From assembly GCA_937929835.1 (NCBI GenBank), contig CALFUU010000040.1, positions 53,979 to 117,978 on the forward strand: a stretch of 64,000 nt of DNA, in the 5' to 3' direction. Source of the stretch: an uncultured Saprospiraceae bacterium (GTDB taxonomy: Bacteria > Bacteroidota > Bacteroidia > Chitinophagales > Saprospiraceae). Under the pieces are notes generated by a model. That model was given only the letters and a program-made list of their open reading frames with translations, searched no databases and was not told the DNA's origin. Numbering within the stretch: position 1 is the stretch's first letter; every line of letters starts with the position of its first letter. Made by a program: the position numbers and the translations under genes. Of this stretch, positions 1 through 64,000 are shown one piece after another.

Positions 1-32
1 CCATTTCAAGCACTTGTATCTATTATTTGTCT

Positions 33-40
33 TAATTTTG
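33..40 (+). promoter_or_regulatory. Bacteroidota-type -7 box TAATTTTG upstream of rpmI-rplT
   Basis: TAATTTTG matches TAnnTTTG, 24 nt upstream of the rpmI ATG; a TTG lies upstream but with a short spacer. Confidence 0.45.
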
Positions 41-64
41 CAGCCCTAATAAAAATTGGGAGTT

Positions 65-259
65 ATGCCTAAAATGAAAACACACTCGAGTGCTAAGAAG
101 AGATTCAAACTTACCGGTTCAGGTAAGGTGAAGAGATTTCAAGCAGGAAAGAGACACTTACAAAGAAAGAAGACCAACAAAGCGAAGTTGAATCTTACAG
201 GATCTACACTTGTTTCTCCTGCAGACGAGCCTCGTATCAAGAAATTACTTTGCAAGTAA
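65..259 (+). CDS. rpmI: 50S ribosomal protein L35
   Basis: [24 protein letters not shown] is typical L35; start placed at ATG 65 rather than the TTG at 56; followed by rplT. Confidence 0.97.
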
Positions 260-324
260 ATTAATTAATTGGGTTGAGGTCAAGACTCTCCAAGTAGAGG
301 CCCTTAGCTCGAAAAATTCAAAAT

Positions 325-669
325 ATGCCACGTTCAGTTAATGCAGTCGCTTCAAGAAAGCGAAGAAAAAAGATTCTCAAAGCAGCAAAGGGTTACTTTG
401 GTGCAAGAAGTAATGTCTACACAGTTGCCAAAAACGCAGTTGAAAAAGCATGGAGTTATGCTTATAGAGACAGAAGAAATAAGAAGAGAGCCTTCAGAAG
501 ACTATGGATAGCTAGAATCAATGCTGCTGCCAGACAAGAAGGTATCACCTACTCAAAGTTTATGTACGGCATCAAGCAGGCCAATATTGAGCTTAATAGA
601 AAAGTCTTAGCAGACTTAGCACTCAATGAGCCAGAAGCTTTCAAAAGCATCGTTGCCAAAGTGAAATAA
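325..669 (+). CDS. rplT: 50S ribosomal protein L20
   Basis: [42 protein letters not shown] is typical L20. Confidence 0.98.
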
Positions 670-690
670 GCTTAAAAGACACAACAAAAC

Positions 691-725
691 AGACCTTGAT
701 ACTCGCGTATCAGGGTCTTTTTTTT
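691..725 (+). terminator. Rho-independent terminator after rplT
   Basis: gaccttgata-ctcgcg-tatcagggtc stem-loop followed by a T run. Confidence 0.85.
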
Positions 726-964
726 GGGTAATACTTTATGAAACTATAACAACACCGAGTAGTTAGTTAATGCGGACCACGATCCCAGATTTCTTCGATT
801 TTTGAAATAGCTTTTCTGTCTAGTATACGAGCATATAAGCCATCCTCTATGCACATCAACTGATTTCAACTGAAAGTGCCCCTATTGCTAAGACCTCTAG
901 GTTTTATGCTTAGGAGGTAAGCAATATTTCTTAAGACCATAATTTCATTTGAGATTACTGGCAT

Positions 965-2218
965 CTAGTTTCTTATCGCCACGACAGGGTCCATCCTTGC
1001 TGCAAGATAGGCTGGAATGATGCCTGAGATAATACCGACGATAATAGATATGACTATACCTGAGATAGCATTATTCATCGTCATTATCATTTCAAACTCT
1101 ATAACCTTGCTTATGAAGATGATCATCCCGTAAGAAAACACCAGCCCGACAAGGCCGCCAATAAGACATAGCACAACAGCCTCTACCAGAAACTCCAAGA
1201 GTATAATACCCTTCTGGGCACCGATAGCCTTTTTGATACCGATGATATTGGTTCTTTCCTTTACGGAGACGAACATTATGTTGGCCACGCTAAACATCCC
1301 TACGATCAAAGCAAAAATACCAATCACTATACCCACTAGATTTAATGTACCAAAGACACTTTCCAGTACAGTATTGAGCGATGAGAGTTCCATCAGCGAG
1401 AAATTATCCGACTCCTTAGGCTTTAACCCTCTATGTGCCCGTAAGATTCCTGTCAGCTCTGCTTTGAGTTCCTCATTATCTATCCCAGGATTGGCCTTAA
1501 CTACAAGAGACTCGCCTACTCCTTTACCATCTTTGATATTGAGAAAACGCCGCGCATTGGTCAGTGAGACCCATATAACATTATCGAAATTCATAAAGTT
1601 AAAACTGTTATCTCCTTCCTCTTTCAGCACACCGATAACTGTGTAGTTCTGCCCTGCTAGTTTGATTTCTTTACCGATCGGATCCAAATTCTGAAACAAC
1701 TCCTCAGCGCAAGTATGACCCAAAATGACTTTATTACTACCTGCCTTATGTTCAGACAAGGTAAAGTGCCGCCCTTTGACAAATTCAAGATTTTGAATGG
1801 CCTGAAAATCGTAAGAAGAACCTTTTATAAAAGCATCCTCAAGTGAATTGGATTTGTACTTGATAGTCTTGCCACCAGAAAAGACAGCAAAAGAAACTTT
1901 ATCAGCTAGTTTAGCTTTGCGCTTGATAACTTCGTAATCATTTAAGTCAGGATCAGGCCTTTTGAGATATTTAAAATAGTTTGCTTGCCGGTCTTCATTC
2001 CAAGGAAACTTCTCTACATAGACAGTACCAGAACCCAACTCAGACAAACCATCCATCACATTCTTCTGTAAGGAATCTACAGCGGACTTAATGGAAATGA
2101 TACAAAAGATCCCTATAGTGATGCCTATGAGGGATAGGAAACTTCTCAGCTTATTGGCAAGAAGGGAGCTCATCGCTTGATTAATACTCTCCCAGATGAC
2201 TTTAATAAGGATAATCAT
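965..2218 (-). CDS. MacB/FtsX-type ABC transporter permease
   Basis: N-terminal LLANKLRSFLSLIGITIGIFCIISI, MacB_PCD periplasmic region, C-terminal FtsX TM region ending PAYLAARMDPVVAIRN. Confidence 0.93.
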   Translation of the reverse strand: MIILIKVIWESINQAMSSLLANKLRSFLSLIGITIGIFCIISIKSAVDSLQKNVMDGLSELGSGTVYVEKFPWNEDRQANYFKYLKRPDPDLNDYEVIKRKAKLADKVSFAVFSGGKTIKYKSNSLEDAFIKGSSYDFQAIQNLEFVKGRHFTLSEHKAGSNKVILGHTCAEELFQNLDPIGKEIKLAGQNYTVIGVLKEEGDNSFNFMNFDNVIWVSLTNARRFLNIKDGKGVGESLVVKANPGIDNEELKAELTGILRAHRGLKPKESDNFSLMELSSLNTVLESVFGTLNLVGIVIGIFALIVGMFSVANIMFVSVKERTNIIGIKKAIGAQKGIILLEFLVEAVVLCLIGGLVGLVFSYGMIIFISKVIEFEMIMTMNNAISGIVISIIVGIISGIIPAYLAARMDPVVAIRN

Positions 2219-2342
2219 TAATTAAATGTAGCTTTTTGAAGCCTAAAGGCAGCAAAAAATAGACAAATAGACCCTAAAGACCCCTTAAACCCAATAAAGC
2301 AGTGTGCTTTGAGAAGACTTGACAGTTCTAATGCATTTTTTC

Positions 2343-2350
2343 TACTTTTG
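2343..2350 (+). promoter_or_regulatory. -7 box TACTTTTG upstream of queA
   Basis: TACTTTTG with an upstream TTG about 21 nt away; supports start at 2373 rather than 2319. Confidence 0.5.
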
Positions 2351-2372
2351 TCCGCTATTTAAAACTAAGCAT

Positions 2373-3443
2373 ATGAAGACTAAACTGTCACAGTTTACTT
2401 ACGATCTACCAGAAAAATTCATCGCTAAATATCCAGCAGATGTAAGGGATGAATCTCGACTTATGGTCGTACATAAAGATTCAGGAAAAATAGAGCACAA
2501 GGTATTCAAGGATGTGATCGACTACTTTGATGACGATGATGTTATGATATTCAATGACACCAAAGTTTTCCCTGCTAGACTCTTCGGTAAGAAAGAGAAG
2601 ACTGGGGCACAGATCGAAGTTTTTCTGCTTAGAGAACTTAATAAGGAATCTAGACTCTGGGATGTACTCGTAGATCCTGCTAGAAAAATAAGAGTAGGCA
2701 ACAAATTATTCTTCACGAATCCTAAAGACCCGGAACAGGAACTACTTGTCGCAGAAGTTGTCGATAACACGACCTCAAGAGGTAGGACCATCAGATTTTT
2801 CTTTGAAGGTACTGATGAAGAATATCACGCAATCCTAAGGACCTTAGGCAATACACCTATACCTAAGTACATCGATAGAGAGCCAGAAGCTATAGATACA
2901 GAGCGTTATCAGACAGTATATGCAGATAAGGTCGGGGCAGTAGCAGCACCTACTGCGGGACTTCACTTCAGTAGAACTTTGCTCAAAAGATTAGAAATCA
3001 AAGGTGTACACCTTCCTAAAGTAACCTTACACGTAGGGCTAGGTACTTTCAGAGAGATAGAAGTAGAAGACCTTTCTAAGCACAAGATGGAGGCAGAATA
3101 TTTTGCTATTCCACCTGAAACGGCTCGATTGGTTAATCAAGCTAAGAAAAACAAAAAGAGGGTCTGCAGTGTAGGGACGACGAGTATGCGGACTATCGAA
3201 TCTGCAGTATCCGCTACAAGCACACTTAAGGAAGCTGAGGGATGGACTAACTTATTTGTCTATCATCCTTATGAATTCAATATCGCTAATTCTATGATTA
3301 CCAACTTCCACCTGCCCAAGTCATCATTGATGATAATGGTTTCGGCCTTTGCAGGAATGGAATTGATTATGGATGCTTATCAAGTAGCTATAAAGGAGAA
3401 ATATAGATTCTTTAGCTACGGCGATGCGATGTTGATAATATAG
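2373..3443 (+). CDS. queA: S-adenosylmethionine:tRNA ribosyltransferase-isomerase
   Basis: [52 protein letters not shown] runs to 2319 but ATG 2373 fits the family start. Confidence 0.95.
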
Positions 3444-3595
3444 AGGTCAAAAGGAATTATTTTATCCGAGGAATAGTTGAAGGATTGTTATAGGACTCTT
3501 ATACAGAAGTTTTCAGATAATCAGTTGGTAATCAGATTATTACACATTTATCTACACACTAATTCTAGATAATTTCCTTGTTTCGCAATTTTTAA

Positions 3596-3603
3596 TAGAT
3601 TTG
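3596..3603 (+). promoter_or_regulatory. -7 box TAGATTTG upstream of the 3656 gene
   Basis: Match to TAnnTTTG 52 nt upstream of ATG 3656. Confidence 0.35.
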
Positions 3604-3655
3604 CGGAAATTTTGAGCCCTTGGACACTTTATTCAATTTTTAAAACCTACTTAGT

Positions 3656-3877
3656 ATGTATTGGACGCTAGAATTGGCACATCACCTAGAAGAGGCTCCT
3701 TGGCCAGCGACGAGAGACGAGCTGATTGATTATGCCATAAGAACTTGCGCACCTCCAGAAGTTGTAGAAAATCTTCAAGAGATAGAAGATGAAGGTGATG
3801 CGTATGAAAATATGCTTGAGATATGGCCTGATTTTCCTCGTAAAGATGATTTTCTCTTTAATGAAGACGAGTACTGA
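3656..3877 (+). CDS. DUF2795-like small protein
   Basis: MYWTLELAHHLEEAPWPATRDELIDYAIRTCAPPEVVENLQEIEDEG; followed by a terminator. Confidence 0.85.
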   Translation: MYWTLELAHHLEEAPWPATRDELIDYAIRTCAPPEVVENLQEIEDEGDAYENMLEIWPDFPRKDDFLFNEDEY

Positions 3878-3902
3878 TTTTCTACTGAATCAGAGAATAT
3901 AC

Positions 3903-3938
3903 AAACCCCATTCATTCTATGTTTGGGGTTTCTTTTTT
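3903..3938 (+). terminator. Rho-independent terminator of the DUF2795-like gene, overlapping the 3' end of the convergent EamA gene
   Basis: aaacccca / tggggttt stem plus ttcttttttg tail. Confidence 0.75.
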
Positions 3939-4852
3939 GTCCCCTTACTCGTATTGACAAAGAACACGCCTGTCAACATAAGGCCTGCTGCCATTATGGA
4001 TAATCCCGTCACCATCTCTCCAAGAAATAAGTAACCCAACAGCATAGCCACAATGGGATTGACATAGGTATTGGTAACGACCTTTTCTGTTGAGACATTT
4101 TGGAGTAAATAGTTGAAAGCCGTAAAAGCTATTATAGAACCAAATACAATCAGGAATGAGACGGACACGATCGTTAATCCAGTATAATCTGTGTACGCTA
4201 AGATCTGCTCACCTATCAAAAGGCTAACACAAATACTGAACAGGCCACCTACCAGCATTTGCAATCCAGAATTGAGCAATTGCGATTTTGGGAGAGCAGA
4301 TCGGCTGACGAATATAGAACCTGAACCCCAAGCCAACATAGACAATAGGATAATGACAACACCTTTCCACTGATCTACAGTAGATACCAGATTGTCTTGT
4401 GAGACAAGGAGATACATACCTATTATCCCTAGAAATACACCTAAAAATGCTCTGTTGGGTGGCCGCTCTTGATCTACCATCCACAACATCAGCAGTATGA
4501 CGAGTGGCTCTCCCGCAATAATGAGCGCCGTCAAGCCTGTATCGAGATAATAGAGTGCCCAGATAGCGCCTGTAGCTCCGAGCCCCATAAAAAGGCACCC
4601 TGCTATGGCTGCATTCCTCAATTCTAAAATCGAAGGCTTCTGGGGCTGTGTAAAGATGAAACTAACCAACATGGTAATACCTCCAGCTGCCAAATATCGC
4701 CAGCCACAGAGGGCAAAAGCGGGTATCTGTTCTAATGCCATCGCGGAAAAAAGGTATGTAGCACCCCACACAAAATAGGTTATACCAAAACAAATGAGGA
4801 TCAAGGTAGACTTGTTGTTTATCAAGATGGAAGGGTTATAATTAGGAGTCAC
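3917..4852 (-). CDS. EamA/DMT family transporter
   Basis: About 10 hydrophobic segments, GITYFVWGATYLFSAMALEQIPAFALCGWRYLAAG, second EamA repeat; GTG start. Confidence 0.92.
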   Translation of the reverse strand: MTPNYNPSILINNKSTLILICFGITYFVWGATYLFSAMALEQIPAFALCGWRYLAAGGITMLVSFIFTQPQKPSILELRNAAIAGCLFMGLGATGAIWALYYLDTGLTALIIAGEPLVILLMLWMVDQERPPNRAFLGVFLGIIGMYLLVSQDNLVSTVDQWKGVVIILLSMLAWGSGSIFVSRSALPKSQLLNSGLQMLVGGLFSICVSLLIGEQILAYTDYTGLTIVSVSFLIVFGSIIAFTAFNYLLQNVSTEKVVTNTYVNPIVAMLLGYLFLGEMVTGLSIMAAGLMLTGVFFVNTSKGTKKKPQT

Positions 4853-4885
4853 TAAATAAAATTGTCCGCTAGGTTACTAAAATCG

Positions 4886-5032
4886 CTACTTCGTGGAATA
4901 AAAATTGAATAAAAACAATTCAGAATGTGACTTCATCCCTTTTATCACGTTTAAAGTATACTCCCCCTGATTTAGTTTGACCACTAAGTCATTAATCACA
5001 CCTTCTAAATATTCTATTTCAGTTTTTGTCAT
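4886..5032 (-). CDS. Small hypothetical protein (48 aa), below the track length cut-off
   Basis: Read by hand: MTKTEIEYLEGVINDLVVKLNQGEYTLNVIKGMKSHSELFLFNFYSTK*; ATG start, divergent from the response regulator. Confidence 0.45.
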   Translation of the reverse strand: MTKTEIEYLEGVINDLVVKLNQGEYTLNVIKGMKSHSELFLFNFYSTK

Positions 5033-5063
5033 ATATTGTGTTAGCTGTTATAGTAATAAATAA

Positions 5064-5519
5064 ATGGTACATAAGGAAGTTAAGAAGGTTCTATACATAG
5101 AGGATAACCTAGCGGATATCAAACTCTTCGAAGAGGCAATAAGTTTTAACGAGCTAGCCATCAATCTAGAATACGTCACTGATGGTCAAGAAATGCTACA
5201 TTATTTCGAGACTGCCAAGGCTGAGCATTACAGAGATCTTCCAGATCTAATTATCTCAGACCTCAATTTGCCCAAGATAAGTGGCCAACAAGTCATATCA
5301 GAAATCAAAAAGGATTCTGTATTCAAAAAGATTCCAGTTATAGTCTTTACGACCTCAAAGCTCCGTAGTGATATCGAGAAGTGCTATGAATATGGCGCCA
5401 ATGCCTATCTCTCTAAGCCTGTTGATATTGACAAAATCTTTGAGTTAGTTGAATTGATAGATAAGTTTTGGCTACGGAACTGTCTATTAATCAAGAACCC
5501 TACACCAACGGAAGTATAA
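5064..5519 (+). CDS. Single-domain (Rcp1-like) response regulator receiver
   Basis: KKVLYIEDNLADIKLFEEA, LPDLIISDLNLPKISGQQV, VIVFTTSK, NAYLSKPVD; no output domain. Confidence 0.93.
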   Translation: MVHKEVKKVLYIEDNLADIKLFEEAISFNELAINLEYVTDGQEMLHYFETAKAEHYRDLPDLIISDLNLPKISGQQVISEIKKDSVFKKIPVIVFTTSKLRSDIEKCYEYGANAYLSKPVDIDKIFELVELIDKFWLRNCLLIKNPTPTEV

Positions 5520-5533
5520 TTTCTTCGAGATTA

Positions 5534-6346
5534 TTAAGTCAATTCTGCTACACGCCTGATAGATCTCAGAGTACTTAGGTATCTCTTTGTATGCATATCA
5601 AAGATGCCTTGCTGATCTAATACATCAATCCTTACCCGTCCATGAACGTGCACTATCTGGGATTCGCCTATAATTATCCCTACCTTATTGATTAAGCCTC
5701 CTTGGTCAAAAAAAGCTAAATCCCCGATCTGAGCTTGCGAATGAAAACCTACATCGGCACCTATTCTAGATTGTTCTAAAGCCGTCCTTGGAAGGTTGAG
5801 TCCAATCATCTTGTATATCACCTGTACGAGACCTTCCCCATCTACACCTAAAATAGATCGTCCCCCATATAGAAATGGGCTATGCAGATAACGTTTTGCA
5901 ATATTAATTAGGAGTTTTTGAGAATTTTGAGATTGGTCTAGGTGTACAATCTGACCGTGATATTGGTATAGACCAAAAGCCAACCTGACATTTATCCCAT
6001 CACAATCATACAAATTAGAACCAATACAGATAGGAAACGTTGCCTTTTCTGAGTTCAATCCAGCTAAGTGATCAAGGGCAAAAGCTCTGGACTCTTTGCT
6101 ATGTTTGGTTAATTCCTTTTCGCGGATGACCCTAAACTGCCTTGGGTCTACCCAACCTATGGTACCATCCCAACTACATTTAATCTTATACCAACTCTTC
6201 TTTTTAGATAGGATTTCTATCTGCTCACCAAATAAGACTTGAGATACCATACAAGACTTGTGGTCAGCCGTCTGGCGCACAGCAGCGATACTCACCGTAC
6301 ATACAGCAATATTGCTCAATTTAGGTCTGCCCCCTTTTCTTGTCAT
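5534..6346 (-). CDS. SH3-domain plus NlpC/P60-fold protein, probably catalytically inactive
   Basis: N-terminal SH3-like domains (VSQVLFGEQIEILSKKKSWYKIKC), then LYGGRSILGVDGEGLVQVIYKMIGLNLPRTALEQSRIGADV and INKVGIIIGESQIVHVHGRVRID, aligning with NlpC/P60 but lacking DCSG. Confidence 0.88.
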   Translation of the reverse strand: MTRKGGRPKLSNIAVCTVSIAAVRQTADHKSCMVSQVLFGEQIEILSKKKSWYKIKCSWDGTIGWVDPRQFRVIREKELTKHSKESRAFALDHLAGLNSEKATFPICIGSNLYDCDGINVRLAFGLYQYHGQIVHLDQSQNSQKLLINIAKRYLHSPFLYGGRSILGVDGEGLVQVIYKMIGLNLPRTALEQSRIGADVGFHSQAQIGDLAFFDQGGLINKVGIIIGESQIVHVHGRVRIDVLDQQGIFDMHTKRYLSTLRSIRRVAELT

Positions 6347-6353
6347 GAGTTCT

Positions 6354-6361
6354 CAAAGTTA
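6354..6361 (-). promoter_or_regulatory. -7 box TAACTTTG for the NlpC/P60-fold gene
   Basis: TAACTTTG on the minus strand, 7 nt before the ATG. Confidence 0.45.
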
Positions 6362-6419
6362 GCAATCTAGGCTACTCCGTATATATGTCTAGAACCATTA
6401 ATGTAAGAGACAGATATTG

Positions 6420-6427
6420 TAAATTTG
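6420..6427 (+). promoter_or_regulatory. -7 box TAAATTTG for the porP/sprF-like gene
   Basis: TAAATTTG exactly 4 nt before ATG 6432. Confidence 0.4.
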
Positions 6428-6431
6428 TAGT

Positions 6432-7484
6432 ATGAATATCAAACAGTTAGGATTATTACTTTGTGTATGCCATTGTTTTATCCTTTCAGCTCAAGACGAG
6501 CACTTTTCACAATTTTATGCTATTCCGATGCATATGAATCCTGCACTTACAGGAGCATACGAAGGTACTTATAGGATGAATCTTGTCTATCGGAGCCAAT
6601 GGGGCAATACTTTTAATACGCCATATCGGACTATTGCAGCGGGAGGCGACACAAGAATACCTGTAAAGATCCAAAAGCGATCCACTGGAGATCATATAGG
6701 CATAGGACTGTTCTTTATTAATGACGAAGTTTCAGAGTTTCAAGCCTCTGCAAACAAACTATCAGCCTATGGTGCCTATCACAAAAAACTAGGTAAAAAG
6801 AATACTTCATTTATTGGCGCAGGTATTAAGCTCGGCATCATTCAACGAAATATAAATTACGGCAACCTAAATTTTCAAGATCAATTTAACCAGGTTGACG
6901 GTTTTGATTTACCAAGTAATGAGCTCTTCCCACCTAATAATTTCGGGAGAATCGATGTATCGACAGGCATTAATTATTCGATACAGCTGCCCAAGTCCAC
7001 ATATTATGTAGGTGTAGGTTATCACCATATAACCAATCCGACATTCTCCTATTTTAGCCTGATAGATCCTCCTCCCTCTGATGCAGATATATCTCAAGTC
7101 TTGGAGTCTAAGCTAAGTGTGCACTTGAGCATCGATAAAAAGCTTAATTACGATTGGATTTTTCAACCACGGATAGTCTATCAGATGCAAGGCATTCATA
7201 ACCAAATAGACTTAGGTTCTAACATCGAATATATATTTGATACTAGAAACTCGGCGATTGTATTTGGCTTATGGGCAACAGGATTATCTGATTTAGATGG
7301 TTTCCATATAGAGAACATTACACCATTAATAGGACTACGCCAAAAACAATTTATACTAGGACTCTCTTATGATGTTCATCTACGAGATACTTTTGATTCT
7401 GTATTTGGGTACAACACATTTGAATTGTCTTTGCGATTCAGTGGTGTACACGAAAACAGCAATGGCTTTTGTCCAACATTCTAA
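6432..7484 (+). CDS. Type IX secretion system membrane protein, PorP/SprF family
   Basis: AQDEHFSQFYAIPMHMNPALTGAYEGTYRMNLVYRSQWGN is the PorP/SprF N-terminal signature; C-terminal beta strands. Confidence 0.95.
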   Translation: MNIKQLGLLLCVCHCFILSAQDEHFSQFYAIPMHMNPALTGAYEGTYRMNLVYRSQWGNTFNTPYRTIAAGGDTRIPVKIQKRSTGDHIGIGLFFINDEVSEFQASANKLSAYGAYHKKLGKKNTSFIGAGIKLGIIQRNINYGNLNFQDQFNQVDGFDLPSNELFPPNNFGRIDVSTGINYSIQLPKSTYYVGVGYHHITNPTFSYFSLIDPPPSDADISQVLESKLSVHLSIDKKLNYDWIFQPRIVYQMQGIHNQIDLGSNIEYIFDTRNSAIVFGLWATGLSDLDGFHIENITPLIGLRQKQFILGLSYDVHLRDTFDSVFGYNTFELSLRFSGVHENSNGFCPTF

Positions 7485-7496
7485 AAAACATCTACA

Positions 7497-8789
7497 TTGA
7501 AAATAAATTGGTTTCTTCCTATCCTATTTTTATCTTTTCTTATATCAGCTTGTCTAGAGGCGCCTAACCACTATACACATCTACCACCAGGCAAATGGAG
7601 AGGCATACTCAAACTTACCGATCCAGAACAAAGTCAAAACCTAGCACAGCTTGGTGAAGACCAGAAGATCGTTGACTACTTTGAATTACCCTTCAATATG
7701 TTAGTCGAATATGAAGGTGCAGAGATGAAAGCTTACTTACTCAATGGACCTGAAAAAATCGAAATAGAACATGTCCATCTGGGCAGAGATGCTAGTACAG
7801 CTAAGGATACTCTGATGATGCGCATGACTGCATTTGACACCTATATGGACGGCTTTTATGAGGAGAATACAATAGAAGGTTATTGGGTTGTTAATTACAA
7901 GACAGGCTATAGGATTCCTTATATAATAACTTTTGGAGAAGAACATAGGTTTACAAAAATTCCAGTAGATGACACTGAAGACTTTTCTGGAGATTGGAAA
8001 ATGGTTTTTGATTATGACAAGAACCCTTACACTGGCATAGCTGAATTTACACAGACCCATAATGAACTTAATGGGACTATCAGAACTGAAACAGGTGACT
8101 ACAGGTACCTCCAAGGCAATGCATATGCGGATAAGCTAAGACTTAGTGTATTTGATGGTGCTCACGCCTTTTTGTTTTCGGGCACGCTAGATCAAGATAC
8201 TATCTATGGAGAGTTTAGAAGTGGGAAGCATTACAAAACTAAATGGTATGCTACCAAGGACAAAAAATTTCAGCTAGCCAATCCTAACGAAATGACAAAG
8301 GCTACAATACAAGCTCCTATAGATTTCAGTTATAAAAGTTCTGATGGGACAAACTTTTCACTAAGCAGTCTACCAAGTGATAAATTAACCATTGTTAATA
8401 TTATGGGTACCTGGTGTCCTAATTGTAAAGATGAGATCAACTACTTAAAGGAGTTGAAAGCTACGGGCAAGTATAACCTATCGATTGTCAGTTTAGCCTT
8501 TGAAAGATATAAAGACGAGAGCAAAGCCTTAGAAAAACTCAGAAGTTATAAATCCTCAATGGATGTAGACTGGCCCATAGTCCTAGGAGGCTACGCGGAT
8601 AAGGCTGCTAACTCTGAGCAACTAGAGTTTATAGACAAACTATACTCCTACCCTACAATGTTGATTCTGGATGGAGACAAAGTTATAAAACACATACACA
8701 CAGGGTTTTCTGGACCTGCTACCTCTAAGTACGAAGCATTCAAGTCAGAAATGGATAACTTGCTGACAACATTAAATAAAGAATTATAA
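7497..8789 (+). CDS. Lipoprotein with C-terminal TlpA/thioredoxin-like domain
   Basis: Lipobox ISAC; C-terminal TIVNIMGTWCPNCKDEINYLKEL with CPNC; TTG start; TAATG overlap with next gene. Confidence 0.9.
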   Translation: MKINWFLPILFLSFLISACLEAPNHYTHLPPGKWRGILKLTDPEQSQNLAQLGEDQKIVDYFELPFNMLVEYEGAEMKAYLLNGPEKIEIEHVHLGRDASTAKDTLMMRMTAFDTYMDGFYEENTIEGYWVVNYKTGYRIPYIITFGEEHRFTKIPVDDTEDFSGDWKMVFDYDKNPYTGIAEFTQTHNELNGTIRTETGDYRYLQGNAYADKLRLSVFDGAHAFLFSGTLDQDTIYGEFRSGKHYKTKWYATKDKKFQLANPNEMTKATIQAPIDFSYKSSDGTNFSLSSLPSDKLTIVNIMGTWCPNCKDEINYLKELKATGKYNLSIVSLAFERYKDESKALEKLRSYKSSMDVDWPIVLGGYADKAANSEQLEFIDKLYSYPTMLILDGDKVIKHIHTGFSGPATSKYEAFKSEMDNLLTTLNKEL

Positions 8790-9559
8790 TGAAAGCCAAG
8801 ACGGTACTGATCACTGGGGCTACCTCTGGTATAGGTAAAGCAACTGCCAAAAAATTTGCCAAAGCTGGCTATAATTTAATTATCACAGGGAGGAGAAAAG
8901 AGAAACTGGAACAATACGCAGAAAAGCTAGCCTCTAAGTATGTCGTAAAAGTCTTACCGTTAGCCTTCGATCTGCGTAAGGTATCTGAAGTCAAAAAGGC
9001 TATAAAATCACTCGGTAAATCTTGGGTCAAAATTGATATACTCATCAATAATGCTGGACTAGCAAAGGGCTTTGACCCTATCCACGAAGGCCACATAGAA
9101 GACTGGGAGTTAATGATAGACACCAATCTCAAAGGTCTGCTTTATATGACGAGGATGATTGCGCCAAAGATGGTAAAAGCCAAATCTGGTCACATTATCA
9201 ATGTAGCTTCCACAGCAGGTAAGGAGGTCTATCCCAACGGAAATGTCTATTGTGCATCAAAGCACGCTGTCGATGCACTCACAAAAGCCATGCGCATAGA
9301 TCTATATAAGCACGGTATACGTGTAGGGCAAGTGGCTCCAGGGCACGTGGAGTCTACAGAATTTGCGCTGGTTAGATTTGATGGAGATAGAGAAAGATCT
9401 AAAATCTACGATGACTTTGTACCTACTAACTCAAAAGACATAGCCAATGTCATCTACTTTATGGCCAGCCAGCCAGCACATGTCAACATTCAAGATATAC
9501 TTGTTATGGGCACACAACAGGCCAGCAGTTTATTTATCAATCGCTCTGGGAGAAAATAA
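8789..9559 (+). CDS. SDR family NAD(P)-dependent oxidoreductase
   Basis: TGATSGIGKATA, NNAG, YCASKHAVDALTKAMR. Confidence 0.95.
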   Translation: MKAKTVLITGATSGIGKATAKKFAKAGYNLIITGRRKEKLEQYAEKLASKYVVKVLPLAFDLRKVSEVKKAIKSLGKSWVKIDILINNAGLAKGFDPIHEGHIEDWELMIDTNLKGLLYMTRMIAPKMVKAKSGHIINVASTAGKEVYPNGNVYCASKHAVDALTKAMRIDLYKHGIRVGQVAPGHVESTEFALVRFDGDRERSKIYDDFVPTNSKDIANVIYFMASQPAHVNIQDILVMGTQQASSLFINRSGRK

Positions 9560-9561
9560 GC

Positions 9562-10077
9562 TTACAACTTATCAAAGAAAGCACGCAGGTCTGTAGCATC
9601 TTTGGGCTGCATGCGACCACCCAAAATCAGACGCAACTCTCGGCGTCTTATGGCACTTTCATACAGCCTTTTTTCTTCTTCAGTTTGGGGAATTAGAGGA
9701 GGAACTTGCTGAGGCAGTCTGGTTTCATCACTTAAGGCGACGAAGGTCATATAGGCGTGATTAGACTTCATTCTATTCTTACCCTTGATGTTAGATACAT
9801 GTACTTCTAGATACACCTCTACCGATGTCGTAAAGGCTCTTGTTACGGTTGCTGTTAGGGTAATCACATCACCAACCTTAATTGGAGCAGAAAATGAAAT
9901 GTGATCTACCGAGGCTGTCACTACATGGGCTTCACAATGCTTACCAGCACATATACCACCTGCTATGTCCATCCACCGCATCAGATTGCCACCCATCAGA
10001 TTGCCCAATGGATTAGCATCATTAGGCATTATCATTTCGGTCATTATGGTTCTACTTTCTGCTACACTTTTTTCCAT
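9562..10077 (-). CDS. Acyl-CoA thioesterase (hotdog, YciA-like)
   Basis: MPNDANPLGNLMGGNLMRWMDIAGGICAGKH, VDHISFSAPIKVGDVITL. Confidence 0.93.
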   Translation of the reverse strand: MEKSVAESRTIMTEMIMPNDANPLGNLMGGNLMRWMDIAGGICAGKHCEAHVVTASVDHISFSAPIKVGDVITLTATVTRAFTTSVEVYLEVHVSNIKGKNRMKSNHAYMTFVALSDETRLPQQVPPLIPQTEEEKRLYESAIRRRELRLILGGRMQPKDATDLRAFFDKL

Positions 10078-10080
10078 TTT

Positions 10081-10812
10081 TTACTTTAGTAGTTTAAGAT
10101 TAAACACCAGTTTTAGTTTTTCCAATAAGATAGGTCTCACCTCTGCTATACTTATGTCTCTTCCTATTTCCTTAGACAAGGAAGTGACAGATTTATCACG
10201 ATCAGCTATGCCACAAGGGATAATATTATCAAAGTGTGAGAGATCCGAACTTACATTGAAGCCGAAACCGTGTAAACTCACCCACCGACTAAGATGCACA
10301 CCTATTGCACAAATTTTTCTCATTCCTTGATTATCCATTAACCAGACACCTGTAAGACCTGTTACACGAACCGGATCTAAACCGTACTCTCTCAATACAA
10401 GAATAATTGCCAGCTCAATATTGCTCACATATCGATGGATATCTCTATACAATAACTCCAAATCAAAAATCAGATAGCCAGTAATCTGACCAGGTCCATG
10501 ATAAGTTATGTCTCCGCCTCTATTGATATCAAATAACTCAAATCCATCTTCTTGCAACTGTGATTCAGACTTAATTATATTTTGTCTTTTTGCACTGGTA
10601 CCAAGCGTATAGACTGGCAAATGTTCGCATATGACAATATGGTTTAAGATGGAAGAGTTACTTTTATCATAGTTTTGTTGGGCGCTTTTCTGATTCTTCA
10701 ACTGATTATGGAGTGTCATCTGAAAGTCCCATACGGATTGATAGGAAACATCAGATATCAGATGGATCTGCGTATTAATTAAACTTTTAGTGCTTTCTTG
10801 TTTTAATTGCAT
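10081..10812 (-). CDS. lipB: Octanoyltransferase LipB
   Basis: EHLPVYTLGTSAKRQNI, RGGDITYHGPGQITGYLIFDL, KICAIGVHLSRWVSLHGFGFNV. Confidence 0.95.
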   Translation of the reverse strand: MQLKQESTKSLINTQIHLISDVSYQSVWDFQMTLHNQLKNQKSAQQNYDKSNSSILNHIVICEHLPVYTLGTSAKRQNIIKSESQLQEDGFELFDINRGGDITYHGPGQITGYLIFDLELLYRDIHRYVSNIELAIILVLREYGLDPVRVTGLTGVWLMDNQGMRKICAIGVHLSRWVSLHGFGFNVSSDLSHFDNIIPCGIADRDKSVTSLSKEIGRDISIAEVRPILLEKLKLVFNLKLLK

Positions 10813-11838
10813 ATGATGAAGACGGTAATCCTTTTGCTTTCAATTTTCGGTTTTTCTGGTGTCCTTGTTTCACAAAATACAGTTCCAGATTTCACTGTGA
10901 CAGACTCAGATGGGATAGAACACACTCTTTATAGGGATTACTTGGACAAAGGTATCACTGTTGGCATTAAGTTGTTTTTTGTCAATTGTCCACCCTGCAA
11001 CTTTGATGCTCCAAAGATTCAGACCCTCTATGAAGAGTGGGGCGCAGGCCAGGCAGACGTACAAATTTTTGAATTAACAATTAGCAGTGATAATGATGCT
11101 GCTGTCAATGGGTATAAGGCTATGCACGGCCTTACTTTTCCAAGTGTCAGCACTGAAGGTGGCGCCTCACAGACTGTACAACCTTATATAAATGGAGATT
11201 TTGGAGCTTTCTTTGGAACCCCGGGCTATTTTGTCATTGCCCCAGATGGTACGGCAACTGCAACGGGTGGTGGAACGAGCTCGCGTATACCCAACTTTGA
11301 CGCAGGCATCAATGCAACTGGGGCAACAGGAATTGTGCCACCACAACCAGATCCAGCTATATTCAATCTATCTATAGAAGATTCCTTTGGCGCTGTCGTT
11401 GAAGATGTAGAGATTCAACTTATATCAGCATCAAATCCAAGTCTCAGCTATGATATTGATTTAGATAATCAACAAATTGTTATACAAGATCTAAATCAGC
11501 AGTTTCCCGGTATTGACGACCCTATTCTCAGATTGTCGAAATCTGATGATATAAGAGGAAAACTTACCCCTTTGGACATTCTTCTCATTAGAAAACACAT
11601 CCTGGGTCTCATTCCTCTTGAAGATGAGGCACTTTTATTGGCAGCGGATACAAATGGAGATGGAAGTATAAATCCACTCGATATGTTGGTCCTCCAAAAG
11701 GTGATTTTGGGTCTATTTAGTGAGTTCCCAATACCTAGTCATCGCTTTACACCTAATGAATTCCCACTGCAAGTGACGCCTGGCTTGCAAAATATTGAGA
11801 TAAAAGCCTCAAAAACAGGCGATCTGAATGGTTTTTAG
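10807..11838 (+). CDS. Secreted redoxin/TlpA-like domain fused to dockerin-like repeats
   Basis: Signal peptide; VNCPPCNFDAPKIQTLYEEWG; TPGYFVIAPDG; RGKLTPLDILLIRKHILGL and ADTNGDGSINPLDMLVLQKVILGL dockerin-type motifs. Confidence 0.85.
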   Translation: MHMMKTVILLLSIFGFSGVLVSQNTVPDFTVTDSDGIEHTLYRDYLDKGITVGIKLFFVNCPPCNFDAPKIQTLYEEWGAGQADVQIFELTISSDNDAAVNGYKAMHGLTFPSVSTEGGASQTVQPYINGDFGAFFGTPGYFVIAPDGTATATGGGTSSRIPNFDAGINATGATGIVPPQPDPAIFNLSIEDSFGAVVEDVEIQLISASNPSLSYDIDLDNQQIVIQDLNQQFPGIDDPILRLSKSDDIRGKLTPLDILLIRKHILGLIPLEDEALLLAADTNGDGSINPLDMLVLQKVILGLFSEFPIPSHRFTPNEFPLQVTPGLQNIEIKASKTGDLNGF

Positions 11839-12133
11839 TCTCTTTAACCTTTCAATTCCAAGTATTTCATCTCCTAACATTGATGTTATTGGTCTGATAG
11901 ACTAACTTCGCATTAAGATATTCTGTAATGTATAAGTTACAGATTATCATCCATTCGCAAGCAGTAAGTTAGAAATTAAGGCTAAAGTTTAGTGCTTTGA
12001 TCTTGTCTTTGAAAGATTTAACATTTAATTCAGAGACCAGTAGAAGCGTTTTTCTATTAACAGACGTATTCCGTGTGGAAACCGACGCTGAGCCCCTATC
12101 ATTTTAATAACAAACAAGTTTTTCAAAATTTCT

Positions 12134-15100
12134 ATGATGAAAATTTTCACATCTAGTGTATTGGTAGTTCTTATGAGCTTATTCATAACGGCTGGCAATC
12201 TTTACAGTTTTGGACACGATGATAATTTCTGCTTTGATGCAGATGTAGCGGAAGCTCAGATGGACTTTGAAGCTATGTGCCTTACTGCTCCCTTTATTAT
12301 GTGCCCTTCAACTTATTTGGGTTGTCCGAATGATAACACCAGCCCTACGACAACAGGCCAGGCAACAGCAACACCTGGAGACCCTAACTGTCCTCAACCT
12401 TCTCTTACTTTCACTGATGTTATTGTCACCAATACACCCTGTCTGAGAGTAATTCATAGAACCTGGGAAGCAGGCTATACTGGTGCGGCAAACCTAAAGC
12501 TTCACTCATCTTGTCAGCAAACACTTTTCTTAGAGGATACAACAGCTCCTGTTATATCCAATTGTCCAAGTAATGTCAACGTTAATCTTCAGAACAACTG
12601 TTCTGGCATAGCTACTTGGTCTATACCGACTGCTGCAGATAACTGTGGAATACAATCCTTTACTACGACACATTTTAGTGGTACAGCATTTCCAACTGGA
12701 ACAACAACGGTTACCTACACGGCAACTGATAATTGCGGATTCCAATCTGTATGTTCATTTGATGTAACGGTGTCTGGCTCTTGCTGTACAGGTCCTAGCA
12801 TTACTTGCCCAGCCAACTATACAGCGTGTGGTGGTTCTACTGTACCAAGTGTAACAGGCGTAGCAACAGGAACAAATGCCGACCCAGCTTCTTGTGGAGC
12901 GGTTAATATCATTTTTACCGATGTAGTTAATTCTACAAGTTCTTGTGGATCATCTATTACGAGAACTTGGGTGGCAAGTGACGGTACAGCTTCTGCAAGC
13001 TGTGTCCAAACAATTAATACAGCTGATAATAACATTCCTGTCATATCTAATTTTCCATCGGATATGACTTTTACAGGAAATGGATCTAACTGTTCTGTAC
13101 CAGTAACTTGGTCTGAACCAATAGCCACAGATAATTGTGGAATAGCCTCATTTTCTTCAAACTTACAAAGCGGAAATGTATTTAGTCAAGGATCTACTTT
13201 AGTAACTTATACTGCGGTCGACAATTGTGGAAATCAAACTACAGCAGCTTTTCAAGTAACTGTAAATTGTACACAACCTTGTAATACAAATCCAACAATT
13301 AACTGCCCAAGTACATTTACGGCTTGTCCAGGATCTGGGGTACCTACTCTACTCACCTCTGGTACAGCAACAGCAACTACTTCTGGCGGTTGCACTGGCA
13401 CACCGATCATTACCCATACTGACGTCATCAATGGTACAGGAGGTGGCACGTGCGCAGGCTCACAACAAATACTCAGAACATTTACAGCTACAGATCCTAA
13501 TAACGCTTCATTGAGTTCTAGTTGTTCTCAAGCAATAAACCTAATCGATACACAAGGACCTACCATAGTAGGTATGCCAAGTAATATGACCGTTAGTGGT
13601 AACGGTGCAGGTTGTGCAGTTCCAGTTACATGGACAGTACCTACTGCGACGGATAACTGTGGATTGTCATCATTGACATCTAACTTCTCTCCAGGTAATG
13701 TATTCTCATCAGGGTCTACTCTAGTGACGTATACAGCGGTAGATAACTGCGGTAATGTTAATACACTTTCATTTACGATAACCGTTAACTGTATTAATCT
13801 TACTTGTAACACACCACCATCTATTTCTTGTCCAAGTACTTACAGTGCTTGTCCGACAAATAGTGTTCCTGGACCTAGTATAACAGGTACAGCGACAGCA
13901 ACGGCGACAGGTGCAAATTGTGGTACACCTACAATTACATTCAATGACATCATATCAGGATCGGGATCTTGTGCAGCATCTATGGTTGTACAAAGAACAT
14001 GGACGGCAACTGAGCCTAGCTCAGGACAGACGGCTTCTTGTGTTCAAATGTTGAACTTGGTTGATAATACAAATCCTTTTTTCCAAAATTTCTGTCCTAA
14101 TCCAATTACATTATCAGGTACTGGATCTAACTGCTCTGCAGTAGCAGTATGGGCTGCACCAACAGCTGCAGACAACTGTTCTTCAGTATCTATTAGCAGT
14201 ACACACAATAGTGGTACTAACTTTGGACAAGGTTCTACCTTAGTAACTTATACCGCTACAGACAACTGTGGCAACAGCAGCACATGCGCATTTAATGTTA
14301 CAGTTAATTGTGCTACTTGTAATACGAATCCAGTGATCTCTTGTCCATCTAGTGTTACTGCTTGTATAGGTTCTAGCTCTAGTCCTAGCTTGACAGGAAC
14401 CGCAACAGCTAATGGTGGGGCTAATTGCCCAGCACCTTCTGTGACTTTCTCTGATTCCACTATTGGGTCTGGTAGTTGTGGAGGCTCAGTTATTACAAGA
14501 ACATGGACAGCTACTTATGCAGGCGTAAGCGGTTACTCTGCTTCTTGTGTACAAAGTATCAACCTAATAGATCAGACTAATCCTGTAATTACTGGATGCC
14601 CATCAAATCTAACGGTAACAAGTACGACAACACCTGTAACTTGGGTAGTACCGACAGCAACAGACAATTGCAGTGTACCTACATTAAGCACTACACATAA
14701 CTCAGGATCTACTTTCCCACAAGGCACGACAACGGTTACATATACAGCAAATGATGGTTGTGGAAACGCAGCGACTTGTTCTTTCACTGTGACTGTAGAA
14801 TTACCACAAGGTGGATTTGCATCTTGTCCGAGTGATATCGTTATCGATTGTAACACAACAGGTGGATCAGTCGCAACTTGGTCAACACCAACTTACAATG
14901 GTGCATGTAGTTCTTGTGATGGAGGTCAGCACATTTCTGGGTTTATATATATGGGCTCATTTAATGGTAGTCAATATTACTGCTCACTTAGCCCAGCTAC
15001 ATTCCCGAGTGCAAAGTCAATCGCATCAAGCCACGGAGGGTACTTAGCAGATGTAAACTCAGCTGAAGAAAACGCTTACCTAGCAAATCAGTTACAAATA

Positions 15101-16858
15101 AACTCTGCTTGGATAGGTCTGAATGATTATGAAAATGAAGGCACCTTCACTTGGTGCAGTGGGGCTCCTTTTGGAAGCTACACGAACTGGTATCCTGGAC
15201 AACCAAATAATTTCAATGGAAACCAAGATTTTGTAGAAATGTTGGCTGATGGAACTTGGAATGACCAGTACAATAATTTTGCTTTAGAGTTTATAATGGA
15301 GATTCCATGTTCATTTATAACACAGACACAAGGGCCTGCACCTGGAACACAATTACAGAGTGGCACTTATCCTGTGACATATACACTTCAAGATGCTTGT
15401 GGCACATTTGCCACATGTAACTTTAATGTAACTGTCAATTCAGGTTTATCAATTACTTGTCCAGATAATATTCACATTGATGCTTCAGATCCTGCAGGAG
15501 CAGTTTGTACTTGGAATGAGCCTACAGCACATTCTTGTTGTTCTAACTGTTCTAATACTGGCGGATCTATTCCAGGATTTATTTATATGGGTAGTCAAAA
15601 TGGTTCACACTATTATTGTTCTCTTGCTCCGGCAAGTTGGGCCACTGCCAATCAAAATTGTATAGCACTAGGTGGTAATCTTGCTGTTATAAATAATGCA
15701 AGTGAAAACGCATTCTTAGCCAATGGCCTACAAGCTACTGCGGCTTGGATAGGTGCAACAGATATGAACAGCGAAGGAAACTTCCAGTGGGTAGATGGTA
15801 CACCATTTAGTTATACCAACTGGTATGTCGGTCAACCAAACAATTATAATGGCAACCAAGACCACCTAGAATTGCTAAAGAGTGGAGAGTGGAATGATCA
15901 ATATGGTTCTGTTTCTCTAGAGTACATCTTAGAGGTTTCTAATTGTATCACAACGACACAGACCGCAGGTCCAGTCTCAGGTACAGTCTGCCCTCCAGGA
16001 TCACATACTGTTAGTTACACAGTACAAGATGGTTGTGGCAATGTAGAGACTTGTTCATTTAATATTACAGTAACGGCACCGGCACCACCATCTGGAAGTC
16101 ACTGTACATCTAGTGGAGCCTTTTCTAATAATAGTTACATACATTCTGCGGCATTTAATACCATCCACAACATTTCTGGAAATAATAACGGTTATGCAGA
16201 CTTTACGAATCAATGTACGACTGTAGCGGCAGGTTCTGTGTATCCTTTACAATTGACACCAGGCTATGGTAGTGCCTCTCCTGTCAAGGTCTATTGGACT
16301 TGCTGGATTGATTACAATATGGACGGTGACTTCGATGACAACTACGAATTTGTAGCCTATGGATGTGGTGCTAAGACACTGTCTGGTTCTATAACAATAC
16401 CTTATGCAGTATGGAATGGTACTACGAGAATGAGGTGCATCATGAAGGTAGGTGGCTATGCTACGGACCCTTGTGCACAGTACCAATACGGAGAAACGGA
16501 AGATTACTGCGTTACGATTACGGGTGCTGATATTATAGGTCAACAAGGGCAAGATCTAGAACTGAGAAATTCACCTTGGGCAGATGCTCTAGAATTGAAG
16601 CCTACTGTATCGGATGACAACTATGCTACTATCTATCCTAATCCAGTCAATGAGGTAATGACCTTAGAACTAGGTAATGTCGATATGATTAAAGCAGTCG
16701 GTATCTACAGTATAGATGGCAGAAGAGTTATGACACTCAATAATGTTAAAGAATTTAATGAAGTGAATGTATCTGACTTGCAAGGCGGCATATATATGCT
16801 CAATGCAACATATGAAGACGGTACGGAAATCACTGAAAGGATTATTGTTCAACATTAA
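12134..16858 (+). CDS. Large secreted HYR-repeat protein with two C-type-lectin-like domains, a GEVED-like domain and a T9SS type A sorting tail
   Basis: Repeated TATDNCGxxxxxxxxxSGxxFxxGxTxVTYTAxDNCGN HYR motifs; two CTLDs with WIG...QPNN...WND; WIDYNMDGDFDDNYEFV...GETEDYCV; C-terminal TIYPNPVNEVMTLE...IIVQH. Confidence 0.93.
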   Translation: MMKIFTSSVLVVLMSLFITAGNLYSFGHDDNFCFDADVAEAQMDFEAMCLTAPFIMCPSTYLGCPNDNTSPTTTGQATATPGDPNCPQPSLTFTDVIVTNTPCLRVIHRTWEAGYTGAANLKLHSSCQQTLFLEDTTAPVISNCPSNVNVNLQNNCSGIATWSIPTAADNCGIQSFTTTHFSGTAFPTGTTTVTYTATDNCGFQSVCSFDVTVSGSCCTGPSITCPANYTACGGSTVPSVTGVATGTNADPASCGAVNIIFTDVVNSTSSCGSSITRTWVASDGTASASCVQTINTADNNIPVISNFPSDMTFTGNGSNCSVPVTWSEPIATDNCGIASFSSNLQSGNVFSQGSTLVTYTAVDNCGNQTTAAFQVTVNCTQPCNTNPTINCPSTFTACPGSGVPTLLTSGTATATTSGGCTGTPIITHTDVINGTGGGTCAGSQQILRTFTATDPNNASLSSSCSQAINLIDTQGPTIVGMPSNMTVSGNGAGCAVPVTWTVPTATDNCGLSSLTSNFSPGNVFSSGSTLVTYTAVDNCGNVNTLSFTITVNCINLTCNTPPSISCPSTYSACPTNSVPGPSITGTATATATGANCGTPTITFNDIISGSGSCAASMVVQRTWTATEPSSGQTASCVQMLNLVDNTNPFFQNFCPNPITLSGTGSNCSAVAVWAAPTAADNCSSVSISSTHNSGTNFGQGSTLVTYTATDNCGNSSTCAFNVTVNCATCNTNPVISCPSSVTACIGSSSSPSLTGTATANGGANCPAPSVTFSDSTIGSGSCGGSVITRTWTATYAGVSGYSASCVQSINLIDQTNPVITGCPSNLTVTSTTTPVTWVVPTATDNCSVPTLSTTHNSGSTFPQGTTTVTYTANDGCGNAATCSFTVTVELPQGGFASCPSDIVIDCNTTGGSVATWSTPTYNGACSSCDGGQHISGFIYMGSFNGSQYYCSLSPATFPSAKSIASSHGGYLADVNSAEENAYLANQLQINSAWIGLNDYENEGTFTWCSGAPFGSYTNWYPGQPNNFNGNQDFVEMLADGTWNDQYNNFALEFIMEIPCSFITQTQGPAPGTQLQSGTYPVTYTLQDACGTFATCNFNVTVNSGLSITCPDNIHIDASDPAGAVCTWNEPTAHSCCSNCSNTGGSIPGFIYMGSQNGSHYYCSLAPASWATANQNCIALGGNLAVINNASENAFLANGLQATAAWIGATDMNSEGNFQWVDGTPFSYTNWYVGQPNNYNGNQDHLELLKSGEWNDQYGSVSLEYILEVSNCITTTQTAGPVSGTVCPPGSHTVSYTVQDGCGNVETCSFNITVTAPAPPSGSHCTSSGAFSNNSYIHSAAFNTIHNISGNNNGYADFTNQCTTVAAGSVYPLQLTPGYGSASPVKVYWTCWIDYNMDGDFDDNYEFVAYGCGAKTLSGSITIPYAVWNGTTRMRCIMKVGGYATDPCAQYQYGETEDYCVTITGADIIGQQGQDLELRNSPWADALELKPTVSDDNYATIYPNPVNEVMTLELGNVDMIKAVGIYSIDGRRVMTLNNVKEFNEVNVSDLQGGIYMLNATYEDGTEITERIIVQH
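12291..14811 (+). repeat. Five tandem protein-coding repeat units (about 480-525 nt each), each a Cys-rich module plus an HYR domain
   Basis: Units begin near 12291, 12791, 13292, 13816 and 14330, each at a [I/T]xCPsxxxxC motif. Confidence 0.8.
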
Positions 16859-16880
16859 TCGAAAGTGAAATAAAAAAGAA

Positions 16881-16912
16881 GCCGATCAGTTAGTTCTGGT
16901 CGGCTTTTTTGT
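16881..16912 (+). terminator. Rho-independent terminator after the HYR/CTLD gene
   Basis: gccgatcag-ttagtt-ctggtcggc stem-loop then T6. Confidence 0.88.
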
Positions 16913-17000
16913 TTTGACACGCTGTTGATGCAAATATGATGCACGATTATTGGCATTTTGTATGTTAGGAAATCCTGAGATTTAGGAAGCTAGATTCGCC

Positions 17001-17008
17001 TATATTTG
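17001..17008 (+). promoter_or_regulatory. -7 box TATATTTG
   Basis: TATATTTG 22 nt before ATG 17031. Confidence 0.4.
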
Positions 17009-17030
17009 TCCACTATTCAGACTACAATTA

Positions 17031-17711
17031 ATGAAGATTACTTACTCTGGCCACTCTACCTTTACTGTAGAAACGCCTAATGGAACTATACTTTTTGACC
17101 CCTTTATCAGTGGTAATCCTCTGATAGAAGACAAAGATTTGTCGAGATTCAAACCTGACTGCATCCTTGTCAGCCACGGCCATATGGATCATGTTGCTGA
17201 TGTAGAAGCCATAGCTCTACAATCAGAGGCACTGGTCATATCAAATTATGAGGTGTCCACTTGGTTTGGTAATAAGGGTATCAAAACCCACCCGCTTAAT
17301 CACGGAGGCAAAAACAAGTTTGACATAGGTACTGTCAAGTATGTTAATGCTGTTCATACGAGTAGTCTTCCTGATGGCTCATATGGTGGTAGTCCAGGAG
17401 GATTTGTGGTTTGGAACGAAGGATATTGTTTCTACTTTGCAGGAGATACAGCCTTGACTATGGATATGAAACTCATCCCCATGACTTGTCCAAAGTTAGA
17501 CTTTGCGATACTACCTATAGGTGATAACTTCACAATGGGGTACGAGGATGCGGCTATCGCGGCAGAATTTATCCAAGCTGACAAAATCATAGGTTGCCAC
17601 TATGACACCTTTGGCTATATAGAAATAGATCACAATAAAGCAAAAGCAGCCTTTGCGGAAAAAGGAAAGGAGCTGATATTGATGGAATTAGGACAAACAA
17701 TAGAACTATAG
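17031..17711 (+). CDS. Metal-dependent hydrolase, beta-lactamase fold (UPF0173-like)
   Basis: [54 protein letters not shown]. Confidence 0.94.
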
Positions 17712-17712
17712 T

Positions 17713-18516
17713 ATGGCCAAAATAATATCAATAGCAAACCAAAAAGGCGGAGTAGGCAAAACGACAACAGCTATTAATCTAGCTGCGGCGGTGGCCATCC
17801 TTGAAAAGAAAGTGTTGCTCATCGATGCAGACCCACAGGCCAATGCATCTTCAGGAGTAGGTCATCATTCCTCGGAGTTAAAGTATAATCTCTATGACTG
17901 CCTTATCAACGAAGTAGACGTAAACGAAGCCATCGTAAACACCGAAATAGATAATCTTGATCTACTGGGCTCAAGTATTGATCTGGTAGGTGCTGAACTC
18001 GAATTAGCGAGCATACAAGAACGTGAATACCAACTAAAGAATGTACTCAGTAAAATCCAAAAGGAATACGACTATATTTTCATTGACTGTCAACCTTCAT
18101 TGGGTATAATTACTGTCAATGCATTGTGTGCTTCTGATTCTGTGCTCATTCCTGTACAATGTGAAATATTCTCACTACAAGGTCTCGGACAATTGAAAAA
18201 CACAATCACGCTAATTGCCGAGTCACTCAATCCTAAACTCGTGATTGAGGGCATAATCCTGTCTATGTTTGATAAAAGGCTAAGGTTAGCAAAAATGGTG
18301 GTCGAGGAAGTACATGAGATTTTATCAGACAAAATATTTGATACAGTTATCCATCGTAATTCCAAAATAGGCGAAGCGCCCAGTGTAGGAAAGCCCGTTC
18401 TATTGTACGACATATCAAGTAAGGGTTCTAAAAACTTTCTCAATCTAGCCCACGAATTTGTCGGGAAGAATGAGCTTATCACAAAGACAACAACTCAAGA
18501 AGATTCAAGTGAGTAA
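17713..18516 (+). CDS. parA: ParA family chromosome-partitioning ATPase
   Basis: [45 protein letters not shown]. Confidence 0.96.
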
Positions 18517-19408
18517 AAAAAAGAAAGAACAATTAGGAAAAGGACTAAGAGCACTACTAACAAAAATAGATAGCTCAGAAACGCCTGCTGCGGAAAAGAA
18601 AGCCTACGTCAAAGAGCTCTCTAAATCGGTAGCAGAAATAGATATCACACATATAGAGCCCAATCCTTATCAACCTAGGACAGATTTTATTGAGGAAGAA
18701 TTGATGGACCTTGTACAGTCTATCAAGACACTAGGTCTTATACAGCCGATAACACTGAGAAAAGTAGGCGACGCTAAGTATCAGATTATATCTGGTGAAA
18801 GAAGGTGGAGAGCCTCCAAGTTAGCAGGCTTAACTACAATCCCTGCTTACCTCCGGACTGCAGATGATCAAGGGATGCTAGAGATGGCGCTAGTAGAAAA
18901 CATACAGCGAAGCGATCTCAATGCACTAGAAGTGGCACTATCTTATCAACGTCTTATCGACGAATGTAATCTGCAGCACGAAGAATTGGCTAAGCGAGTC
19001 GGCAAAGAAAGGAGTACAGTAACCAACTACACAAGGCTGCTCAAACTTCCTCCAGACCTACAATCGGGGCTTAGAAATAAGAAGATATCTATGGGTCATG
19101 CTAGAGCACTTGTTTCTCTTGATAACCCTGTAGACCAACTCTACTATTACAATAAAATCCTTAATGAAAACCTGTCTGTAAGAAATGCAGAATCATTAAT
19201 CAGAAACCACAAGCAGGGAGAAAAAGGAAACACATCTACTGCTAAGCCCAAGATGCACCCGGAGGTAAAAAAGATAAGAGACAGATTATCAAAAAACCTA
19301 GGTGTCAAAATAGATATCAGCAGGAATGCAAAAGGAAAAGGGAAATTGATATTTCATTTTTCTTCTGATGACGAGTTCAATGATTTGATAGAAGCACTAG
19401 AAGACTAA
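18509..19408 (+). CDS. parB: ParB/Spo0J family partitioning protein
   Basis: [47 protein letters not shown] 18509 preferred over track start 18458; overlaps the parA end by 8 nt (GTGAGTAA). Confidence 0.93.
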
Positions 19409-19441
19409 AACAAATTTTTCTTGCTCTTCGTTAAATTGCAT

Positions 19442-20020
19442 ATGCGGTTAACTCTTATTATCGTCTTTCTCGCCTTGGTACAGATATGTGTAGGTCAAGA
19501 GGTTCCTCAAAAAGAGCAGACTGTAACAACTAAGGAAACTAAGGTCGGTGTCTCAGATGGAGTGGTAGCAACCAAAGAAAGTCCCTTTGGCTTCTTCAAG
19601 ATGTTCTCTGGAAACCCAGGAAAGGCCGCTCTCTATTCTGCTATAGTGCCCAGTGCTGGACAACTTTACAACAAAAACTATTGGAAAGTGCCGTTAGTGT
19701 TGGCCATTGAGGGTACTGCTATTTATCTAATCATAGATAATACAAGCAATTTTAAAGCTTGGAGACAAGGACACATTGATCTAGATGCTGGCCGTATAAC
19801 ATCCTTTAGAAATGCCACCACGGCAAGTCAAGCAAGATTGGCTAGAGACCAATGGCGGCAATGGAGAGACTTCGCCATTATTGGTACCGCAGCGATACAC
19901 CTCATCCAGATTGCTGACGCCTTTATACACAGACATCTCGTAGAATTTGATATCTCAGACGATCTAAGCTTAAATGCTTACACAACTGGTCAATCTATCG
20001 GTATGGTACTAACCTTCTAA
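19442..20020 (+). CDS. DUF5683-like membrane protein
   Basis: GKAALYSAIVPSAGQLYNKNYWKVPLVLAIEGTAIYLI; immediately after parAB. Confidence 0.85.
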   Translation: MRLTLIIVFLALVQICVGQEVPQKEQTVTTKETKVGVSDGVVATKESPFGFFKMFSGNPGKAALYSAIVPSAGQLYNKNYWKVPLVLAIEGTAIYLIIDNTSNFKAWRQGHIDLDAGRITSFRNATTASQARLARDQWRQWRDFAIIGTAAIHLIQIADAFIHRHLVEFDISDDLSLNAYTTGQSIGMVLTF

Positions 20021-20031
20021 GCGGAAGGCTA

Positions 20032-21657
20032 TTATTGTATCTCACCGTTGATTACAGTTACAATCTTTGCATCTGGATAAGCAAACTTCACAGCAGTGTT
20101 ATAGTACTTATTGACATCAGCGAGTTCTTCAAAGTCACCTATAAGGTAGTGGAACTGATCATCTTTTTTTATCTCCTCTAACCTAGAGTGCCTTTTGTAT
20201 AGATCATCATCTTGTGCTAACTGAGACACCGAGGTATGTATAATGACCTTATAGACCCCTCTGGCTTCTTCAGAAAAATCAGTGTCTATACTAGAATCAA
20301 TGGCAGCTACAACAGGTGCATTCTGCACTTCTACAGTAATCTTATTTGTTTGTAGATCTTCTGATCCCATTGGCTTCTCGACTTTGGGTGCAGTTGCACT
20401 AGTAGTAGATGGCCTTGGTGGTGCCTCATCTTCTTCTATATTCAATTTTGCCTCCGCCTTGGCTATTGAGTCAAGGTCCATACTGCCCTCTTCCGCTGGC
20501 ACCATCACTTGTCCACCAAATTGAATTTCATCCAAAAGGGCTTCTGATTGTTCCAGTTGCTTGATATGAGCGAGAGTTTTGACAGGAGCAGGGACATCTG
20601 CTATACCTATTACTTTGAGTTCAGTACGTCTATTGATACTATGTTCTTTCTCGGTACAGTCTACTCTACCTTTACAATTATTGAGCAATTTATCTTCTCC
20701 GTAACCTCTTGATACGAGTCTCGTTCTATCTACACCATTATCGACTAGAAAATTGACAACATTCTCAGCCCTCTCCTGAGACAAGAAAAAATTCCTTTCA
20801 TTTGAGCCACGACTATCTGTATGTGATCCGATCTCAACTGTCAAGTCTGGATTGTCCGACATCAAGGTAGCCAGCGCTTTGAGTCCGTCCTCATCAGTTC
20901 TATCTAATTCTGCACTCCCATACTCATAGAGAATATTGGATATAGGAATGGTTTTGCCTTCATAGATTCTTTCCATTTCTACATTGGCCAACAACACTCC
21001 CATCTGATTGCCTTCGCTCAGATTATCTGACACTCCTGGTTCTACAGAACCTATCCCTTCAAAACATAGAATACAGCCTTCAACGTCTACAAAGGCTTCC
21101 ATTCTCTTACTCAGAAAACCTTCTTTTCTTAGCAAGACTGTATAGTGATTTCCCTTTATAAGTGCTACCTCAAAGTTTGGCTCAGGGTAATCCACCAAAG
21201 CCAATACCTCTTCTTTCTTAGTGTTGTTATATACTTCTATTCGGGCTCCTTGAATGGCATTAACAGGAATTGTATCCGCATCTCTACTTTCAGCCAAGGT
21301 AATCTCAAACATATAACCTGGCGCACGTTTCATTTCTAGTTTGACGAAGAGTTTTTCTCCAGCCTCTTTTCCATTCGTAGAGATTTCTGTCATTTTCTCT
21401 TCAAACATATCTTTAAAGGTCCGCAATACGTACGCATCTTTGAATGGAACTTCTGCAACAAAGTGCCCAGTGACATCTGAAAAAACAGTTTTGAGTAGGT
21501 TCTCTTGATCATCAAATACCTCGACCTGGACCACATTTAGAAATCCTCTATTCCCAGACTGAAAAACATAACCATCTATCGTTAGATTTTGTCCATTTAA
21601 CCATAATGCCATCGAGCTGAAAGCAACTAGACATATCAATTTCCTCATTTTCTGCAA
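20032..21657 (-). CDS. OmpA family protein with C-terminal SPOR-like region
   Basis: OmpA domain YEYGSAELDRTDEDGLKAL...GSHTDSRGSNERNFFLSQERAENV...RRTELKVIG; likely ATG at 21648. Confidence 0.9.
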   Translation of the reverse strand: MQKMRKLICLVAFSSMALWLNGQNLTIDGYVFQSGNRGFLNVVQVEVFDDQENLLKTVFSDVTGHFVAEVPFKDAYVLRTFKDMFEEKMTEISTNGKEAGEKLFVKLEMKRAPGYMFEITLAESRDADTIPVNAIQGARIEVYNNTKKEEVLALVDYPEPNFEVALIKGNHYTVLLRKEGFLSKRMEAFVDVEGCILCFEGIGSVEPGVSDNLSEGNQMGVLLANVEMERIYEGKTIPISNILYEYGSAELDRTDEDGLKALATLMSDNPDLTVEIGSHTDSRGSNERNFFLSQERAENVVNFLVDNGVDRTRLVSRGYGEDKLLNNCKGRVDCTEKEHSINRRTELKVIGIADVPAPVKTLAHIKQLEQSEALLDEIQFGGQVMVPAEEGSMDLDSIAKAEAKLNIEEDEAPPRPSTTSATAPKVEKPMGSEDLQTNKITVEVQNAPVVAAIDSSIDTDFSEEARGVYKVIIHTSVSQLAQDDDLYKRHSRLEEIKKDDQFHYLIGDFEELADVNKYYNTAVKFAYPDAKIVTVINGEIQ

Positions 21658-21740
21658 CTGTTAGGTTTTTTGTTATAAAGTCTCGTATTATACCCACTTT
21701 TTGACTTCGGAAATGTTAAAAAGTCTCTAAATCGTCTATA

Positions 21741-22670
21741 ATGAAGATAATTTTTATGGGAACACCAGAATTTGCTGTTCCATCACTAGACATCCTCTAT
21801 CAATCAGGATACAATATAGTCGGTGTTATCACTTCCGTGGATAAGTATGGAGGAAGAGGCCGTAAGACCCTACTAGAGTCCTCGATAAAAAAGTATGCGC
21901 AAGCTAAGGGGTTAAAAATATTGCAGCCAAAAAATCTGAAATCTCCCTCATTTCAAAATGAATTAAAAGCTTTAGCTGCTGATCTACAGATAGTTGTGGC
22001 ATTCCGAATGTTGCCAGAAGGTGTATGGAATATGCCCAAGTACGGCACCTATAATCTACACGGTTCTCTCCTACCTAGATATAGAGGGGCAGCCCCCATA
22101 AACTGGGCAATTATCAATGGAGATAAGACAACTGGTGTGACCAGTTTCAAACTGAAGCACAAAATTGACACGGGCAGCATACTCATTCAAAGGGAGCTAC
22201 CTATCTATAAGGATGATACCGCAGGAGACTTACACGACAGAATGAAGTGGATAGGCGCAGATGTCATTCTCGAAACGGTAAGACGCATAGAATCAGGTCA
22301 GGAGGTACTGCAAGAACAAAACGAAAAAGAGGTGTCGCATGCGCCGAAACTCAACAAAGAGAACACTGAAATAAATCTGAGTCACCCCGGGGAGAAGATC
22401 ATAGACCATATACGAGGCTTATCACCCTACCCGACGGCTTGGCTTAACTTGGATGGAAAGTCTACTCAAATATTACAAGCTGCCTTCGTCCCAGAGGCGC
22501 AAAATATGAAGGAAGGAACAATACTGACCGATGGTAAGAAATATCTTAGAATAGCTTGCTCAGATGGTTACATAGATATTCAAGAACTCAAGATGAGTGG
22601 CAAAAAGAAATTGCCTGTCAAAGTGTTCCTAAATGGATACACTTTCGAAAGCTCTACTGAAGAAATGTAG
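21741..22670 (+). CDS. fmt: Methionyl-tRNA formyltransferase
   Basis: MKIIFMGTPEFAVPSLDIL, NLHGSLLPRYRGAAPINWAIINGDKTTGVT. Confidence 0.97.
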   Translation: MKIIFMGTPEFAVPSLDILYQSGYNIVGVITSVDKYGGRGRKTLLESSIKKYAQAKGLKILQPKNLKSPSFQNELKALAADLQIVVAFRMLPEGVWNMPKYGTYNLHGSLLPRYRGAAPINWAIINGDKTTGVTSFKLKHKIDTGSILIQRELPIYKDDTAGDLHDRMKWIGADVILETVRRIESGQEVLQEQNEKEVSHAPKLNKENTEINLSHPGEKIIDHIRGLSPYPTAWLNLDGKSTQILQAAFVPEAQNMKEGTILTDGKKYLRIACSDGYIDIQELKMSGKKKLPVKVFLNGYTFESSTEEM

Positions 22671-22863
22671 GTACAACGACCTCCTTGACGAGTTCAGCCA
22701 ACTGTGTAAAAAACTTGAACTTGCTTGTCATATCTGAAGGTTGTAAATCAGCCATTATCGGAGCTTGATTGTACAACTCCGTATTTTCGACAGAAACCAT
22801 AGATACAATCGTTGCGCAAATAAGCGCACAAACAAGCAGATTTTGAATCTTTTTCTTGGTCAT
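22654..22863 (-). CDS. Small hypothetical protein with N-terminal signal/TM segment
   Basis: 69-aa ORF with KKKIQNLLVCALICATIVSMVSV; 3' end overlaps fmt by 17 nt. Confidence 0.5.
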   Translation of the reverse strand: MTKKKIQNLLVCALICATIVSMVSVENTELYNQAPIMADLQPSDMTSKFKFFTQLAELVKEVVVPTFLQ

Positions 22864-22955
22864 GATAGGATTGAGTTATTCGTACTAAAATCTATAACGT
22901 TAATATTGCCTTAATAGTTACATGAACGGAAACTTTCATTGAAGAAAATCGTGCC

Positions 22956-24386
22956 TCACATTTTCAGTACTCTATGGCAATAGCTGCGTAGGATCCTTGT
23001 GTCGTGAGATATCATTATGATACTCAGCGACTTATGTGCGACCAAACGATGTAAAACTGTACCAATTTCAGATTGAACAATCTGGTCCAATGCTGAGAAA
23101 ATTTCGTCACAAATCAATAATTCGACATCCATTAATAAGGCTTTTGCAATGAGAACCCTCTGACGTTGACCTCCAGAAAGCTGTCTGGGCAATCGGAAAA
23201 GTAATCCTTCGTCAAGTTGTACAGCCATCATCACTTTATTGACCTGTATAGGATTATACGCCAGTTTACGTACAAAAAATACATCCTCAAAATGGGCCTT
23301 GACGGACCTGTGGGGCGGCATCCTACTCATAGGGTCCTGAGGAATCAGTTGTACCATCTTACAGTATTGGTCTCTGTCTATCTTGCTGAGTGTATTGATA
23401 TCTTGACCTTTGTATCTGATATGACCAGATTCAAAAGTCTCCATACCAGCTAAGAGTCGAGCTAGCGTGGATTTGCCTACACCCGAAGGACCTTGAATCC
23501 CAAGGATTTCACCTTGATGAAGATGCAAGCTGAAGTCATCGATTATAATTTGAGATAGCTTGGAAGAAGAAAAAAGCCCTCCCTTGGCGTAAGATTTCTT
23601 CAATTGGCCTACTTCAAGAAGAATTTGATTCTGAGCAGTCAGAGCCTTAGTTGGAACAGTCTCCTGAGACACAGCTGTGCTAGTACCAACAAGTTGTCCA
23701 TTATCAAGAAACAAGACTCTATCCGATAGTCGCTTGATCAGTTGTAGGTCATGGCTGACCAGAAGTAGACCCATATTGTGCTTCGTCACAAGACTAACCA
23801 ACAATTGAGATAAGTCTTCCTTGAGCTCTGCATCTACAGCAGAAAAAGGTTCATCTGCCAGAATCAGTGGCGGCCGATTGACCAATGCAAGCGCAATAAG
23901 TACACGTTGCAACTGGCCTCCAGACAAATTATAAGGGTAAGCTTTAGCAAATTTTTCTGCAGGAACCAAACCAACTGAGGTTAGCAAAGTATGAATATCT
24001 GAAAGATTTGGGGACTCCATTTTCTCAGAAAGCTGAGTAAAAATGGTTTGTCGAGGGTTAAGCATCTCTGCCGACTGTTGGAATATTATGCCGATATGCT
24101 TTTTCCATATGGTCCTAAGGTCATCCATCTTATTGAGTACGTAACTCTGTCCATCAATGGATAACTTAATTTCACCTGTCTCATCAACAGGTTGCAACTG
24201 CTGCAATAACCTACTGATAGCGGAAAATGTCATCGACTTGCCACTACCAGAGGGACCTACCAAGCCCACGATCTCACCTCTATCTACGCAAAACGACAAA
24301 TCAGACAAAATGGGTAAAGATCCATCTTCTCTAATGAGGCTAAGGCTATAGGACTCCAATGTTAATAGACATACTGCCATAATCAC
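22956..24386 (-). CDS. ABC transporter ATP-binding protein, two fused ATPase domains (peptide/nickel-type, YejF-like)
   Basis: Two Walker A motifs (GPSGSGKS, GPSGVGKS) and two signatures (LSGGQLQRV, LSGGQRQRV). Confidence 0.94.
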   Translation of the reverse strand: MIMAVCLLTLESYSLSLIREDGSLPILSDLSFCVDRGEIVGLVGPSGSGKSMTFSAISRLLQQLQPVDETGEIKLSIDGQSYVLNKMDDLRTIWKKHIGIIFQQSAEMLNPRQTIFTQLSEKMESPNLSDIHTLLTSVGLVPAEKFAKAYPYNLSGGQLQRVLIALALVNRPPLILADEPFSAVDAELKEDLSQLLVSLVTKHNMGLLLVSHDLQLIKRLSDRVLFLDNGQLVGTSTAVSQETVPTKALTAQNQILLEVGQLKKSYAKGGLFSSSKLSQIIIDDFSLHLHQGEILGIQGPSGVGKSTLARLLAGMETFESGHIRYKGQDINTLSKIDRDQYCKMVQLIPQDPMSRMPPHRSVKAHFEDVFFVRKLAYNPIQVNKVMMAVQLDEGLLFRLPRQLSGGQRQRVLIAKALLMDVELLICDEIFSALDQIVQSEIGTVLHRLVAHKSLSIIMISHDTRILRSYCHRVLKM

Positions 24387-24539
24387 TAAGCTAATATATT
24401 AAGTCACTGTCTTTGATGGAAAACAACGAAATTTGGGCATTTCGAGGAGATAAGGCTTAACGAAGGCTTAATTATTAAGAGAAAAAAAGTCAACATCATT
24501 CTGATACCCGTTAATAAGGTAACATCAATCAACTCGCAT

Positions 24540-27500
24540 ATGAAAATTGTATTTAAAGTATTACTCTGGCTATTAATAGGTTTGGTCATAGCACTCCTCC
24601 TAGTACCTTACTTGTTTAAAGGTCAACTATTGACCGCAATAAAAGACACCCTCAATGAAGAGCTCTACGCAGAAGTAGATTTTGAAGATGTAAACCTCTC
24701 TCTATTCAAGAATTTTCCAGCCGTATCTGTTGGCATAGACAATGTAGCGGTGACTGGTGTAGACCAATTTGCAGGTAAGACACTCTTTACAGCAAATAAC
24801 ATCAGTGTAACTACAGACTTCAAATCATTAATCAAAAGCCAAGAAGGCATAAATGTCAAAAGCATCTATGTAGACAAACCTCTGATCAATGTAATTGTGA
24901 ATAAAGACGGAAGTGCCAACTATGATATCGTCAAAGATAAAACTGATAGCCAATCTGGTGGTGACACTTTTGGCCAAATTGAAAAATACGAAATCAAGAA
25001 TGGCAACATCAACTATCTAGATAATACATCTGGCTTAAAGGCTGTTATCACAGATTTGAATCATCAAGGTCGCGGTAATTTCAAAAACGTAGTGTTTGAC
25101 CTAGAAACAGAAACACAAATAAGTGCGCTGTCATTCACTGCCCAAGGCATACCCTATTTGAATAAAGCAAAAGTGGATTCAAAATTAGATCTAGGCATAG
25201 ATTTAGATAAAAGCGAATATGTCTTCAAGGAAAACAACATCAATCTCAATGACCTGGAAATGGCGCTAACAGGTAAGATCCGAGAGCAGTCTGGAGGATA
25301 CAATATGGACGTAGCAGTCTCTGCTCCAAACAACTCTGTAAGTTCTATACTGTCTTTAGTGCCAAGTGCTTACAAAGGGGAATTTCAAAACATAAGCTCT
25401 ACTGGAAATTCATTTCTGGAAGGTACGATCAACGGACTCTACACGAGTGACCCTATAAGTTATCCGAAAATTAATCTGAAAGCTAACATCGATAATGGTA
25501 CAATAAAGTATCCTGATCTTGCACTACCCGTTAAGGATATCAATCTGGATGTAGCAGTAGGCGCCACCCAATCCGATTGGAGCGATCTTACTATTGACTT
25601 AAGTAAACTGACCTTCCTTATTAATGAGGATAGAATGTCTAGCCAAATGAAAATAACTAATGGGCTTAACAATCCTAATATAGTCGGATTGATAAATGGT
25701 TCTCTTAATCTGCCCAACCTATCAGAAGCCTTTCCTGTAAAGGATATGAAACTTAAAGACGGTGATGTAAAAATTAATATGGCCGTCAATGCCAACTCAA
25801 ATGACATCATCAATCAAAATTATGGAGCGATGGAATTGTCTGGGGAACTAACAGCCAGCAAGATTGATCTCAAATATGCACAGTGGCCTCTGAAGATAAA
25901 AGAAATCAATACCAAACTCAATCCAAAAGAAATAACTAATACAGTTGCCGAAGTGGAAGTTGGAAACTCTGACTTCAATGGTACAGTTTTCATTCAAGAT
26001 CCTTTAGCGTTTATACAAGATTCCACTCTATCTGTGAACACAAAAATAGACTTAACAAGCAAGCAACTCGATCTAGACGAACTAATGGCTCTAAATGAAA
26101 GTACAAGTGCCACTGAGTCAGCAATAGAACCAGGTGTACCTGACCTCTATAATGGGTACAAGGTGACAGGTTCGTACAAAGCCAATGAAATAAAATACGA
26201 AAATTACGACTTGAATCAACTCCGTACGGACTTTGTGTATGCAAAAGATGCTGTTGATTTATCATCTACAAGCTTTATGCTCAATGGTTCAAAGATGCAA
26301 ATCAGAGGAGAGGCCTCAAACATAATGGACTACGTAACTCTGAATGAGAAAATAAAAGGAAAATTCTTTTTTGAAGCTGACAAACTCAATTTAGATGACT
26401 ACCTCAGTGAGACGGGAGAAACCTCTACCGAGTCAGAGCTCTTTATAGTAGACAAAAATATGGAACTGACTATCTATCCAGAAGTAGGTGAGATAACCTA
26501 TGGCCAGTATGTACTAAATGATCTCGAGGGGAAGATAGAATTACTCGATGGGATAGCTCAGCTCAAAGAAGGCACTACAAAGACACTCGGAGGTAAGATC
26601 AATATGGATGGTATTTATGATACTTCCAATCCAAACCAACCCGCATTTGATTTACGTTATAAATTGGATCAGTTGTCTTATCAAAAACTATTTGAAATAT
26701 CAGAATCTTTCAAGAAGCTAGCACCCATTGCACAATATATAGATGGGGCTTTCAATTCTACACTTGTGATGGCTGGGCCTCTTACTAAAGAAATGTTGCC
26801 TGATCTTACCAAAGTAACGGCGTCAGGATTTTTAGAGACCTTACAGGGCAACATACAAGGCTTTGAACCCATAGAGAAAATTGGTAATGCAATCGGTGTA
26901 GACAAATTGAAATCTTGGACATTAAAGGGAACTAAAAATTGGTTTGATGTAAGAGATGGATTTGTCATCCTAAAGCCGCACGATCATCAGATAGACGATA
27001 TGATATTCACTGTCGCAGGTAATCATGGGATAGATCAGACATTAGATTACACGATCAATGCAAAAATACCAAGAGACAAACTGAGAAAAGATAAGCTCGG
27101 AAAAAACTTAGAATTCGGCATGGACTTCTTAGAAAAAGAAGCCAGCTCTAGAGGTGTCAACATCGATTTAGGTGAGATGATATACTTAGATATCTTCTTG
27201 ACAGGTACACTTAAGTCACCAAAACTGAAAGTCATTCCTGTTGGCTCAGGTGGAAAAACACTCAACGAAGTTGTTAAGGATGAAATCACAAAACAAATTG
27301 ATGTATTAAAAGATACTGTTAGGACAGAACTAGAGAATAAAACAGAAGTCCTAAAAGACTCAGTTACGAAGGTTATTGTCAGCAAAACTGATACTATAAA
27401 AAAACAAGCGGAAGAAAGAGTCAAAGTAGAAGTGGATAGACAAAAGGACAAACTTAAAGACGCATTCAAGGATAAATTAGATACTACCGTGACCAAGGTG

Positions 27501-27638
27501 CTTACAGACTCTCTTGAAGGTAAAGTCCTTGACAGAGCAAAGGATGTACTAGGTGACGACTCTAAAGAAACCGTCGATGATCTAAAAGATAAAATTAAAG
27601 ACTGGAATCCATTCAAAAAGAAGAAGGGCGGAAATTGA
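24540..27638 (+). CDS. AsmA family protein
   Basis: N-terminal TM, NEELYAEVDFEDVNLSLFKNFPAVSVGIDNVAVTG, AsmA-like C-terminal core, then charged coiled-coil tail. Confidence 0.9.
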   Translation: MKIVFKVLLWLLIGLVIALLLVPYLFKGQLLTAIKDTLNEELYAEVDFEDVNLSLFKNFPAVSVGIDNVAVTGVDQFAGKTLFTANNISVTTDFKSLIKSQEGINVKSIYVDKPLINVIVNKDGSANYDIVKDKTDSQSGGDTFGQIEKYEIKNGNINYLDNTSGLKAVITDLNHQGRGNFKNVVFDLETETQISALSFTAQGIPYLNKAKVDSKLDLGIDLDKSEYVFKENNINLNDLEMALTGKIREQSGGYNMDVAVSAPNNSVSSILSLVPSAYKGEFQNISSTGNSFLEGTINGLYTSDPISYPKINLKANIDNGTIKYPDLALPVKDINLDVAVGATQSDWSDLTIDLSKLTFLINEDRMSSQMKITNGLNNPNIVGLINGSLNLPNLSEAFPVKDMKLKDGDVKINMAVNANSNDIINQNYGAMELSGELTASKIDLKYAQWPLKIKEINTKLNPKEITNTVAEVEVGNSDFNGTVFIQDPLAFIQDSTLSVNTKIDLTSKQLDLDELMALNESTSATESAIEPGVPDLYNGYKVTGSYKANEIKYENYDLNQLRTDFVYAKDAVDLSSTSFMLNGSKMQIRGEASNIMDYVTLNEKIKGKFFFEADKLNLDDYLSETGETSTESELFIVDKNMELTIYPEVGEITYGQYVLNDLEGKIELLDGIAQLKEGTTKTLGGKINMDGIYDTSNPNQPAFDLRYKLDQLSYQKLFEISESFKKLAPIAQYIDGAFNSTLVMAGPLTKEMLPDLTKVTASGFLETLQGNIQGFEPIEKIGNAIGVDKLKSWTLKGTKNWFDVRDGFVILKPHDHQIDDMIFTVAGNHGIDQTLDYTINAKIPRDKLRKDKLGKNLEFGMDFLEKEASSRGVNIDLGEMIYLDIFLTGTLKSPKLKVIPVGSGGKTLNEVVKDEITKQIDVLKDTVRTELENKTEVLKDSVTKVIVSKTDTIKKQAEERVKVEVDRQKDKLKDAFKDKLDTTVTKVLTDSLEGKVLDRAKDVLGDDSKETVDDLKDKIKDWNPFKKKKGGN

Positions 27639-28711
27639 GATTGGTAAGTGCTACAAAATGGGTTGGAGTTATACTCGTAACAGCCTCAATCATTGCTGGG
27701 TTTCTCATCTATCCCAAACTGGAAATAGTCACTGGGTATGCAGCAAAGAAAGCTTGCTCTTGTGCTTTTGTTGGCAGGCACTCAGTCGATCAGATAGAAT
27801 CTTATGATCTAGAAGCCTTCCCTCTATCTCTAGCAAGTCTTAATATAGACAAGGATAGATTAGAAGTCACTGCGTCCATTCTAGGTCTGCAAAAGAAAAC
27901 AGCCATACTGCGGAAAGGTCTTGGCTGTGCATTATTACAAGGCGAGGATGATTACAACATTGAAAGATTTTCAGCCTCAAATAAGAAGACAGCCAGCCCT
28001 AAAAACAGTAAGACACCCGCATCAATACCTAGCAAGTCGCTAAGCCTAGCCTTTGATAAGACTGGCCAATGGGAGAAAAAAACTTTTGCAATGGTTGTTA
28101 TGAAAGAGGGGAATATTGTTGAAGAAAGGTATCATCCTGGCTACGATGCAGACACAAAACTGCTCGGCTGGTCGATGACTAAGAGTGTAGCAAATCTTAT
28201 AGTAGGATCACTAGTGAAAGAAGGGCGGCTTACACTAAACATAGACACTCTCTACCCAGCATGGCACAATGACGAGAGAGCACAAGTGACACTAGCCCAT
28301 CTCCTCAAAATGAATTCTGGATTAGAATGGACTGAGCAGTATGGCAATATAAGTGACATCACTCAAGGGCTCTTTCTAGAAGAGGATTTTATTTCTTATG
28401 TTAGATCCAAGCCTGCTGAGTCTATACCTGGGTCGGAATGGGAATACGCCTCAGGCACAACCAACCTCATAAGCGGTATTGTCAGAAGACAGTTCGAGTC
28501 ATATCAAGACTATTTAGATTATCCTCACAACAAAATATTCAAGATTCTAGATCTAGATAATCCAGTCATAGAAACAGATGAGGCAGGACACTATATCCTT
28601 TCTTCTTATATGTGGGCTACGGCAAGAGACTGGGGCAAGTTGGGTCAACTATACCTAAATAAGGGAAACTGGAAGGGCGAACAACTAATCGACACCAGCT
28701 ACATAGAGTAG
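27635..28711 (+). CDS. Serine hydrolase (beta-lactamase/class C-like), ORF ended by an in-frame TAG
   Basis: GWSMTKSVANLIVGSLVKEGRLTLN (SxxK), EWEYASGTTNLIS; continuation in the same frame after TAG 28709-28711. Confidence 0.85.
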   Translation: MRLVSATKWVGVILVTASIIAGFLIYPKLEIVTGYAAKKACSCAFVGRHSVDQIESYDLEAFPLSLASLNIDKDRLEVTASILGLQKKTAILRKGLGCALLQGEDDYNIERFSASNKKTASPKNSKTPASIPSKSLSLAFDKTGQWEKKTFAMVVMKEGNIVEERYHPGYDADTKLLGWSMTKSVANLIVGSLVKEGRLTLNIDTLYPAWHNDERAQVTLAHLLKMNSGLEWTEQYGNISDITQGLFLEEDFISYVRSKPAESIPGSEWEYASGTTNLISGIVRRQFESYQDYLDYPHNKIFKILDLDNPVIETDEAGHYILSSYMWATARDWGKLGQLYLNKGNWKGEQLIDTSYIE

Positions 28712-28945
28712 TCCACAAAGCCTCATCGTGCAAGCAATGAATATGGTGCACATCTATGGCTCAACACCGATCAATCCGACTACCCTTCCGCTCCTTCCAC
28801 AATGTACTGGTTCAGTGGATATGAGGGACAGTATGTTTTTATTATTCCAGAAGACGACTTGGTTATCGTCAGACTAGGGCTGAGTAAAGGACCACCCTTT
28901 GATATGAACGCTGTTCTAGCTGAGGTTATACAAAATCACTCCTAG
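28712..28945 (+). pseudogene. C-terminal continuation of the serine hydrolase beyond the in-frame TAG
   Basis: Same frame: STKPHRASNEYGAHLWLNTDQSDYPSAPSTMYWFSGYEGQYVFIIPEDDLVIVRLGLSKGPPFDMNAVLAEVIQNHS*; GYEGQYVFIIPEDDLVIVRLG fits the family C-terminus. Confidence 0.75.
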
Positions 28946-28949
28946 GCGA

Positions 28950-30110
28950 CTATAGATTATAACAACCTTCTCCAGGCTCACCTATTAAATATTTTAAGCC
29001 GATGGTACCCCAAATAGGATTTCTAGAAACGATATCATTTCTAAATCCTGCTGATCGCCTAGATACACTGTAAGTAATTTCGATCTTCTTAAGCAATTGT
29101 AGCTTGACACCTAGGTGGCCTTCCCATTGAAACTTTCGCATATCAGAGAAGCCGATAAAGTGGCCTGCACTACGAGCGTATAGCCCATTGAGATGTGCAT
29201 CATATAATACAGCTCTGACTGAAGCGCCGCCTGTTATAGACAAGCCTATGCTCTCGTTATTGACGACTGCTACACTCGGATTATTGGTATCTGTATAGCC
29301 CATATTATCAACGTGCTTCTCTACGTTCATTACTTTCCCTATATCAAGGCCTACACCGACGTTGGTATAATATCCAAGATTCAATTCTGGTCTTACTTGA
29401 AAGAGGATTTTTCTAAATGGTTGGAAGAATGCTGCTTCTCCAGATAATGAATACATAAATAAAGGCAAGGCTCGGGGAATGACCTGCCCTGTCGGATAGT
29501 CTTTACTTTCGTCTCTCTCCCACACTACAGCTTCAGGTCGCCCATTCTTGAACCAATTGTCTGTGCGCTGTGCAAGACCAAAGCTGGCGAAACCAAAAGT
29601 AAATGAACTATTGACAGCTAGATTGTACTCGTAAGCTGAATGTGCTAGTCGCTTTTTTCCTTCTATCCTCCTTGTACTCCTAAAACCGGTAAAGGAAGAA
29701 AAAGGTCTGTCTTGACTAAAGTCATAACCTGCATTAACAGCTTGGACATAGGTGCTATCTATGTCGTTGATATAAGAAGGGGAAAAGCCATTAGCTATAA
29801 AGACAAAGTTATGGGAGGTTCTATCTTTTATAAAGCCACTGCGCTCTATCAACTTATCAATAACGAATCCATCAATTTTTCTTCTCACCCAAGGCAATCC
29901 AAGGTAGTTGTGATCTGCCCAAGCACCATAAATTCCTATCCTGAGAGCAGTGGTGTAATTACGGTCTGCTACCTCACTAGTATCTCTTATGCCATCTGCA
30001 AAGCTGTCAGAATCAAAAGCCAACTCTATTCCGGTTAAGTTTTCTTCTTGAGCCAACAGAGAAGCATAGTTGAGTCCCAAAATCAATACTACTACAATAA
30101 ACTTTGTCAT
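28950..30110 (-). CDS. LpxR-like lipid A deacylase family outer membrane protein (DUF2219)
   Basis: GIELAFDSDSFADG..RNYTTALRIGIYG, DRPFSSFTGFRSTRR, SGEAAFFQPFRKILFQVRPELNLGYYTNVGVGLDIGKV. Confidence 0.85.
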   Translation of the reverse strand: MTKFIVVVLILGLNYASLLAQEENLTGIELAFDSDSFADGIRDTSEVADRNYTTALRIGIYGAWADHNYLGLPWVRRKIDGFVIDKLIERSGFIKDRTSHNFVFIANGFSPSYINDIDSTYVQAVNAGYDFSQDRPFSSFTGFRSTRRIEGKKRLAHSAYEYNLAVNSSFTFGFASFGLAQRTDNWFKNGRPEAVVWERDESKDYPTGQVIPRALPLFMYSLSGEAAFFQPFRKILFQVRPELNLGYYTNVGVGLDIGKVMNVEKHVDNMGYTDTNNPSVAVVNNESIGLSITGGASVRAVLYDAHLNGLYARSAGHFIGFSDMRKFQWEGHLGVKLQLLKKIEITYSVSRRSAGFRNDIVSRNPIWGTIGLKYLIGEPGEGCYNL

Positions 30111-30131
30111 CAGGATACTTTATACTTTTAA

Positions 30132-31218
30132 TTATTTCTTTGTTCCGTCCCACATTAGGAAAGCCTTGAGAAAACTTTCCAAATCTCCACCGAGTACCGC
30201 ATCTGTATTTCTATTCTCGTGATTGGTTCTATGATCTTTGACTCTCCTATCATCTAGCACATATGACCGTATCTGAGAACCCCATTCATTTTTCATCTTA
30301 CCTGCTTCGGTGACACTTTTTGCAGCTTTCCTCTCTTCCAGAGCTTTCTGATAGAGCCTAGATTTCAACATATCTATGGCTTTCTCACGATTCATATGCT
30401 GGGATCTCTCGGCTTGACACTCTACAACGATTCCAGAAGGTGCATGGCGCACTCTTACTGCTGACTCAGTTTTGTTGACGTGCTGCCCTCCTGCACCACT
30501 TGCTCTAAAAGTATCCCAATCAAGATCCGCTGGATTAACTTCTATCTCAATCCTATCATCCACAACTGGATGTACAAATACGGAAGCAAATGAAGTCATA
30601 CGCTTACCCTGCGCATTAAAAGGACTGACTCTTACAAGGCGATGTACGCCATTTTCTCCCTTTAGCATACCATAGGCGTAACTCCCACTGATTTCCATCT
30701 CTACTGACTTGACCCCAGCCACATCACCGTGTACTCGATTGAGTTCTTTGACTTTGTGTCCAGCTTTCTCACCATACATAAGATACATACGATAGAGCAT
30801 CTCTGCCCAGTCACAAGCCTCCGTGCCACCAGCTCCAGCATTGATCTCAAGAAGACAAGACAGTTCGTCCCCTTCTTGATCCAGAGTTGATCTAAATTCG
30901 GTGTCCTCTAATACGGCAATAGCCTTTTCATATTGCTTATCGACCTCTTCCTCTGAGCTTTCTCCTTCTTTAAGAAATTCGTAGAGAATATCTAATTCAT
31001 CTACCTCATCCTTAGCCTTATTAAAACTACTCACCCACATCTTATGAATCTTTAATTCAGACATAAGTGCTTTGGCTGATTTTTGATCTGACCAAAAATT
31101 AGGATCAGCTGATTGCTGCTCCTTATCTTCTATTTCATTAAGTCGATTGTCGACGTCAAAGATAGCTCCTTAACGACTCCAAACGACTCTTCAGATTCTT
31201 TAGTTGATCTGTTGTCAT
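30132..31218 (-). CDS. prfB: Peptide chain release factor 2, with programmed +1 frameshift (31218..31159, skip U 31158, resume 31157..30132)
   Basis: GGQ motif RASGAGGQHVNKTESAVRVRH. Hand-read N-terminus MTTDQLKNLKSRLESLRSYL-UGA-C then DVDNRLNEIEDKEQQSADPNFWSDQKSAKALMSELKIHK in +1 frame, joining the 31064 ORF. Confidence 0.96.
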
Positions 31219-31244
31219 TTTAGTCCTCGGTTTTGAGAGGTGAC

Positions 31245-32138
31245 TTATTTATTATTTATCGTTTCTAATTCGATATGAAAGATCAAATCAGACTTGGCTG
31301 GGATAACAGGGTTGCCTGCATCTCCATAAGCTAGGTTGTAAGGAATTTCTAAAAATACTTTGGAGCCTTGATTGATCTGTGGTAGACCTAGATCCCATCC
31401 TTGTATGACCATACCCTCACCTACAGTAAACGTAAATGGTCGCCCAGCCTTATAGCTGTTATCGAAGTTTGTTCCATCCTTAAGGAGTCCGTAATACTGA
31501 ACACCTACAGCATCACCTCTCACAGGAAGTGCGCCTGTACCTTCTTCTAGAACAGTTATTTTTAGGCCATTCTCAAGTGTCTTAGTTTTAGAGCTCAGTT
31601 TGCCAGCCATATAATCCGCGAAAAGAGGTTCTATTTCTTGCTTAGCAGCTTCCTCTTTAAATTTGAATGCAGCCCTCTTCTTGACCTGTTCTTCTTGGAT
31701 TCTTGATTTGTAGGCACCCTCGTCTTCTATTTGATGGACTTTGATCACATACTCTATATGCGGATTCTTTTTGTAATCAGGAGGAAGCGTCGGGATAGAG
31801 TCCACAGGAACTATAACGGTTGCGCTATCGCCTGCACTCATCAGATTTATCATAGCCAACATAGGATTACGCTTAGCATTTTCATCTAGCACCTCGGGCA
31901 CTTTTACAGAGGGAACATTTTCAGGGTTTCTAGAATCATCTAGAATCTCACCTTCAGGTGTAACTAACTGAAAGTCAAGTGATACAATCTGACCTGACGT
32001 AGGTTTAGCTCCAGTGTTCTGAGTGTGTAAGGTATACTTATACCCATTAGGTAAAGTATTGGATGAGCCCGCAGAGCCAGGGGTATCTTGACAACTGAAT
32101 AATAGAAATGCGATAAGCGCAGTAAGAAGATATCTCAT
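31245..32138 (-). CDS. FKBP-type peptidyl-prolyl cis-trans isomerase lipoprotein
   Basis: Lipobox LLFSC; VQYYGLLKDGTNFDNSYKAGRPFTFTVGEGMVIQGWDLGLPQINQGSKVFLEIPYNLAYG. Confidence 0.94.
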   Translation of the reverse strand: MRYLLTALIAFLLFSCQDTPGSAGSSNTLPNGYKYTLHTQNTGAKPTSGQIVSLDFQLVTPEGEILDDSRNPENVPSVKVPEVLDENAKRNPMLAMINLMSAGDSATVIVPVDSIPTLPPDYKKNPHIEYVIKVHQIEDEGAYKSRIQEEQVKKRAAFKFKEEAAKQEIEPLFADYMAGKLSSKTKTLENGLKITVLEEGTGALPVRGDAVGVQYYGLLKDGTNFDNSYKAGRPFTFTVGEGMVIQGWDLGLPQINQGSKVFLEIPYNLAYGDAGNPVIPAKSDLIFHIELETINNK

Positions 32139-32189
32139 AATATTAAATTAAGATCGCGAAGGTACAAAGATGTTAAGAGAAGGTTTCTG

Positions 32190-33212
32190 TCAGAGTACAG
32201 GAACCTTTTTATCTACATATTTTGGAAGTACAGCCTTGAATCTATCTATGATGTCTTGGAGCTTAGCATATGCGGCACCTCCAGAAGCGTTCTTATGCCC
32301 ACCACCATTGAAGTGATTTCTACAGATTTCTTGCACTGATATATCACCTTTAGATCGGAGTGATAGCTTGACTATAGTCGGTTGCTCTCTTATGAAGGCG
32401 GCAATTTCAATACCCTTGAGCATCAAGAGATAATTCACCACCCCTTCTGTATCCCCGCGCTTGATATCAAAGTCTACATAATCTTGCTTGGTCAGTGCAA
32501 TGATGCCTGCACTGTACTCTGGAACCAATTCCATACGATTGGCCAAGCAATGTCCTAACAAGCGCATCTGCTTTTCAGAGACTGTATTGAATATTTTATC
32601 CTGCAGGCCATAGTCATCGACACCTCTCTCCTTAAGTGCCGCCGCCACCTTATAGGTCTCTGGTCTGGTATTGTACTTAAATGAACCTGTATCGGTGATG
32701 AGCCCCGTAAATAAGGCATCTCCAATATTGGCGTCGAGCTTCTCCATTTCACCCAGTTGATGGATAAATTGGTGAATGAGCTCGCAAGTAGAGCTGGCTC
32801 CCGTATCAGAAAGCACATAATCAGCAAATGGCTCTGGATCAAGATGATGGTCGATAAGAATCTTTTTGGCCTTAGACTGGAGGACTGCAGGACCCATCTT
32901 ATCCACTCTATCGAGTGCATTGAAATCGAGACAACATATGACATCGGCCTTACTGATCTCCTCAAACGAACGAGATTGCTCATTATCAAAGACAAGACAG
33001 TCATCAATACCACGCAAATAGTGGAAGGTTGTTGGATATTCACTCGGAAGGATGATCTTGACGACATGGCCAAACTTCTCTAGAAAGTGTCTTAGTCCTA
33101 AAGATGAGCCTATAGCATCACCATCAGGATTTCTATGTGTCAGGATCACTATACCCTTTGGATAGGCTAATAATGCCTTGAGTTCTGTAATATCGGCAGT
33201 CGTCAAATTCAC
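32190..33212 (-). CDS. DHH/DHHA1 phosphoesterase (NrnA-like oligoribonuclease/pAp phosphatase)
   Basis: ILTHRNPDGDAIGSSLGL, DLNALDR-type motif, ILIDHHLDPE, FNGGGHKNASGG; GTG start. Confidence 0.94.
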   Translation of the reverse strand: MNLTTADITELKALLAYPKGIVILTHRNPDGDAIGSSLGLRHFLEKFGHVVKIILPSEYPTTFHYLRGIDDCLVFDNEQSRSFEEISKADVICCLDFNALDRVDKMGPAVLQSKAKKILIDHHLDPEPFADYVLSDTGASSTCELIHQFIHQLGEMEKLDANIGDALFTGLITDTGSFKYNTRPETYKVAAALKERGVDDYGLQDKIFNTVSEKQMRLLGHCLANRMELVPEYSAGIIALTKQDYVDFDIKRGDTEGVVNYLLMLKGIEIAAFIREQPTIVKLSLRSKGDISVQEICRNHFNGGGHKNASGGAAYAKLQDIIDRFKAVLPKYVDKKVPVL

Positions 33213-33286
33213 ATAGCAAAAATGAACATTTAAGTATGAGAATCAAAATATATTAACAGAGCAAGGCAAGCTAATCTCCATTTTTA

Positions 33287-33294
33287 TACTTTTG
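33287..33294 (+). promoter_or_regulatory. -7 box TACTTTTG upstream of ndk
   Basis: TACTTTTG 25 nt before ndk ATG. Confidence 0.5.
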
Positions 33295-33319
33295 CGCCCT
33301 AATCAAAAAAGATAATACA

Positions 33320-33739
33320 ATGGCCGGGAACATAACTTTCACGATGATCAAGCCAGATGCTGTTAAAAATGGACACATCGGCGCTATCCTTAACCACATT
33401 ACCTCTGCGGGCTACAACATCGTAGCTATGAAGTACACCAAGCTTAGCAAGGAAAAAGCTGGTGAATTCTACGCTGTACACAAGGAAAGACCCTTCTATG
33501 GTGAGTTAGTAGACTTTATGTCATCAGGACCTATCGTAGCTGCAGTACTTTCTAAAGACAATGCTGTAGAAGACTTCAGAACCCTAATAGGGTCGACAAA
33601 TCCTGCAGAAGCAGCAGAAGGAACAGTAAGAAAACTATATGCAACGAGCATAGGAGAAAATGCAGTGCATGGATCTGATAGCGATGAGAATGCCCAAATA
33701 GAGGCAAACTTCCACTTCGCTGCTACTGAAATGTTCTAA
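33320..33739 (+). CDS. ndk: Nucleoside-diphosphate kinase
   Basis: [48 protein letters not shown]. Confidence 0.97.
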
Positions 33740-33770
33740 GCAAAAAAGAAAGCAATACTTAAAATTAGAT

Positions 33771-33801
33771 GAGGCTCCTTCGTAAGAAGGGGTCTCTTTT
33801 T
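33771..33801 (+). terminator. Rho-independent terminator after ndk
   Basis: gaggctccttc-gtaa-gaaggggtctc then T5. Confidence 0.8.
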
Positions 33802-33819
33802 GATTGGGGCCAGACTGTA

Positions 33820-36201
33820 CTAAAAAGATATATACGTGATACCCCTCCCACCGTACTCTTCTTCAGGATGCCACATCTTATTGATGTCTTTATACTCCTT
33901 GGCTTTTTGCCATAACGTCCGCTGGAGCACGCCTGAGCCCTTGCCGTGGAGCACCTTCAGATGATTTATAGAATTGGACATCAAAGCAGCATCGAGAAAT
34001 TCTTCAATGGCATCAAGAGCCTCCGCCTTAGTATACCCACGTATGTCGAGCTCAGTATCTGGCTGCCCTCCTCCAGTCAGCGCATCTAGGTTTATAGATT
34101 TGGGTTTGATCTCTATAGGTTGATTGGCGAATAAAAGGGCACTCCTCGGTACCTCAAATTCCATAATTCCTATCTCTAGTCGCACCTTCTTATCATCCAT
34201 CGCTACTACTTTACCTGGCGCACCTCCTTTCTTCAATTTAACAAACTGGCCTATCTTCAGGTCTTTTACTTTCTCGGCTTCGACCTTAAAGACTTCATCG
34301 CTTATCTCTGCCATCACTTTGCTCGACTCAGCTCTTTCTTTTTTGAGACGTTTGGCAGCAGCTTGAGCTTCTTCCAATCTGCGTTCCTTCTTAAGTTCCT
34401 TGATAAGATCTTGTAGTTCCTTTTCGTACTTAGACAATTGTACTTGACCTTTTTCTCGAGCTTCTAGCTTAATCTTCTTTCTCTTGATCTCCAGACTGTC
34501 CTTCATAGAGTCGTAGTTCTTTATCAGTTTCTCTAATCTGTGTCGCTCATCGAAGGCTTCGAGCAACTGCTCTTCTAATACCTGCTTTTCGTGTTGCAGA
34601 TCGATAAGCAACCGATCTACTGTCTTACTATCTTTTCCTGCTTTGTTCTTAGCATACTCGAGAGTCTTTTTGGGGAGGCCAATTTTATCCGCAATCTCAA
34701 AAGCAAAAGAACTACCGGGCTGACCCACCTTCAGACGATATGTAGGACTCAGTTCATCCTTATCGAACAGCATTGCACCATTGAGTATGCTCTTAGATTT
34801 GTAAGCATAGTTTTTTATATTGGAATAGTGGGTAGTGATGAGGCCAAAACACTTCTTTCTCACCAACTGATCAAGAACCGCCTCTGCTATCGCCCCGCCC
34901 ATCTTCGGATCGGAACCACTGCCAAATTCATCCATCAATATCATTGTCTTCCCACCAGCACTTTCCATAAATTCCTTCATATGTATGAGTCGGGAACTGT
35001 AGGTACTCAGGTCACCCTCTAATGACTGCTGATCTCCGATGTCTATCATCATCTTATTGAAAAGTGTAAACTTGGAATCAGAATGTACCGGTACGAGCAT
35101 ACCAGATTGCAGCATCAATTGATTAAGACCCATAGACTTGAGTGTTACAGACTTACCGCCTGCATTAGGTCCACTGATTACAAGAATTCTTTTTTTCTCA
35201 TCTAGGCTTAATTCAAAAGGTATCGTCGACTTCTTGGACTCCTGATTGAGAATATAAAGGAGTGGGTGGTATACTTCTTTGACGTGAAAAGAATGATCCT
35301 CTGAGATATTGGGCCTTTCGCCTTTGTAGCTCAGTGAAAACTTTGCCTTAGCTCTTATCAGATCATACCGTGTTAAGATTCTCTGCCATAGGAGAAAATC
35401 ATCTAGATAAGGTCTGAGATAATTACCAAGTTCCTTAAGGATCTTATATATCTCGTGGCGCTTTCTAGCTTCCAGCTCAAAGAGGTCATTGTTCAAATCA
35501 ATAACGCCATCAGGCTCAATGAAGACCGTCCTACCTGTAGAAGATTCATCGTGTATGATCCCCCTTATCTTCCGCTTATTCTCTGCACTCACACTGAGCA
35601 CTCGACGACTATTCTTAAAACTCTCCACGTTATCTGTCAGTAAACCGGCTTGCTTGTACTTGGTTGCCAAGGACTTGAAAACGGACTCTAACTCGCGTTC
35701 CTTAGAACTGATAGAGCTAAATATCTTTCTCAAGTCTGGAGAAGCTGTAGGTTTTACCTTACCCTCTTCGTCAAAGATGGTATCAAATCGTTTGAGTAAG
35801 TCCGACTCAATTTCTATTTGTTGAGAGATACTGGTCAGAAGTGGAAATTGAGCCCGATTTTCCTTATTGGCAAAGAAGTGTTGTAGTTCGGCAATCAACT
35901 GAGCCAGATTGTATATACGCATATACGCCTCCTCCTCGAGTACGATATCTACTGTACGCAGTAGTCTGAGATCATTGAGCACAGACTCATATCTGTGCAA
36001 TGGCACTTCGGTAAACAGTGCGATAGACTTCCTGTACTCTACTACCTCGTCAAGTAGGTTCTCAATTTTGCCTTTGTTATGGAAGATACGCATTGAGAGC
36101 ACCAGCTCGGCTGCAGGTCTACCCATACAGTAGGTCGAGAGCCGCTCGAGAATTTTATCAAACTCCAGTTTCTCATAGATATCAGAAGGATATAAAAACA
36201 T
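33820..36201 (-). CDS. mutS2: Endonuclease MutS2
   Basis: VISGPNAGGKSVTLKSMGL, MDEFGSGSDPKMGGAIAEAVL, C-terminal Smr domain ELDIRGYTKAEALDAIEEFLD...LHGKGSGVL. Confidence 0.95.
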   Translation of the reverse strand: MFLYPSDIYEKLEFDKILERLSTYCMGRPAAELVLSMRIFHNKGKIENLLDEVVEYRKSIALFTEVPLHRYESVLNDLRLLRTVDIVLEEEAYMRIYNLAQLIAELQHFFANKENRAQFPLLTSISQQIEIESDLLKRFDTIFDEEGKVKPTASPDLRKIFSSISSKERELESVFKSLATKYKQAGLLTDNVESFKNSRRVLSVSAENKRKIRGIIHDESSTGRTVFIEPDGVIDLNNDLFELEARKRHEIYKILKELGNYLRPYLDDFLLWQRILTRYDLIRAKAKFSLSYKGERPNISEDHSFHVKEVYHPLLYILNQESKKSTIPFELSLDEKKRILVISGPNAGGKSVTLKSMGLNQLMLQSGMLVPVHSDSKFTLFNKMMIDIGDQQSLEGDLSTYSSRLIHMKEFMESAGGKTMILMDEFGSGSDPKMGGAIAEAVLDQLVRKKCFGLITTHYSNIKNYAYKSKSILNGAMLFDKDELSPTYRLKVGQPGSSFAFEIADKIGLPKKTLEYAKNKAGKDSKTVDRLLIDLQHEKQVLEEQLLEAFDERHRLEKLIKNYDSMKDSLEIKRKKIKLEAREKGQVQLSKYEKELQDLIKELKKERRLEEAQAAAKRLKKERAESSKVMAEISDEVFKVEAEKVKDLKIGQFVKLKKGGAPGKVVAMDDKKVRLEIGIMEFEVPRSALLFANQPIEIKPKSINLDALTGGGQPDTELDIRGYTKAEALDAIEEFLDAALMSNSINHLKVLHGKGSGVLQRTLWQKAKEYKDINKMWHPEEEYGGRGITYISF

Positions 36202-36205
36202 AGCA

Positions 36206-36213
36206 CAAATATA
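36206..36213 (-). promoter_or_regulatory. -7 box TATATTTG for mutS2
   Basis: TATATTTG on the minus strand exactly 4 nt before ATG 36201. Confidence 0.4.
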
Positions 36214-36313
36214 AGTTGGCGTCTAATAAGAGGTGTGAAGAATTAGCAAAGGAAAGAGGACCAGATACATCACTGAACAATGACAACAATATCCTTATCG
36301 GAAAGGTTTTATC

Positions 36314-36321
36314 TAACTTTG
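36314..36321 (+). promoter_or_regulatory. -7 box TAACTTTG upstream of aroC
   Basis: TAACTTTG 15 nt before ATG 36337. Confidence 0.4.
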
Positions 36322-36336
36322 AGGTAAGACAAGCGT

Positions 36337-37428
36337 ATGGCAGGCAACAGTTTTGGTCAGATATTCAAAATAACAACCTTTGGGGAGTCCCATGGGCCAG
36401 GCATAGGTGTGGTCATTGATGGGTGTCCTGCGGGTCTGACTATAGACAAAGTCTTCATACAAAAAGAACTAGACAGAAGGAGACCTGGTCAATCTGCTAT
36501 AGTCACGCAACGTGCAGAGCCAGATGAGTTTAAGATCTTATCAGGTGCCTTTGAAGGCAAGACGACAGGCACTCCTCTGACCTTCTATATAGAAAATACC
36601 AACCAGAAGCCAAAGGACTATAGTCACATCAAGGATAACTACAGACCCTCTCATGCAGATATGACGTATGACAAGAAATATGGCCATAGAGATTATCGTG
36701 GGGGTGGTCGTTCTTCTGCGAGAGAAACAGCTGCCCGTGTAGTGGCCGGTGCTGTGGCTAAACTATTGCTACACAAGGCTAACATTTCTATCAAAGCAGG
36801 TGTCACACAAGTCGGTCACATAGTGCTGCAACAAGAAATCCAATCAATGGACTGGTCTCAAGTGGAGCAGAACATCGTAAGGTGTCCAGATATCGAAATA
36901 GCCCACCAAATGGAAGCACATATCGCAGAGACTAAGAAGAAAGGTGATACTGTGGGTGGCAAGATCAGTTGTCTCATACAGGGCTGTCCAGTGGGCCTGG
37001 GAGAGCCAGTTTTTGATAAGTTACACGCTGACCTGGGCAAAGCTATGCTGAGCATTAACGCTGTAAAAGGCTTTGCTTACGGTAGCGGATTTGGAGCCGT
37101 ATTGCAGTATGGATCAGAACATAATGATCAATGGACAGAAGAAGGCAATAAATTGATTACAAAATCCAATAACTCTGGAGGCATACAGGGTGGCCTGAGC
37201 AATGGGATGCCTATCTATTTTGATGTGGCCTTCAAGCCAGTGGCAACGATAATGAGAGACCAAGCCTCTGTCGACAACAAAGGAAAGGAGACAGTTATAG
37301 CAGGTAAAGGCAGACACGATCCTTGTGTTGTACCTAGAGCAGTGCCTATCGTAGAAGCTATGGCAGCACTTGTCATCTGTGATCATTACCTGAGAGCTAG
37401 AAGTGGTAGAATAGATCAAGTGCTATAA
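36337..37428 (+). CDS. aroC: Chorismate synthase
   Basis: [74 protein letters not shown]. Confidence 0.98.
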
Positions 37429-37433
37429 TAAAA

Positions 37434-40400
37434 TCACTTGTTTTTCTTCAGCTTTGCGATGTCGTCTGACAAGGCCTCTTTGAAATCAGTAAGGCTACCA
37501 AACTCTTTACGGTAATTAAGTCCTACTCCGTATTTGGACCCGTCATCACCTAGTGAGTTCTTGTCCCACTTTCCATAGGCCTTCAGCTTCAATCGTCGGT
37601 CTTCTGTCAGATAGAAACCTATATTAAAATCGTGTACCACGTAATTAGGGACTGTCGAGGCGTTTACTTCATTATTGATGTAACTGGTTCCGTAATCCAG
37701 TTCCCATCTGTCATTCTGAAAACGAGGTTTGAGATGCACCTCTATTTCGTCTGGAATGATAGAGGTATTGGTCGTCGGCTGACCTGGTTGTCCTGGTATT
37801 TCTTGGCCAAACTGGGAAGTCTTACCAAAGGTCAAATCAAAATCAATTCCAGAGACAAAGCCATTTTCAGATAGTGCTTCTTGTAAGAATCCTGACAAGA
37901 TATGGGACAACTGATTAGAAATCATCTCACTCAAAGTATTATAACCAGTACTGGCCAAACCACTAGCAGAACCCACGGCATTACCAAAGGTAGATGAAGG
38001 CAAAAAGCTGCCGAACATTATCAGGCCAGCAACCTGCTCATTGAGGTCTGCGTCATTGGTCTTAAGAATACGCATCTTACTGTCAGCCAGGTTCTTAATA
38101 TTACCCTGCAACTCTGGAAAGGCAATGTCAAAGTCTACCGTTGGGTTGTAAAGTGTACCTGTCAAATTCATCATCAAATCGACATCGGTACGCAGTCTGG
38201 CTTCACTTAGATCTTGCGGCCGATTAAGGTACTCCGCTAAGAATACATTAGTTGGAGCTTTTAGTTTTTCATAATTAGCTTTCAAATTTATATTGGCATT
38301 AACCGGATCACCAGTCCAAGTTATCTGCCCACCTTTCTCAACTGTAAACGGCTTGGAGATTACCCCTCCAAAATAAGTGAACAAATACTCTCCTCGGTCT
38401 ATGACATACTCCCCAAAAATATTAAAGTCTCCCTGTCTAGAAATCACAACTCGCATATTGCCATCTCCATGTCCAGTCATAATATCATTGATACTTTCGT
38501 TGAAGATTACATTAATTTCTGCCTCTGGTGTTATGCTCAGATTCATACGGACATCTACTCCTTCTAGGGTGGGTATCTCTATGTCCGTACTATCACTTTT
38601 GAAATTAAAAACAGTATTTCTATCTACCACCTTTATGAGACTCTGATCATAATCTTCTGATACAGAACCTACTGGAATGTTGATTACCGTACCTAACCCA
38701 GATGAAGCTTCTACTAGGATATCGGTACTAGAAAATGGTCCAGAAAAATCGACGACTATGTCACCTATCCCTTGTCCATAGTAGGATGGATTATCAGACT
38801 TATCTGTATCCAAGGCCAAGAATCTAGAAGAACTCATCTGCAAATCTGAGGTGAAATCTGTAAACAAGCTGTGATTGAGTCTACCAACTATATTTGCCTC
38901 ATTCCTATATTTATCAAAAAGTTTTCCGCCCGTAAGATCTATGACTTTATCGGTAACGATAAATTTTTCTTCCCCAAAGTAGAGCTCCGCGCCTAAGTAA
39001 TCAATCGTCGTCGTACCTCCTGTAACCTGTCCCACCCCATCCAGATTTATATCGTCGATGGTCCCTGACAGAACCGCATCGACATCAGCACCGCCTCCCG
39101 TATTAGAGATGCCGTCATCTATGATAAATTCAAATGTATTCATCGCTAGATTCCTGGCCGTTATTACACCAGAAATACCTTTGGACTTTTTCTGATATAA
39201 AAAATCCTTAACATGTAATAGGAGACCGTCATAATCTCTATTGAGTTTCAGATCAACAGCGAGATTGTCACCATTGTCTTCTGCACTTACCGTGAGTGCC
39301 CCATAATCCACATCATTGAGCTGAAATTCTGGAATATCAACTTTGACTATATAAGGAGAAGATTCAAAAATATTTTCCTTCAAAAAAACAACATTCGCCT
39401 CACCAGTAAAATCAATCTTGTCATAATCGATAAGTGTATTAATCAATTCAAAATCAAACTTATCTAGATCAACAAGAATGCCCTTCTCGTTAACATCACT
39501 GATGATGATAGATCTATAATTGTCACGTATCACAAAACCGTTAATGTCGATAGTCTTATTACCTAGGACAACTTCATTAGCTGGGCTAACAACCCATCGG
39601 CTGCTCAGCATATCAATATAGCCATCAGCTATCCTTGCTATAATGTTATCTTCCTTTGGATAGGCTTGGACGACAATATCAATTTTCTCTAAAGAATCTA
39701 GGACTTCTTCCGAAGCCACTCTTAGCTCTAGTTGATCCCCATTGGCACGAAGGCGCATAGCCAACGGACTAAAGGCTGTTTTCCCAACTTGAAGTGCATT
39801 GACTTGAAGATTATAGAACGACTTCTGAGAGACTTCATCAACCCCTAGCCTTAGATTACCGAATTGGATATTGTCATAAGCACCTTGATCTAAAGAGAGT
39901 TCTAGCTTGTATACTTCTGTTTCTGTATTGATCTTGCCATCTGCGGTGAGGCCTTGAATATGAGCGGTAGGTAAGTTGGCCAACTCTAAGAAATTCTGAG
40001 AATCATTAATCACAAACTTAAACTCAAAATCTTGATCAGGTATTTGTGTACTATTCCTATTTATGGACAACTTTTTTGACCACTCAGGATGTGCCTTTAT
40101 CATATGCCTTTTCAGTGCTTCTGGGAGATGCTGAAAATCAAACTTACCACCTATAGAACCAGACACCACATCCGATGTCACTTGTACATTTCTCTTATTA
40201 TTGATTTCAGGCGAGGAAGTGGCATAGAGATTATTGATCTCATATGGCTTGCCCTTAAAATTGAATGCTAGATGGTTGACTGTGCTTTCTCCGATAAGGT
40301 CAGCACTCTTGGAACCTTTTAGCACGAGCTCTATATCACCTTTTATATCACTAAAATCCTGACTAAGATTTAAGGCCAATAAATCAATATTATCTATTTG

Positions 40401-42317
40401 AGCTTTAAAGTCTGAATCAATGTTTTTTGTCTCTGGATCCACAAATATAATCCCATCAAAATCGAGCTTCGCATTAGGATCTGAAGAGGTCAATTTACCA
40501 TTGAATCTATTTTGTTCAAAAACACCATTAAGATTAACACCCGAGTAGGTATATCCTTTAAATTCAAAGGACTGCAACTCAGCACTCAGATCTGTCAACA
40601 AACTTTTGCTTGTCAATCCTCTTCCATCCCGTATCTTAGCTTGAAAAGTAGACATCCCCAGGTCTGGATTACTTGTCCAACTACCTAGGTCAAAATTTTC
40701 CAAGGCCATCTCTCCAGAATACTCAGCATTATCCATTCCTTTTTTGATATCTAATCTGGTATCCAGTATCACTTTACCTAAGGGAGAATTAAGCGTACCA
40801 TAAACAACAAAATCCTTAAAGAAACCATCTATGTCTCCTGAAAAAACAATTGGGTCCAGCTTGTAAAATTGTTCTGGAGGATTAAAGTTAGGAATGATCA
40901 ACTTGAGATTGGCCAGACTTGTTTGGAACTTCTCGACATTAAGATTTACTAAAGCGGACTCAGACCGGGTTAATGCTGAGGTACTCAACGTACCCTTCAT
41001 TGTAATCAAGTCTGAAAAAGATAGACTTAATCCGTCGGTATCTAAATTATCTATAGTGCCAAGAACACTACCTGACAATTTCAGCCATTTAGTTTTATTC
41101 TTTTTTATAAAAGGCGATCTAGTAAGTTCTGGAAAGAAATAAAGAAGATCTTGAAAAGCAAGTTTTGTTTCTGTCAAGTCAGCTTCTATCTCTATTTCTT
41201 GAGCAAATTTCTTAAAAGAACTAAAGTCATCATAACTAAAAGTAAGCTGATCCCCTAAGGTACTTCTATCGGTACCTAAGGCAAAATTATCAAGATGCAC
41301 TTGCTCCATATCTACCCGCAACTTATCTACATTGAGACTATTGAGTGCAAATCCATTAGCTTCATTTAAATTCAAAGACTTAATGGATGACTCAAAATTC
41401 ATTGGCGTCTCGAAGATGGTCTCACTAGCATTGATATTGAAATCGGTAATATCTAGGTGATTGGCATCAAAACCAGCAGATTTAGCCTTGGGCGCTTTGC
41501 GCCAATTATCCAGCTTAAATCGGCCATTACTGATTTCCACATTGCGAATCTTCAAATAGAAAGCATCACGTTCCTTCTTTGATTCTTTTTCTACTACGGG
41601 GGCCACAGATTTTATAGACTCGTCTGAGGATGCAGCTATAACTTTGTTTTGGATAATGGCGATAGGATTGGATAGCATTAAAGTTTGGAACACAAAACGC
41701 TTTCTATTTAAATCCAGGGAATCTATTACAAGAGTCCCTTCCTTCAGCGAGAGGTCCATAAAATCTCCCTTCGCGTTATTCTGCTTAGAGATAAAAACAT
41801 TATTAAAGTAGATTTTTTCTAGACTGAACTGAAAAGATTTTCTTGGTTTACTAGGCCCACTCGGTTTCCCACGAAAGTTAGACAACATCTTTTCAACGCC
41901 AGACATTGTCTCATTTTCATTGGTCTTAAGTATTAACCGTACATCTTCAATAAATACCTCATTAAGAGAAATCGAGTTTTTGATTAAGCTCGTAAAGTTC
42001 TCTCTCAACGAACTTGAAAACCGACCAATATGGGCCAACGTGTCGCTCTGGTCACTTGGACTCGACAGGTATACATCTTCAAGCAGCAATCCCTTGAAAA
42101 TTGAAAAATCCACTTTTCCGACCTTTGCTTTAGCTTGGGTCTTTTCCGAAATTGAGTTTGCAGCTTTATTTACCAACCAATTTTGTACTGGCTTGATATG
42201 CAAGATCAGAGGCAATAAGATCGCAAGAAGGATCAAAAACAAGAATACCCAGATCAAGAGTCTGAATCCTGATTTGTTCTTCTTTTTAGTTGCGGTCACC
42301 TTCTTTTCTTCTTGCAT
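37434..42317 (-). CDS. tamB: Translocation/assembly module TamB-like protein
   Basis: 1627 aa, N-terminal TM, AsmA-like start, C-terminal DUF490/TamB region (GEYLFTYFGGVISKPFTVEKGGQITWTGDPVNANINLKANY). Confidence 0.9.
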   Translation of the reverse strand: MQEEKKVTATKKKNKSGFRLLIWVFLFLILLAILLPLILHIKPVQNWLVNKAANSISEKTQAKAKVGKVDFSIFKGLLLEDVYLSSPSDQSDTLAHIGRFSSSLRENFTSLIKNSISLNEVFIEDVRLILKTNENETMSGVEKMLSNFRGKPSGPSKPRKSFQFSLEKIYFNNVFISKQNNAKGDFMDLSLKEGTLVIDSLDLNRKRFVFQTLMLSNPIAIIQNKVIAASSDESIKSVAPVVEKESKKERDAFYLKIRNVEISNGRFKLDNWRKAPKAKSAGFDANHLDITDFNINASETIFETPMNFESSIKSLNLNEANGFALNSLNVDKLRVDMEQVHLDNFALGTDRSTLGDQLTFSYDDFSSFKKFAQEIEIEADLTETKLAFQDLLYFFPELTRSPFIKKNKTKWLKLSGSVLGTIDNLDTDGLSLSFSDLITMKGTLSTSALTRSESALVNLNVEKFQTSLANLKLIIPNFNPPEQFYKLDPIVFSGDIDGFFKDFVVYGTLNSPLGKVILDTRLDIKKGMDNAEYSGEMALENFDLGSWTSNPDLGMSTFQAKIRDGRGLTSKSLLTDLSAELQSFEFKGYTYSGVNLNGVFEQNRFNGKLTSSDPNAKLDFDGIIFVDPETKNIDSDFKAQIDNIDLLALNLSQDFSDIKGDIELVLKGSKSADLIGESTVNHLAFNFKGKPYEINNLYATSSPEINNKRNVQVTSDVVSGSIGGKFDFQHLPEALKRHMIKAHPEWSKKLSINRNSTQIPDQDFEFKFVINDSQNFLELANLPTAHIQGLTADGKINTETEVYKLELSLDQGAYDNIQFGNLRLGVDEVSQKSFYNLQVNALQVGKTAFSPLAMRLRANGDQLELRVASEEVLDSLEKIDIVVQAYPKEDNIIARIADGYIDMLSSRWVVSPANEVVLGNKTIDINGFVIRDNYRSIIISDVNEKGILVDLDKFDFELINTLIDYDKIDFTGEANVVFLKENIFESSPYIVKVDIPEFQLNDVDYGALTVSAEDNGDNLAVDLKLNRDYDGLLLHVKDFLYQKKSKGISGVITARNLAMNTFEFIIDDGISNTGGGADVDAVLSGTIDDINLDGVGQVTGGTTTIDYLGAELYFGEEKFIVTDKVIDLTGGKLFDKYRNEANIVGRLNHSLFTDFTSDLQMSSSRFLALDTDKSDNPSYYGQGIGDIVVDFSGPFSSTDILVEASSGLGTVINIPVGSVSEDYDQSLIKVVDRNTVFNFKSDSTDIEIPTLEGVDVRMNLSITPEAEINVIFNESINDIMTGHGDGNMRVVISRQGDFNIFGEYVIDRGEYLFTYFGGVISKPFTVEKGGQITWTGDPVNANINLKANYEKLKAPTNVFLAEYLNRPQDLSEARLRTDVDLMMNLTGTLYNPTVDFDIAFPELQGNIKNLADSKMRILKTNDADLNEQVAGLIMFGSFLPSSTFGNAVGSASGLASTGYNTLSEMISNQLSHILSGFLQEALSENGFVSGIDFDLTFGKTSQFGQEIPGQPGQPTTNTSIIPDEIEVHLKPRFQNDRWELDYGTSYINNEVNASTVPNYVVHDFNIGFYLTEDRRLKLKAYGKWDKNSLGDDGSKYGVGLNYRKEFGSLTDFKEALSDDIAKLKKNK

Positions 42318-42410
42318 CTGCTATTTGTCGTCTACCTTGGTGGTACACATAAGTTACTAACCCTATAACACCAAAATTGGCATAATAGGACACTTGAGGT
42401 TGATCCTTAA

Positions 42411-43256
42411 TTAATGTTTAACTGGGAATTGCAATTGCGACCACAAGGTACGAGTTTCCACAGCTTCTTTCACGTCATGAACTCTTAAAATATCAGCACC
42501 ATTCATCAATGCCGCCATATGCAGCGCAGTAGTCCCATTAAGGGCGCCATGAGGGTCCGTAGAAAGGGTCTTGTAGATCATAGATTTACGACTTACACCT
42601 ACCATTATAGGCCTTTCTAGTACATCAAAAGCACCTAATTTCCTCAACATCTCGAAGTTTTGAGCTGACGTCTTCGCAAAGCCAAAGCCAGGGTCAATGA
42701 TAATCTGATCAATCCCTCTTGAATTCAGCTCATAGATTTTGGCTATAAGATCATCTATCACTTCAAAAACAACATCAGTATACGCTGTCCTCGTCTGCAT
42801 ATCGTCGGGTGTACCTCTCATATGCATCAAGACATACGGACAGCCATGAGAGGATAAAGCGTCCAGAATTGTGGGATCTTGGCTAAACCCCGTTATATCA
42901 TTGACGATAAATGGAGATATCGTAGACAAATCATTGACTACAGCACCGTGGAAACAATCTATACTCAAGATAACCTCTGGAAATGACGTAGCCATCTCTG
43001 CAACTATAGGCTTTAGGAGGCTCAACTGCTCTCGGGAAGGGACCAAATGGGCGCCTGGTCTTGAAGAAAAAGCGCCGACATCAATTATATCAGCACCTTG
43101 ATCCAGCATAAGTTGGACTTGCTTCATCGCTGATTCTACTTGCGTATACTGCCCTCCATCATAGAAGGAGTCCTCTGTTATGTTAAGAATTCCCATAATT
43201 AGGGGCTGGCTATAATCAAGTAGTGTGTTGCCTACCTTAAGTGTGTACCTATTCAT
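42411..43256 (-). CDS. folP: Dihydropteroate synthase
   Basis: PLIMGILNITEDSFYDGG, GADIIDVGAFSSRPGA, IIIDPGFGFAKT. Confidence 0.97.
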   Translation of the reverse strand: MNRYTLKVGNTLLDYSQPLIMGILNITEDSFYDGGQYTQVESAMKQVQLMLDQGADIIDVGAFSSRPGAHLVPSREQLSLLKPIVAEMATSFPEVILSIDCFHGAVVNDLSTISPFIVNDITGFSQDPTILDALSSHGCPYVLMHMRGTPDDMQTRTAYTDVVFEVIDDLIAKIYELNSRGIDQIIIDPGFGFAKTSAQNFEMLRKLGAFDVLERPIMVGVSRKSMIYKTLSTDPHGALNGTTALHMAALMNGADILRVHDVKEAVETRTLWSQLQFPVKH

Positions 43257-43330
43257 TGTCCAATTTTAACATATAATTAGCCAAAATTGCGATTTATAGT
43301 CTAGTTATTGGTGTAAGCCGATATTTGATT

Positions 43331-43338
43331 TATTTTTG
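43331..43338 (+). promoter_or_regulatory. -7 box TATTTTTG with TTG about 20 nt upstream
   Basis: TTG (43308-43310), N20, TATTTTTG; upstream of the M23 gene. Confidence 0.45.
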
Positions 43339-43373
43339 AAAATCTTACGATTCATAGCCGAAAATCCCTCTTA

Positions 43374-44648
43374 GTGTCTTCAACAGAAAAATTTCTCGTC
43401 AACGCTGGTATAGTTATTTGCTCACTGATAGGTATCTATTATCTAGTGAGCTCTAAGGGCAATATAGACACTCACGTAGATGAAAATGTCAGTGGTGGAG
43501 GTTATGAGTTATTGCAGAAATTTGGATTTAATGTTGATGACAACTCATTTGAGAGACATAGTCTAGGTTTCAATCAGAATCTAGGAGATTTGCTCTTATG
43601 GCAAGGTATATCTTGGGATTCCATTATCAAGTTAGACAAGATCTCCTCTGATATCTACAGCATAAGGAATTTCAGAGCTAAGAAACCGTTCACCCTTATC
43701 CGTAAAGACAGTTGTACTGCGCCTCATTGTGTGGTCTATGAACCTGACAATTATCACTATGTGAAGTATTTCTTGGACGATCAAGTCCGTGTAGAAATCG
43801 TCAATAAGGATATCGAGCAGAAAATAGAAACTGCCTCGGGAGAGATTTCTTCATCTCTATGGTTGGCTATGAAAAATGCTGGCATCCAAGGGTCTATTAT
43901 TGATAAAATGGAGGATGCGTTGGCCTCAAGCGTAGACTTTTATCATACTCAGAAAGGGGACAAATTCAAGCTAATATTTGAAAGAAATTATGTGGATGGG
44001 AAGCCAGCTGGATATGGGGAAGTCATTTCAGCCGCATATAAGAATGAGTATGGTGAGCATTTCGCGGTTTTCTACGAGAATGAGAAGTATGCAGGATTCT
44101 ACGACCTAGAAGGCAGACCTACTAAATCGACCTTTCTGCGGGCACCGCTCAAGTATTCAAGAATCTCATCAAGATTTAATAGAAGGAGATTCCATCCTAT
44201 AAAGAAAAGAACCATTCCGCACTTAGGGACGGACTACGCTGCACCTATAGGTACGCCTATATACAGCGTGGCGGACGGGGTGGTAGAGATAGCTGGCTAC
44301 TCCAAGAACAATGGTAAGTACGTCAAAATTAGACACAATGATATCATCAAGACACAGTACTTACACATGCACAGATTTGCACCTGGCATAAAAAAGGGCA
44401 CACGCGTCAAGCAAGGACAAGTCATAGGACAAGTCGGGCAGACAGGCCTAGCGACTGGGCCTCACGTTTGTTTTAGATTTTGGAAACATGGTAAGCAAGT
44501 GAACCATCTAAGGGAGAATTTCCCTCCAAAAGATCCTTTACCTGAATCACAGCTTGAAGACTTCTTTATGCATAGAGATTCTATGGTAACAGATCTCAAT
44601 AAGGTGGCTTACCCAGGAGAAGTCCTGAGCTCAGAAGATAACACCTAA
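43374..44648 (+). CDS. M23 family metallopeptidase (LysM-less, membrane-anchored)
   Basis: HLGTDYAAPIGTPIYSVADGVVEIAGYSKNNGKYVKIRHND...QYLHMH (HxxxD and HxH intact); GTG start. Confidence 0.93.
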   Translation: MSSTEKFLVNAGIVICSLIGIYYLVSSKGNIDTHVDENVSGGGYELLQKFGFNVDDNSFERHSLGFNQNLGDLLLWQGISWDSIIKLDKISSDIYSIRNFRAKKPFTLIRKDSCTAPHCVVYEPDNYHYVKYFLDDQVRVEIVNKDIEQKIETASGEISSSLWLAMKNAGIQGSIIDKMEDALASSVDFYHTQKGDKFKLIFERNYVDGKPAGYGEVISAAYKNEYGEHFAVFYENEKYAGFYDLEGRPTKSTFLRAPLKYSRISSRFNRRRFHPIKKRTIPHLGTDYAAPIGTPIYSVADGVVEIAGYSKNNGKYVKIRHNDIIKTQYLHMHRFAPGIKKGTRVKQGQVIGQVGQTGLATGPHVCFRFWKHGKQVNHLRENFPPKDPLPESQLEDFFMHRDSMVTDLNKVAYPGEVLSSEDNT

Positions 44649-44656
44649 GACAGACG

Positions 44657-45703
44657 CTACTTACCTTTATCTAGAGTAAATCCAAAAGTAGAGCCTTTAC
44701 CCACAGTACTTCGTAAGGTGATTTTTTGATTGTGGGCTTCTAGAATATGTTTCACAATCGCAAGACCTAGACCAGATCCATCTATTTTCCTAGACCTGCT
44801 CTTGTCAGCCCGATAGAATCTATCAAAGACACGCTTTTGATCAGACTCCTCTATTCCAACACCATCATCAGATACCTCAATCAAAATCTTTTGGTGTAGA
44901 TCGTAAAAACTTATTCGTGTCCTTCCTTCTTCTCTTCCATACTTGATAGAGTTGGAAATAAGATTATTGAAGACTTGTCTAATTTGATTTTTATCACCCA
45001 CTACTTTAAATGAAGTATCAGCCCCACTTTTATACTCAAATCGTATACGCCTTTCAGCGGCTTTAAGTTCTAGATCAGAAAAGACTTCATCAGTCAAGTC
45101 CTTGAGATCAAATGCTATGTGCAGCTTGTCATAATCCTCAGACTCTAACTCATTTATCAATTCTAGATCCTCGACGATATCTTGCAGGCGCTCCACATTC
45201 TGTATCGCTCTAGTTACATACTTCTTATTGATCTTTTCATCATAAAGACCACCCTCTAACAAAGTATACAGGTAACCCTGTATAGTAAACAGAGGTGTCT
45301 TCAGTTCGTGTGAAACATCGCCTAGATACCTATGTCTATAGGCTTCTAGAGACTTGAGAGAAGTTAATTCTTCTTGAGTCTGGTTGGTCCACTCTTCTAC
45401 CTTTTGATTAATAGATTGGAAGCTAGAAGATTTACTTAAGCCTTCAGTATCCTTTAGTGAATCCTTAGAACCACTAATAATTTTATATATCAATTTGATT
45501 CTTCTGAAGAAATATCGCTCAACTAAAAATACGACAATAGCATAACTAAAAGCTAGTGAGACAAAAGCCAATAAGGAAATTTTCCAAAGAGGAACGTCTT
45601 TTATTTCCTGATAAAAGAGCGCAACAAAAGTCAAAACTTGACCCAAACAAACAGCCAAAGAAATATAAACTGAAATCTGCCTTATCGTGAGATTCTTGTA
45701 CAT
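44657..45703 (-). CDS. Sensor histidine kinase (PhoR-like)
   Basis: Two TM, LGDVSHELKTPLFTIQGYLYTLLEGG, DKNQIRQVFNNLISNSIKYG, GSGLGLAIVKHILEAH. Confidence 0.95.
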   Translation of the reverse strand: MYKNLTIRQISVYISLAVCLGQVLTFVALFYQEIKDVPLWKISLLAFVSLAFSYAIVVFLVERYFFRRIKLIYKIISGSKDSLKDTEGLSKSSSFQSINQKVEEWTNQTQEELTSLKSLEAYRHRYLGDVSHELKTPLFTIQGYLYTLLEGGLYDEKINKKYVTRAIQNVERLQDIVEDLELINELESEDYDKLHIAFDLKDLTDEVFSDLELKAAERRIRFEYKSGADTSFKVVGDKNQIRQVFNNLISNSIKYGREEGRTRISFYDLHQKILIEVSDDGVGIEESDQKRVFDRFYRADKSRSRKIDGSGLGLAIVKHILEAHNQKITLRSTVGKGSTFGFTLDKGK

Positions 45704-45712
45704 ACTGATTGA

Positions 45713-46393
45713 TCAAAAGACAAATTTATAGCCGACCCCCTTTAAGGTCTTAATATAGTGGCTTCCTATTTTTTCTCTCAACTTTCTGACGTGTACATCT
45801 ATCGTCCTGTCCCCTACCACAACTTCATTACCCCATACCTTTGACAAGATGGTTTCTCTTTTAAAAACTTTACCTGGACGTGAGGTTAACAGCCTTAATA
45901 ATTCGAATTCCTTCTTTGTCAAATCCAATTTAGTCTGACCAACAGAAACAGTAAAAGAATCAGCGTCAATTTCTAATTCTCCAAATGTCAGAGCACTATC
46001 TACATCTTGTCTATGGCGTGTTGATCGGCGGAGCAGTGCCTTTATCCTACTTTTGAGCACACTCGGCTTTATCGGTTTAGTAATAAAGTCATCTCCCCCA
46101 GCATCTAGGGCCGTTACTTGCGTGAATGACTCGCCACGAGCAGTCAGAAAAGCAATAAGTATTTCGTTATACTCAGGTTGTGATCTAATCTTATTGCAGA
46201 GCTCAATGCCATCCATTTCAGGCATCATAATATCCAACAGTATAAGATCTGGTTGAAAGGAGGCCAACTTCTCATAGCCCAACAATCCATTGGGGGCTGA
46301 TTCCAACAAATAACCTTCCTTCTCCAAGTTATAGGTCAAGAGCTCAACTATATCAGCATCATCTTCAACAATTAGGATTTTAGCATTCTCCAT
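45713..46393 (-). CDS. Winged-helix response regulator (PhoB/OmpR family)
   Basis: ILIVEDDADIVELL, DLILLDIMMPEMDG, DRTIDVHVRKLREKIG...GVGYKFVF. Confidence 0.96.
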   Translation of the reverse strand: MENAKILIVEDDADIVELLTYNLEKEGYLLESAPNGLLGYEKLASFQPDLILLDIMMPEMDGIELCNKIRSQPEYNEILIAFLTARGESFTQVTALDAGGDDFITKPIKPSVLKSRIKALLRRSTRHRQDVDSALTFGELEIDADSFTVSVGQTKLDLTKKEFELLRLLTSRPGKVFKRETILSKVWGNEVVVGDRTIDVHVRKLREKIGSHYIKTLKGVGYKFVF

Positions 46394-46435
46394 TGATCCT
46401 CTATTTCAGTAGTAAACTGTCTAACTTATAACTCA

Positions 46436-46783
46436 CTATTTCTTCTCGTTTTTCTGGATCTTATTTTTCTCAGTTTCCTTCAACCGGACTGCTATAGAAT
46501 CTTCGACAATTTTGTGGAAAGCTTTATAACGCTTAGAGTCGCTCTGCAACAGTAATAAATCTTGCTCTACTGTCCCAATATCAACAGAATGTATTTCAGA
46601 AATTTGCTGTTTGTAATGTCCTATGAGGCTATCCTTTAACTCAGGACCTAAGTCCTTAACCGCAGCCTCCGCATAATATAAATCTACAACGATGTCTATA
46701 AGTAGAGCTTGATCAATGATCAGTTCTACCTTTTGAGGCTTACAAGCTATAAATACGATAAAAAAGATGACTATATACCTCAC
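46436..46783 (-). CDS. DUF4296-like lipoprotein
   Basis: Lipobox IACK; LLIDIVVDLYYAEAAVKD pattern; 4-nt overlap with the upstream gene. Confidence 0.75.
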   Translation of the reverse strand: MRYIVIFFIVFIACKPQKVELIIDQALLIDIVVDLYYAEAAVKDLGPELKDSLIGHYKQQISEIHSVDIGTVEQDLLLLQSDSKRYKAFHKIVEDSIAVRLKETEKNKIQKNEKK

Positions 46784-47274
46784 AATTGTCTAACGAGTTT
46801 AGGGAAATAAAAATTGGTCATCTGCGTGTTATGCTCTCCTACTTGAGACCACTTTAGAGCCTTAGAAGTAAAATGAACAACACCACAGGTCGGTACATTT
46901 TCTAAGTCTGCATTTCCGAGTTTATTGGAGAAATAAGTAATTGTGGGGTTATGGCTAAAAAAAGCAGGCAGCTGGACAGACTCTTCGAGATCGTTAATGA
47001 GATACATCCAATCGGACTCGTGACCAAAATAGAGATCTGACTCCTTAGATATCTCTAAATCAAATTCTGTTCTAAAATACTTGGCCGTCCTATAAGCACG
47101 CTTGGCTGGTGATGACAGCAACTTATCTGGAACAATACCTACCTTCCTACAATACTGAGCCATAAAAGGGCCATCCCGCTTACCTCTTGCATTTAAGGGC
47201 CGCATCTTGTCTTCTAACTCAGGATGGGCCCAAGAAGACTTAGCGTGTCTAACAAATATGAAGGACTTAGGCAT
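46780..47274 (-). CDS. SixA-like histidine phosphatase
   Basis: FIFVRHAKSSWAHPELEDKMRPLNARGKRDGPFMAQ, SSPAKRAYRTAKYF. Confidence 0.94.
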   Translation of the reverse strand: MPKSFIFVRHAKSSWAHPELEDKMRPLNARGKRDGPFMAQYCRKVGIVPDKLLSSPAKRAYRTAKYFRTEFDLEISKESDLYFGHESDWMYLINDLEESVQLPAFFSHNPTITYFSNKLGNADLENVPTCGVVHFTSKALKWSQVGEHNTQMTNFYFPKLVRQL

Positions 47275-47358
47275 ACATTACTGCGCTTTGTTGGGAAGTA
47301 ATATATTTAATATTGCTGATTTACTGAAAAGTACACAGAATTCTTTAATTTAGGTAGG

Positions 47359-48705
47359 TTGAAACCTCACAAAACTCAAGACTTGACTGATACTAAGAGA
47401 AATAGAAAAATTCTGCTCAAAGAAGTCCTCTCGGACGTAAATCCTGAGGAGTTGAAAAACTTCATCCTCTACTATGCCAAAAAGGACAATGGATTTGAGC
47501 TTGCACTTAAATCCCACTTCATATCTAGAATACAAGTCGGTGATCAAGATACGAAGTACAGACGCATACTGGGGGAAATCATCAAACCTAAATCAAGTTC
47601 TAATAGCAAGATAGGTCAGACCAATAGAAAAATCATCAGTCTTATTCTCGTAGACTTCGCTAATCAGATGGCCGACCTTCTGAGTAAAGAAAATTATACT
47701 GAGGCGTTTTATATAATCAAGAATTCTCTAGATAAGATTGCGTATGCAGAGACGCAATTTGATTTAAATGGGAAAGGGATAGAAGAGACAAGGTTGGCAT
47801 TTCTTTCTGGACTAGAAGTTATATTAAAACAAGAAATTGCACCAGCCTTCAGAGCAACGGTAGAGGGTGATCTTCTTGAGTTGGTATTTAAGTCTTATTA
47901 CTTGCCAAAAGAGAAAAATATTATCTCCTCTATGAATGAAGAAGATGTATTTACCTCAAAGGATAAAAAGAAACTAATCACTTCATTATTAAATAAACGT
48001 GATAAGATTGAGGATCAAGTGCACCTAGTTTCTATTCTTTTATCTATAGCACATCCATTTGAAAACCTTATCAAGCGCATACAAAAAGAATTCAAATCAC
48101 TCATTATATACCAAGCCTTGGTCCGGCTAATACACCAAGGAAATTTACAAATTCCAGAATTTATACTAGAGCATGATAGTCTAGAACTACATTACAACAA
48201 AGAAGTCTTAGAGTTGCTGCTTCTAGACAAAAAGAAGGATTTCAAACGACTAAGTAAAAAGCTACCATCGATAAAGACAGATACATATACTCCACTAGTT
48301 ATCCAACAAATAGTAGATGGGCTATCCGAAGAATATCTCTGTCTTGAAATAGAAAAATTAGAACCTTGGATAACTCAGCTCAGCACAGGGCACCAGTGTA
48401 AACTGTATGCAAAAGGCAAGCTTTACGACAAACTGGTAGCCGTCCTCAAAGCACAGAACGACATTGAATGGCTCAAAGCTTACGATCGATTCCTCTTGAA
48501 TAAGGGAAAAGAAAAAGAACTAAAAGAATTGTATTTGCATATAGTACAATCGTATATGGAAAATCATTTGGGTAAGCAAGCGAGAGCATTCTTAGATAAG
48601 TTTGATGCGAGGTTGACACTGCTCGGAGAACAGGCGATGCTTTTTGAAATAAAGGAAGTGTTGATGGAAAACTTCGGCCATAGAAATACATTCACCATAT
48701 TTTAA
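47359..48705 (+). CDS. Hypothetical alpha-helical protein (448 aa)
   Basis: Long ORF with TTG start; helical, Lys/Leu-rich, no motif I can name. Confidence 0.8.
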   Translation: MKPHKTQDLTDTKRNRKILLKEVLSDVNPEELKNFILYYAKKDNGFELALKSHFISRIQVGDQDTKYRRILGEIIKPKSSSNSKIGQTNRKIISLILVDFANQMADLLSKENYTEAFYIIKNSLDKIAYAETQFDLNGKGIEETRLAFLSGLEVILKQEIAPAFRATVEGDLLELVFKSYYLPKEKNIISSMNEEDVFTSKDKKKLITSLLNKRDKIEDQVHLVSILLSIAHPFENLIKRIQKEFKSLIIYQALVRLIHQGNLQIPEFILEHDSLELHYNKEVLELLLLDKKKDFKRLSKKLPSIKTDTYTPLVIQQIVDGLSEEYLCLEIEKLEPWITQLSTGHQCKLYAKGKLYDKLVAVLKAQNDIEWLKAYDRFLLNKGKEKELKELYLHIVQSYMENHLGKQARAFLDKFDARLTLLGEQAMLFEIKEVLMENFGHRNTFTIF

Positions 48706-48719
48706 ATCATCAACTCATT

Positions 48720-49373
48720 ATGAAGCCTGCTTGTATTTTTGATATGGACGGAGTCCTAGTAGATACTGCTGATTACCACTTTGAATCATGGAGAAAGCTG
48801 GCTGACCACCTAGGCTTTGTATTGGCAGATGATATGAAAGAACATCTGAAAGGTATTTCGAGAATGGCTTCGCTGGCCATTGTCTTGGATAACGGTGGCA
48901 TCCAGGTAGAGGAGACAGAAAAAGAAAACCTCGCCAGTCTCAAAAATGAATGGTACATAGAAAGTCTAAATGAGGTCGGCGATGAAGTCGTACTTCCGGG
49001 TGTGGTTAATTTTCTGCATCACTTACGAGACATAGGTGTCAAGTTTGCCGTAGGCTCTGCGAGCAGAAATGCAGCGATAACCCTGAAGTGTCTAGGACTA
49101 GATGACCTATTTGTGTCTATCGTTGATGGCAATGATGTACTACATACCAAACCGAATCCAGAAGTCTTTAGGAATGCAGCTCGAGACCTTCAGTACAAGG
49201 AGGCTGACTGTATAGTCTTTGAGGATAGTCAAAAAGGCATCAAAGCTGCCAAAGCGGGGGGCTTCTTTTGTGTTGGCATTGGCGATAGGAATGCATTAAA
49301 AGCGGCTGATATAGTCATTCCGGGCATAAATGCAGCAAATTATGGTCATATAGTAGCCACAATGAAAGGATAA
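48720..49373 (+). CDS. HAD-superfamily hydrolase (beta-phosphoglucomutase-like)
   Basis: CIFDMDGVLVDTADYHFESWRKLADHLG, VGSASRNAAITLKCLGL, VFEDSQKGIKAAKAGG. Confidence 0.95.
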   Translation: MKPACIFDMDGVLVDTADYHFESWRKLADHLGFVLADDMKEHLKGISRMASLAIVLDNGGIQVEETEKENLASLKNEWYIESLNEVGDEVVLPGVVNFLHHLRDIGVKFAVGSASRNAAITLKCLGLDDLFVSIVDGNDVLHTKPNPEVFRNAARDLQYKEADCIVFEDSQKGIKAAKAGGFFCVGIGDRNALKAADIVIPGINAANYGHIVATMKG

Positions 49374-49515
49374 TTGAGGATATCAACAGCTTGCAATTTG
49401 AACGAGGAAGTAAGTTAACGTACTTTTAAAGTCGATCTAGAACAATCTAACCCCTTCTAGAAATCGTTAGATTTTAGGTTTATAAGAAGTTTGAGGTAGT
49501 TATTTAAAGGACGAA

Positions 49516-51309
49516 ATGGCAAAAATCAGTTATACCCTTCTCTTTTGTGCATTATACTTAGGGCAAGTATGCGCACAGACAGAACTCGTATTAGAAAGAG
49601 TCGAAGGACTTAGTTCCAATGACAGAATAGAAGACATCGAAGTACACAAGAACAGTGTGTGGATTGCTAGTAAGGATGGCATATTTACCTTCGATAATGA
49701 CAACAGTACACTTTCCCAGATTATAGATCACGGCAACGCGATGGCTGTCAAAGTCTCCAACAATGGTAGCATATTTTCTGCTTACAATGATAAGACACTC
49801 TTCTACAATGAGGACAACTTAATAGATATAGAGACCAACTTTAAGCGGTTCAAAGGGGATAACTTTGAGTTTGCTGATCTCGAAGTGTATAAAAATGAAT
49901 TATGGGTCGGCTCCTCAAAAGGCCTGTTCATCTTTGATTTAAGAACCAAAAAGCTCAAAAAACACTATACAACTGAAAATAGTAATCTGAGGTCCAATAA
50001 GATCAATTTTGTCATTTACTCAAGGAATAATGAAAGCTTGTGGGTAGGCACTGATGATGGAGCTTTAGAAATTACGGAAAGAACCAAAAAGTGGAAGACA
50101 GAATACAAAGGACATAAGATGATCGCCGCAACCGAGAACAAAGACGGTTTGTGGCTACTATCCGATCTAGAGCTTTATCTCATGATCAAAGGTCGAGAGC
50201 ATCCGCAAGGCCTTAAGAGAGGATTATATCAAGGGCAAGTCAACGATCTCGCTCTAGATAGACAGAACAATCTCTACGTCGCTTCTGATATATTGACGAG
50301 ATTTAATCCCTACGAAGATAAGCTCGACCAGTACGGTGAGAATCTCGGTCTAGCAGCAAGTAAGTGCCTAGCTCTGGCCTGCGATAAAGCTGGCGCTCTA
50401 TGGCTGGGAACTGCCGATGCCGGACTATATAGGATCTACTCTGACTCCATCGATCTTACAGACCTAAGAGTGAGTATGTTTCTAGAGAGCCCGATTACGT
50501 GTCCTGGTGAAGCAGATGCTATGATTAACGTGAGTGTATCTGGTGGTACAGCTCCTTACAAGTACTTGTGGGAACGAGCTAGATTAAAAGGTCAAAGCAA
50601 TCCGCAAAATCTTAAATCTGGAACTTACAAAGTAACCGTTGTAGATGACATGGGGACCAAAGGATATTCCACTATAACTGTATCTGACCCTAAGCCCATT
50701 TCCAATAGGATAGTATTGACAAAACCAGTCACTGGCGCTTCGAGAAATAATGGCTATGCGGTTATAAGTCCCAAAGGCGGCACACCACCCTACGAGATAA
50801 AGTGGGAAAATGGCGAAGAAGGCCTAGAAGCAAAAAAATTGGCACTAGGTTCCAATGCACTCGTGATTACCGATGACAATGGTTGCTCCGCCGCCTCAGC
50901 AGTAGAAATCACCAAACCTAAAATCCTTCCTGATCTCAATATAGCTACCCTTAAGGTAGGTCAGACTCTAAGAATCAACAAATTATACTTCGAAGCCGAT
51001 AGTAGTACAATGTCCAATGAATCATTTGATGTACTAGAAGAGGTCTACGACTTTATGGATCAAAATAAAAACGTAGCTATCGAAATCGGTGGGCATACCA
51101 ATGATATTCCACCAGACGAATATTGCGACAAACTCTCTACGACCAGAGCCAAGACTGTTGCAGACTTTTTATATTCTAAAGGTATCCTCTCTGAGAGAAT
51201 AACCTATAAGGGTTACGGAAAACGTAAACCGATAGCTTCTAATGAAAGTGCTTCTGGAAGAAGAAAAAACCAGCGAGTTGAAATCAAGATTCTCCGTTTA
51301 CAAGGCTAG
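49516..51309 (+). CDS. Secreted beta-propeller (Reg_prop-like), SprB-like repeat and OmpA C-terminal fusion protein
   Basis: Signal peptide; SLWVGTDDGALEITERTKKWK propeller blades; GTAPYKYLWE and GTPPYEIKWENGEEG SprB-type repeats; OmpA LYFEADSSTMSNESFDVLEEV...GHTND...RRKNQRVEIKI. Confidence 0.88.
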   Translation: MAKISYTLLFCALYLGQVCAQTELVLERVEGLSSNDRIEDIEVHKNSVWIASKDGIFTFDNDNSTLSQIIDHGNAMAVKVSNNGSIFSAYNDKTLFYNEDNLIDIETNFKRFKGDNFEFADLEVYKNELWVGSSKGLFIFDLRTKKLKKHYTTENSNLRSNKINFVIYSRNNESLWVGTDDGALEITERTKKWKTEYKGHKMIAATENKDGLWLLSDLELYLMIKGREHPQGLKRGLYQGQVNDLALDRQNNLYVASDILTRFNPYEDKLDQYGENLGLAASKCLALACDKAGALWLGTADAGLYRIYSDSIDLTDLRVSMFLESPITCPGEADAMINVSVSGGTAPYKYLWERARLKGQSNPQNLKSGTYKVTVVDDMGTKGYSTITVSDPKPISNRIVLTKPVTGASRNNGYAVISPKGGTPPYEIKWENGEEGLEAKKLALGSNALVITDDNGCSAASAVEITKPKILPDLNIATLKVGQTLRINKLYFEADSSTMSNESFDVLEEVYDFMDQNKNVAIEIGGHTNDIPPDEYCDKLSTTRAKTVADFLYSKGILSERITYKGYGKRKPIASNESASGRRKNQRVEIKILRLQG

Positions 51310-51322
51310 ATAGACAATCACC

Positions 51323-51421
51323 CTATTGATTGATTTTGTACTTATCACAGTAGGAGTTGGGGGTCGTCATAGAAACCTCTTCTCCTGATGTCTGCTGCCC
51401 TAGTCTGTACACAAAATGCAT
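51323..51421 (-). CDS. Possible 32-aa micro-ORF
   Basis: MHFVYRLGQQTSGEEVSMTTPNSYCDKYKINQ*, read by hand; no supporting homology. Confidence 0.2.
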   Translation of the reverse strand: MHFVYRLGQQTSGEEVSMTTPNSYCDKYKINQ

Positions 51422-51678
51422 TTTCTTATGGATAAGGAGTGTTGTTCAGAATGTAGAAGCACTCATATGTTAAAAACTGTAAATCTGTCAGCAGCCCCTA
51501 TACAGCCAAACTTTAACACTTGGACAGACATTAATTTTGCATATCCTATAAATTACAATACTATAGTCTTATTACTCTACTTATTTTACCTGATTATTCT
51601 GTCAAATTCTAAAATTATTACATATTATAATTTTTGATTTAGTATATTGGCTTTAATTGCTAACTAAAAAAACTTTAA

Positions 51679-52329
51679 ATGAATAAGTTACTTGTTGAAT
51701 TTGTAGGTACATTTTTCTTTGTACTGACTATTGTCTGCGTGGTCAATGGTATCGCTGCTGACAACTATATGGCACCCGTAGCGATAGGATCAGCTCTTAT
51801 GATTATGGTCTATGCTGGTGGTCACATCTCTGGTGGACATTACAATCCCGCTGTTACAATAGGCTGCCTATTGCGCGGTAAGATTTCTGGTGGAGAGGTA
51901 CCTGGCTATATAATCGCTCAGGTTCTAGGAGCTATACTTGCTGCCGTTATTGGTGCTGCTGTCTTAGGCAAAGGTGTTATAATGGGCGGAGGCGAAATGC
52001 CAAGTAATATGGCTGCCGCATTTACTGCAGAGTTACTTGGAACTTTTGCTTTGGTATGGGTCGTGCTTCAGACGGCCACAACTGCTTCTACAGCAGGCAA
52101 TTCTTACTATGGTTTGGCTATCGGCTTTACTGTAGTTGTAATGGCGTATGCCCTTGGTGGCTTTGGAACAGGAGGTTGTTTCAATCCTGCGATTGCTATA
52201 GGAGCAGCTATGAACGGATTAGCTGGCTGGGGTACAGCTGGGTTAGCCATTGTTGCAGATGTGATAGGTGGTGTCCTAGCCGCTATTGTATTCAAGGCTG
52301 CATATACGAGCCAAGGCGCTGATGACTAA
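51679..52329 (+). CDS. Aquaporin/MIP-family channel with atypical selectivity filter
   Basis: GGHISGGHYNPAVTIG and GGCFNPAIAIG (two NPA motifs), six hydrophobic segments. Confidence 0.92.
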   Translation: MNKLLVEFVGTFFFVLTIVCVVNGIAADNYMAPVAIGSALMIMVYAGGHISGGHYNPAVTIGCLLRGKISGGEVPGYIIAQVLGAILAAVIGAAVLGKGVIMGGGEMPSNMAAAFTAELLGTFALVWVVLQTATTASTAGNSYYGLAIGFTVVVMAYALGGFGTGGCFNPAIAIGAAMNGLAGWGTAGLAIVADVIGGVLAAIVFKAAYTSQGADD

Positions 52330-52357
52330 TTAAGAACTATCGAACCAATATGATATT

Positions 52358-52390
52358 ACCCGAGGCCTCCTAGAGGTCTTGGGTTTTTTG
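52358..52390 (+). terminator. Rho-independent terminator after the aquaporin gene
   Basis: acccgaggcctc-cta-gaggtcttgggt stem-loop then T6. Confidence 0.85.
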
Positions 52391-52392
52391 TT

Positions 52393-55300
52393 TTACATCG
52401 ACCTTCTATACTTACCGCCCACCTGAAACAGTGCATTGGTGATCTGACCCAAAGTACACGTCTTAGCGACCTCCATCAATGCTTCAAAAAGGTTTTCATT
52501 CTTGACAGCTACTTTCTGTAGATCAGATAAATTATTTGGTGTCTCCTGCGCGCTGAGTTTGTGGATATCCTCTAAGTTTTTAATCTGCAACTTTTTCTCT
52601 TCTTCAGTGGCTCTGATGACTTCATCAGGTATGACAGTCGGTGAGCCTTTAGAGGATAAGAAAGTATTGACCCCGATAATCGGGTACTCGCCTGTATGCT
52701 TGAGTGTCTCGTAATAGAGTGATTCCTCTTGGATCTTGCTACGTTGATACATCGTCTCCATAGCACCGAGCACACCACCCCTTTCCGTAATTCTATCAAA
52801 CTCTGTCAACACCGCTTGCTCTACTAGATCGGTCAACTCCTCTATTATAAAGGAGCCTTGTAGTGGGTTCTCATTCTTAGCCAGACCCAGTTCATGATTG
52901 ATGATCATTTGTATGGCTACCGCTCTTCTGACACTTTCTTCTGTAGGTGTCGTTATGGCTTCATCATAGGCATTGGTGTGGAGCGAGTTACAATTGTCGT
53001 AGATCGCATAGAGTGCTTGCAGAGTAGTCCTGATATCATTGAAGTCTATCTCTTGCGCATGTAATGATCTTCCGGAAGTCTGGATGTGATACTTGAGCTT
53101 TTGTGCTCTGGCATTGGCACCGTACTTATGCTTCATAGCCTTAGCCCATATTCTTCTTGCTACTCTGCCAATCACTGCATACTCAGGATCGACACCATTA
53201 GAGAAAAAGAAAGAAAGGTTGGGTGCAAAAGCATTGATGTCCATCCCTCTAGACAAGTAATACTCTACAAAAGTAAAACCATTAGACAGTGTGAAGGCCA
53301 ACTGTGTGATAGGATTAGCCCCTGCCTCTGCGATGTGGTAACCTGAGATAGATACCGAGTAAAAATTACGAACACCCTGATCTATAAAATACTGTTGTAC
53401 ATCCCCCATCAATCTCAAAGAAAACTCTGTGGAAAAGATACAGGTATTCTGCGCTTGATCTTCTTTAAGGATATCTGCCTGCACTGTTCCTCTTACAGAA
53501 TTCAGCGCCTTCTTTTTTAGCTCCGCATATACCGTCGGCTCTAAAATCTGGTCTCCTGTCAGTCCTAGGAGCATCAGACCTAGACCATCATTACCTTCAG
53601 GAATATCGCCCTCATAGCGTGGTCTCGGGAGGCCCTGGTTATCATAGACTTCTTTAAACTTGGCCTCGACCTTAGATTCTAATCCGTTTTCCTTGATATA
53701 TAATTCACATTGCTGATCGATAGCAGCATTCATAAAGTAGGCGGCTATGGTGGCTGCAGGGCCATTGATCGTCATAGATACCGATGTCTTGGGATCGCAA
53801 AGGTCAAAGCCAGAGTACAACTTCTTAGCATCATTGAGCGAGCTGATGTTGACCCCAGAATTCCCTACCTTACCATAGATGTCAGGTCTGTAGTCAGGAT
53901 CTTCTCCGTATAAGGTCACAGAATCAAAGGCCGTCGACAACCGCTTAGCAGGCATACCATTAGAGAGATAATGGAACCGCTTATTGGTTCTCTCAGGGCC
54001 ACCCTCTCCAGCAAACATCCTTGTCGGATCCTCCCCCTTTCTCTTAAATGGGAAGACACCAGAAGTGTAAGGAAACTCCCCCGGCACATTCTCTTGCTTA
54101 GACCACCTCAATATATCGCCTCTGTCTTTATACCGGGGCAAAACTACTTTCGGTATATCATTCTGAGATAGAGACTTGGTGAAATTCTCAATCTTGAATT
54201 CTTTATCTCGTACTTTATACGTGAAGTGCTCGGCTGTATACTTTGCCTTTTTCTCTTCCCACGCTTCTAGCAGTTCTTTATTTTCTCGAGACAATTCTTG
54301 CTCTAGGTTTTTCTTAGCCTCTGTCAAGGCTTCTTGCACACTAGCCTCTTTCACCAATTCCATACTGCTGTCTAAGCCAGAGAGCTGACGTGCTATCTCG
54401 GACTGATCCTCTACTTCTTTATCGTACTTGTGGATGGTCTCTGTTATTTCTGACAAGTAACGTACTCGAGAAGGTGGGATGATGTATTGCTTTTCTGACT
54501 GCCCTTCTGGTAGATCATTCAATTGATTTTTAGGCCAAAGTTTGTCCATCAATTCATTGAAAACGGCATTGACGCCTGGGTCATTAAACTGAGAGGCTAT
54601 CGTCCCGTAGACAGGCATAGTAGCTACATCCTCGTGCCATAGATCGTGATTGCGTTGGAATTGCTTTCTTACATCTCTGATGGCATCTAAAGAGCCACGC
54701 TTATCAAACTTATTGATCACGATAAGGTTGGCAAAATCGAGCATATCTATCTTCTCTAACTGCGAGGCAGCACCAAATTCTGGTGTCATCACATAAACAG
54801 AAAAATCCGCGTGATCGACAATCTCAGAATCTGATTGCCCGATACCAGAAGTCTCTAAGATAATCAGATCGAAGCCAGACTTCTTGAGGATGGCTATAGT
54901 GCCATCTATATGCTTATTCAGCGCGGCATTGTACTGACGTGTAGCCAGAGAACGCATAAAGATTCTAGAGTCAGAAATAGAATTCATACGGATTCTATCT
55001 CCTAATAGTGCCCCACCTGTTTTCCTTTTAGATGGATCTACGGATATGATGGCTAGAGTCTTTTCTGGATTTGCTGCGAGATACCGCAAGACGAGCTCAT
55101 CGACAAGACTTGATTTTCCTGCGCCACCTGTACCTGTGATACCTAGGACCGGCGTATCAGAATCTTTGACTTCTTCTTTTAGTTTTTGCAACCAGCTTGT
55201 ATTGTCCTCTGGATAGTTTTCTATTGCTGAAATCAAACGAGCTATAGAGGTAGAATCCTTACCAGAAATTTTCTTTAGTTGACCATTAAGTTTTTCTGCT

Positions 55301-55740
55301 ATGGGATAATCACATTGTTGGAGGAGATCATTGATCATTCCTTGCAAACCCATAGACCTACCATCATCGGGAGAGTAAATCTTGGTAATCCCATACTGAT
55401 GCAAGTCCTCTATCTCGGAAGGCAATATGGTTCCACCGCCACCACCAAATATTTTGATATGTCCCGCTCCTTTTTCCTTGAGTAGATCGTAAGCGTATTT
55501 AAAGAATTCATTATGACCTCCTTGATAAGAAGTCAGAGCGATGCCTTGTACATCTTCTTCTATAGCGGCGTCTACAATTTCGTGTACGGGTCTGTTATGG
55601 CCTAAGTGAATGACCTCCGCGCCTGACCTTTGTATGATACGACGCATAATATTTATGGCTGCATCGTGTCCATCAAAAAGTGAACCCGCAGTTAAGATTC
55701 TAATCTTGTTCTTAGACTTATACGGTGCTATCTTTTCCAT
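52393..55740 (-). CDS. icmF: Fused isobutyryl-CoA mutase IcmF (B12-binding, MeaB-like GTPase and mutase domains)
   Basis: [105 protein letters not shown]. Confidence 0.95.
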
Positions 55741-55794
55741 AATATAAGGTTAGGTGTAGTGCAATAAAACGTGTCAACGAAAATAGTACAATAG

Positions 55795-55812
55795 TTAGTC
55801 AAAATTGACTAA
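55795..55812. promoter_or_regulatory. Palindromic operator-like site TTAGTCAA-AA-TTGACTAA upstream of icmF
   Basis: Perfect 8-bp inverted repeat with 2-nt spacer, 54 nt upstream of the icmF start. Confidence 0.45.
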
Positions 55813-55859
55813 AACCAAATCTCTCCGCTCGACTGACCTGTAACCTTCTAGTTGGAAGA

Positions 55860-56648
55860 CTAGCTATTAGTGCCTCTGAAATTTGGCTTCCGCTTCTCTA
55901 TAAATGCTGCAACACCTTCTTTGGTTTGGTCAGAAGCCATCGCTTTTCCGAAATAATCTATTTCCAATCCAAACCCATCTTGCTCCTTATCGAAATAAGC
56001 ATTGACTGTCTCGATAGTCTTGGCAACGGCATCAGGACCACGACTGCCTATCTTAGAGATGATTTTAGTAGCCACAGACATCAATTCCTGAGGTGGTGTG
56101 ACATGGGTGACCAAGCCGTATTCTAGAGCCTTAGTGGCGTCTATCATATCTGCAGTCAGAAGGAGCTCCATCGCCCTACCCTTACCCAGATATTGTATGA
56201 ATCTCTGAGAGCCACCATAGCCGGGTATCAAGCCTAGCTTTACCTCTGGCTGACCAAACATCGCATTATCGCTACATATCCGTAGATGACAAGCCATCGC
56301 TAATTCATTGCCTCCACCAAGTGAGTAGCCATTGATAGCTGCTATGACAGGCACAGGACATTGCTCTATACTGTTAAACACCTTATGCCCAAAAGCAGAT
56401 TTCTCGCTACCCTCCTCAGCTGTCAACCCAATGAACTCCTTGATATCAGCACCAGCAATAAAAGCCTTATCTCCAGAGCCAGTTATAATGATCCCCTTTA
56501 ATTCATCCAAGGGTAAGCCTTCACTGAACAAATAGCCTACCTCAGACATCACCGTATGGTTAATAGCATTTAGGGCCTTAGGTCGGTTGATGGTGATTAC
56601 GGCTATCCCATCTTTGATATCTACTAATAAAGTCTCGAGTGTTTTCAT
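55860..56648 (-). CDS. Enoyl-CoA hydratase/isomerase family protein
   Basis: AVITINRPKALNAINHTVMSEVG, FIAGADIKEF, AINGYSLGGGNELAMACHLRI; start placed at MKTLETLLVD because the track ORF runs into glnS. Confidence 0.95.
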   Translation of the reverse strand: MKTLETLLVDIKDGIAVITINRPKALNAINHTVMSEVGYLFSEGLPLDELKGIIITGSGDKAFIAGADIKEFIGLTAEEGSEKSAFGHKVFNSIEQCPVPVIAAINGYSLGGGNELAMACHLRICSDNAMFGQPEVKLGLIPGYGGSQRFIQYLGKGRAMELLLTADMIDATKALEYGLVTHVTPPQELMSVATKIISKIGSRGPDAVAKTIETVNAYFDKEQDGFGLEIDYFGKAMASDQTKEGVAAFIEKRKPNFRGTNS

Positions 56649-56667
56649 TTCAATCTTAGATTTACAA

Positions 56668-58356
56668 TTATTTCTTCTGCATTTTGGCCCAGCTATCACG
56701 CATCGTTACTGTTCGATTAAATACCAATTTATCTGGAGTAGAATCGGCATCTTTAATAAAGTATCCTTTTCGCATAAACTGTAATGGCTCTGTTTCTCCA
56801 ACCTCCTTGAGATGGGCCTCAGCAATGGCTTCATTATTGATCACGAGTGACTCCTTGTTGAAGAACTCTAGAAAGTCCTTGTCCTCGTGTCCAGTCGGCG
56901 TAGGATCGACAAACAGGCGATCGTATAACCTCAACTCTAGAGGTATCCCTGAAGTAGAATCTACCCAGTGCATCGTGCCTTTCACTTTAATACCGGAGTT
57001 ATCACTACCACTCTTACTCTCTGGAAAATACTTACAGTGCACTTCTGTAATATTACCAGCCTCATCTTGCAGATACTTTTCTGCTTGGATGATATAGGCT
57101 CCCTTAAGTCTCACGTGCTTATCAGGTGCTAGTCGGAAATACTTCTTAGGTGGATCTATCATAAAATCTCCGCGCTCTATCCATATCTCTCTGGAGAAGG
57201 TCATCATATGCTCTCCAGCAGAATCGTCTTGCGGATTATTCTTAGACGGTAAGTTTTCGACTTGACCCTCAGGATAATTTGTTATGACGAGTTTCAATGG
57301 ATCCATTACGACCATCGCCCTCGTAGCGACTTGATTCAAGTCATCTCGGATTATGGATTCTAGCAACTCCATTTCTTGCAGATTATCTCGCTTCTGTACA
57401 CCTGTCTGTGCACAGAATCTTCTTATCGATTGCGGGAGATAGCCTCTTCTGCGCATACCCGACAAGGTTGACATTCTAGGATCATCCCAGCCACTCACGA
57501 GACCTTCTTCTACGAGCTTAAGGAGTCTTCTCTTAGATGTGATCATATACGCCACATTCATCCTCGCAAACTCGTATTGCTTAGATGGAAAGATGCCCAG
57601 CTTCTCGACAAACCAATCATACAAGGGTCGGTGATGCATAAACTCTAGGGAGCAGCAGCTGTGTGTGATGTTCTCTATAGAATCCGACTGCCCGTGAGCG
57701 AAGTCATACATCGGATAGATACACCACTCATCGCCTGTATTGTGGTGGTGCGCATGCTTAATCCTGTAGATCACAGGATCCCGCATCAGCATATTAGGCG
57801 CGGTCATATCTATCTTGGCTCGGAGGACCATAGCGCCGTCTGGGAAATCGCCGGCTTTCATCTTGTGGAAAAGCTCGAGATTTTCTTCAGGCTTTCTATC
57901 TCTGAAGGGACTTGCCTTGCCTGGCTTGGTCGGTGTGCCCTTCATCTCTGCCATCTCTTCTGGTGTAGAAGAATCTACGTAAGCCAAGCCTTTATTGATC
58001 AAATCTTCGGCGTAGGCGTAGAGCTGCGGGAAGTAGTTGGACGTATATAGCGCCTCGCCTTCCCACTGATAGCCGAGCCAGTTGATATCTTTTTTTATAG
58101 AGTTGACATATTCTACGTCTTCCTTGACAGGATTGGTATCGTCAAATCTGAGATTGGTCTTACCACCATATTGCTTAGCTGTCTCAAAATTGATCCAGAT
58201 GGCCTTAGCGTGGCCGATGTGCAGGTAGCCATTAGGCTCTGGCGGGAATCGCATATGGACCCTACCCTCGTGCTTACCTGAGGCGATATCGGCTTCGATA
58301 ATTTCTTGTATAAAATTCTTACTCTCTTTGACTTCTTTATTTTCGTTTTGACTCAT
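56668..58356 (-). CDS. glnS: Glutaminyl-tRNA synthetase
   Basis: VHMRFPPEPNGYLHIGHAKAIWINFETA, LRFDDTNPVKEDVEYV, ITSKRRLLKLVEEGLVSGWDDPRM. Confidence 0.97.
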   Translation of the reverse strand: MSQNENKEVKESKNFIQEIIEADIASGKHEGRVHMRFPPEPNGYLHIGHAKAIWINFETAKQYGGKTNLRFDDTNPVKEDVEYVNSIKKDINWLGYQWEGEALYTSNYFPQLYAYAEDLINKGLAYVDSSTPEEMAEMKGTPTKPGKASPFRDRKPEENLELFHKMKAGDFPDGAMVLRAKIDMTAPNMLMRDPVIYRIKHAHHHNTGDEWCIYPMYDFAHGQSDSIENITHSCCSLEFMHHRPLYDWFVEKLGIFPSKQYEFARMNVAYMITSKRRLLKLVEEGLVSGWDDPRMSTLSGMRRRGYLPQSIRRFCAQTGVQKRDNLQEMELLESIIRDDLNQVATRAMVVMDPLKLVITNYPEGQVENLPSKNNPQDDSAGEHMMTFSREIWIERGDFMIDPPKKYFRLAPDKHVRLKGAYIIQAEKYLQDEAGNITEVHCKYFPESKSGSDNSGIKVKGTMHWVDSTSGIPLELRLYDRLFVDPTPTGHEDKDFLEFFNKESLVINNEAIAEAHLKEVGETEPLQFMRKGYFIKDADSTPDKLVFNRTVTMRDSWAKMQKK

Positions 58357-58406
58357 TGTCTTATTTTTTGATTGATCGACCTATCCACATTTCTCTTGGA
58401 TAAGCT

Positions 58407-60248
58407 TTACATATATTCTGGCATTTCCATTCCGAGCAACTGCATAGATGACTCTAGAATAGATCCAATAGTCTGCGATAGATACAATCTATTTTGCTTG
58501 AGACTTTCGGTTTCCGCATTGAGGATTCTGCAATCGTGATAAAATCTGTGGAAACTCTTAGCTAAAGTATAACTGTAGTTCGCAATGATACTCGGGTCAT
58601 ACTTATTGAAAGCCTCTTCTAATACGTGGGGATATTGTGACAGCTGCACGATAAGGTCCCTTTCTAAATTATTAAACTCTAAAGCCTCTTGTGGTTGATC
58701 TGCTTTAGTGACTCCAGCTTTTCTAAAAATGGATTGTATCCGCACATAAGCATTCTGGATATAAGGACCCGTCTGACCTTGCATATCCACAGACTCTTTG
58801 GGATCAAAAGTCATCCGCTTTTTAGGATTGACCTTGATAATAAAATATTTCAAAGCCGAGAGTCCTACCTTGCGGTATATTTCTTCTTGCTCTTCTGTAC
58901 TGATACCTTCTAGGCCACCGCGCTCTTGCGAGGCTTTGCGAGCTTCGCCAATCACTTCTTCTACTAGATCATCGGCATCGACGACAGTGCCTTCTCTAGA
59001 CTTCATCTTGCCAGACGGTAGATCTACCATCCCATATGATAGATGATACAGGCTATCTGCGTAAGGCTCTCCTAATCGCTTCAGAATTTCGAACAATACT
59101 TTAAAGTGGTAATCCTGCTCATCCGCTACCACATAGACGAGATGGTCCATTTTGTACTGCTCGTAACGCTGGTGTGCTGTACCTAAGTCTTGTGTCACAT
59201 AGACCGACGTGCCGTCACTTCTCAAGACGATCTTGTGATCCATCTTGGCGGACTCGAGGTCTATCCAAGTACTGCCATCATCCTTCTTATAAAACACCCC
59301 AGACTTTAATCCCTCATCTACAAATTCCTTCCCCAGCAAGTAGGTCTCTGACTCGTAATTATTGTAATCAAAATCGACGCCTAGTTTCTTATACGTCGTC
59401 TCGAAACCATCGTAGACCCAGCCATTCATTTTTTCCCATAGTGCTTTCACCTCTGGATTGTCGGCTTCCCACTTGAGGAGCATCTCCTTGGTACGAGCAC
59501 CTATAGCACTGTACTCATTAAAATATTTGTTCTTGTAGCCTTTGAAAAAAGTCTCTGCATCCTGCCCTTCTTTCGCCAAGGAAGAAAAAACTTCTTGACC
59601 TACATCCGTCTCTTGCCACGCCTTGTATTCTTTTTGGAAGACTTGCTCAAAAGCCACATAGTAAGAGCCGACAAAGTGATCACCTTTAGTGCCCGTGCTC
59701 TCTGGTGTCTTGCCCTCTCCGAGATCTTGCCAAGCTATCATCGACTTGCAGACAGCGATGCCTCGGTCATTAATGACTTGGGTCTTTATCACCTTGTATC
59801 CATTGGCCTCCGCAATCTGCGCCATAGACCAACCTAAAAGGATGTTTCGAATATGGCCAAGATGAAGGGGCTTGTTGGTATTGGGTGAGGAGAACTCTAC
59901 CATAAAGGTCTTCCCATTGGCTGGCTTAGACCCAAAGGTCTCGTCTCCTACTGTGGATAAGGCTGTGGACCAAAATCCATCATTTAAGCTCAGATTCAAG
60001 AAACCCTTAACGACGTTAAAGTCAGAAACGATAGACGAATTCTCTTTTAGATAAGCACCCATTTGCTCCCCTAGGACTTCTGGTTTGTTCTTAAGTGCCT
60101 TGACTAGGGGGAAGGTGACAAAAGTATATTCACCCTCAAATTCCTTCTTTGTAGGACTTACAATTAATTGATTATCAGGTAGTTGATAGTCAAATACGTG
60201 CTTGATAGCTCCCTTTATTTCCGCTTGCAGATTTGCCAGCATTCCCAT
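58407..60248 (-). CDS. argS: Arginyl-tRNA synthetase
   Basis: FSSPNTNKPLHLGHIRNILLG, GMVDLPSGKMKSREGTVV. Confidence 0.97.
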   Translation of the reverse strand: MGMLANLQAEIKGAIKHVFDYQLPDNQLIVSPTKKEFEGEYTFVTFPLVKALKNKPEVLGEQMGAYLKENSSIVSDFNVVKGFLNLSLNDGFWSTALSTVGDETFGSKPANGKTFMVEFSSPNTNKPLHLGHIRNILLGWSMAQIAEANGYKVIKTQVINDRGIAVCKSMIAWQDLGEGKTPESTGTKGDHFVGSYYVAFEQVFQKEYKAWQETDVGQEVFSSLAKEGQDAETFFKGYKNKYFNEYSAIGARTKEMLLKWEADNPEVKALWEKMNGWVYDGFETTYKKLGVDFDYNNYESETYLLGKEFVDEGLKSGVFYKKDDGSTWIDLESAKMDHKIVLRSDGTSVYVTQDLGTAHQRYEQYKMDHLVYVVADEQDYHFKVLFEILKRLGEPYADSLYHLSYGMVDLPSGKMKSREGTVVDADDLVEEVIGEARKASQERGGLEGISTEEQEEIYRKVGLSALKYFIIKVNPKKRMTFDPKESVDMQGQTGPYIQNAYVRIQSIFRKAGVTKADQPQEALEFNNLERDLIVQLSQYPHVLEEAFNKYDPSIIANYSYTLAKSFHRFYHDCRILNAETESLKQNRLYLSQTIGSILESSMQLLGMEMPEYM

Positions 60249-60332
60249 AACTCATAATTAGACAACGAAAATACTCTATATCGAGAAGGTATTCTTATAG
60301 ATCCCCTAAGAAGGGAACGAACTGCGTATAGC

Positions 60333-60881
60333 TTATTGAGGCTGAGATCCAAAGAAACTAAAGATAGTCTGCCCATAGTTGCGCTGCTCTATGAGGTGGC
60401 TGTGCTTAGACATATCTACTTGAGGATTGTGTTCTAGCACCAAGAAACCTTGATCCGCTATCATCCCTTGGTCGAGAATCAAGTCGGGTATTTCTGGAAT
60501 ATTTTGTAGAGGGTATGGTGGTCCTGCAAAGATGTAATCGTACTGCTCTTCGCATCTCTTGATAAAGGTAAAGACATTCATACGGTGTATGGTGAGATAG
60601 GCTTCTATATCTAACTTCTCAGCCATCTGCTTGGCAAAGGCGACGCAGCCAGGAAACTTATCTACATAGGTGGCATCTGTACAACCTCTTGATATGCACT
60701 CATAACAGTGATTGCCCGTACCGCCAAAGAGATCTAGGAACTTAATGTCTTCGAAGTCTATGCGATTAGCCAATATATTATACAGGCCCTCTTTGGATAT
60801 ATCTGTAGTCGGTCGTGTGGGCCACTTCTTGGCGGGTGGCGTAAAACGATGACCCTTAAACTGTCCTCCAATTATCCGCAT
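60333..60881 (-). CDS. rsmD: RsmD family 16S rRNA methyltransferase with altered motifs
   Basis: MRIIGGQFKGHRFTPP..WPTRPTTDISKEGLYNIL, DLFGGTGNHCYECISRGC, YDYIFAGPPYPL. Confidence 0.92.
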   Translation of the reverse strand: MRIIGGQFKGHRFTPPAKKWPTRPTTDISKEGLYNILANRIDFEDIKFLDLFGGTGNHCYECISRGCTDATYVDKFPGCVAFAKQMAEKLDIEAYLTIHRMNVFTFIKRCEEQYDYIFAGPPYPLQNIPEIPDLILDQGMIADQGFLVLEHNPQVDMSKHSHLIEQRNYGQTIFSFFGSQPQ

Positions 60882-61663
60882 AGTCTACATATCTGAAGGT
60901 CATAGTAATGAGATTGCGGGGCTGGGCGATCTGCATCAATTTTTATCTCTTCGCCTATCAGTTGCAGCTGGGGAAAATACTTGACCAGTTCACTTTCTAG
61001 AAAGGACTTACCGAGATTATCACCCCCTAAGAATAAAGGCTGTGACGCTGTGTTGATACCTAAGGATTGACAGATCATCAAAAGGAAATACAGACAATCC
61101 AACTTATGAGCACAAGGGTACTGGTTGTACATCCTGAATCCCTTATTGTCGACCAGTGTAATATGCACCATTCCTTGGCCGATATAGCAGAGCAAACCCT
61201 TTTTATATTTATGATTGACCTCTGCCATTGCAGTAGAAAGATGCCTAGGCGTAGCATAGAGACTTTTACTGATTTTTTTCTTAAAGTGGGGTTCCAAGTA
61301 GTGTAGTGTCTTGATATCTTGGAAAGAGAATTGATCCACGAGCTTTCTGTATCCACTTAATTTCTGGACGTCGTACAATCCGTGGAAGTAAACGTCAAAA
61401 AACTCCTCTTCATAATCTAAGGCATCGAGATGAACATAAGGTTTTACGGCTGAGAGTACTTTAACAGTCTCTAGGTTGTATTGATGGTCCCATAATGTGG
61501 AAACCCCTTGGAGACTAACATAGGGATGATACCCAGTCTTTTTTAGAGTACTGGTCTTGTCCCAAAGCCCATAAAAAAAACTGTCTGCATACAAGACGAC
61601 AGACAGTTCACTTATATCCTTTGGATCAGCAATGTTGTCAAATGCCAGTCCTGATTTGTTCAT
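60872..61663 (-). CDS. DUF3822-like protein
   Basis: DISELSVVLYADSFFYGLWD, overlaps rsmD start by 10 nt, a gene pairing I associate with Bacteroidota. Confidence 0.85.
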   Translation of the reverse strand: MNKSGLAFDNIADPKDISELSVVLYADSFFYGLWDKTSTLKKTGYHPYVSLQGVSTLWDHQYNLETVKVLSAVKPYVHLDALDYEEEFFDVYFHGLYDVQKLSGYRKLVDQFSFQDIKTLHYLEPHFKKKISKSLYATPRHLSTAMAEVNHKYKKGLLCYIGQGMVHITLVDNKGFRMYNQYPCAHKLDCLYFLLMICQSLGINTASQPLFLGGDNLGKSFLESELVKYFPQLQLIGEEIKIDADRPAPQSHYYDLQICRLCG

Positions 61664-62272
61664 TTAGTTCATCGACCAATTACCTGCTAGATTGGGAGCA
61701 TTCATATCACCAAATTTGATGGGATTATTAGGGTCATAAGAGTTATCGTATTTCATATACTTAGTATCTGCATACTCCCCCATAAAGTTTTTCCATCTTG
61801 TTCCTACTTCTACGACATTTACCAAAGTAGACTGATAAGTCATTGTATCTGCTGCAATAGTATAGGTATCTCCGTTGGTGAAAGGGACATATCTGAGAGA
61901 GTCGATATTCGGCACTGTCATATCCTTTCTTATAAACAGATTGCTGAATGAATCAATAGCACTCCTGTAAGTTATCACCTCTCTAAACTCTTCTGTACTC
62001 TTCTTATCGTCCTTATCACCAAATATTGTCACTATTTTGATGCTGTCCGTCTTGAGGACTTGTGCAAGGGTATCAAAATTGTGGGCATATTGGCCTGTAG
62101 CCAACTTGAATACTTCCTGAGCAGTCCTGATATTCTCTAAAGAGTTGACCACTTTAGCCTTTCGGGTACTTTTAACTGCTTGAAATTCAATAGGTTCCTT
62201 AATATTCAGCACTAAGGCATAAATTAAAAAAAGGACTAATCCGGTCAGTAATAAGCTTATAATCGTCTTCAT
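61664..62272 (-). CDS. Hypothetical membrane-anchored protein with pseudopilin-like helix
   Basis: N-terminal TM followed by VVNSLENIRTAQEVFKLATGQYAHNFDTLAQVLK. Confidence 0.75.
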   Translation of the reverse strand: MKTIISLLLTGLVLFLIYALVLNIKEPIEFQAVKSTRKAKVVNSLENIRTAQEVFKLATGQYAHNFDTLAQVLKTDSIKIVTIFGDKDDKKSTEEFREVITYRSAIDSFSNLFIRKDMTVPNIDSLRYVPFTNGDTYTIAADTMTYQSTLVNVVEVGTRWKNFMGEYADTKYMKYDNSYDPNNPIKFGDMNAPNLAGNWSMN

Positions 62273-62421
62273 TTGCTACTTCTATTCTACAAAATACGTG
62301 TTGCAAGGGTCAATCGACCCGAGATTTGTAAAAAAAACAATTTTTATTAACAAATCAATACAATCGACCGCTTTAAGTACAAGGATGCCGTCAAAGGCAT
62401 TGTTGGTGGGTGAATATCGAT

Positions 62422-62429
62422 TATTTTTG
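62422..62429 (+). promoter_or_regulatory. -7 box TATTTTTG for tsaD
   Basis: TTG (62400-62402), N19, TATTTTTG; exactly 4 nt before GTG 62434. Confidence 0.5.
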
Positions 62430-62433
62430 CATC

Positions 62434-63441
62434 GTGGGAAAGGATATACGCATACTTGCAATAGAATCATCATGTGATGACACTTCGGCGGCTATCATCA
62501 AGAATGGCGAAGTACTGAGCAATATTGTCTCGGTACAAACAGCCCATAAGGAATATGGCGGCGTTGTGCCCGAATTGGCCTCAAGGGAGCATCAAGTGCA
62601 TATCGTGCCTGTAGTCGATGCTGCCCTCAAAAAAGCAGAAGTCAGACTAGATGAGCTCGATGGGATAGCCTTCACTAGAGGCCCTGGACTACTGGGCAGC
62701 CTGATAGTCGGTGTGACCTTTGCGAAGTCCCTCGCACTCCGGCTAGAGATACCACTCATCGAAGTGCATCATATGCATGCGCACGTGCTGGCCCATTATG
62801 CAGAAGCGCCGCACCCTCAGCTCCCATTCCTTTGCCTGACGGTCTCTGGCGGTCATACGCAGATTGTAAAAGTGCACAGTCACCTAAATATGGAAATCTT
62901 GGGGCAAACCCTAGATGATGCCGCGGGAGAGGCCTTTGATAAAGCAGGAAAGATGCTTGGCCTACCCTATCCAGCAGGTCCAGTGATGGATAAAAAGGCG
63001 CAAGAGGGAGAGGCAAAATTTACCTTCTCCAAGTCTAAGGTAAAAGGTCTGGATTTTAGCTTTTCCGGATTGAAGACATCTATACTTTACTTTCTACGGG
63101 ATCAAATGAAAGAAGACCCACAATTTATCGACAGAGAATTGGTCAACATCTGTGCTTCTGTACAAAAGAGCATCATCGATATGCTTATGGACAAACTAGA
63201 ACTCGCTGCCAAACAAACGGGCATCACAGAAATAGCCATAGCGGGTGGTGTCTCGGCCAATAGCGCATTAAGGACTACCCTACAAGATACTGCAAATCAA
63301 AAAGGATGGACGGCGTATATCCCTGCCTTCCAGTATTGCAGAGACAATGCAGCTATGATAGGCATCGCAGGATATTACAAGTACTTAGCTGGTGAGTTTG
63401 TCGATCAGGATATTACTGCCGAAGCGCGATTGGCCTTTTGA
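62434..63441 (+). CDS. tsaD: tRNA N6-adenosine threonylcarbamoyltransferase
   Basis: ILAIESSCDDTSAAII, EVHHMHAHVLAHY, TVSGGHTQI; GTG 62434 preferred over track start 62410. Confidence 0.96.
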   Translation: MGKDIRILAIESSCDDTSAAIIKNGEVLSNIVSVQTAHKEYGGVVPELASREHQVHIVPVVDAALKKAEVRLDELDGIAFTRGPGLLGSLIVGVTFAKSLALRLEIPLIEVHHMHAHVLAHYAEAPHPQLPFLCLTVSGGHTQIVKVHSHLNMEILGQTLDDAAGEAFDKAGKMLGLPYPAGPVMDKKAQEGEAKFTFSKSKVKGLDFSFSGLKTSILYFLRDQMKEDPQFIDRELVNICASVQKSIIDMLMDKLELAAKQTGITEIAIAGGVSANSALRTTLQDTANQKGWTAYIPAFQYCRDNAAMIGIAGYYKYLAGEFVDQDITAEARLAF

Positions 63442-63448
63442 TAGATCA

Positions 63449-64000
63449 TCAAGACATTTTACTCTGAGCGTCGAGAATTTTCTTCTTGAGTGTTTCAAAT
63501 TCTTCGTCCGTTAAGACACCGTTGTCTCGCATCTCTGAAATAGATTCCAATTGCTTGACAAGGTCTTTGACTTTTGGCTGATCCGTCATTTCTTCTACTT
63601 TCTCCTCCGCTTTTTCGTACTTGACCTTTTCTTTGACTTCCATATCCTTGGCCATCTGCTTTCCCTTCTCAAATTTTTCGTCGTAGAAGTTTTTGAGTCG
63701 TTGAGGGTCAAAGTCTAACAAGGTCCCTCCTGTTTCAAAGTGCTTTTTGAATACTTCTCCTATGGCATATGTAGAGCCTCCAGATAACACAGCCAAAGTC
63801 AGCCCTCCGATAGCTGAGCCGATACCTGGTATAAACTTAACTGCTCTAGCCCCTAATCTAGCCAAGCCAGACCCCGTTAATGAAGTGATAATCGCCTTTC
63901 CCTCCGTTTCTTTAAAATCTATAGAATAGACCTTACACAACTGTCTGATCATATCCAATTGTATGGCTGTCACAGCAAAAAAGTCTGCTACAGGTACAGG
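63449..64000 (-). CDS. DUF697-like protein with C-terminal SHOCT-like domain, 5' end beyond the window
   Basis: Frame is open to the window edge (PVPVADFFAVTAIQLDMIRQLCKVYSIDF); C-terminus LESISEMRDNGVLTDEEFETLKKKIL. Confidence 0.85.
   Translation of the reverse strand, partial: PVPVADFFAVTAIQLDMIRQLCKVYSIDFKETEGKAIITSLTGSGLARLGARAVKFIPGIGSAIGGLTLAVLSGGSTYAIGEVFKKHFETGGTLLDFDPQRLKNFYDEKFEKGKQMAKDMEVKEKVKYEKAEEKVEEMTDQPKVKDLVKQLESISEMRDNGVLTDEEFETLKKKILDAQSKMS

Follow-up and report, generated by a model that had tools for sequence, protein, structure and literature searches.

C-type-lectin-like domains inserted in HYR domains of a predicted type IX-secreted protein from a Saprospiraceae bacterium

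Split Ig-like domains for which sugar binding has been demonstrated are known from the RTX adhesins (PMC12077191, PMC10865825). In these type I-secreted, Ca2+-stiffened proteins of the Gammaproteobacteria, a ligand-binding and often sugar-binding domain emerges inside an Ig-like β-sandwich, which the chain then completes; the inserts are CBM/PA14, peptide-binding, RTX or vWFA domains. The Saprospiraceae protein analysed here likewise has a domain inserted in an Ig-like domain, with ligand binding by the insert presumed, and shares with the RTX split-domain adhesins a long repeat stalk and, as proposed here, a role in surface adhesion. However, its host is an HYR domain (or a second Ig-like family), its insert is a true C-type-lectin-like domain (CTLD), its secretion is type IX and its slot has a likely neck disulfide and can take up to four inserts. 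By analogy, the design would parallel the projection of sugar-binding heads in adhesins of unrelated bacteria. Intimin, invasin and other bacterial CTLD-like adhesins carry a CTLD-like domain on Ig-like repeats, but in those proteins the CTLD is simply joined to the end of the Ig domain, whereas in the Saprospiraceae protein it lies inside it. Intimin_C has been noted in PMC8286594. No published account of a CTLD within an HYR was found in a search of papers available without subscription.

The Saprospiraceae are abundant in wastewater plants, and some are attached to other bacteria (PMC9304909). The window, a 64,000-nucleotide stretch, encodes on its forward strand (as for all features below) a large, secreted-type protein of 1574 amino acids at positions 12134–16858. 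Searches of the whole ORF against Pfam detected HYR (PF02494, E = 1.5e-67, in seven stretches comprising five complete HYRs and two second halves), Lectin_C (PF00059, E = 2.1e-33, two stretches), GEVED (PF20009, E = 3.8e-18, positions 16292–16516, residues 1387–1461) and a type IX secretion system (T9SS) type-A C-terminal sorting domain (positions 16631–16849, residues 1500–1572; Por_Secre_tail, PF18962, E = 3.2e-11, and TIGR04183 in NCBIfam, E = 1.3e-11). RTX repeats and a type I secretion signal were also looked for in the ORF with Pfam and NCBIfam, which gave no RTX match and the T9SS sorting domain instead. The T9SS sortase PorU is encoded in the same genome (1152.9 bits in a profile search, over the cut-off), which together with the sorting domain marks the protein as a predicted type-A substrate. 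A signal-like N-terminus is followed by five pairs of an Ig-like unit and an HYR, two HYRs each containing a CTLD, the GEVED domain and the sorting domain, an order that a sequence-only reading had already given for the part from the five ordinary HYRs onward. HMM alignment and Pfam place the first ordinary HYR at positions 12542–12778 (residues 137–215), and alignment places the others at 13034–13270 (residues 301–379), 13556–13792 (475–553), 14072–14311 (647–726) and 14579–14803 (816–890).

The two composite modules occupy positions 14810–15442 (residues 893–1103) and 15443–16081 (1104–1316), so that the span proposed earlier, 14812–16080, was right to within two bases. In module 1, the first half of HYR 6 (14810–14917, residues 893–928, with Cys898, Cys925 and the neck residue Cys928) precedes a CTLD identified by both Pfam and Foldseek (14939–15307, residues 936–1058), and the second half follows (15308–15442, residues 1059–1103, with neck Cys1059, Cys1089 and Cys1095). 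Module 2 repeats this arrangement, with HYR 7 halves at 15443–15550 (residues 1104–1139) and 15944–16081 (1271–1316), both placed by alignment and Pfam, on either side of a second CTLD (15575–15940, residues 1148–1269). PF00059 matches the two CTLDs with E-values of 2e-15 and 3.2e-19. Each HYR is thus interrupted after its third strand by a CTLD of 122–123 residues, or about 130 with linkers.

To locate the insert, an HMM was built from the five ordinary HYRs alone and 3,486 possible deletions were scored per module. The intact modules gave best-domain scores of 33.7 and 38.3 bits, which the best deletions raised to 52.1 and 54.0 bits; these deletions, at about residues 925–1059 and 1135–1269, correspond to the CTLD almost to the residue. 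Pfam behaves in the same way, with only the second half of HYR (profile positions 44–81) matched in the intact modules, whereas removal of the CTLD yields near full-length matches at positions 10–81 and 8–81, scoring 33.0 and 36.2 bits against a gathering cut-off of 21.7 bits. On their own, the N-terminal halves score 12.6–16.1 bits with the home-made HMM and are too short for Pfam.

The cysteine pattern also connects the two halves. Across ordinary HYRs, a first-half cysteine (C7) and a second-half cysteine (C67) are both present in 158 domains, both absent in 94, as in the second and third HYRs of this protein, and single in 4 (p = 2e-65, a value inflated by the relatedness of the sequences). 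In the module alignment, C6 and C203 co-occur in 67 of 67 nested modules and C33 and C197 in 65 of 67, and the neck pair is found in 63 of 67 and lost together in three more. Two disulfides of the 898–1095 and 925–1089 type would therefore join the HYR halves, and a further one of the Cys928–Cys1059 type probably staples the ends of the CTLD. AlphaFold2 models of HYR 5, used as internal reference, with both modules (pLDDT 82.8; pTM 0.43, leaving the relative domain orientation unsure) and of one module (pLDDT 89.1, pTM 0.71) both predict three HYR strands, the CTLD and three further HYR strands, in the order of the six strands of HYR 5. Foldseek matched the predicted CTLD to solved CTLDs from CD23, collectin-11, SRCL and Endo180 (TM up to 0.88, target-normalised); its top matches were all CTLDs, so that the search is silent on the packing of the HYR shell, and no close HYR template was found among solved structures. 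The deletion scan, cysteine co-retention and AlphaFold2 agree, and confirm at the level of sequence and prediction that each CTLD is inserted inside one HYR. The suggestion that the lectin replaces a loop of the sandwich, in two successive HYRs of a protein of the T9SS-secreted type, was correct in location, but the CTLD is inserted rather than substituted, as all HYR strands and cysteines are kept.

A search for further nestings of this type, which had been recommended with the initial proposal, found them at 37 loci with 65 full modules, 26 loci having a tandem pair. Of 199 genomes sampled from the family, at least 57 encode full-length nested modules. An IMG/VR scan found no viral relatives. 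Taken together with the T9SS signal, these observations lead us to propose, with a probability of roughly 0.6, that the ORF encodes a T9SS-secreted, fibrillar cell-surface adhesin in which lectin heads are held out by split Ig-like domains, in the manner of the RTX adhesins. The HYR/Ig-like repeats would form a stalk, and in the last two HYRs the chain would lay down three strands, exit through the loop after the third, fold a complete CTLD there and then come back to add the remaining three strands of the HYR. As the two ends of a CTLD lie side by side, insertion would turn the opposite face, with the long loop that bears QPN..QD..WND, away from the stalk, the tandem arrangement giving a two-headed, putatively sugar-binding unit.

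It is unlikely, though worth weighing, that the CTLDs instead tether the protein, binding the cell's own lipopolysaccharide or exopolysaccharide to hold its base while the HYR array reaches outward. In the 26 orthologues the pair always adjoins the sorting domain, 250–294 amino acids from the C-terminus, while the number of preceding HYRs varies from 3 to 12; type-A substrates can be attached to A-LPS at their C-terminus (PMC10202324), and anchoring at that end would place the CTLDs close to the cell surface rather than at the far end of the stalk. On the other hand, one group of loci (L032–L034) has three nested modules at the N-terminus (residues 55–730), so that their position is not fixed. 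Lectins near the cell with 3–12 HYRs beyond them would, given C-terminal anchoring, be a poor fit to a tip adhesin.

The CTLD site itself is of the type QPN..QD..WND by consensus. In module 1, QPNN lies at 15200–15211 (residues 1023–1026), followed by Gln1031–Asp1032 and by WND at 15257–15265 (1042–1044), and in module 2 motif searches placed QPNN at 15833–15844 (1234–1237) and WND at 15890–15898 (1253–1255). These motifs had been described as resembling QPD or EPN while matching neither, and QPN is indeed a hybrid of the two. Column counts over 67 modules show near-invariance (Gln131 in 66, Pro132 in 67, Asn133 in 59, Asp152 in 64), and the next ligand position is Gln in the consensus and Glu in 9 of 67. 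Fold and motif frame are shared with the PF00059 lectins (CD23, collectins, langerin, Endo180), but where Ca2+-dependent C-type lectins have EPN or QPD followed by Glu and WND as ligands, the nested CTLDs have QPN with Gln at the next ligand position; they also lack the cysteine that canonical lectins have after WND, have their own end cysteine pair and sit in another domain. Judged from sequence, the candidate calcium site is poorer in acidic ligands than that of mannose-binding protein, with Gln for Glu at two positions. Such partial replacement of Ca2+-site acids counts against the adhesin reading. It also favours a reading that we consider distinctly improbable, in which the fold is a Ca2+-independent scaffold for non-sugar ligands, a use known from many animal CTLDs; two CTLDs of a second Ig-like host family (C20 in genome G000) moreover lack QPN and WND altogether. 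Against this, the near-invariance of Gln-Pro-Asn and WND is what a conserved sugar site would show, and other occupants of the HYR slot elsewhere carry the canonical EPN..ED..WND. On the proposed reading, the ligand of the nested CTLDs would be a carbohydrate.

Because Pfam alone detects only the second halves of HYR 6 and 7, each CTLD could be taken for an ordinary separate domain after a truncated, unrelated segment, but this is very improbable in view of the deletion scan, the cysteines and the strand order in both predictions, in which no such separate CTLD was seen. The second host family, in the same genome, behaves alike: its CTLDs occupy a comparable loop, it has uninterrupted paralogues and CTLD removal lifts its host score from 38–43 to 82–95 bits. 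The deletion scan also contradicts plain end-to-end tandem domains. Diversity-generating retroelements commonly target CTLD-like folds in bacteria, but a role as variable proteins of such an element is extremely improbable, as the long loops are conserved rather than hypervariable and no reverse transcriptase (PF00078) was found in the genome that encodes the protein (G000), which is 90.1% complete.

To our knowledge, the ligands of Bacteroidota surface adhesins are largely unknown, a few gliding proteins aside. If an insert in an Ig-like domain marks a binding head, as in RTX adhesins, Saprospiraceae genomes could be read directly for such heads, each a compact domain ready for expression and array; two secretion systems would then share one engineering solution, and the family would provide naturally occurring lectins with one to four heads on a shared scaffold. 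In some proteins one HYR slot carries 2–4 CTLDs, for a range of one to four. There is perhaps an even chance that the Ig-like loop is a general display slot in surface proteins of the order to which the Saprospiraceae belong, with two or more host families, cassettes of 1–4 CTLDs with their own neck cysteine pairs, degenerate or truncated CTLDs and one extra non-CTLD domain; it would then be a type IX counterpart of the RTX split domains, reached independently, with its own QPN/Gln/WND lectin class. Homology between HYR and the second host family is not claimed, as profile comparison aligns the last 26 columns only, with a probability of 19%. A tree of 85 CTLDs built from few columns unites those of the second host in 98% of bootstrap trees and does not unite the HYR-nested CTLDs, a pattern that is suggestive, though no proof, of separate occupation of the two slots.

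The ORF at positions 12134–16858 of the forward strand (1574 aa) encodes HYR (Ig-like, PF02494), two Lectin_C (C-type-lectin-like domain, CTLD, PF00059), GEVED, and T9SS sorting domains by Pfam and carries a type-A T9SS signal by NCBIfam; the GEVED region and T9SS tail expected from the sequence-only reading were thus both found. Residues 893–1316 comprise two modules, each an HYR domain broken by a CTLD, and the coordinates first assigned to this pair, 14812–16080, proved correct to within 2 bases. The earlier proposal that a CTLD is nested inside an HYR domain, twice in tandem, was upheld by deletion scanning, cysteine pairs, and predicted strand order, with a probability that we put at about 95%, and the findings below also extend it.

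For the deletion scan, a hidden Markov model was built from the five uninterrupted HYR domains of the protein alone, and every stretch was deleted in turn in two-residue steps, 3,486 deletions per module. The optimal deletion corresponded to the CTLD in both modules: removal of residues ∼925–1059 from module 1 (893–1103) raised the best-domain HYR score from 33.7 to 52.1 bits (median across the deletion set, 34.2), and removal of ∼1135–1269 from module 2 (1104–1316) raised it from 38.3 to 54.0 bits (median, 38.8). The Pfam HYR match spanned only model positions 44–81 in intact modules and 8/10–81 once the CTLD was removed. The suggested structure prediction was carried out using AlphaFold2 for HYR5 with both modules (27 sequences; mean pLDDT 82.8, pTM 0.43) and for module 1 alone (67 sequences; pLDDT 89.1, pTM 0.71). 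In the former, the six HYR5 strands (3–5, 11–13, 26–28, 35–38, 49–58, and 64–73) are matched by six in module 1 (79–82, 87–90, and 105–107, then 245–251, 262–271, and 277–287), with the CTLD placed between strands 3 and 4; the models suggest that the two HYR halves pack together. Foldseek aligned the CTLD part with CD23, collectin-11, scavenger-receptor lectin, and Endo180 (target-normalized TM-scores of 0.85–0.88).

Cysteines offer independent evidence. Among 257 distinct ordinary HYR domains from related proteins, 158 have Cys7 in the first half together with Cys67 in the second, 94 have neither (as in HYR 2 and HYR 3 here), and 4 have only one. Being kept or lost together marks them as a putative disulfide joining the halves; kinship of the sequences inflates any p value, and the argument rests on the pattern rather than the number. 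Cys31 and Cys61 were jointly present in nearly all. The corresponding pairs were kept in 67 of 67 and 65 of 67 nested modules, their partners lying a whole CTLD apart. A third pair, at the neck of the insert, occurred in 63 of 67 modules and was jointly missing in three; slots holding several CTLDs have one such pair per CTLD, which assigns it to the CTLD. We infer all three pairings from these sequences.

The proposed search for other such nestings, run across GTDB genomes, recovered 37 loci with 65 full modules, all titled Saprospiraceae or Saprospirales bar one Bacteroidia. An HYR followed by a tandem nested pair was seen at 26 loci, and three modules at 3. Full-length nested matches occurred in at least 57 of 199 genomes of the family and, among 299 genomes of the order, in three further families (f2, f56, and f67). 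PF00059 was matched in 27 of 396 genomes sampled across the phylum, and none of the inspected matches outside the order was flanked by HYR halves; all four matches in the window's own genome are nested. Many relatives share a thioredoxin/dockerin protein upstream and a metallo-hydrolase, ParA, and ParB downstream, constant neighbors which argue that the CTLD gene is inherited with the chromosome. In the window, the upstream protein (10807–11838) combines thioredoxin-like (AhpC-TSA/Redoxin) and dockerin type I domains and, as in many relatives, adjoins the CTLD gene.

The window's own genome contains a second Ig-like host family (PxAICDQ..DDGSYDDC..FCC..FRVxDxxGNxxxCMVxVxVQDK). Its copies on contigs C57 and C116 are uninterrupted; a CTLD interrupts a copy on C170 and two copies on C20. 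The CTLD was again the optimal deletion, and its removal increased host scores of 38.0, 43.3, and 39.8 bits to 89.4, 95.0, and 81.8 bits, respectively. These CTLDs cluster together in the tree; both on C20 lack QPN and WND and score slightly below the Pfam cut-off (21.6–21.7 versus 22.6). The slot at C140:36702–37262 (L171) appears to hold a truncated CTLD without the long-loop region. Short non-CTLD inserts of ∼55 residues occupy the same loop of the second host at C57:9727–10134 and C57:43922–44323 (L168 and L169).

One HYR domain may hold two (loci L139 and L141), three (L038), or four CTLDs (L138, G106:C446), each with its own cysteine pair. At L142 (G049:C188), two CTLDs are followed by a ∼100-residue domain of another kind, for which Pfam gave nothing over cut-off (FlgD_ig, 17.8 bits). 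Neighboring ORFs at L040 (JAHDGC010000222.1) alternate several CTLDs with a domain of ∼100 residues (CNDGDCPVNLYHWVPSGDIF...) that may be a spacer or a further host.

The predicted sugar site is strongly conserved across the 67 modules, which suggests that it matters: Gln131 in 66, Pro132 in 67, Asn133 in 59, Gln139 in 58 (Glu in 9), Asp140 in 56 (His in 9), Asn151 in 58, and Asp152 in 64. The mannose-binding protein site is EPN..E..ND; the nested CTLDs instead have Gln at two Glu positions, which may weaken or abolish their binding of Ca2+. Other occupants of the HYR slot carry EPN..ED..WND. In insect lectins, QPN has been counted among the atypical motifs (PMC12979142).

In RTX adhesins, "split" Ig-like domains project ligand-binding domains whose two ends sit on the same side and whose binding face points outward, and several are shown to bind sugars and cells (PMC12077191, PMC10865825). 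The anatomy is the same here, a domain emerging from inside an Ig-like domain, although the host is HYR, the insert a CTLD, and secretion type IX. By this analogy, the protein, which is not an RTX adhesin, probably works like a split-domain adhesin; confidence is moderate in this function and strong in the structure. Type-A T9SS substrates are cut and possibly attached by the C terminus to A-LPS (PMC10202324). Such attachment would hold the lectins close to the cell with the HYR array outside, a position that fits the adhesin reading poorly and keeps in play an unlikely alternative, that the CTLDs bind the producer's own LPS or exopolysaccharide and tether the base of the protein to the surface or matrix. 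The 26 orthologues with the nested pair have 3–12 ordinary HYR domains before it and 250–294 residues after it; the stalk is variable in length and the head constant.

Elsewhere in the window, the 1032-aa ORF at 24540–27638 had no Pfam match at E 0.001, and a 597-aa protein (49516–51309) combines a β-propeller-like region, SprB repeats, and an OmpA domain.
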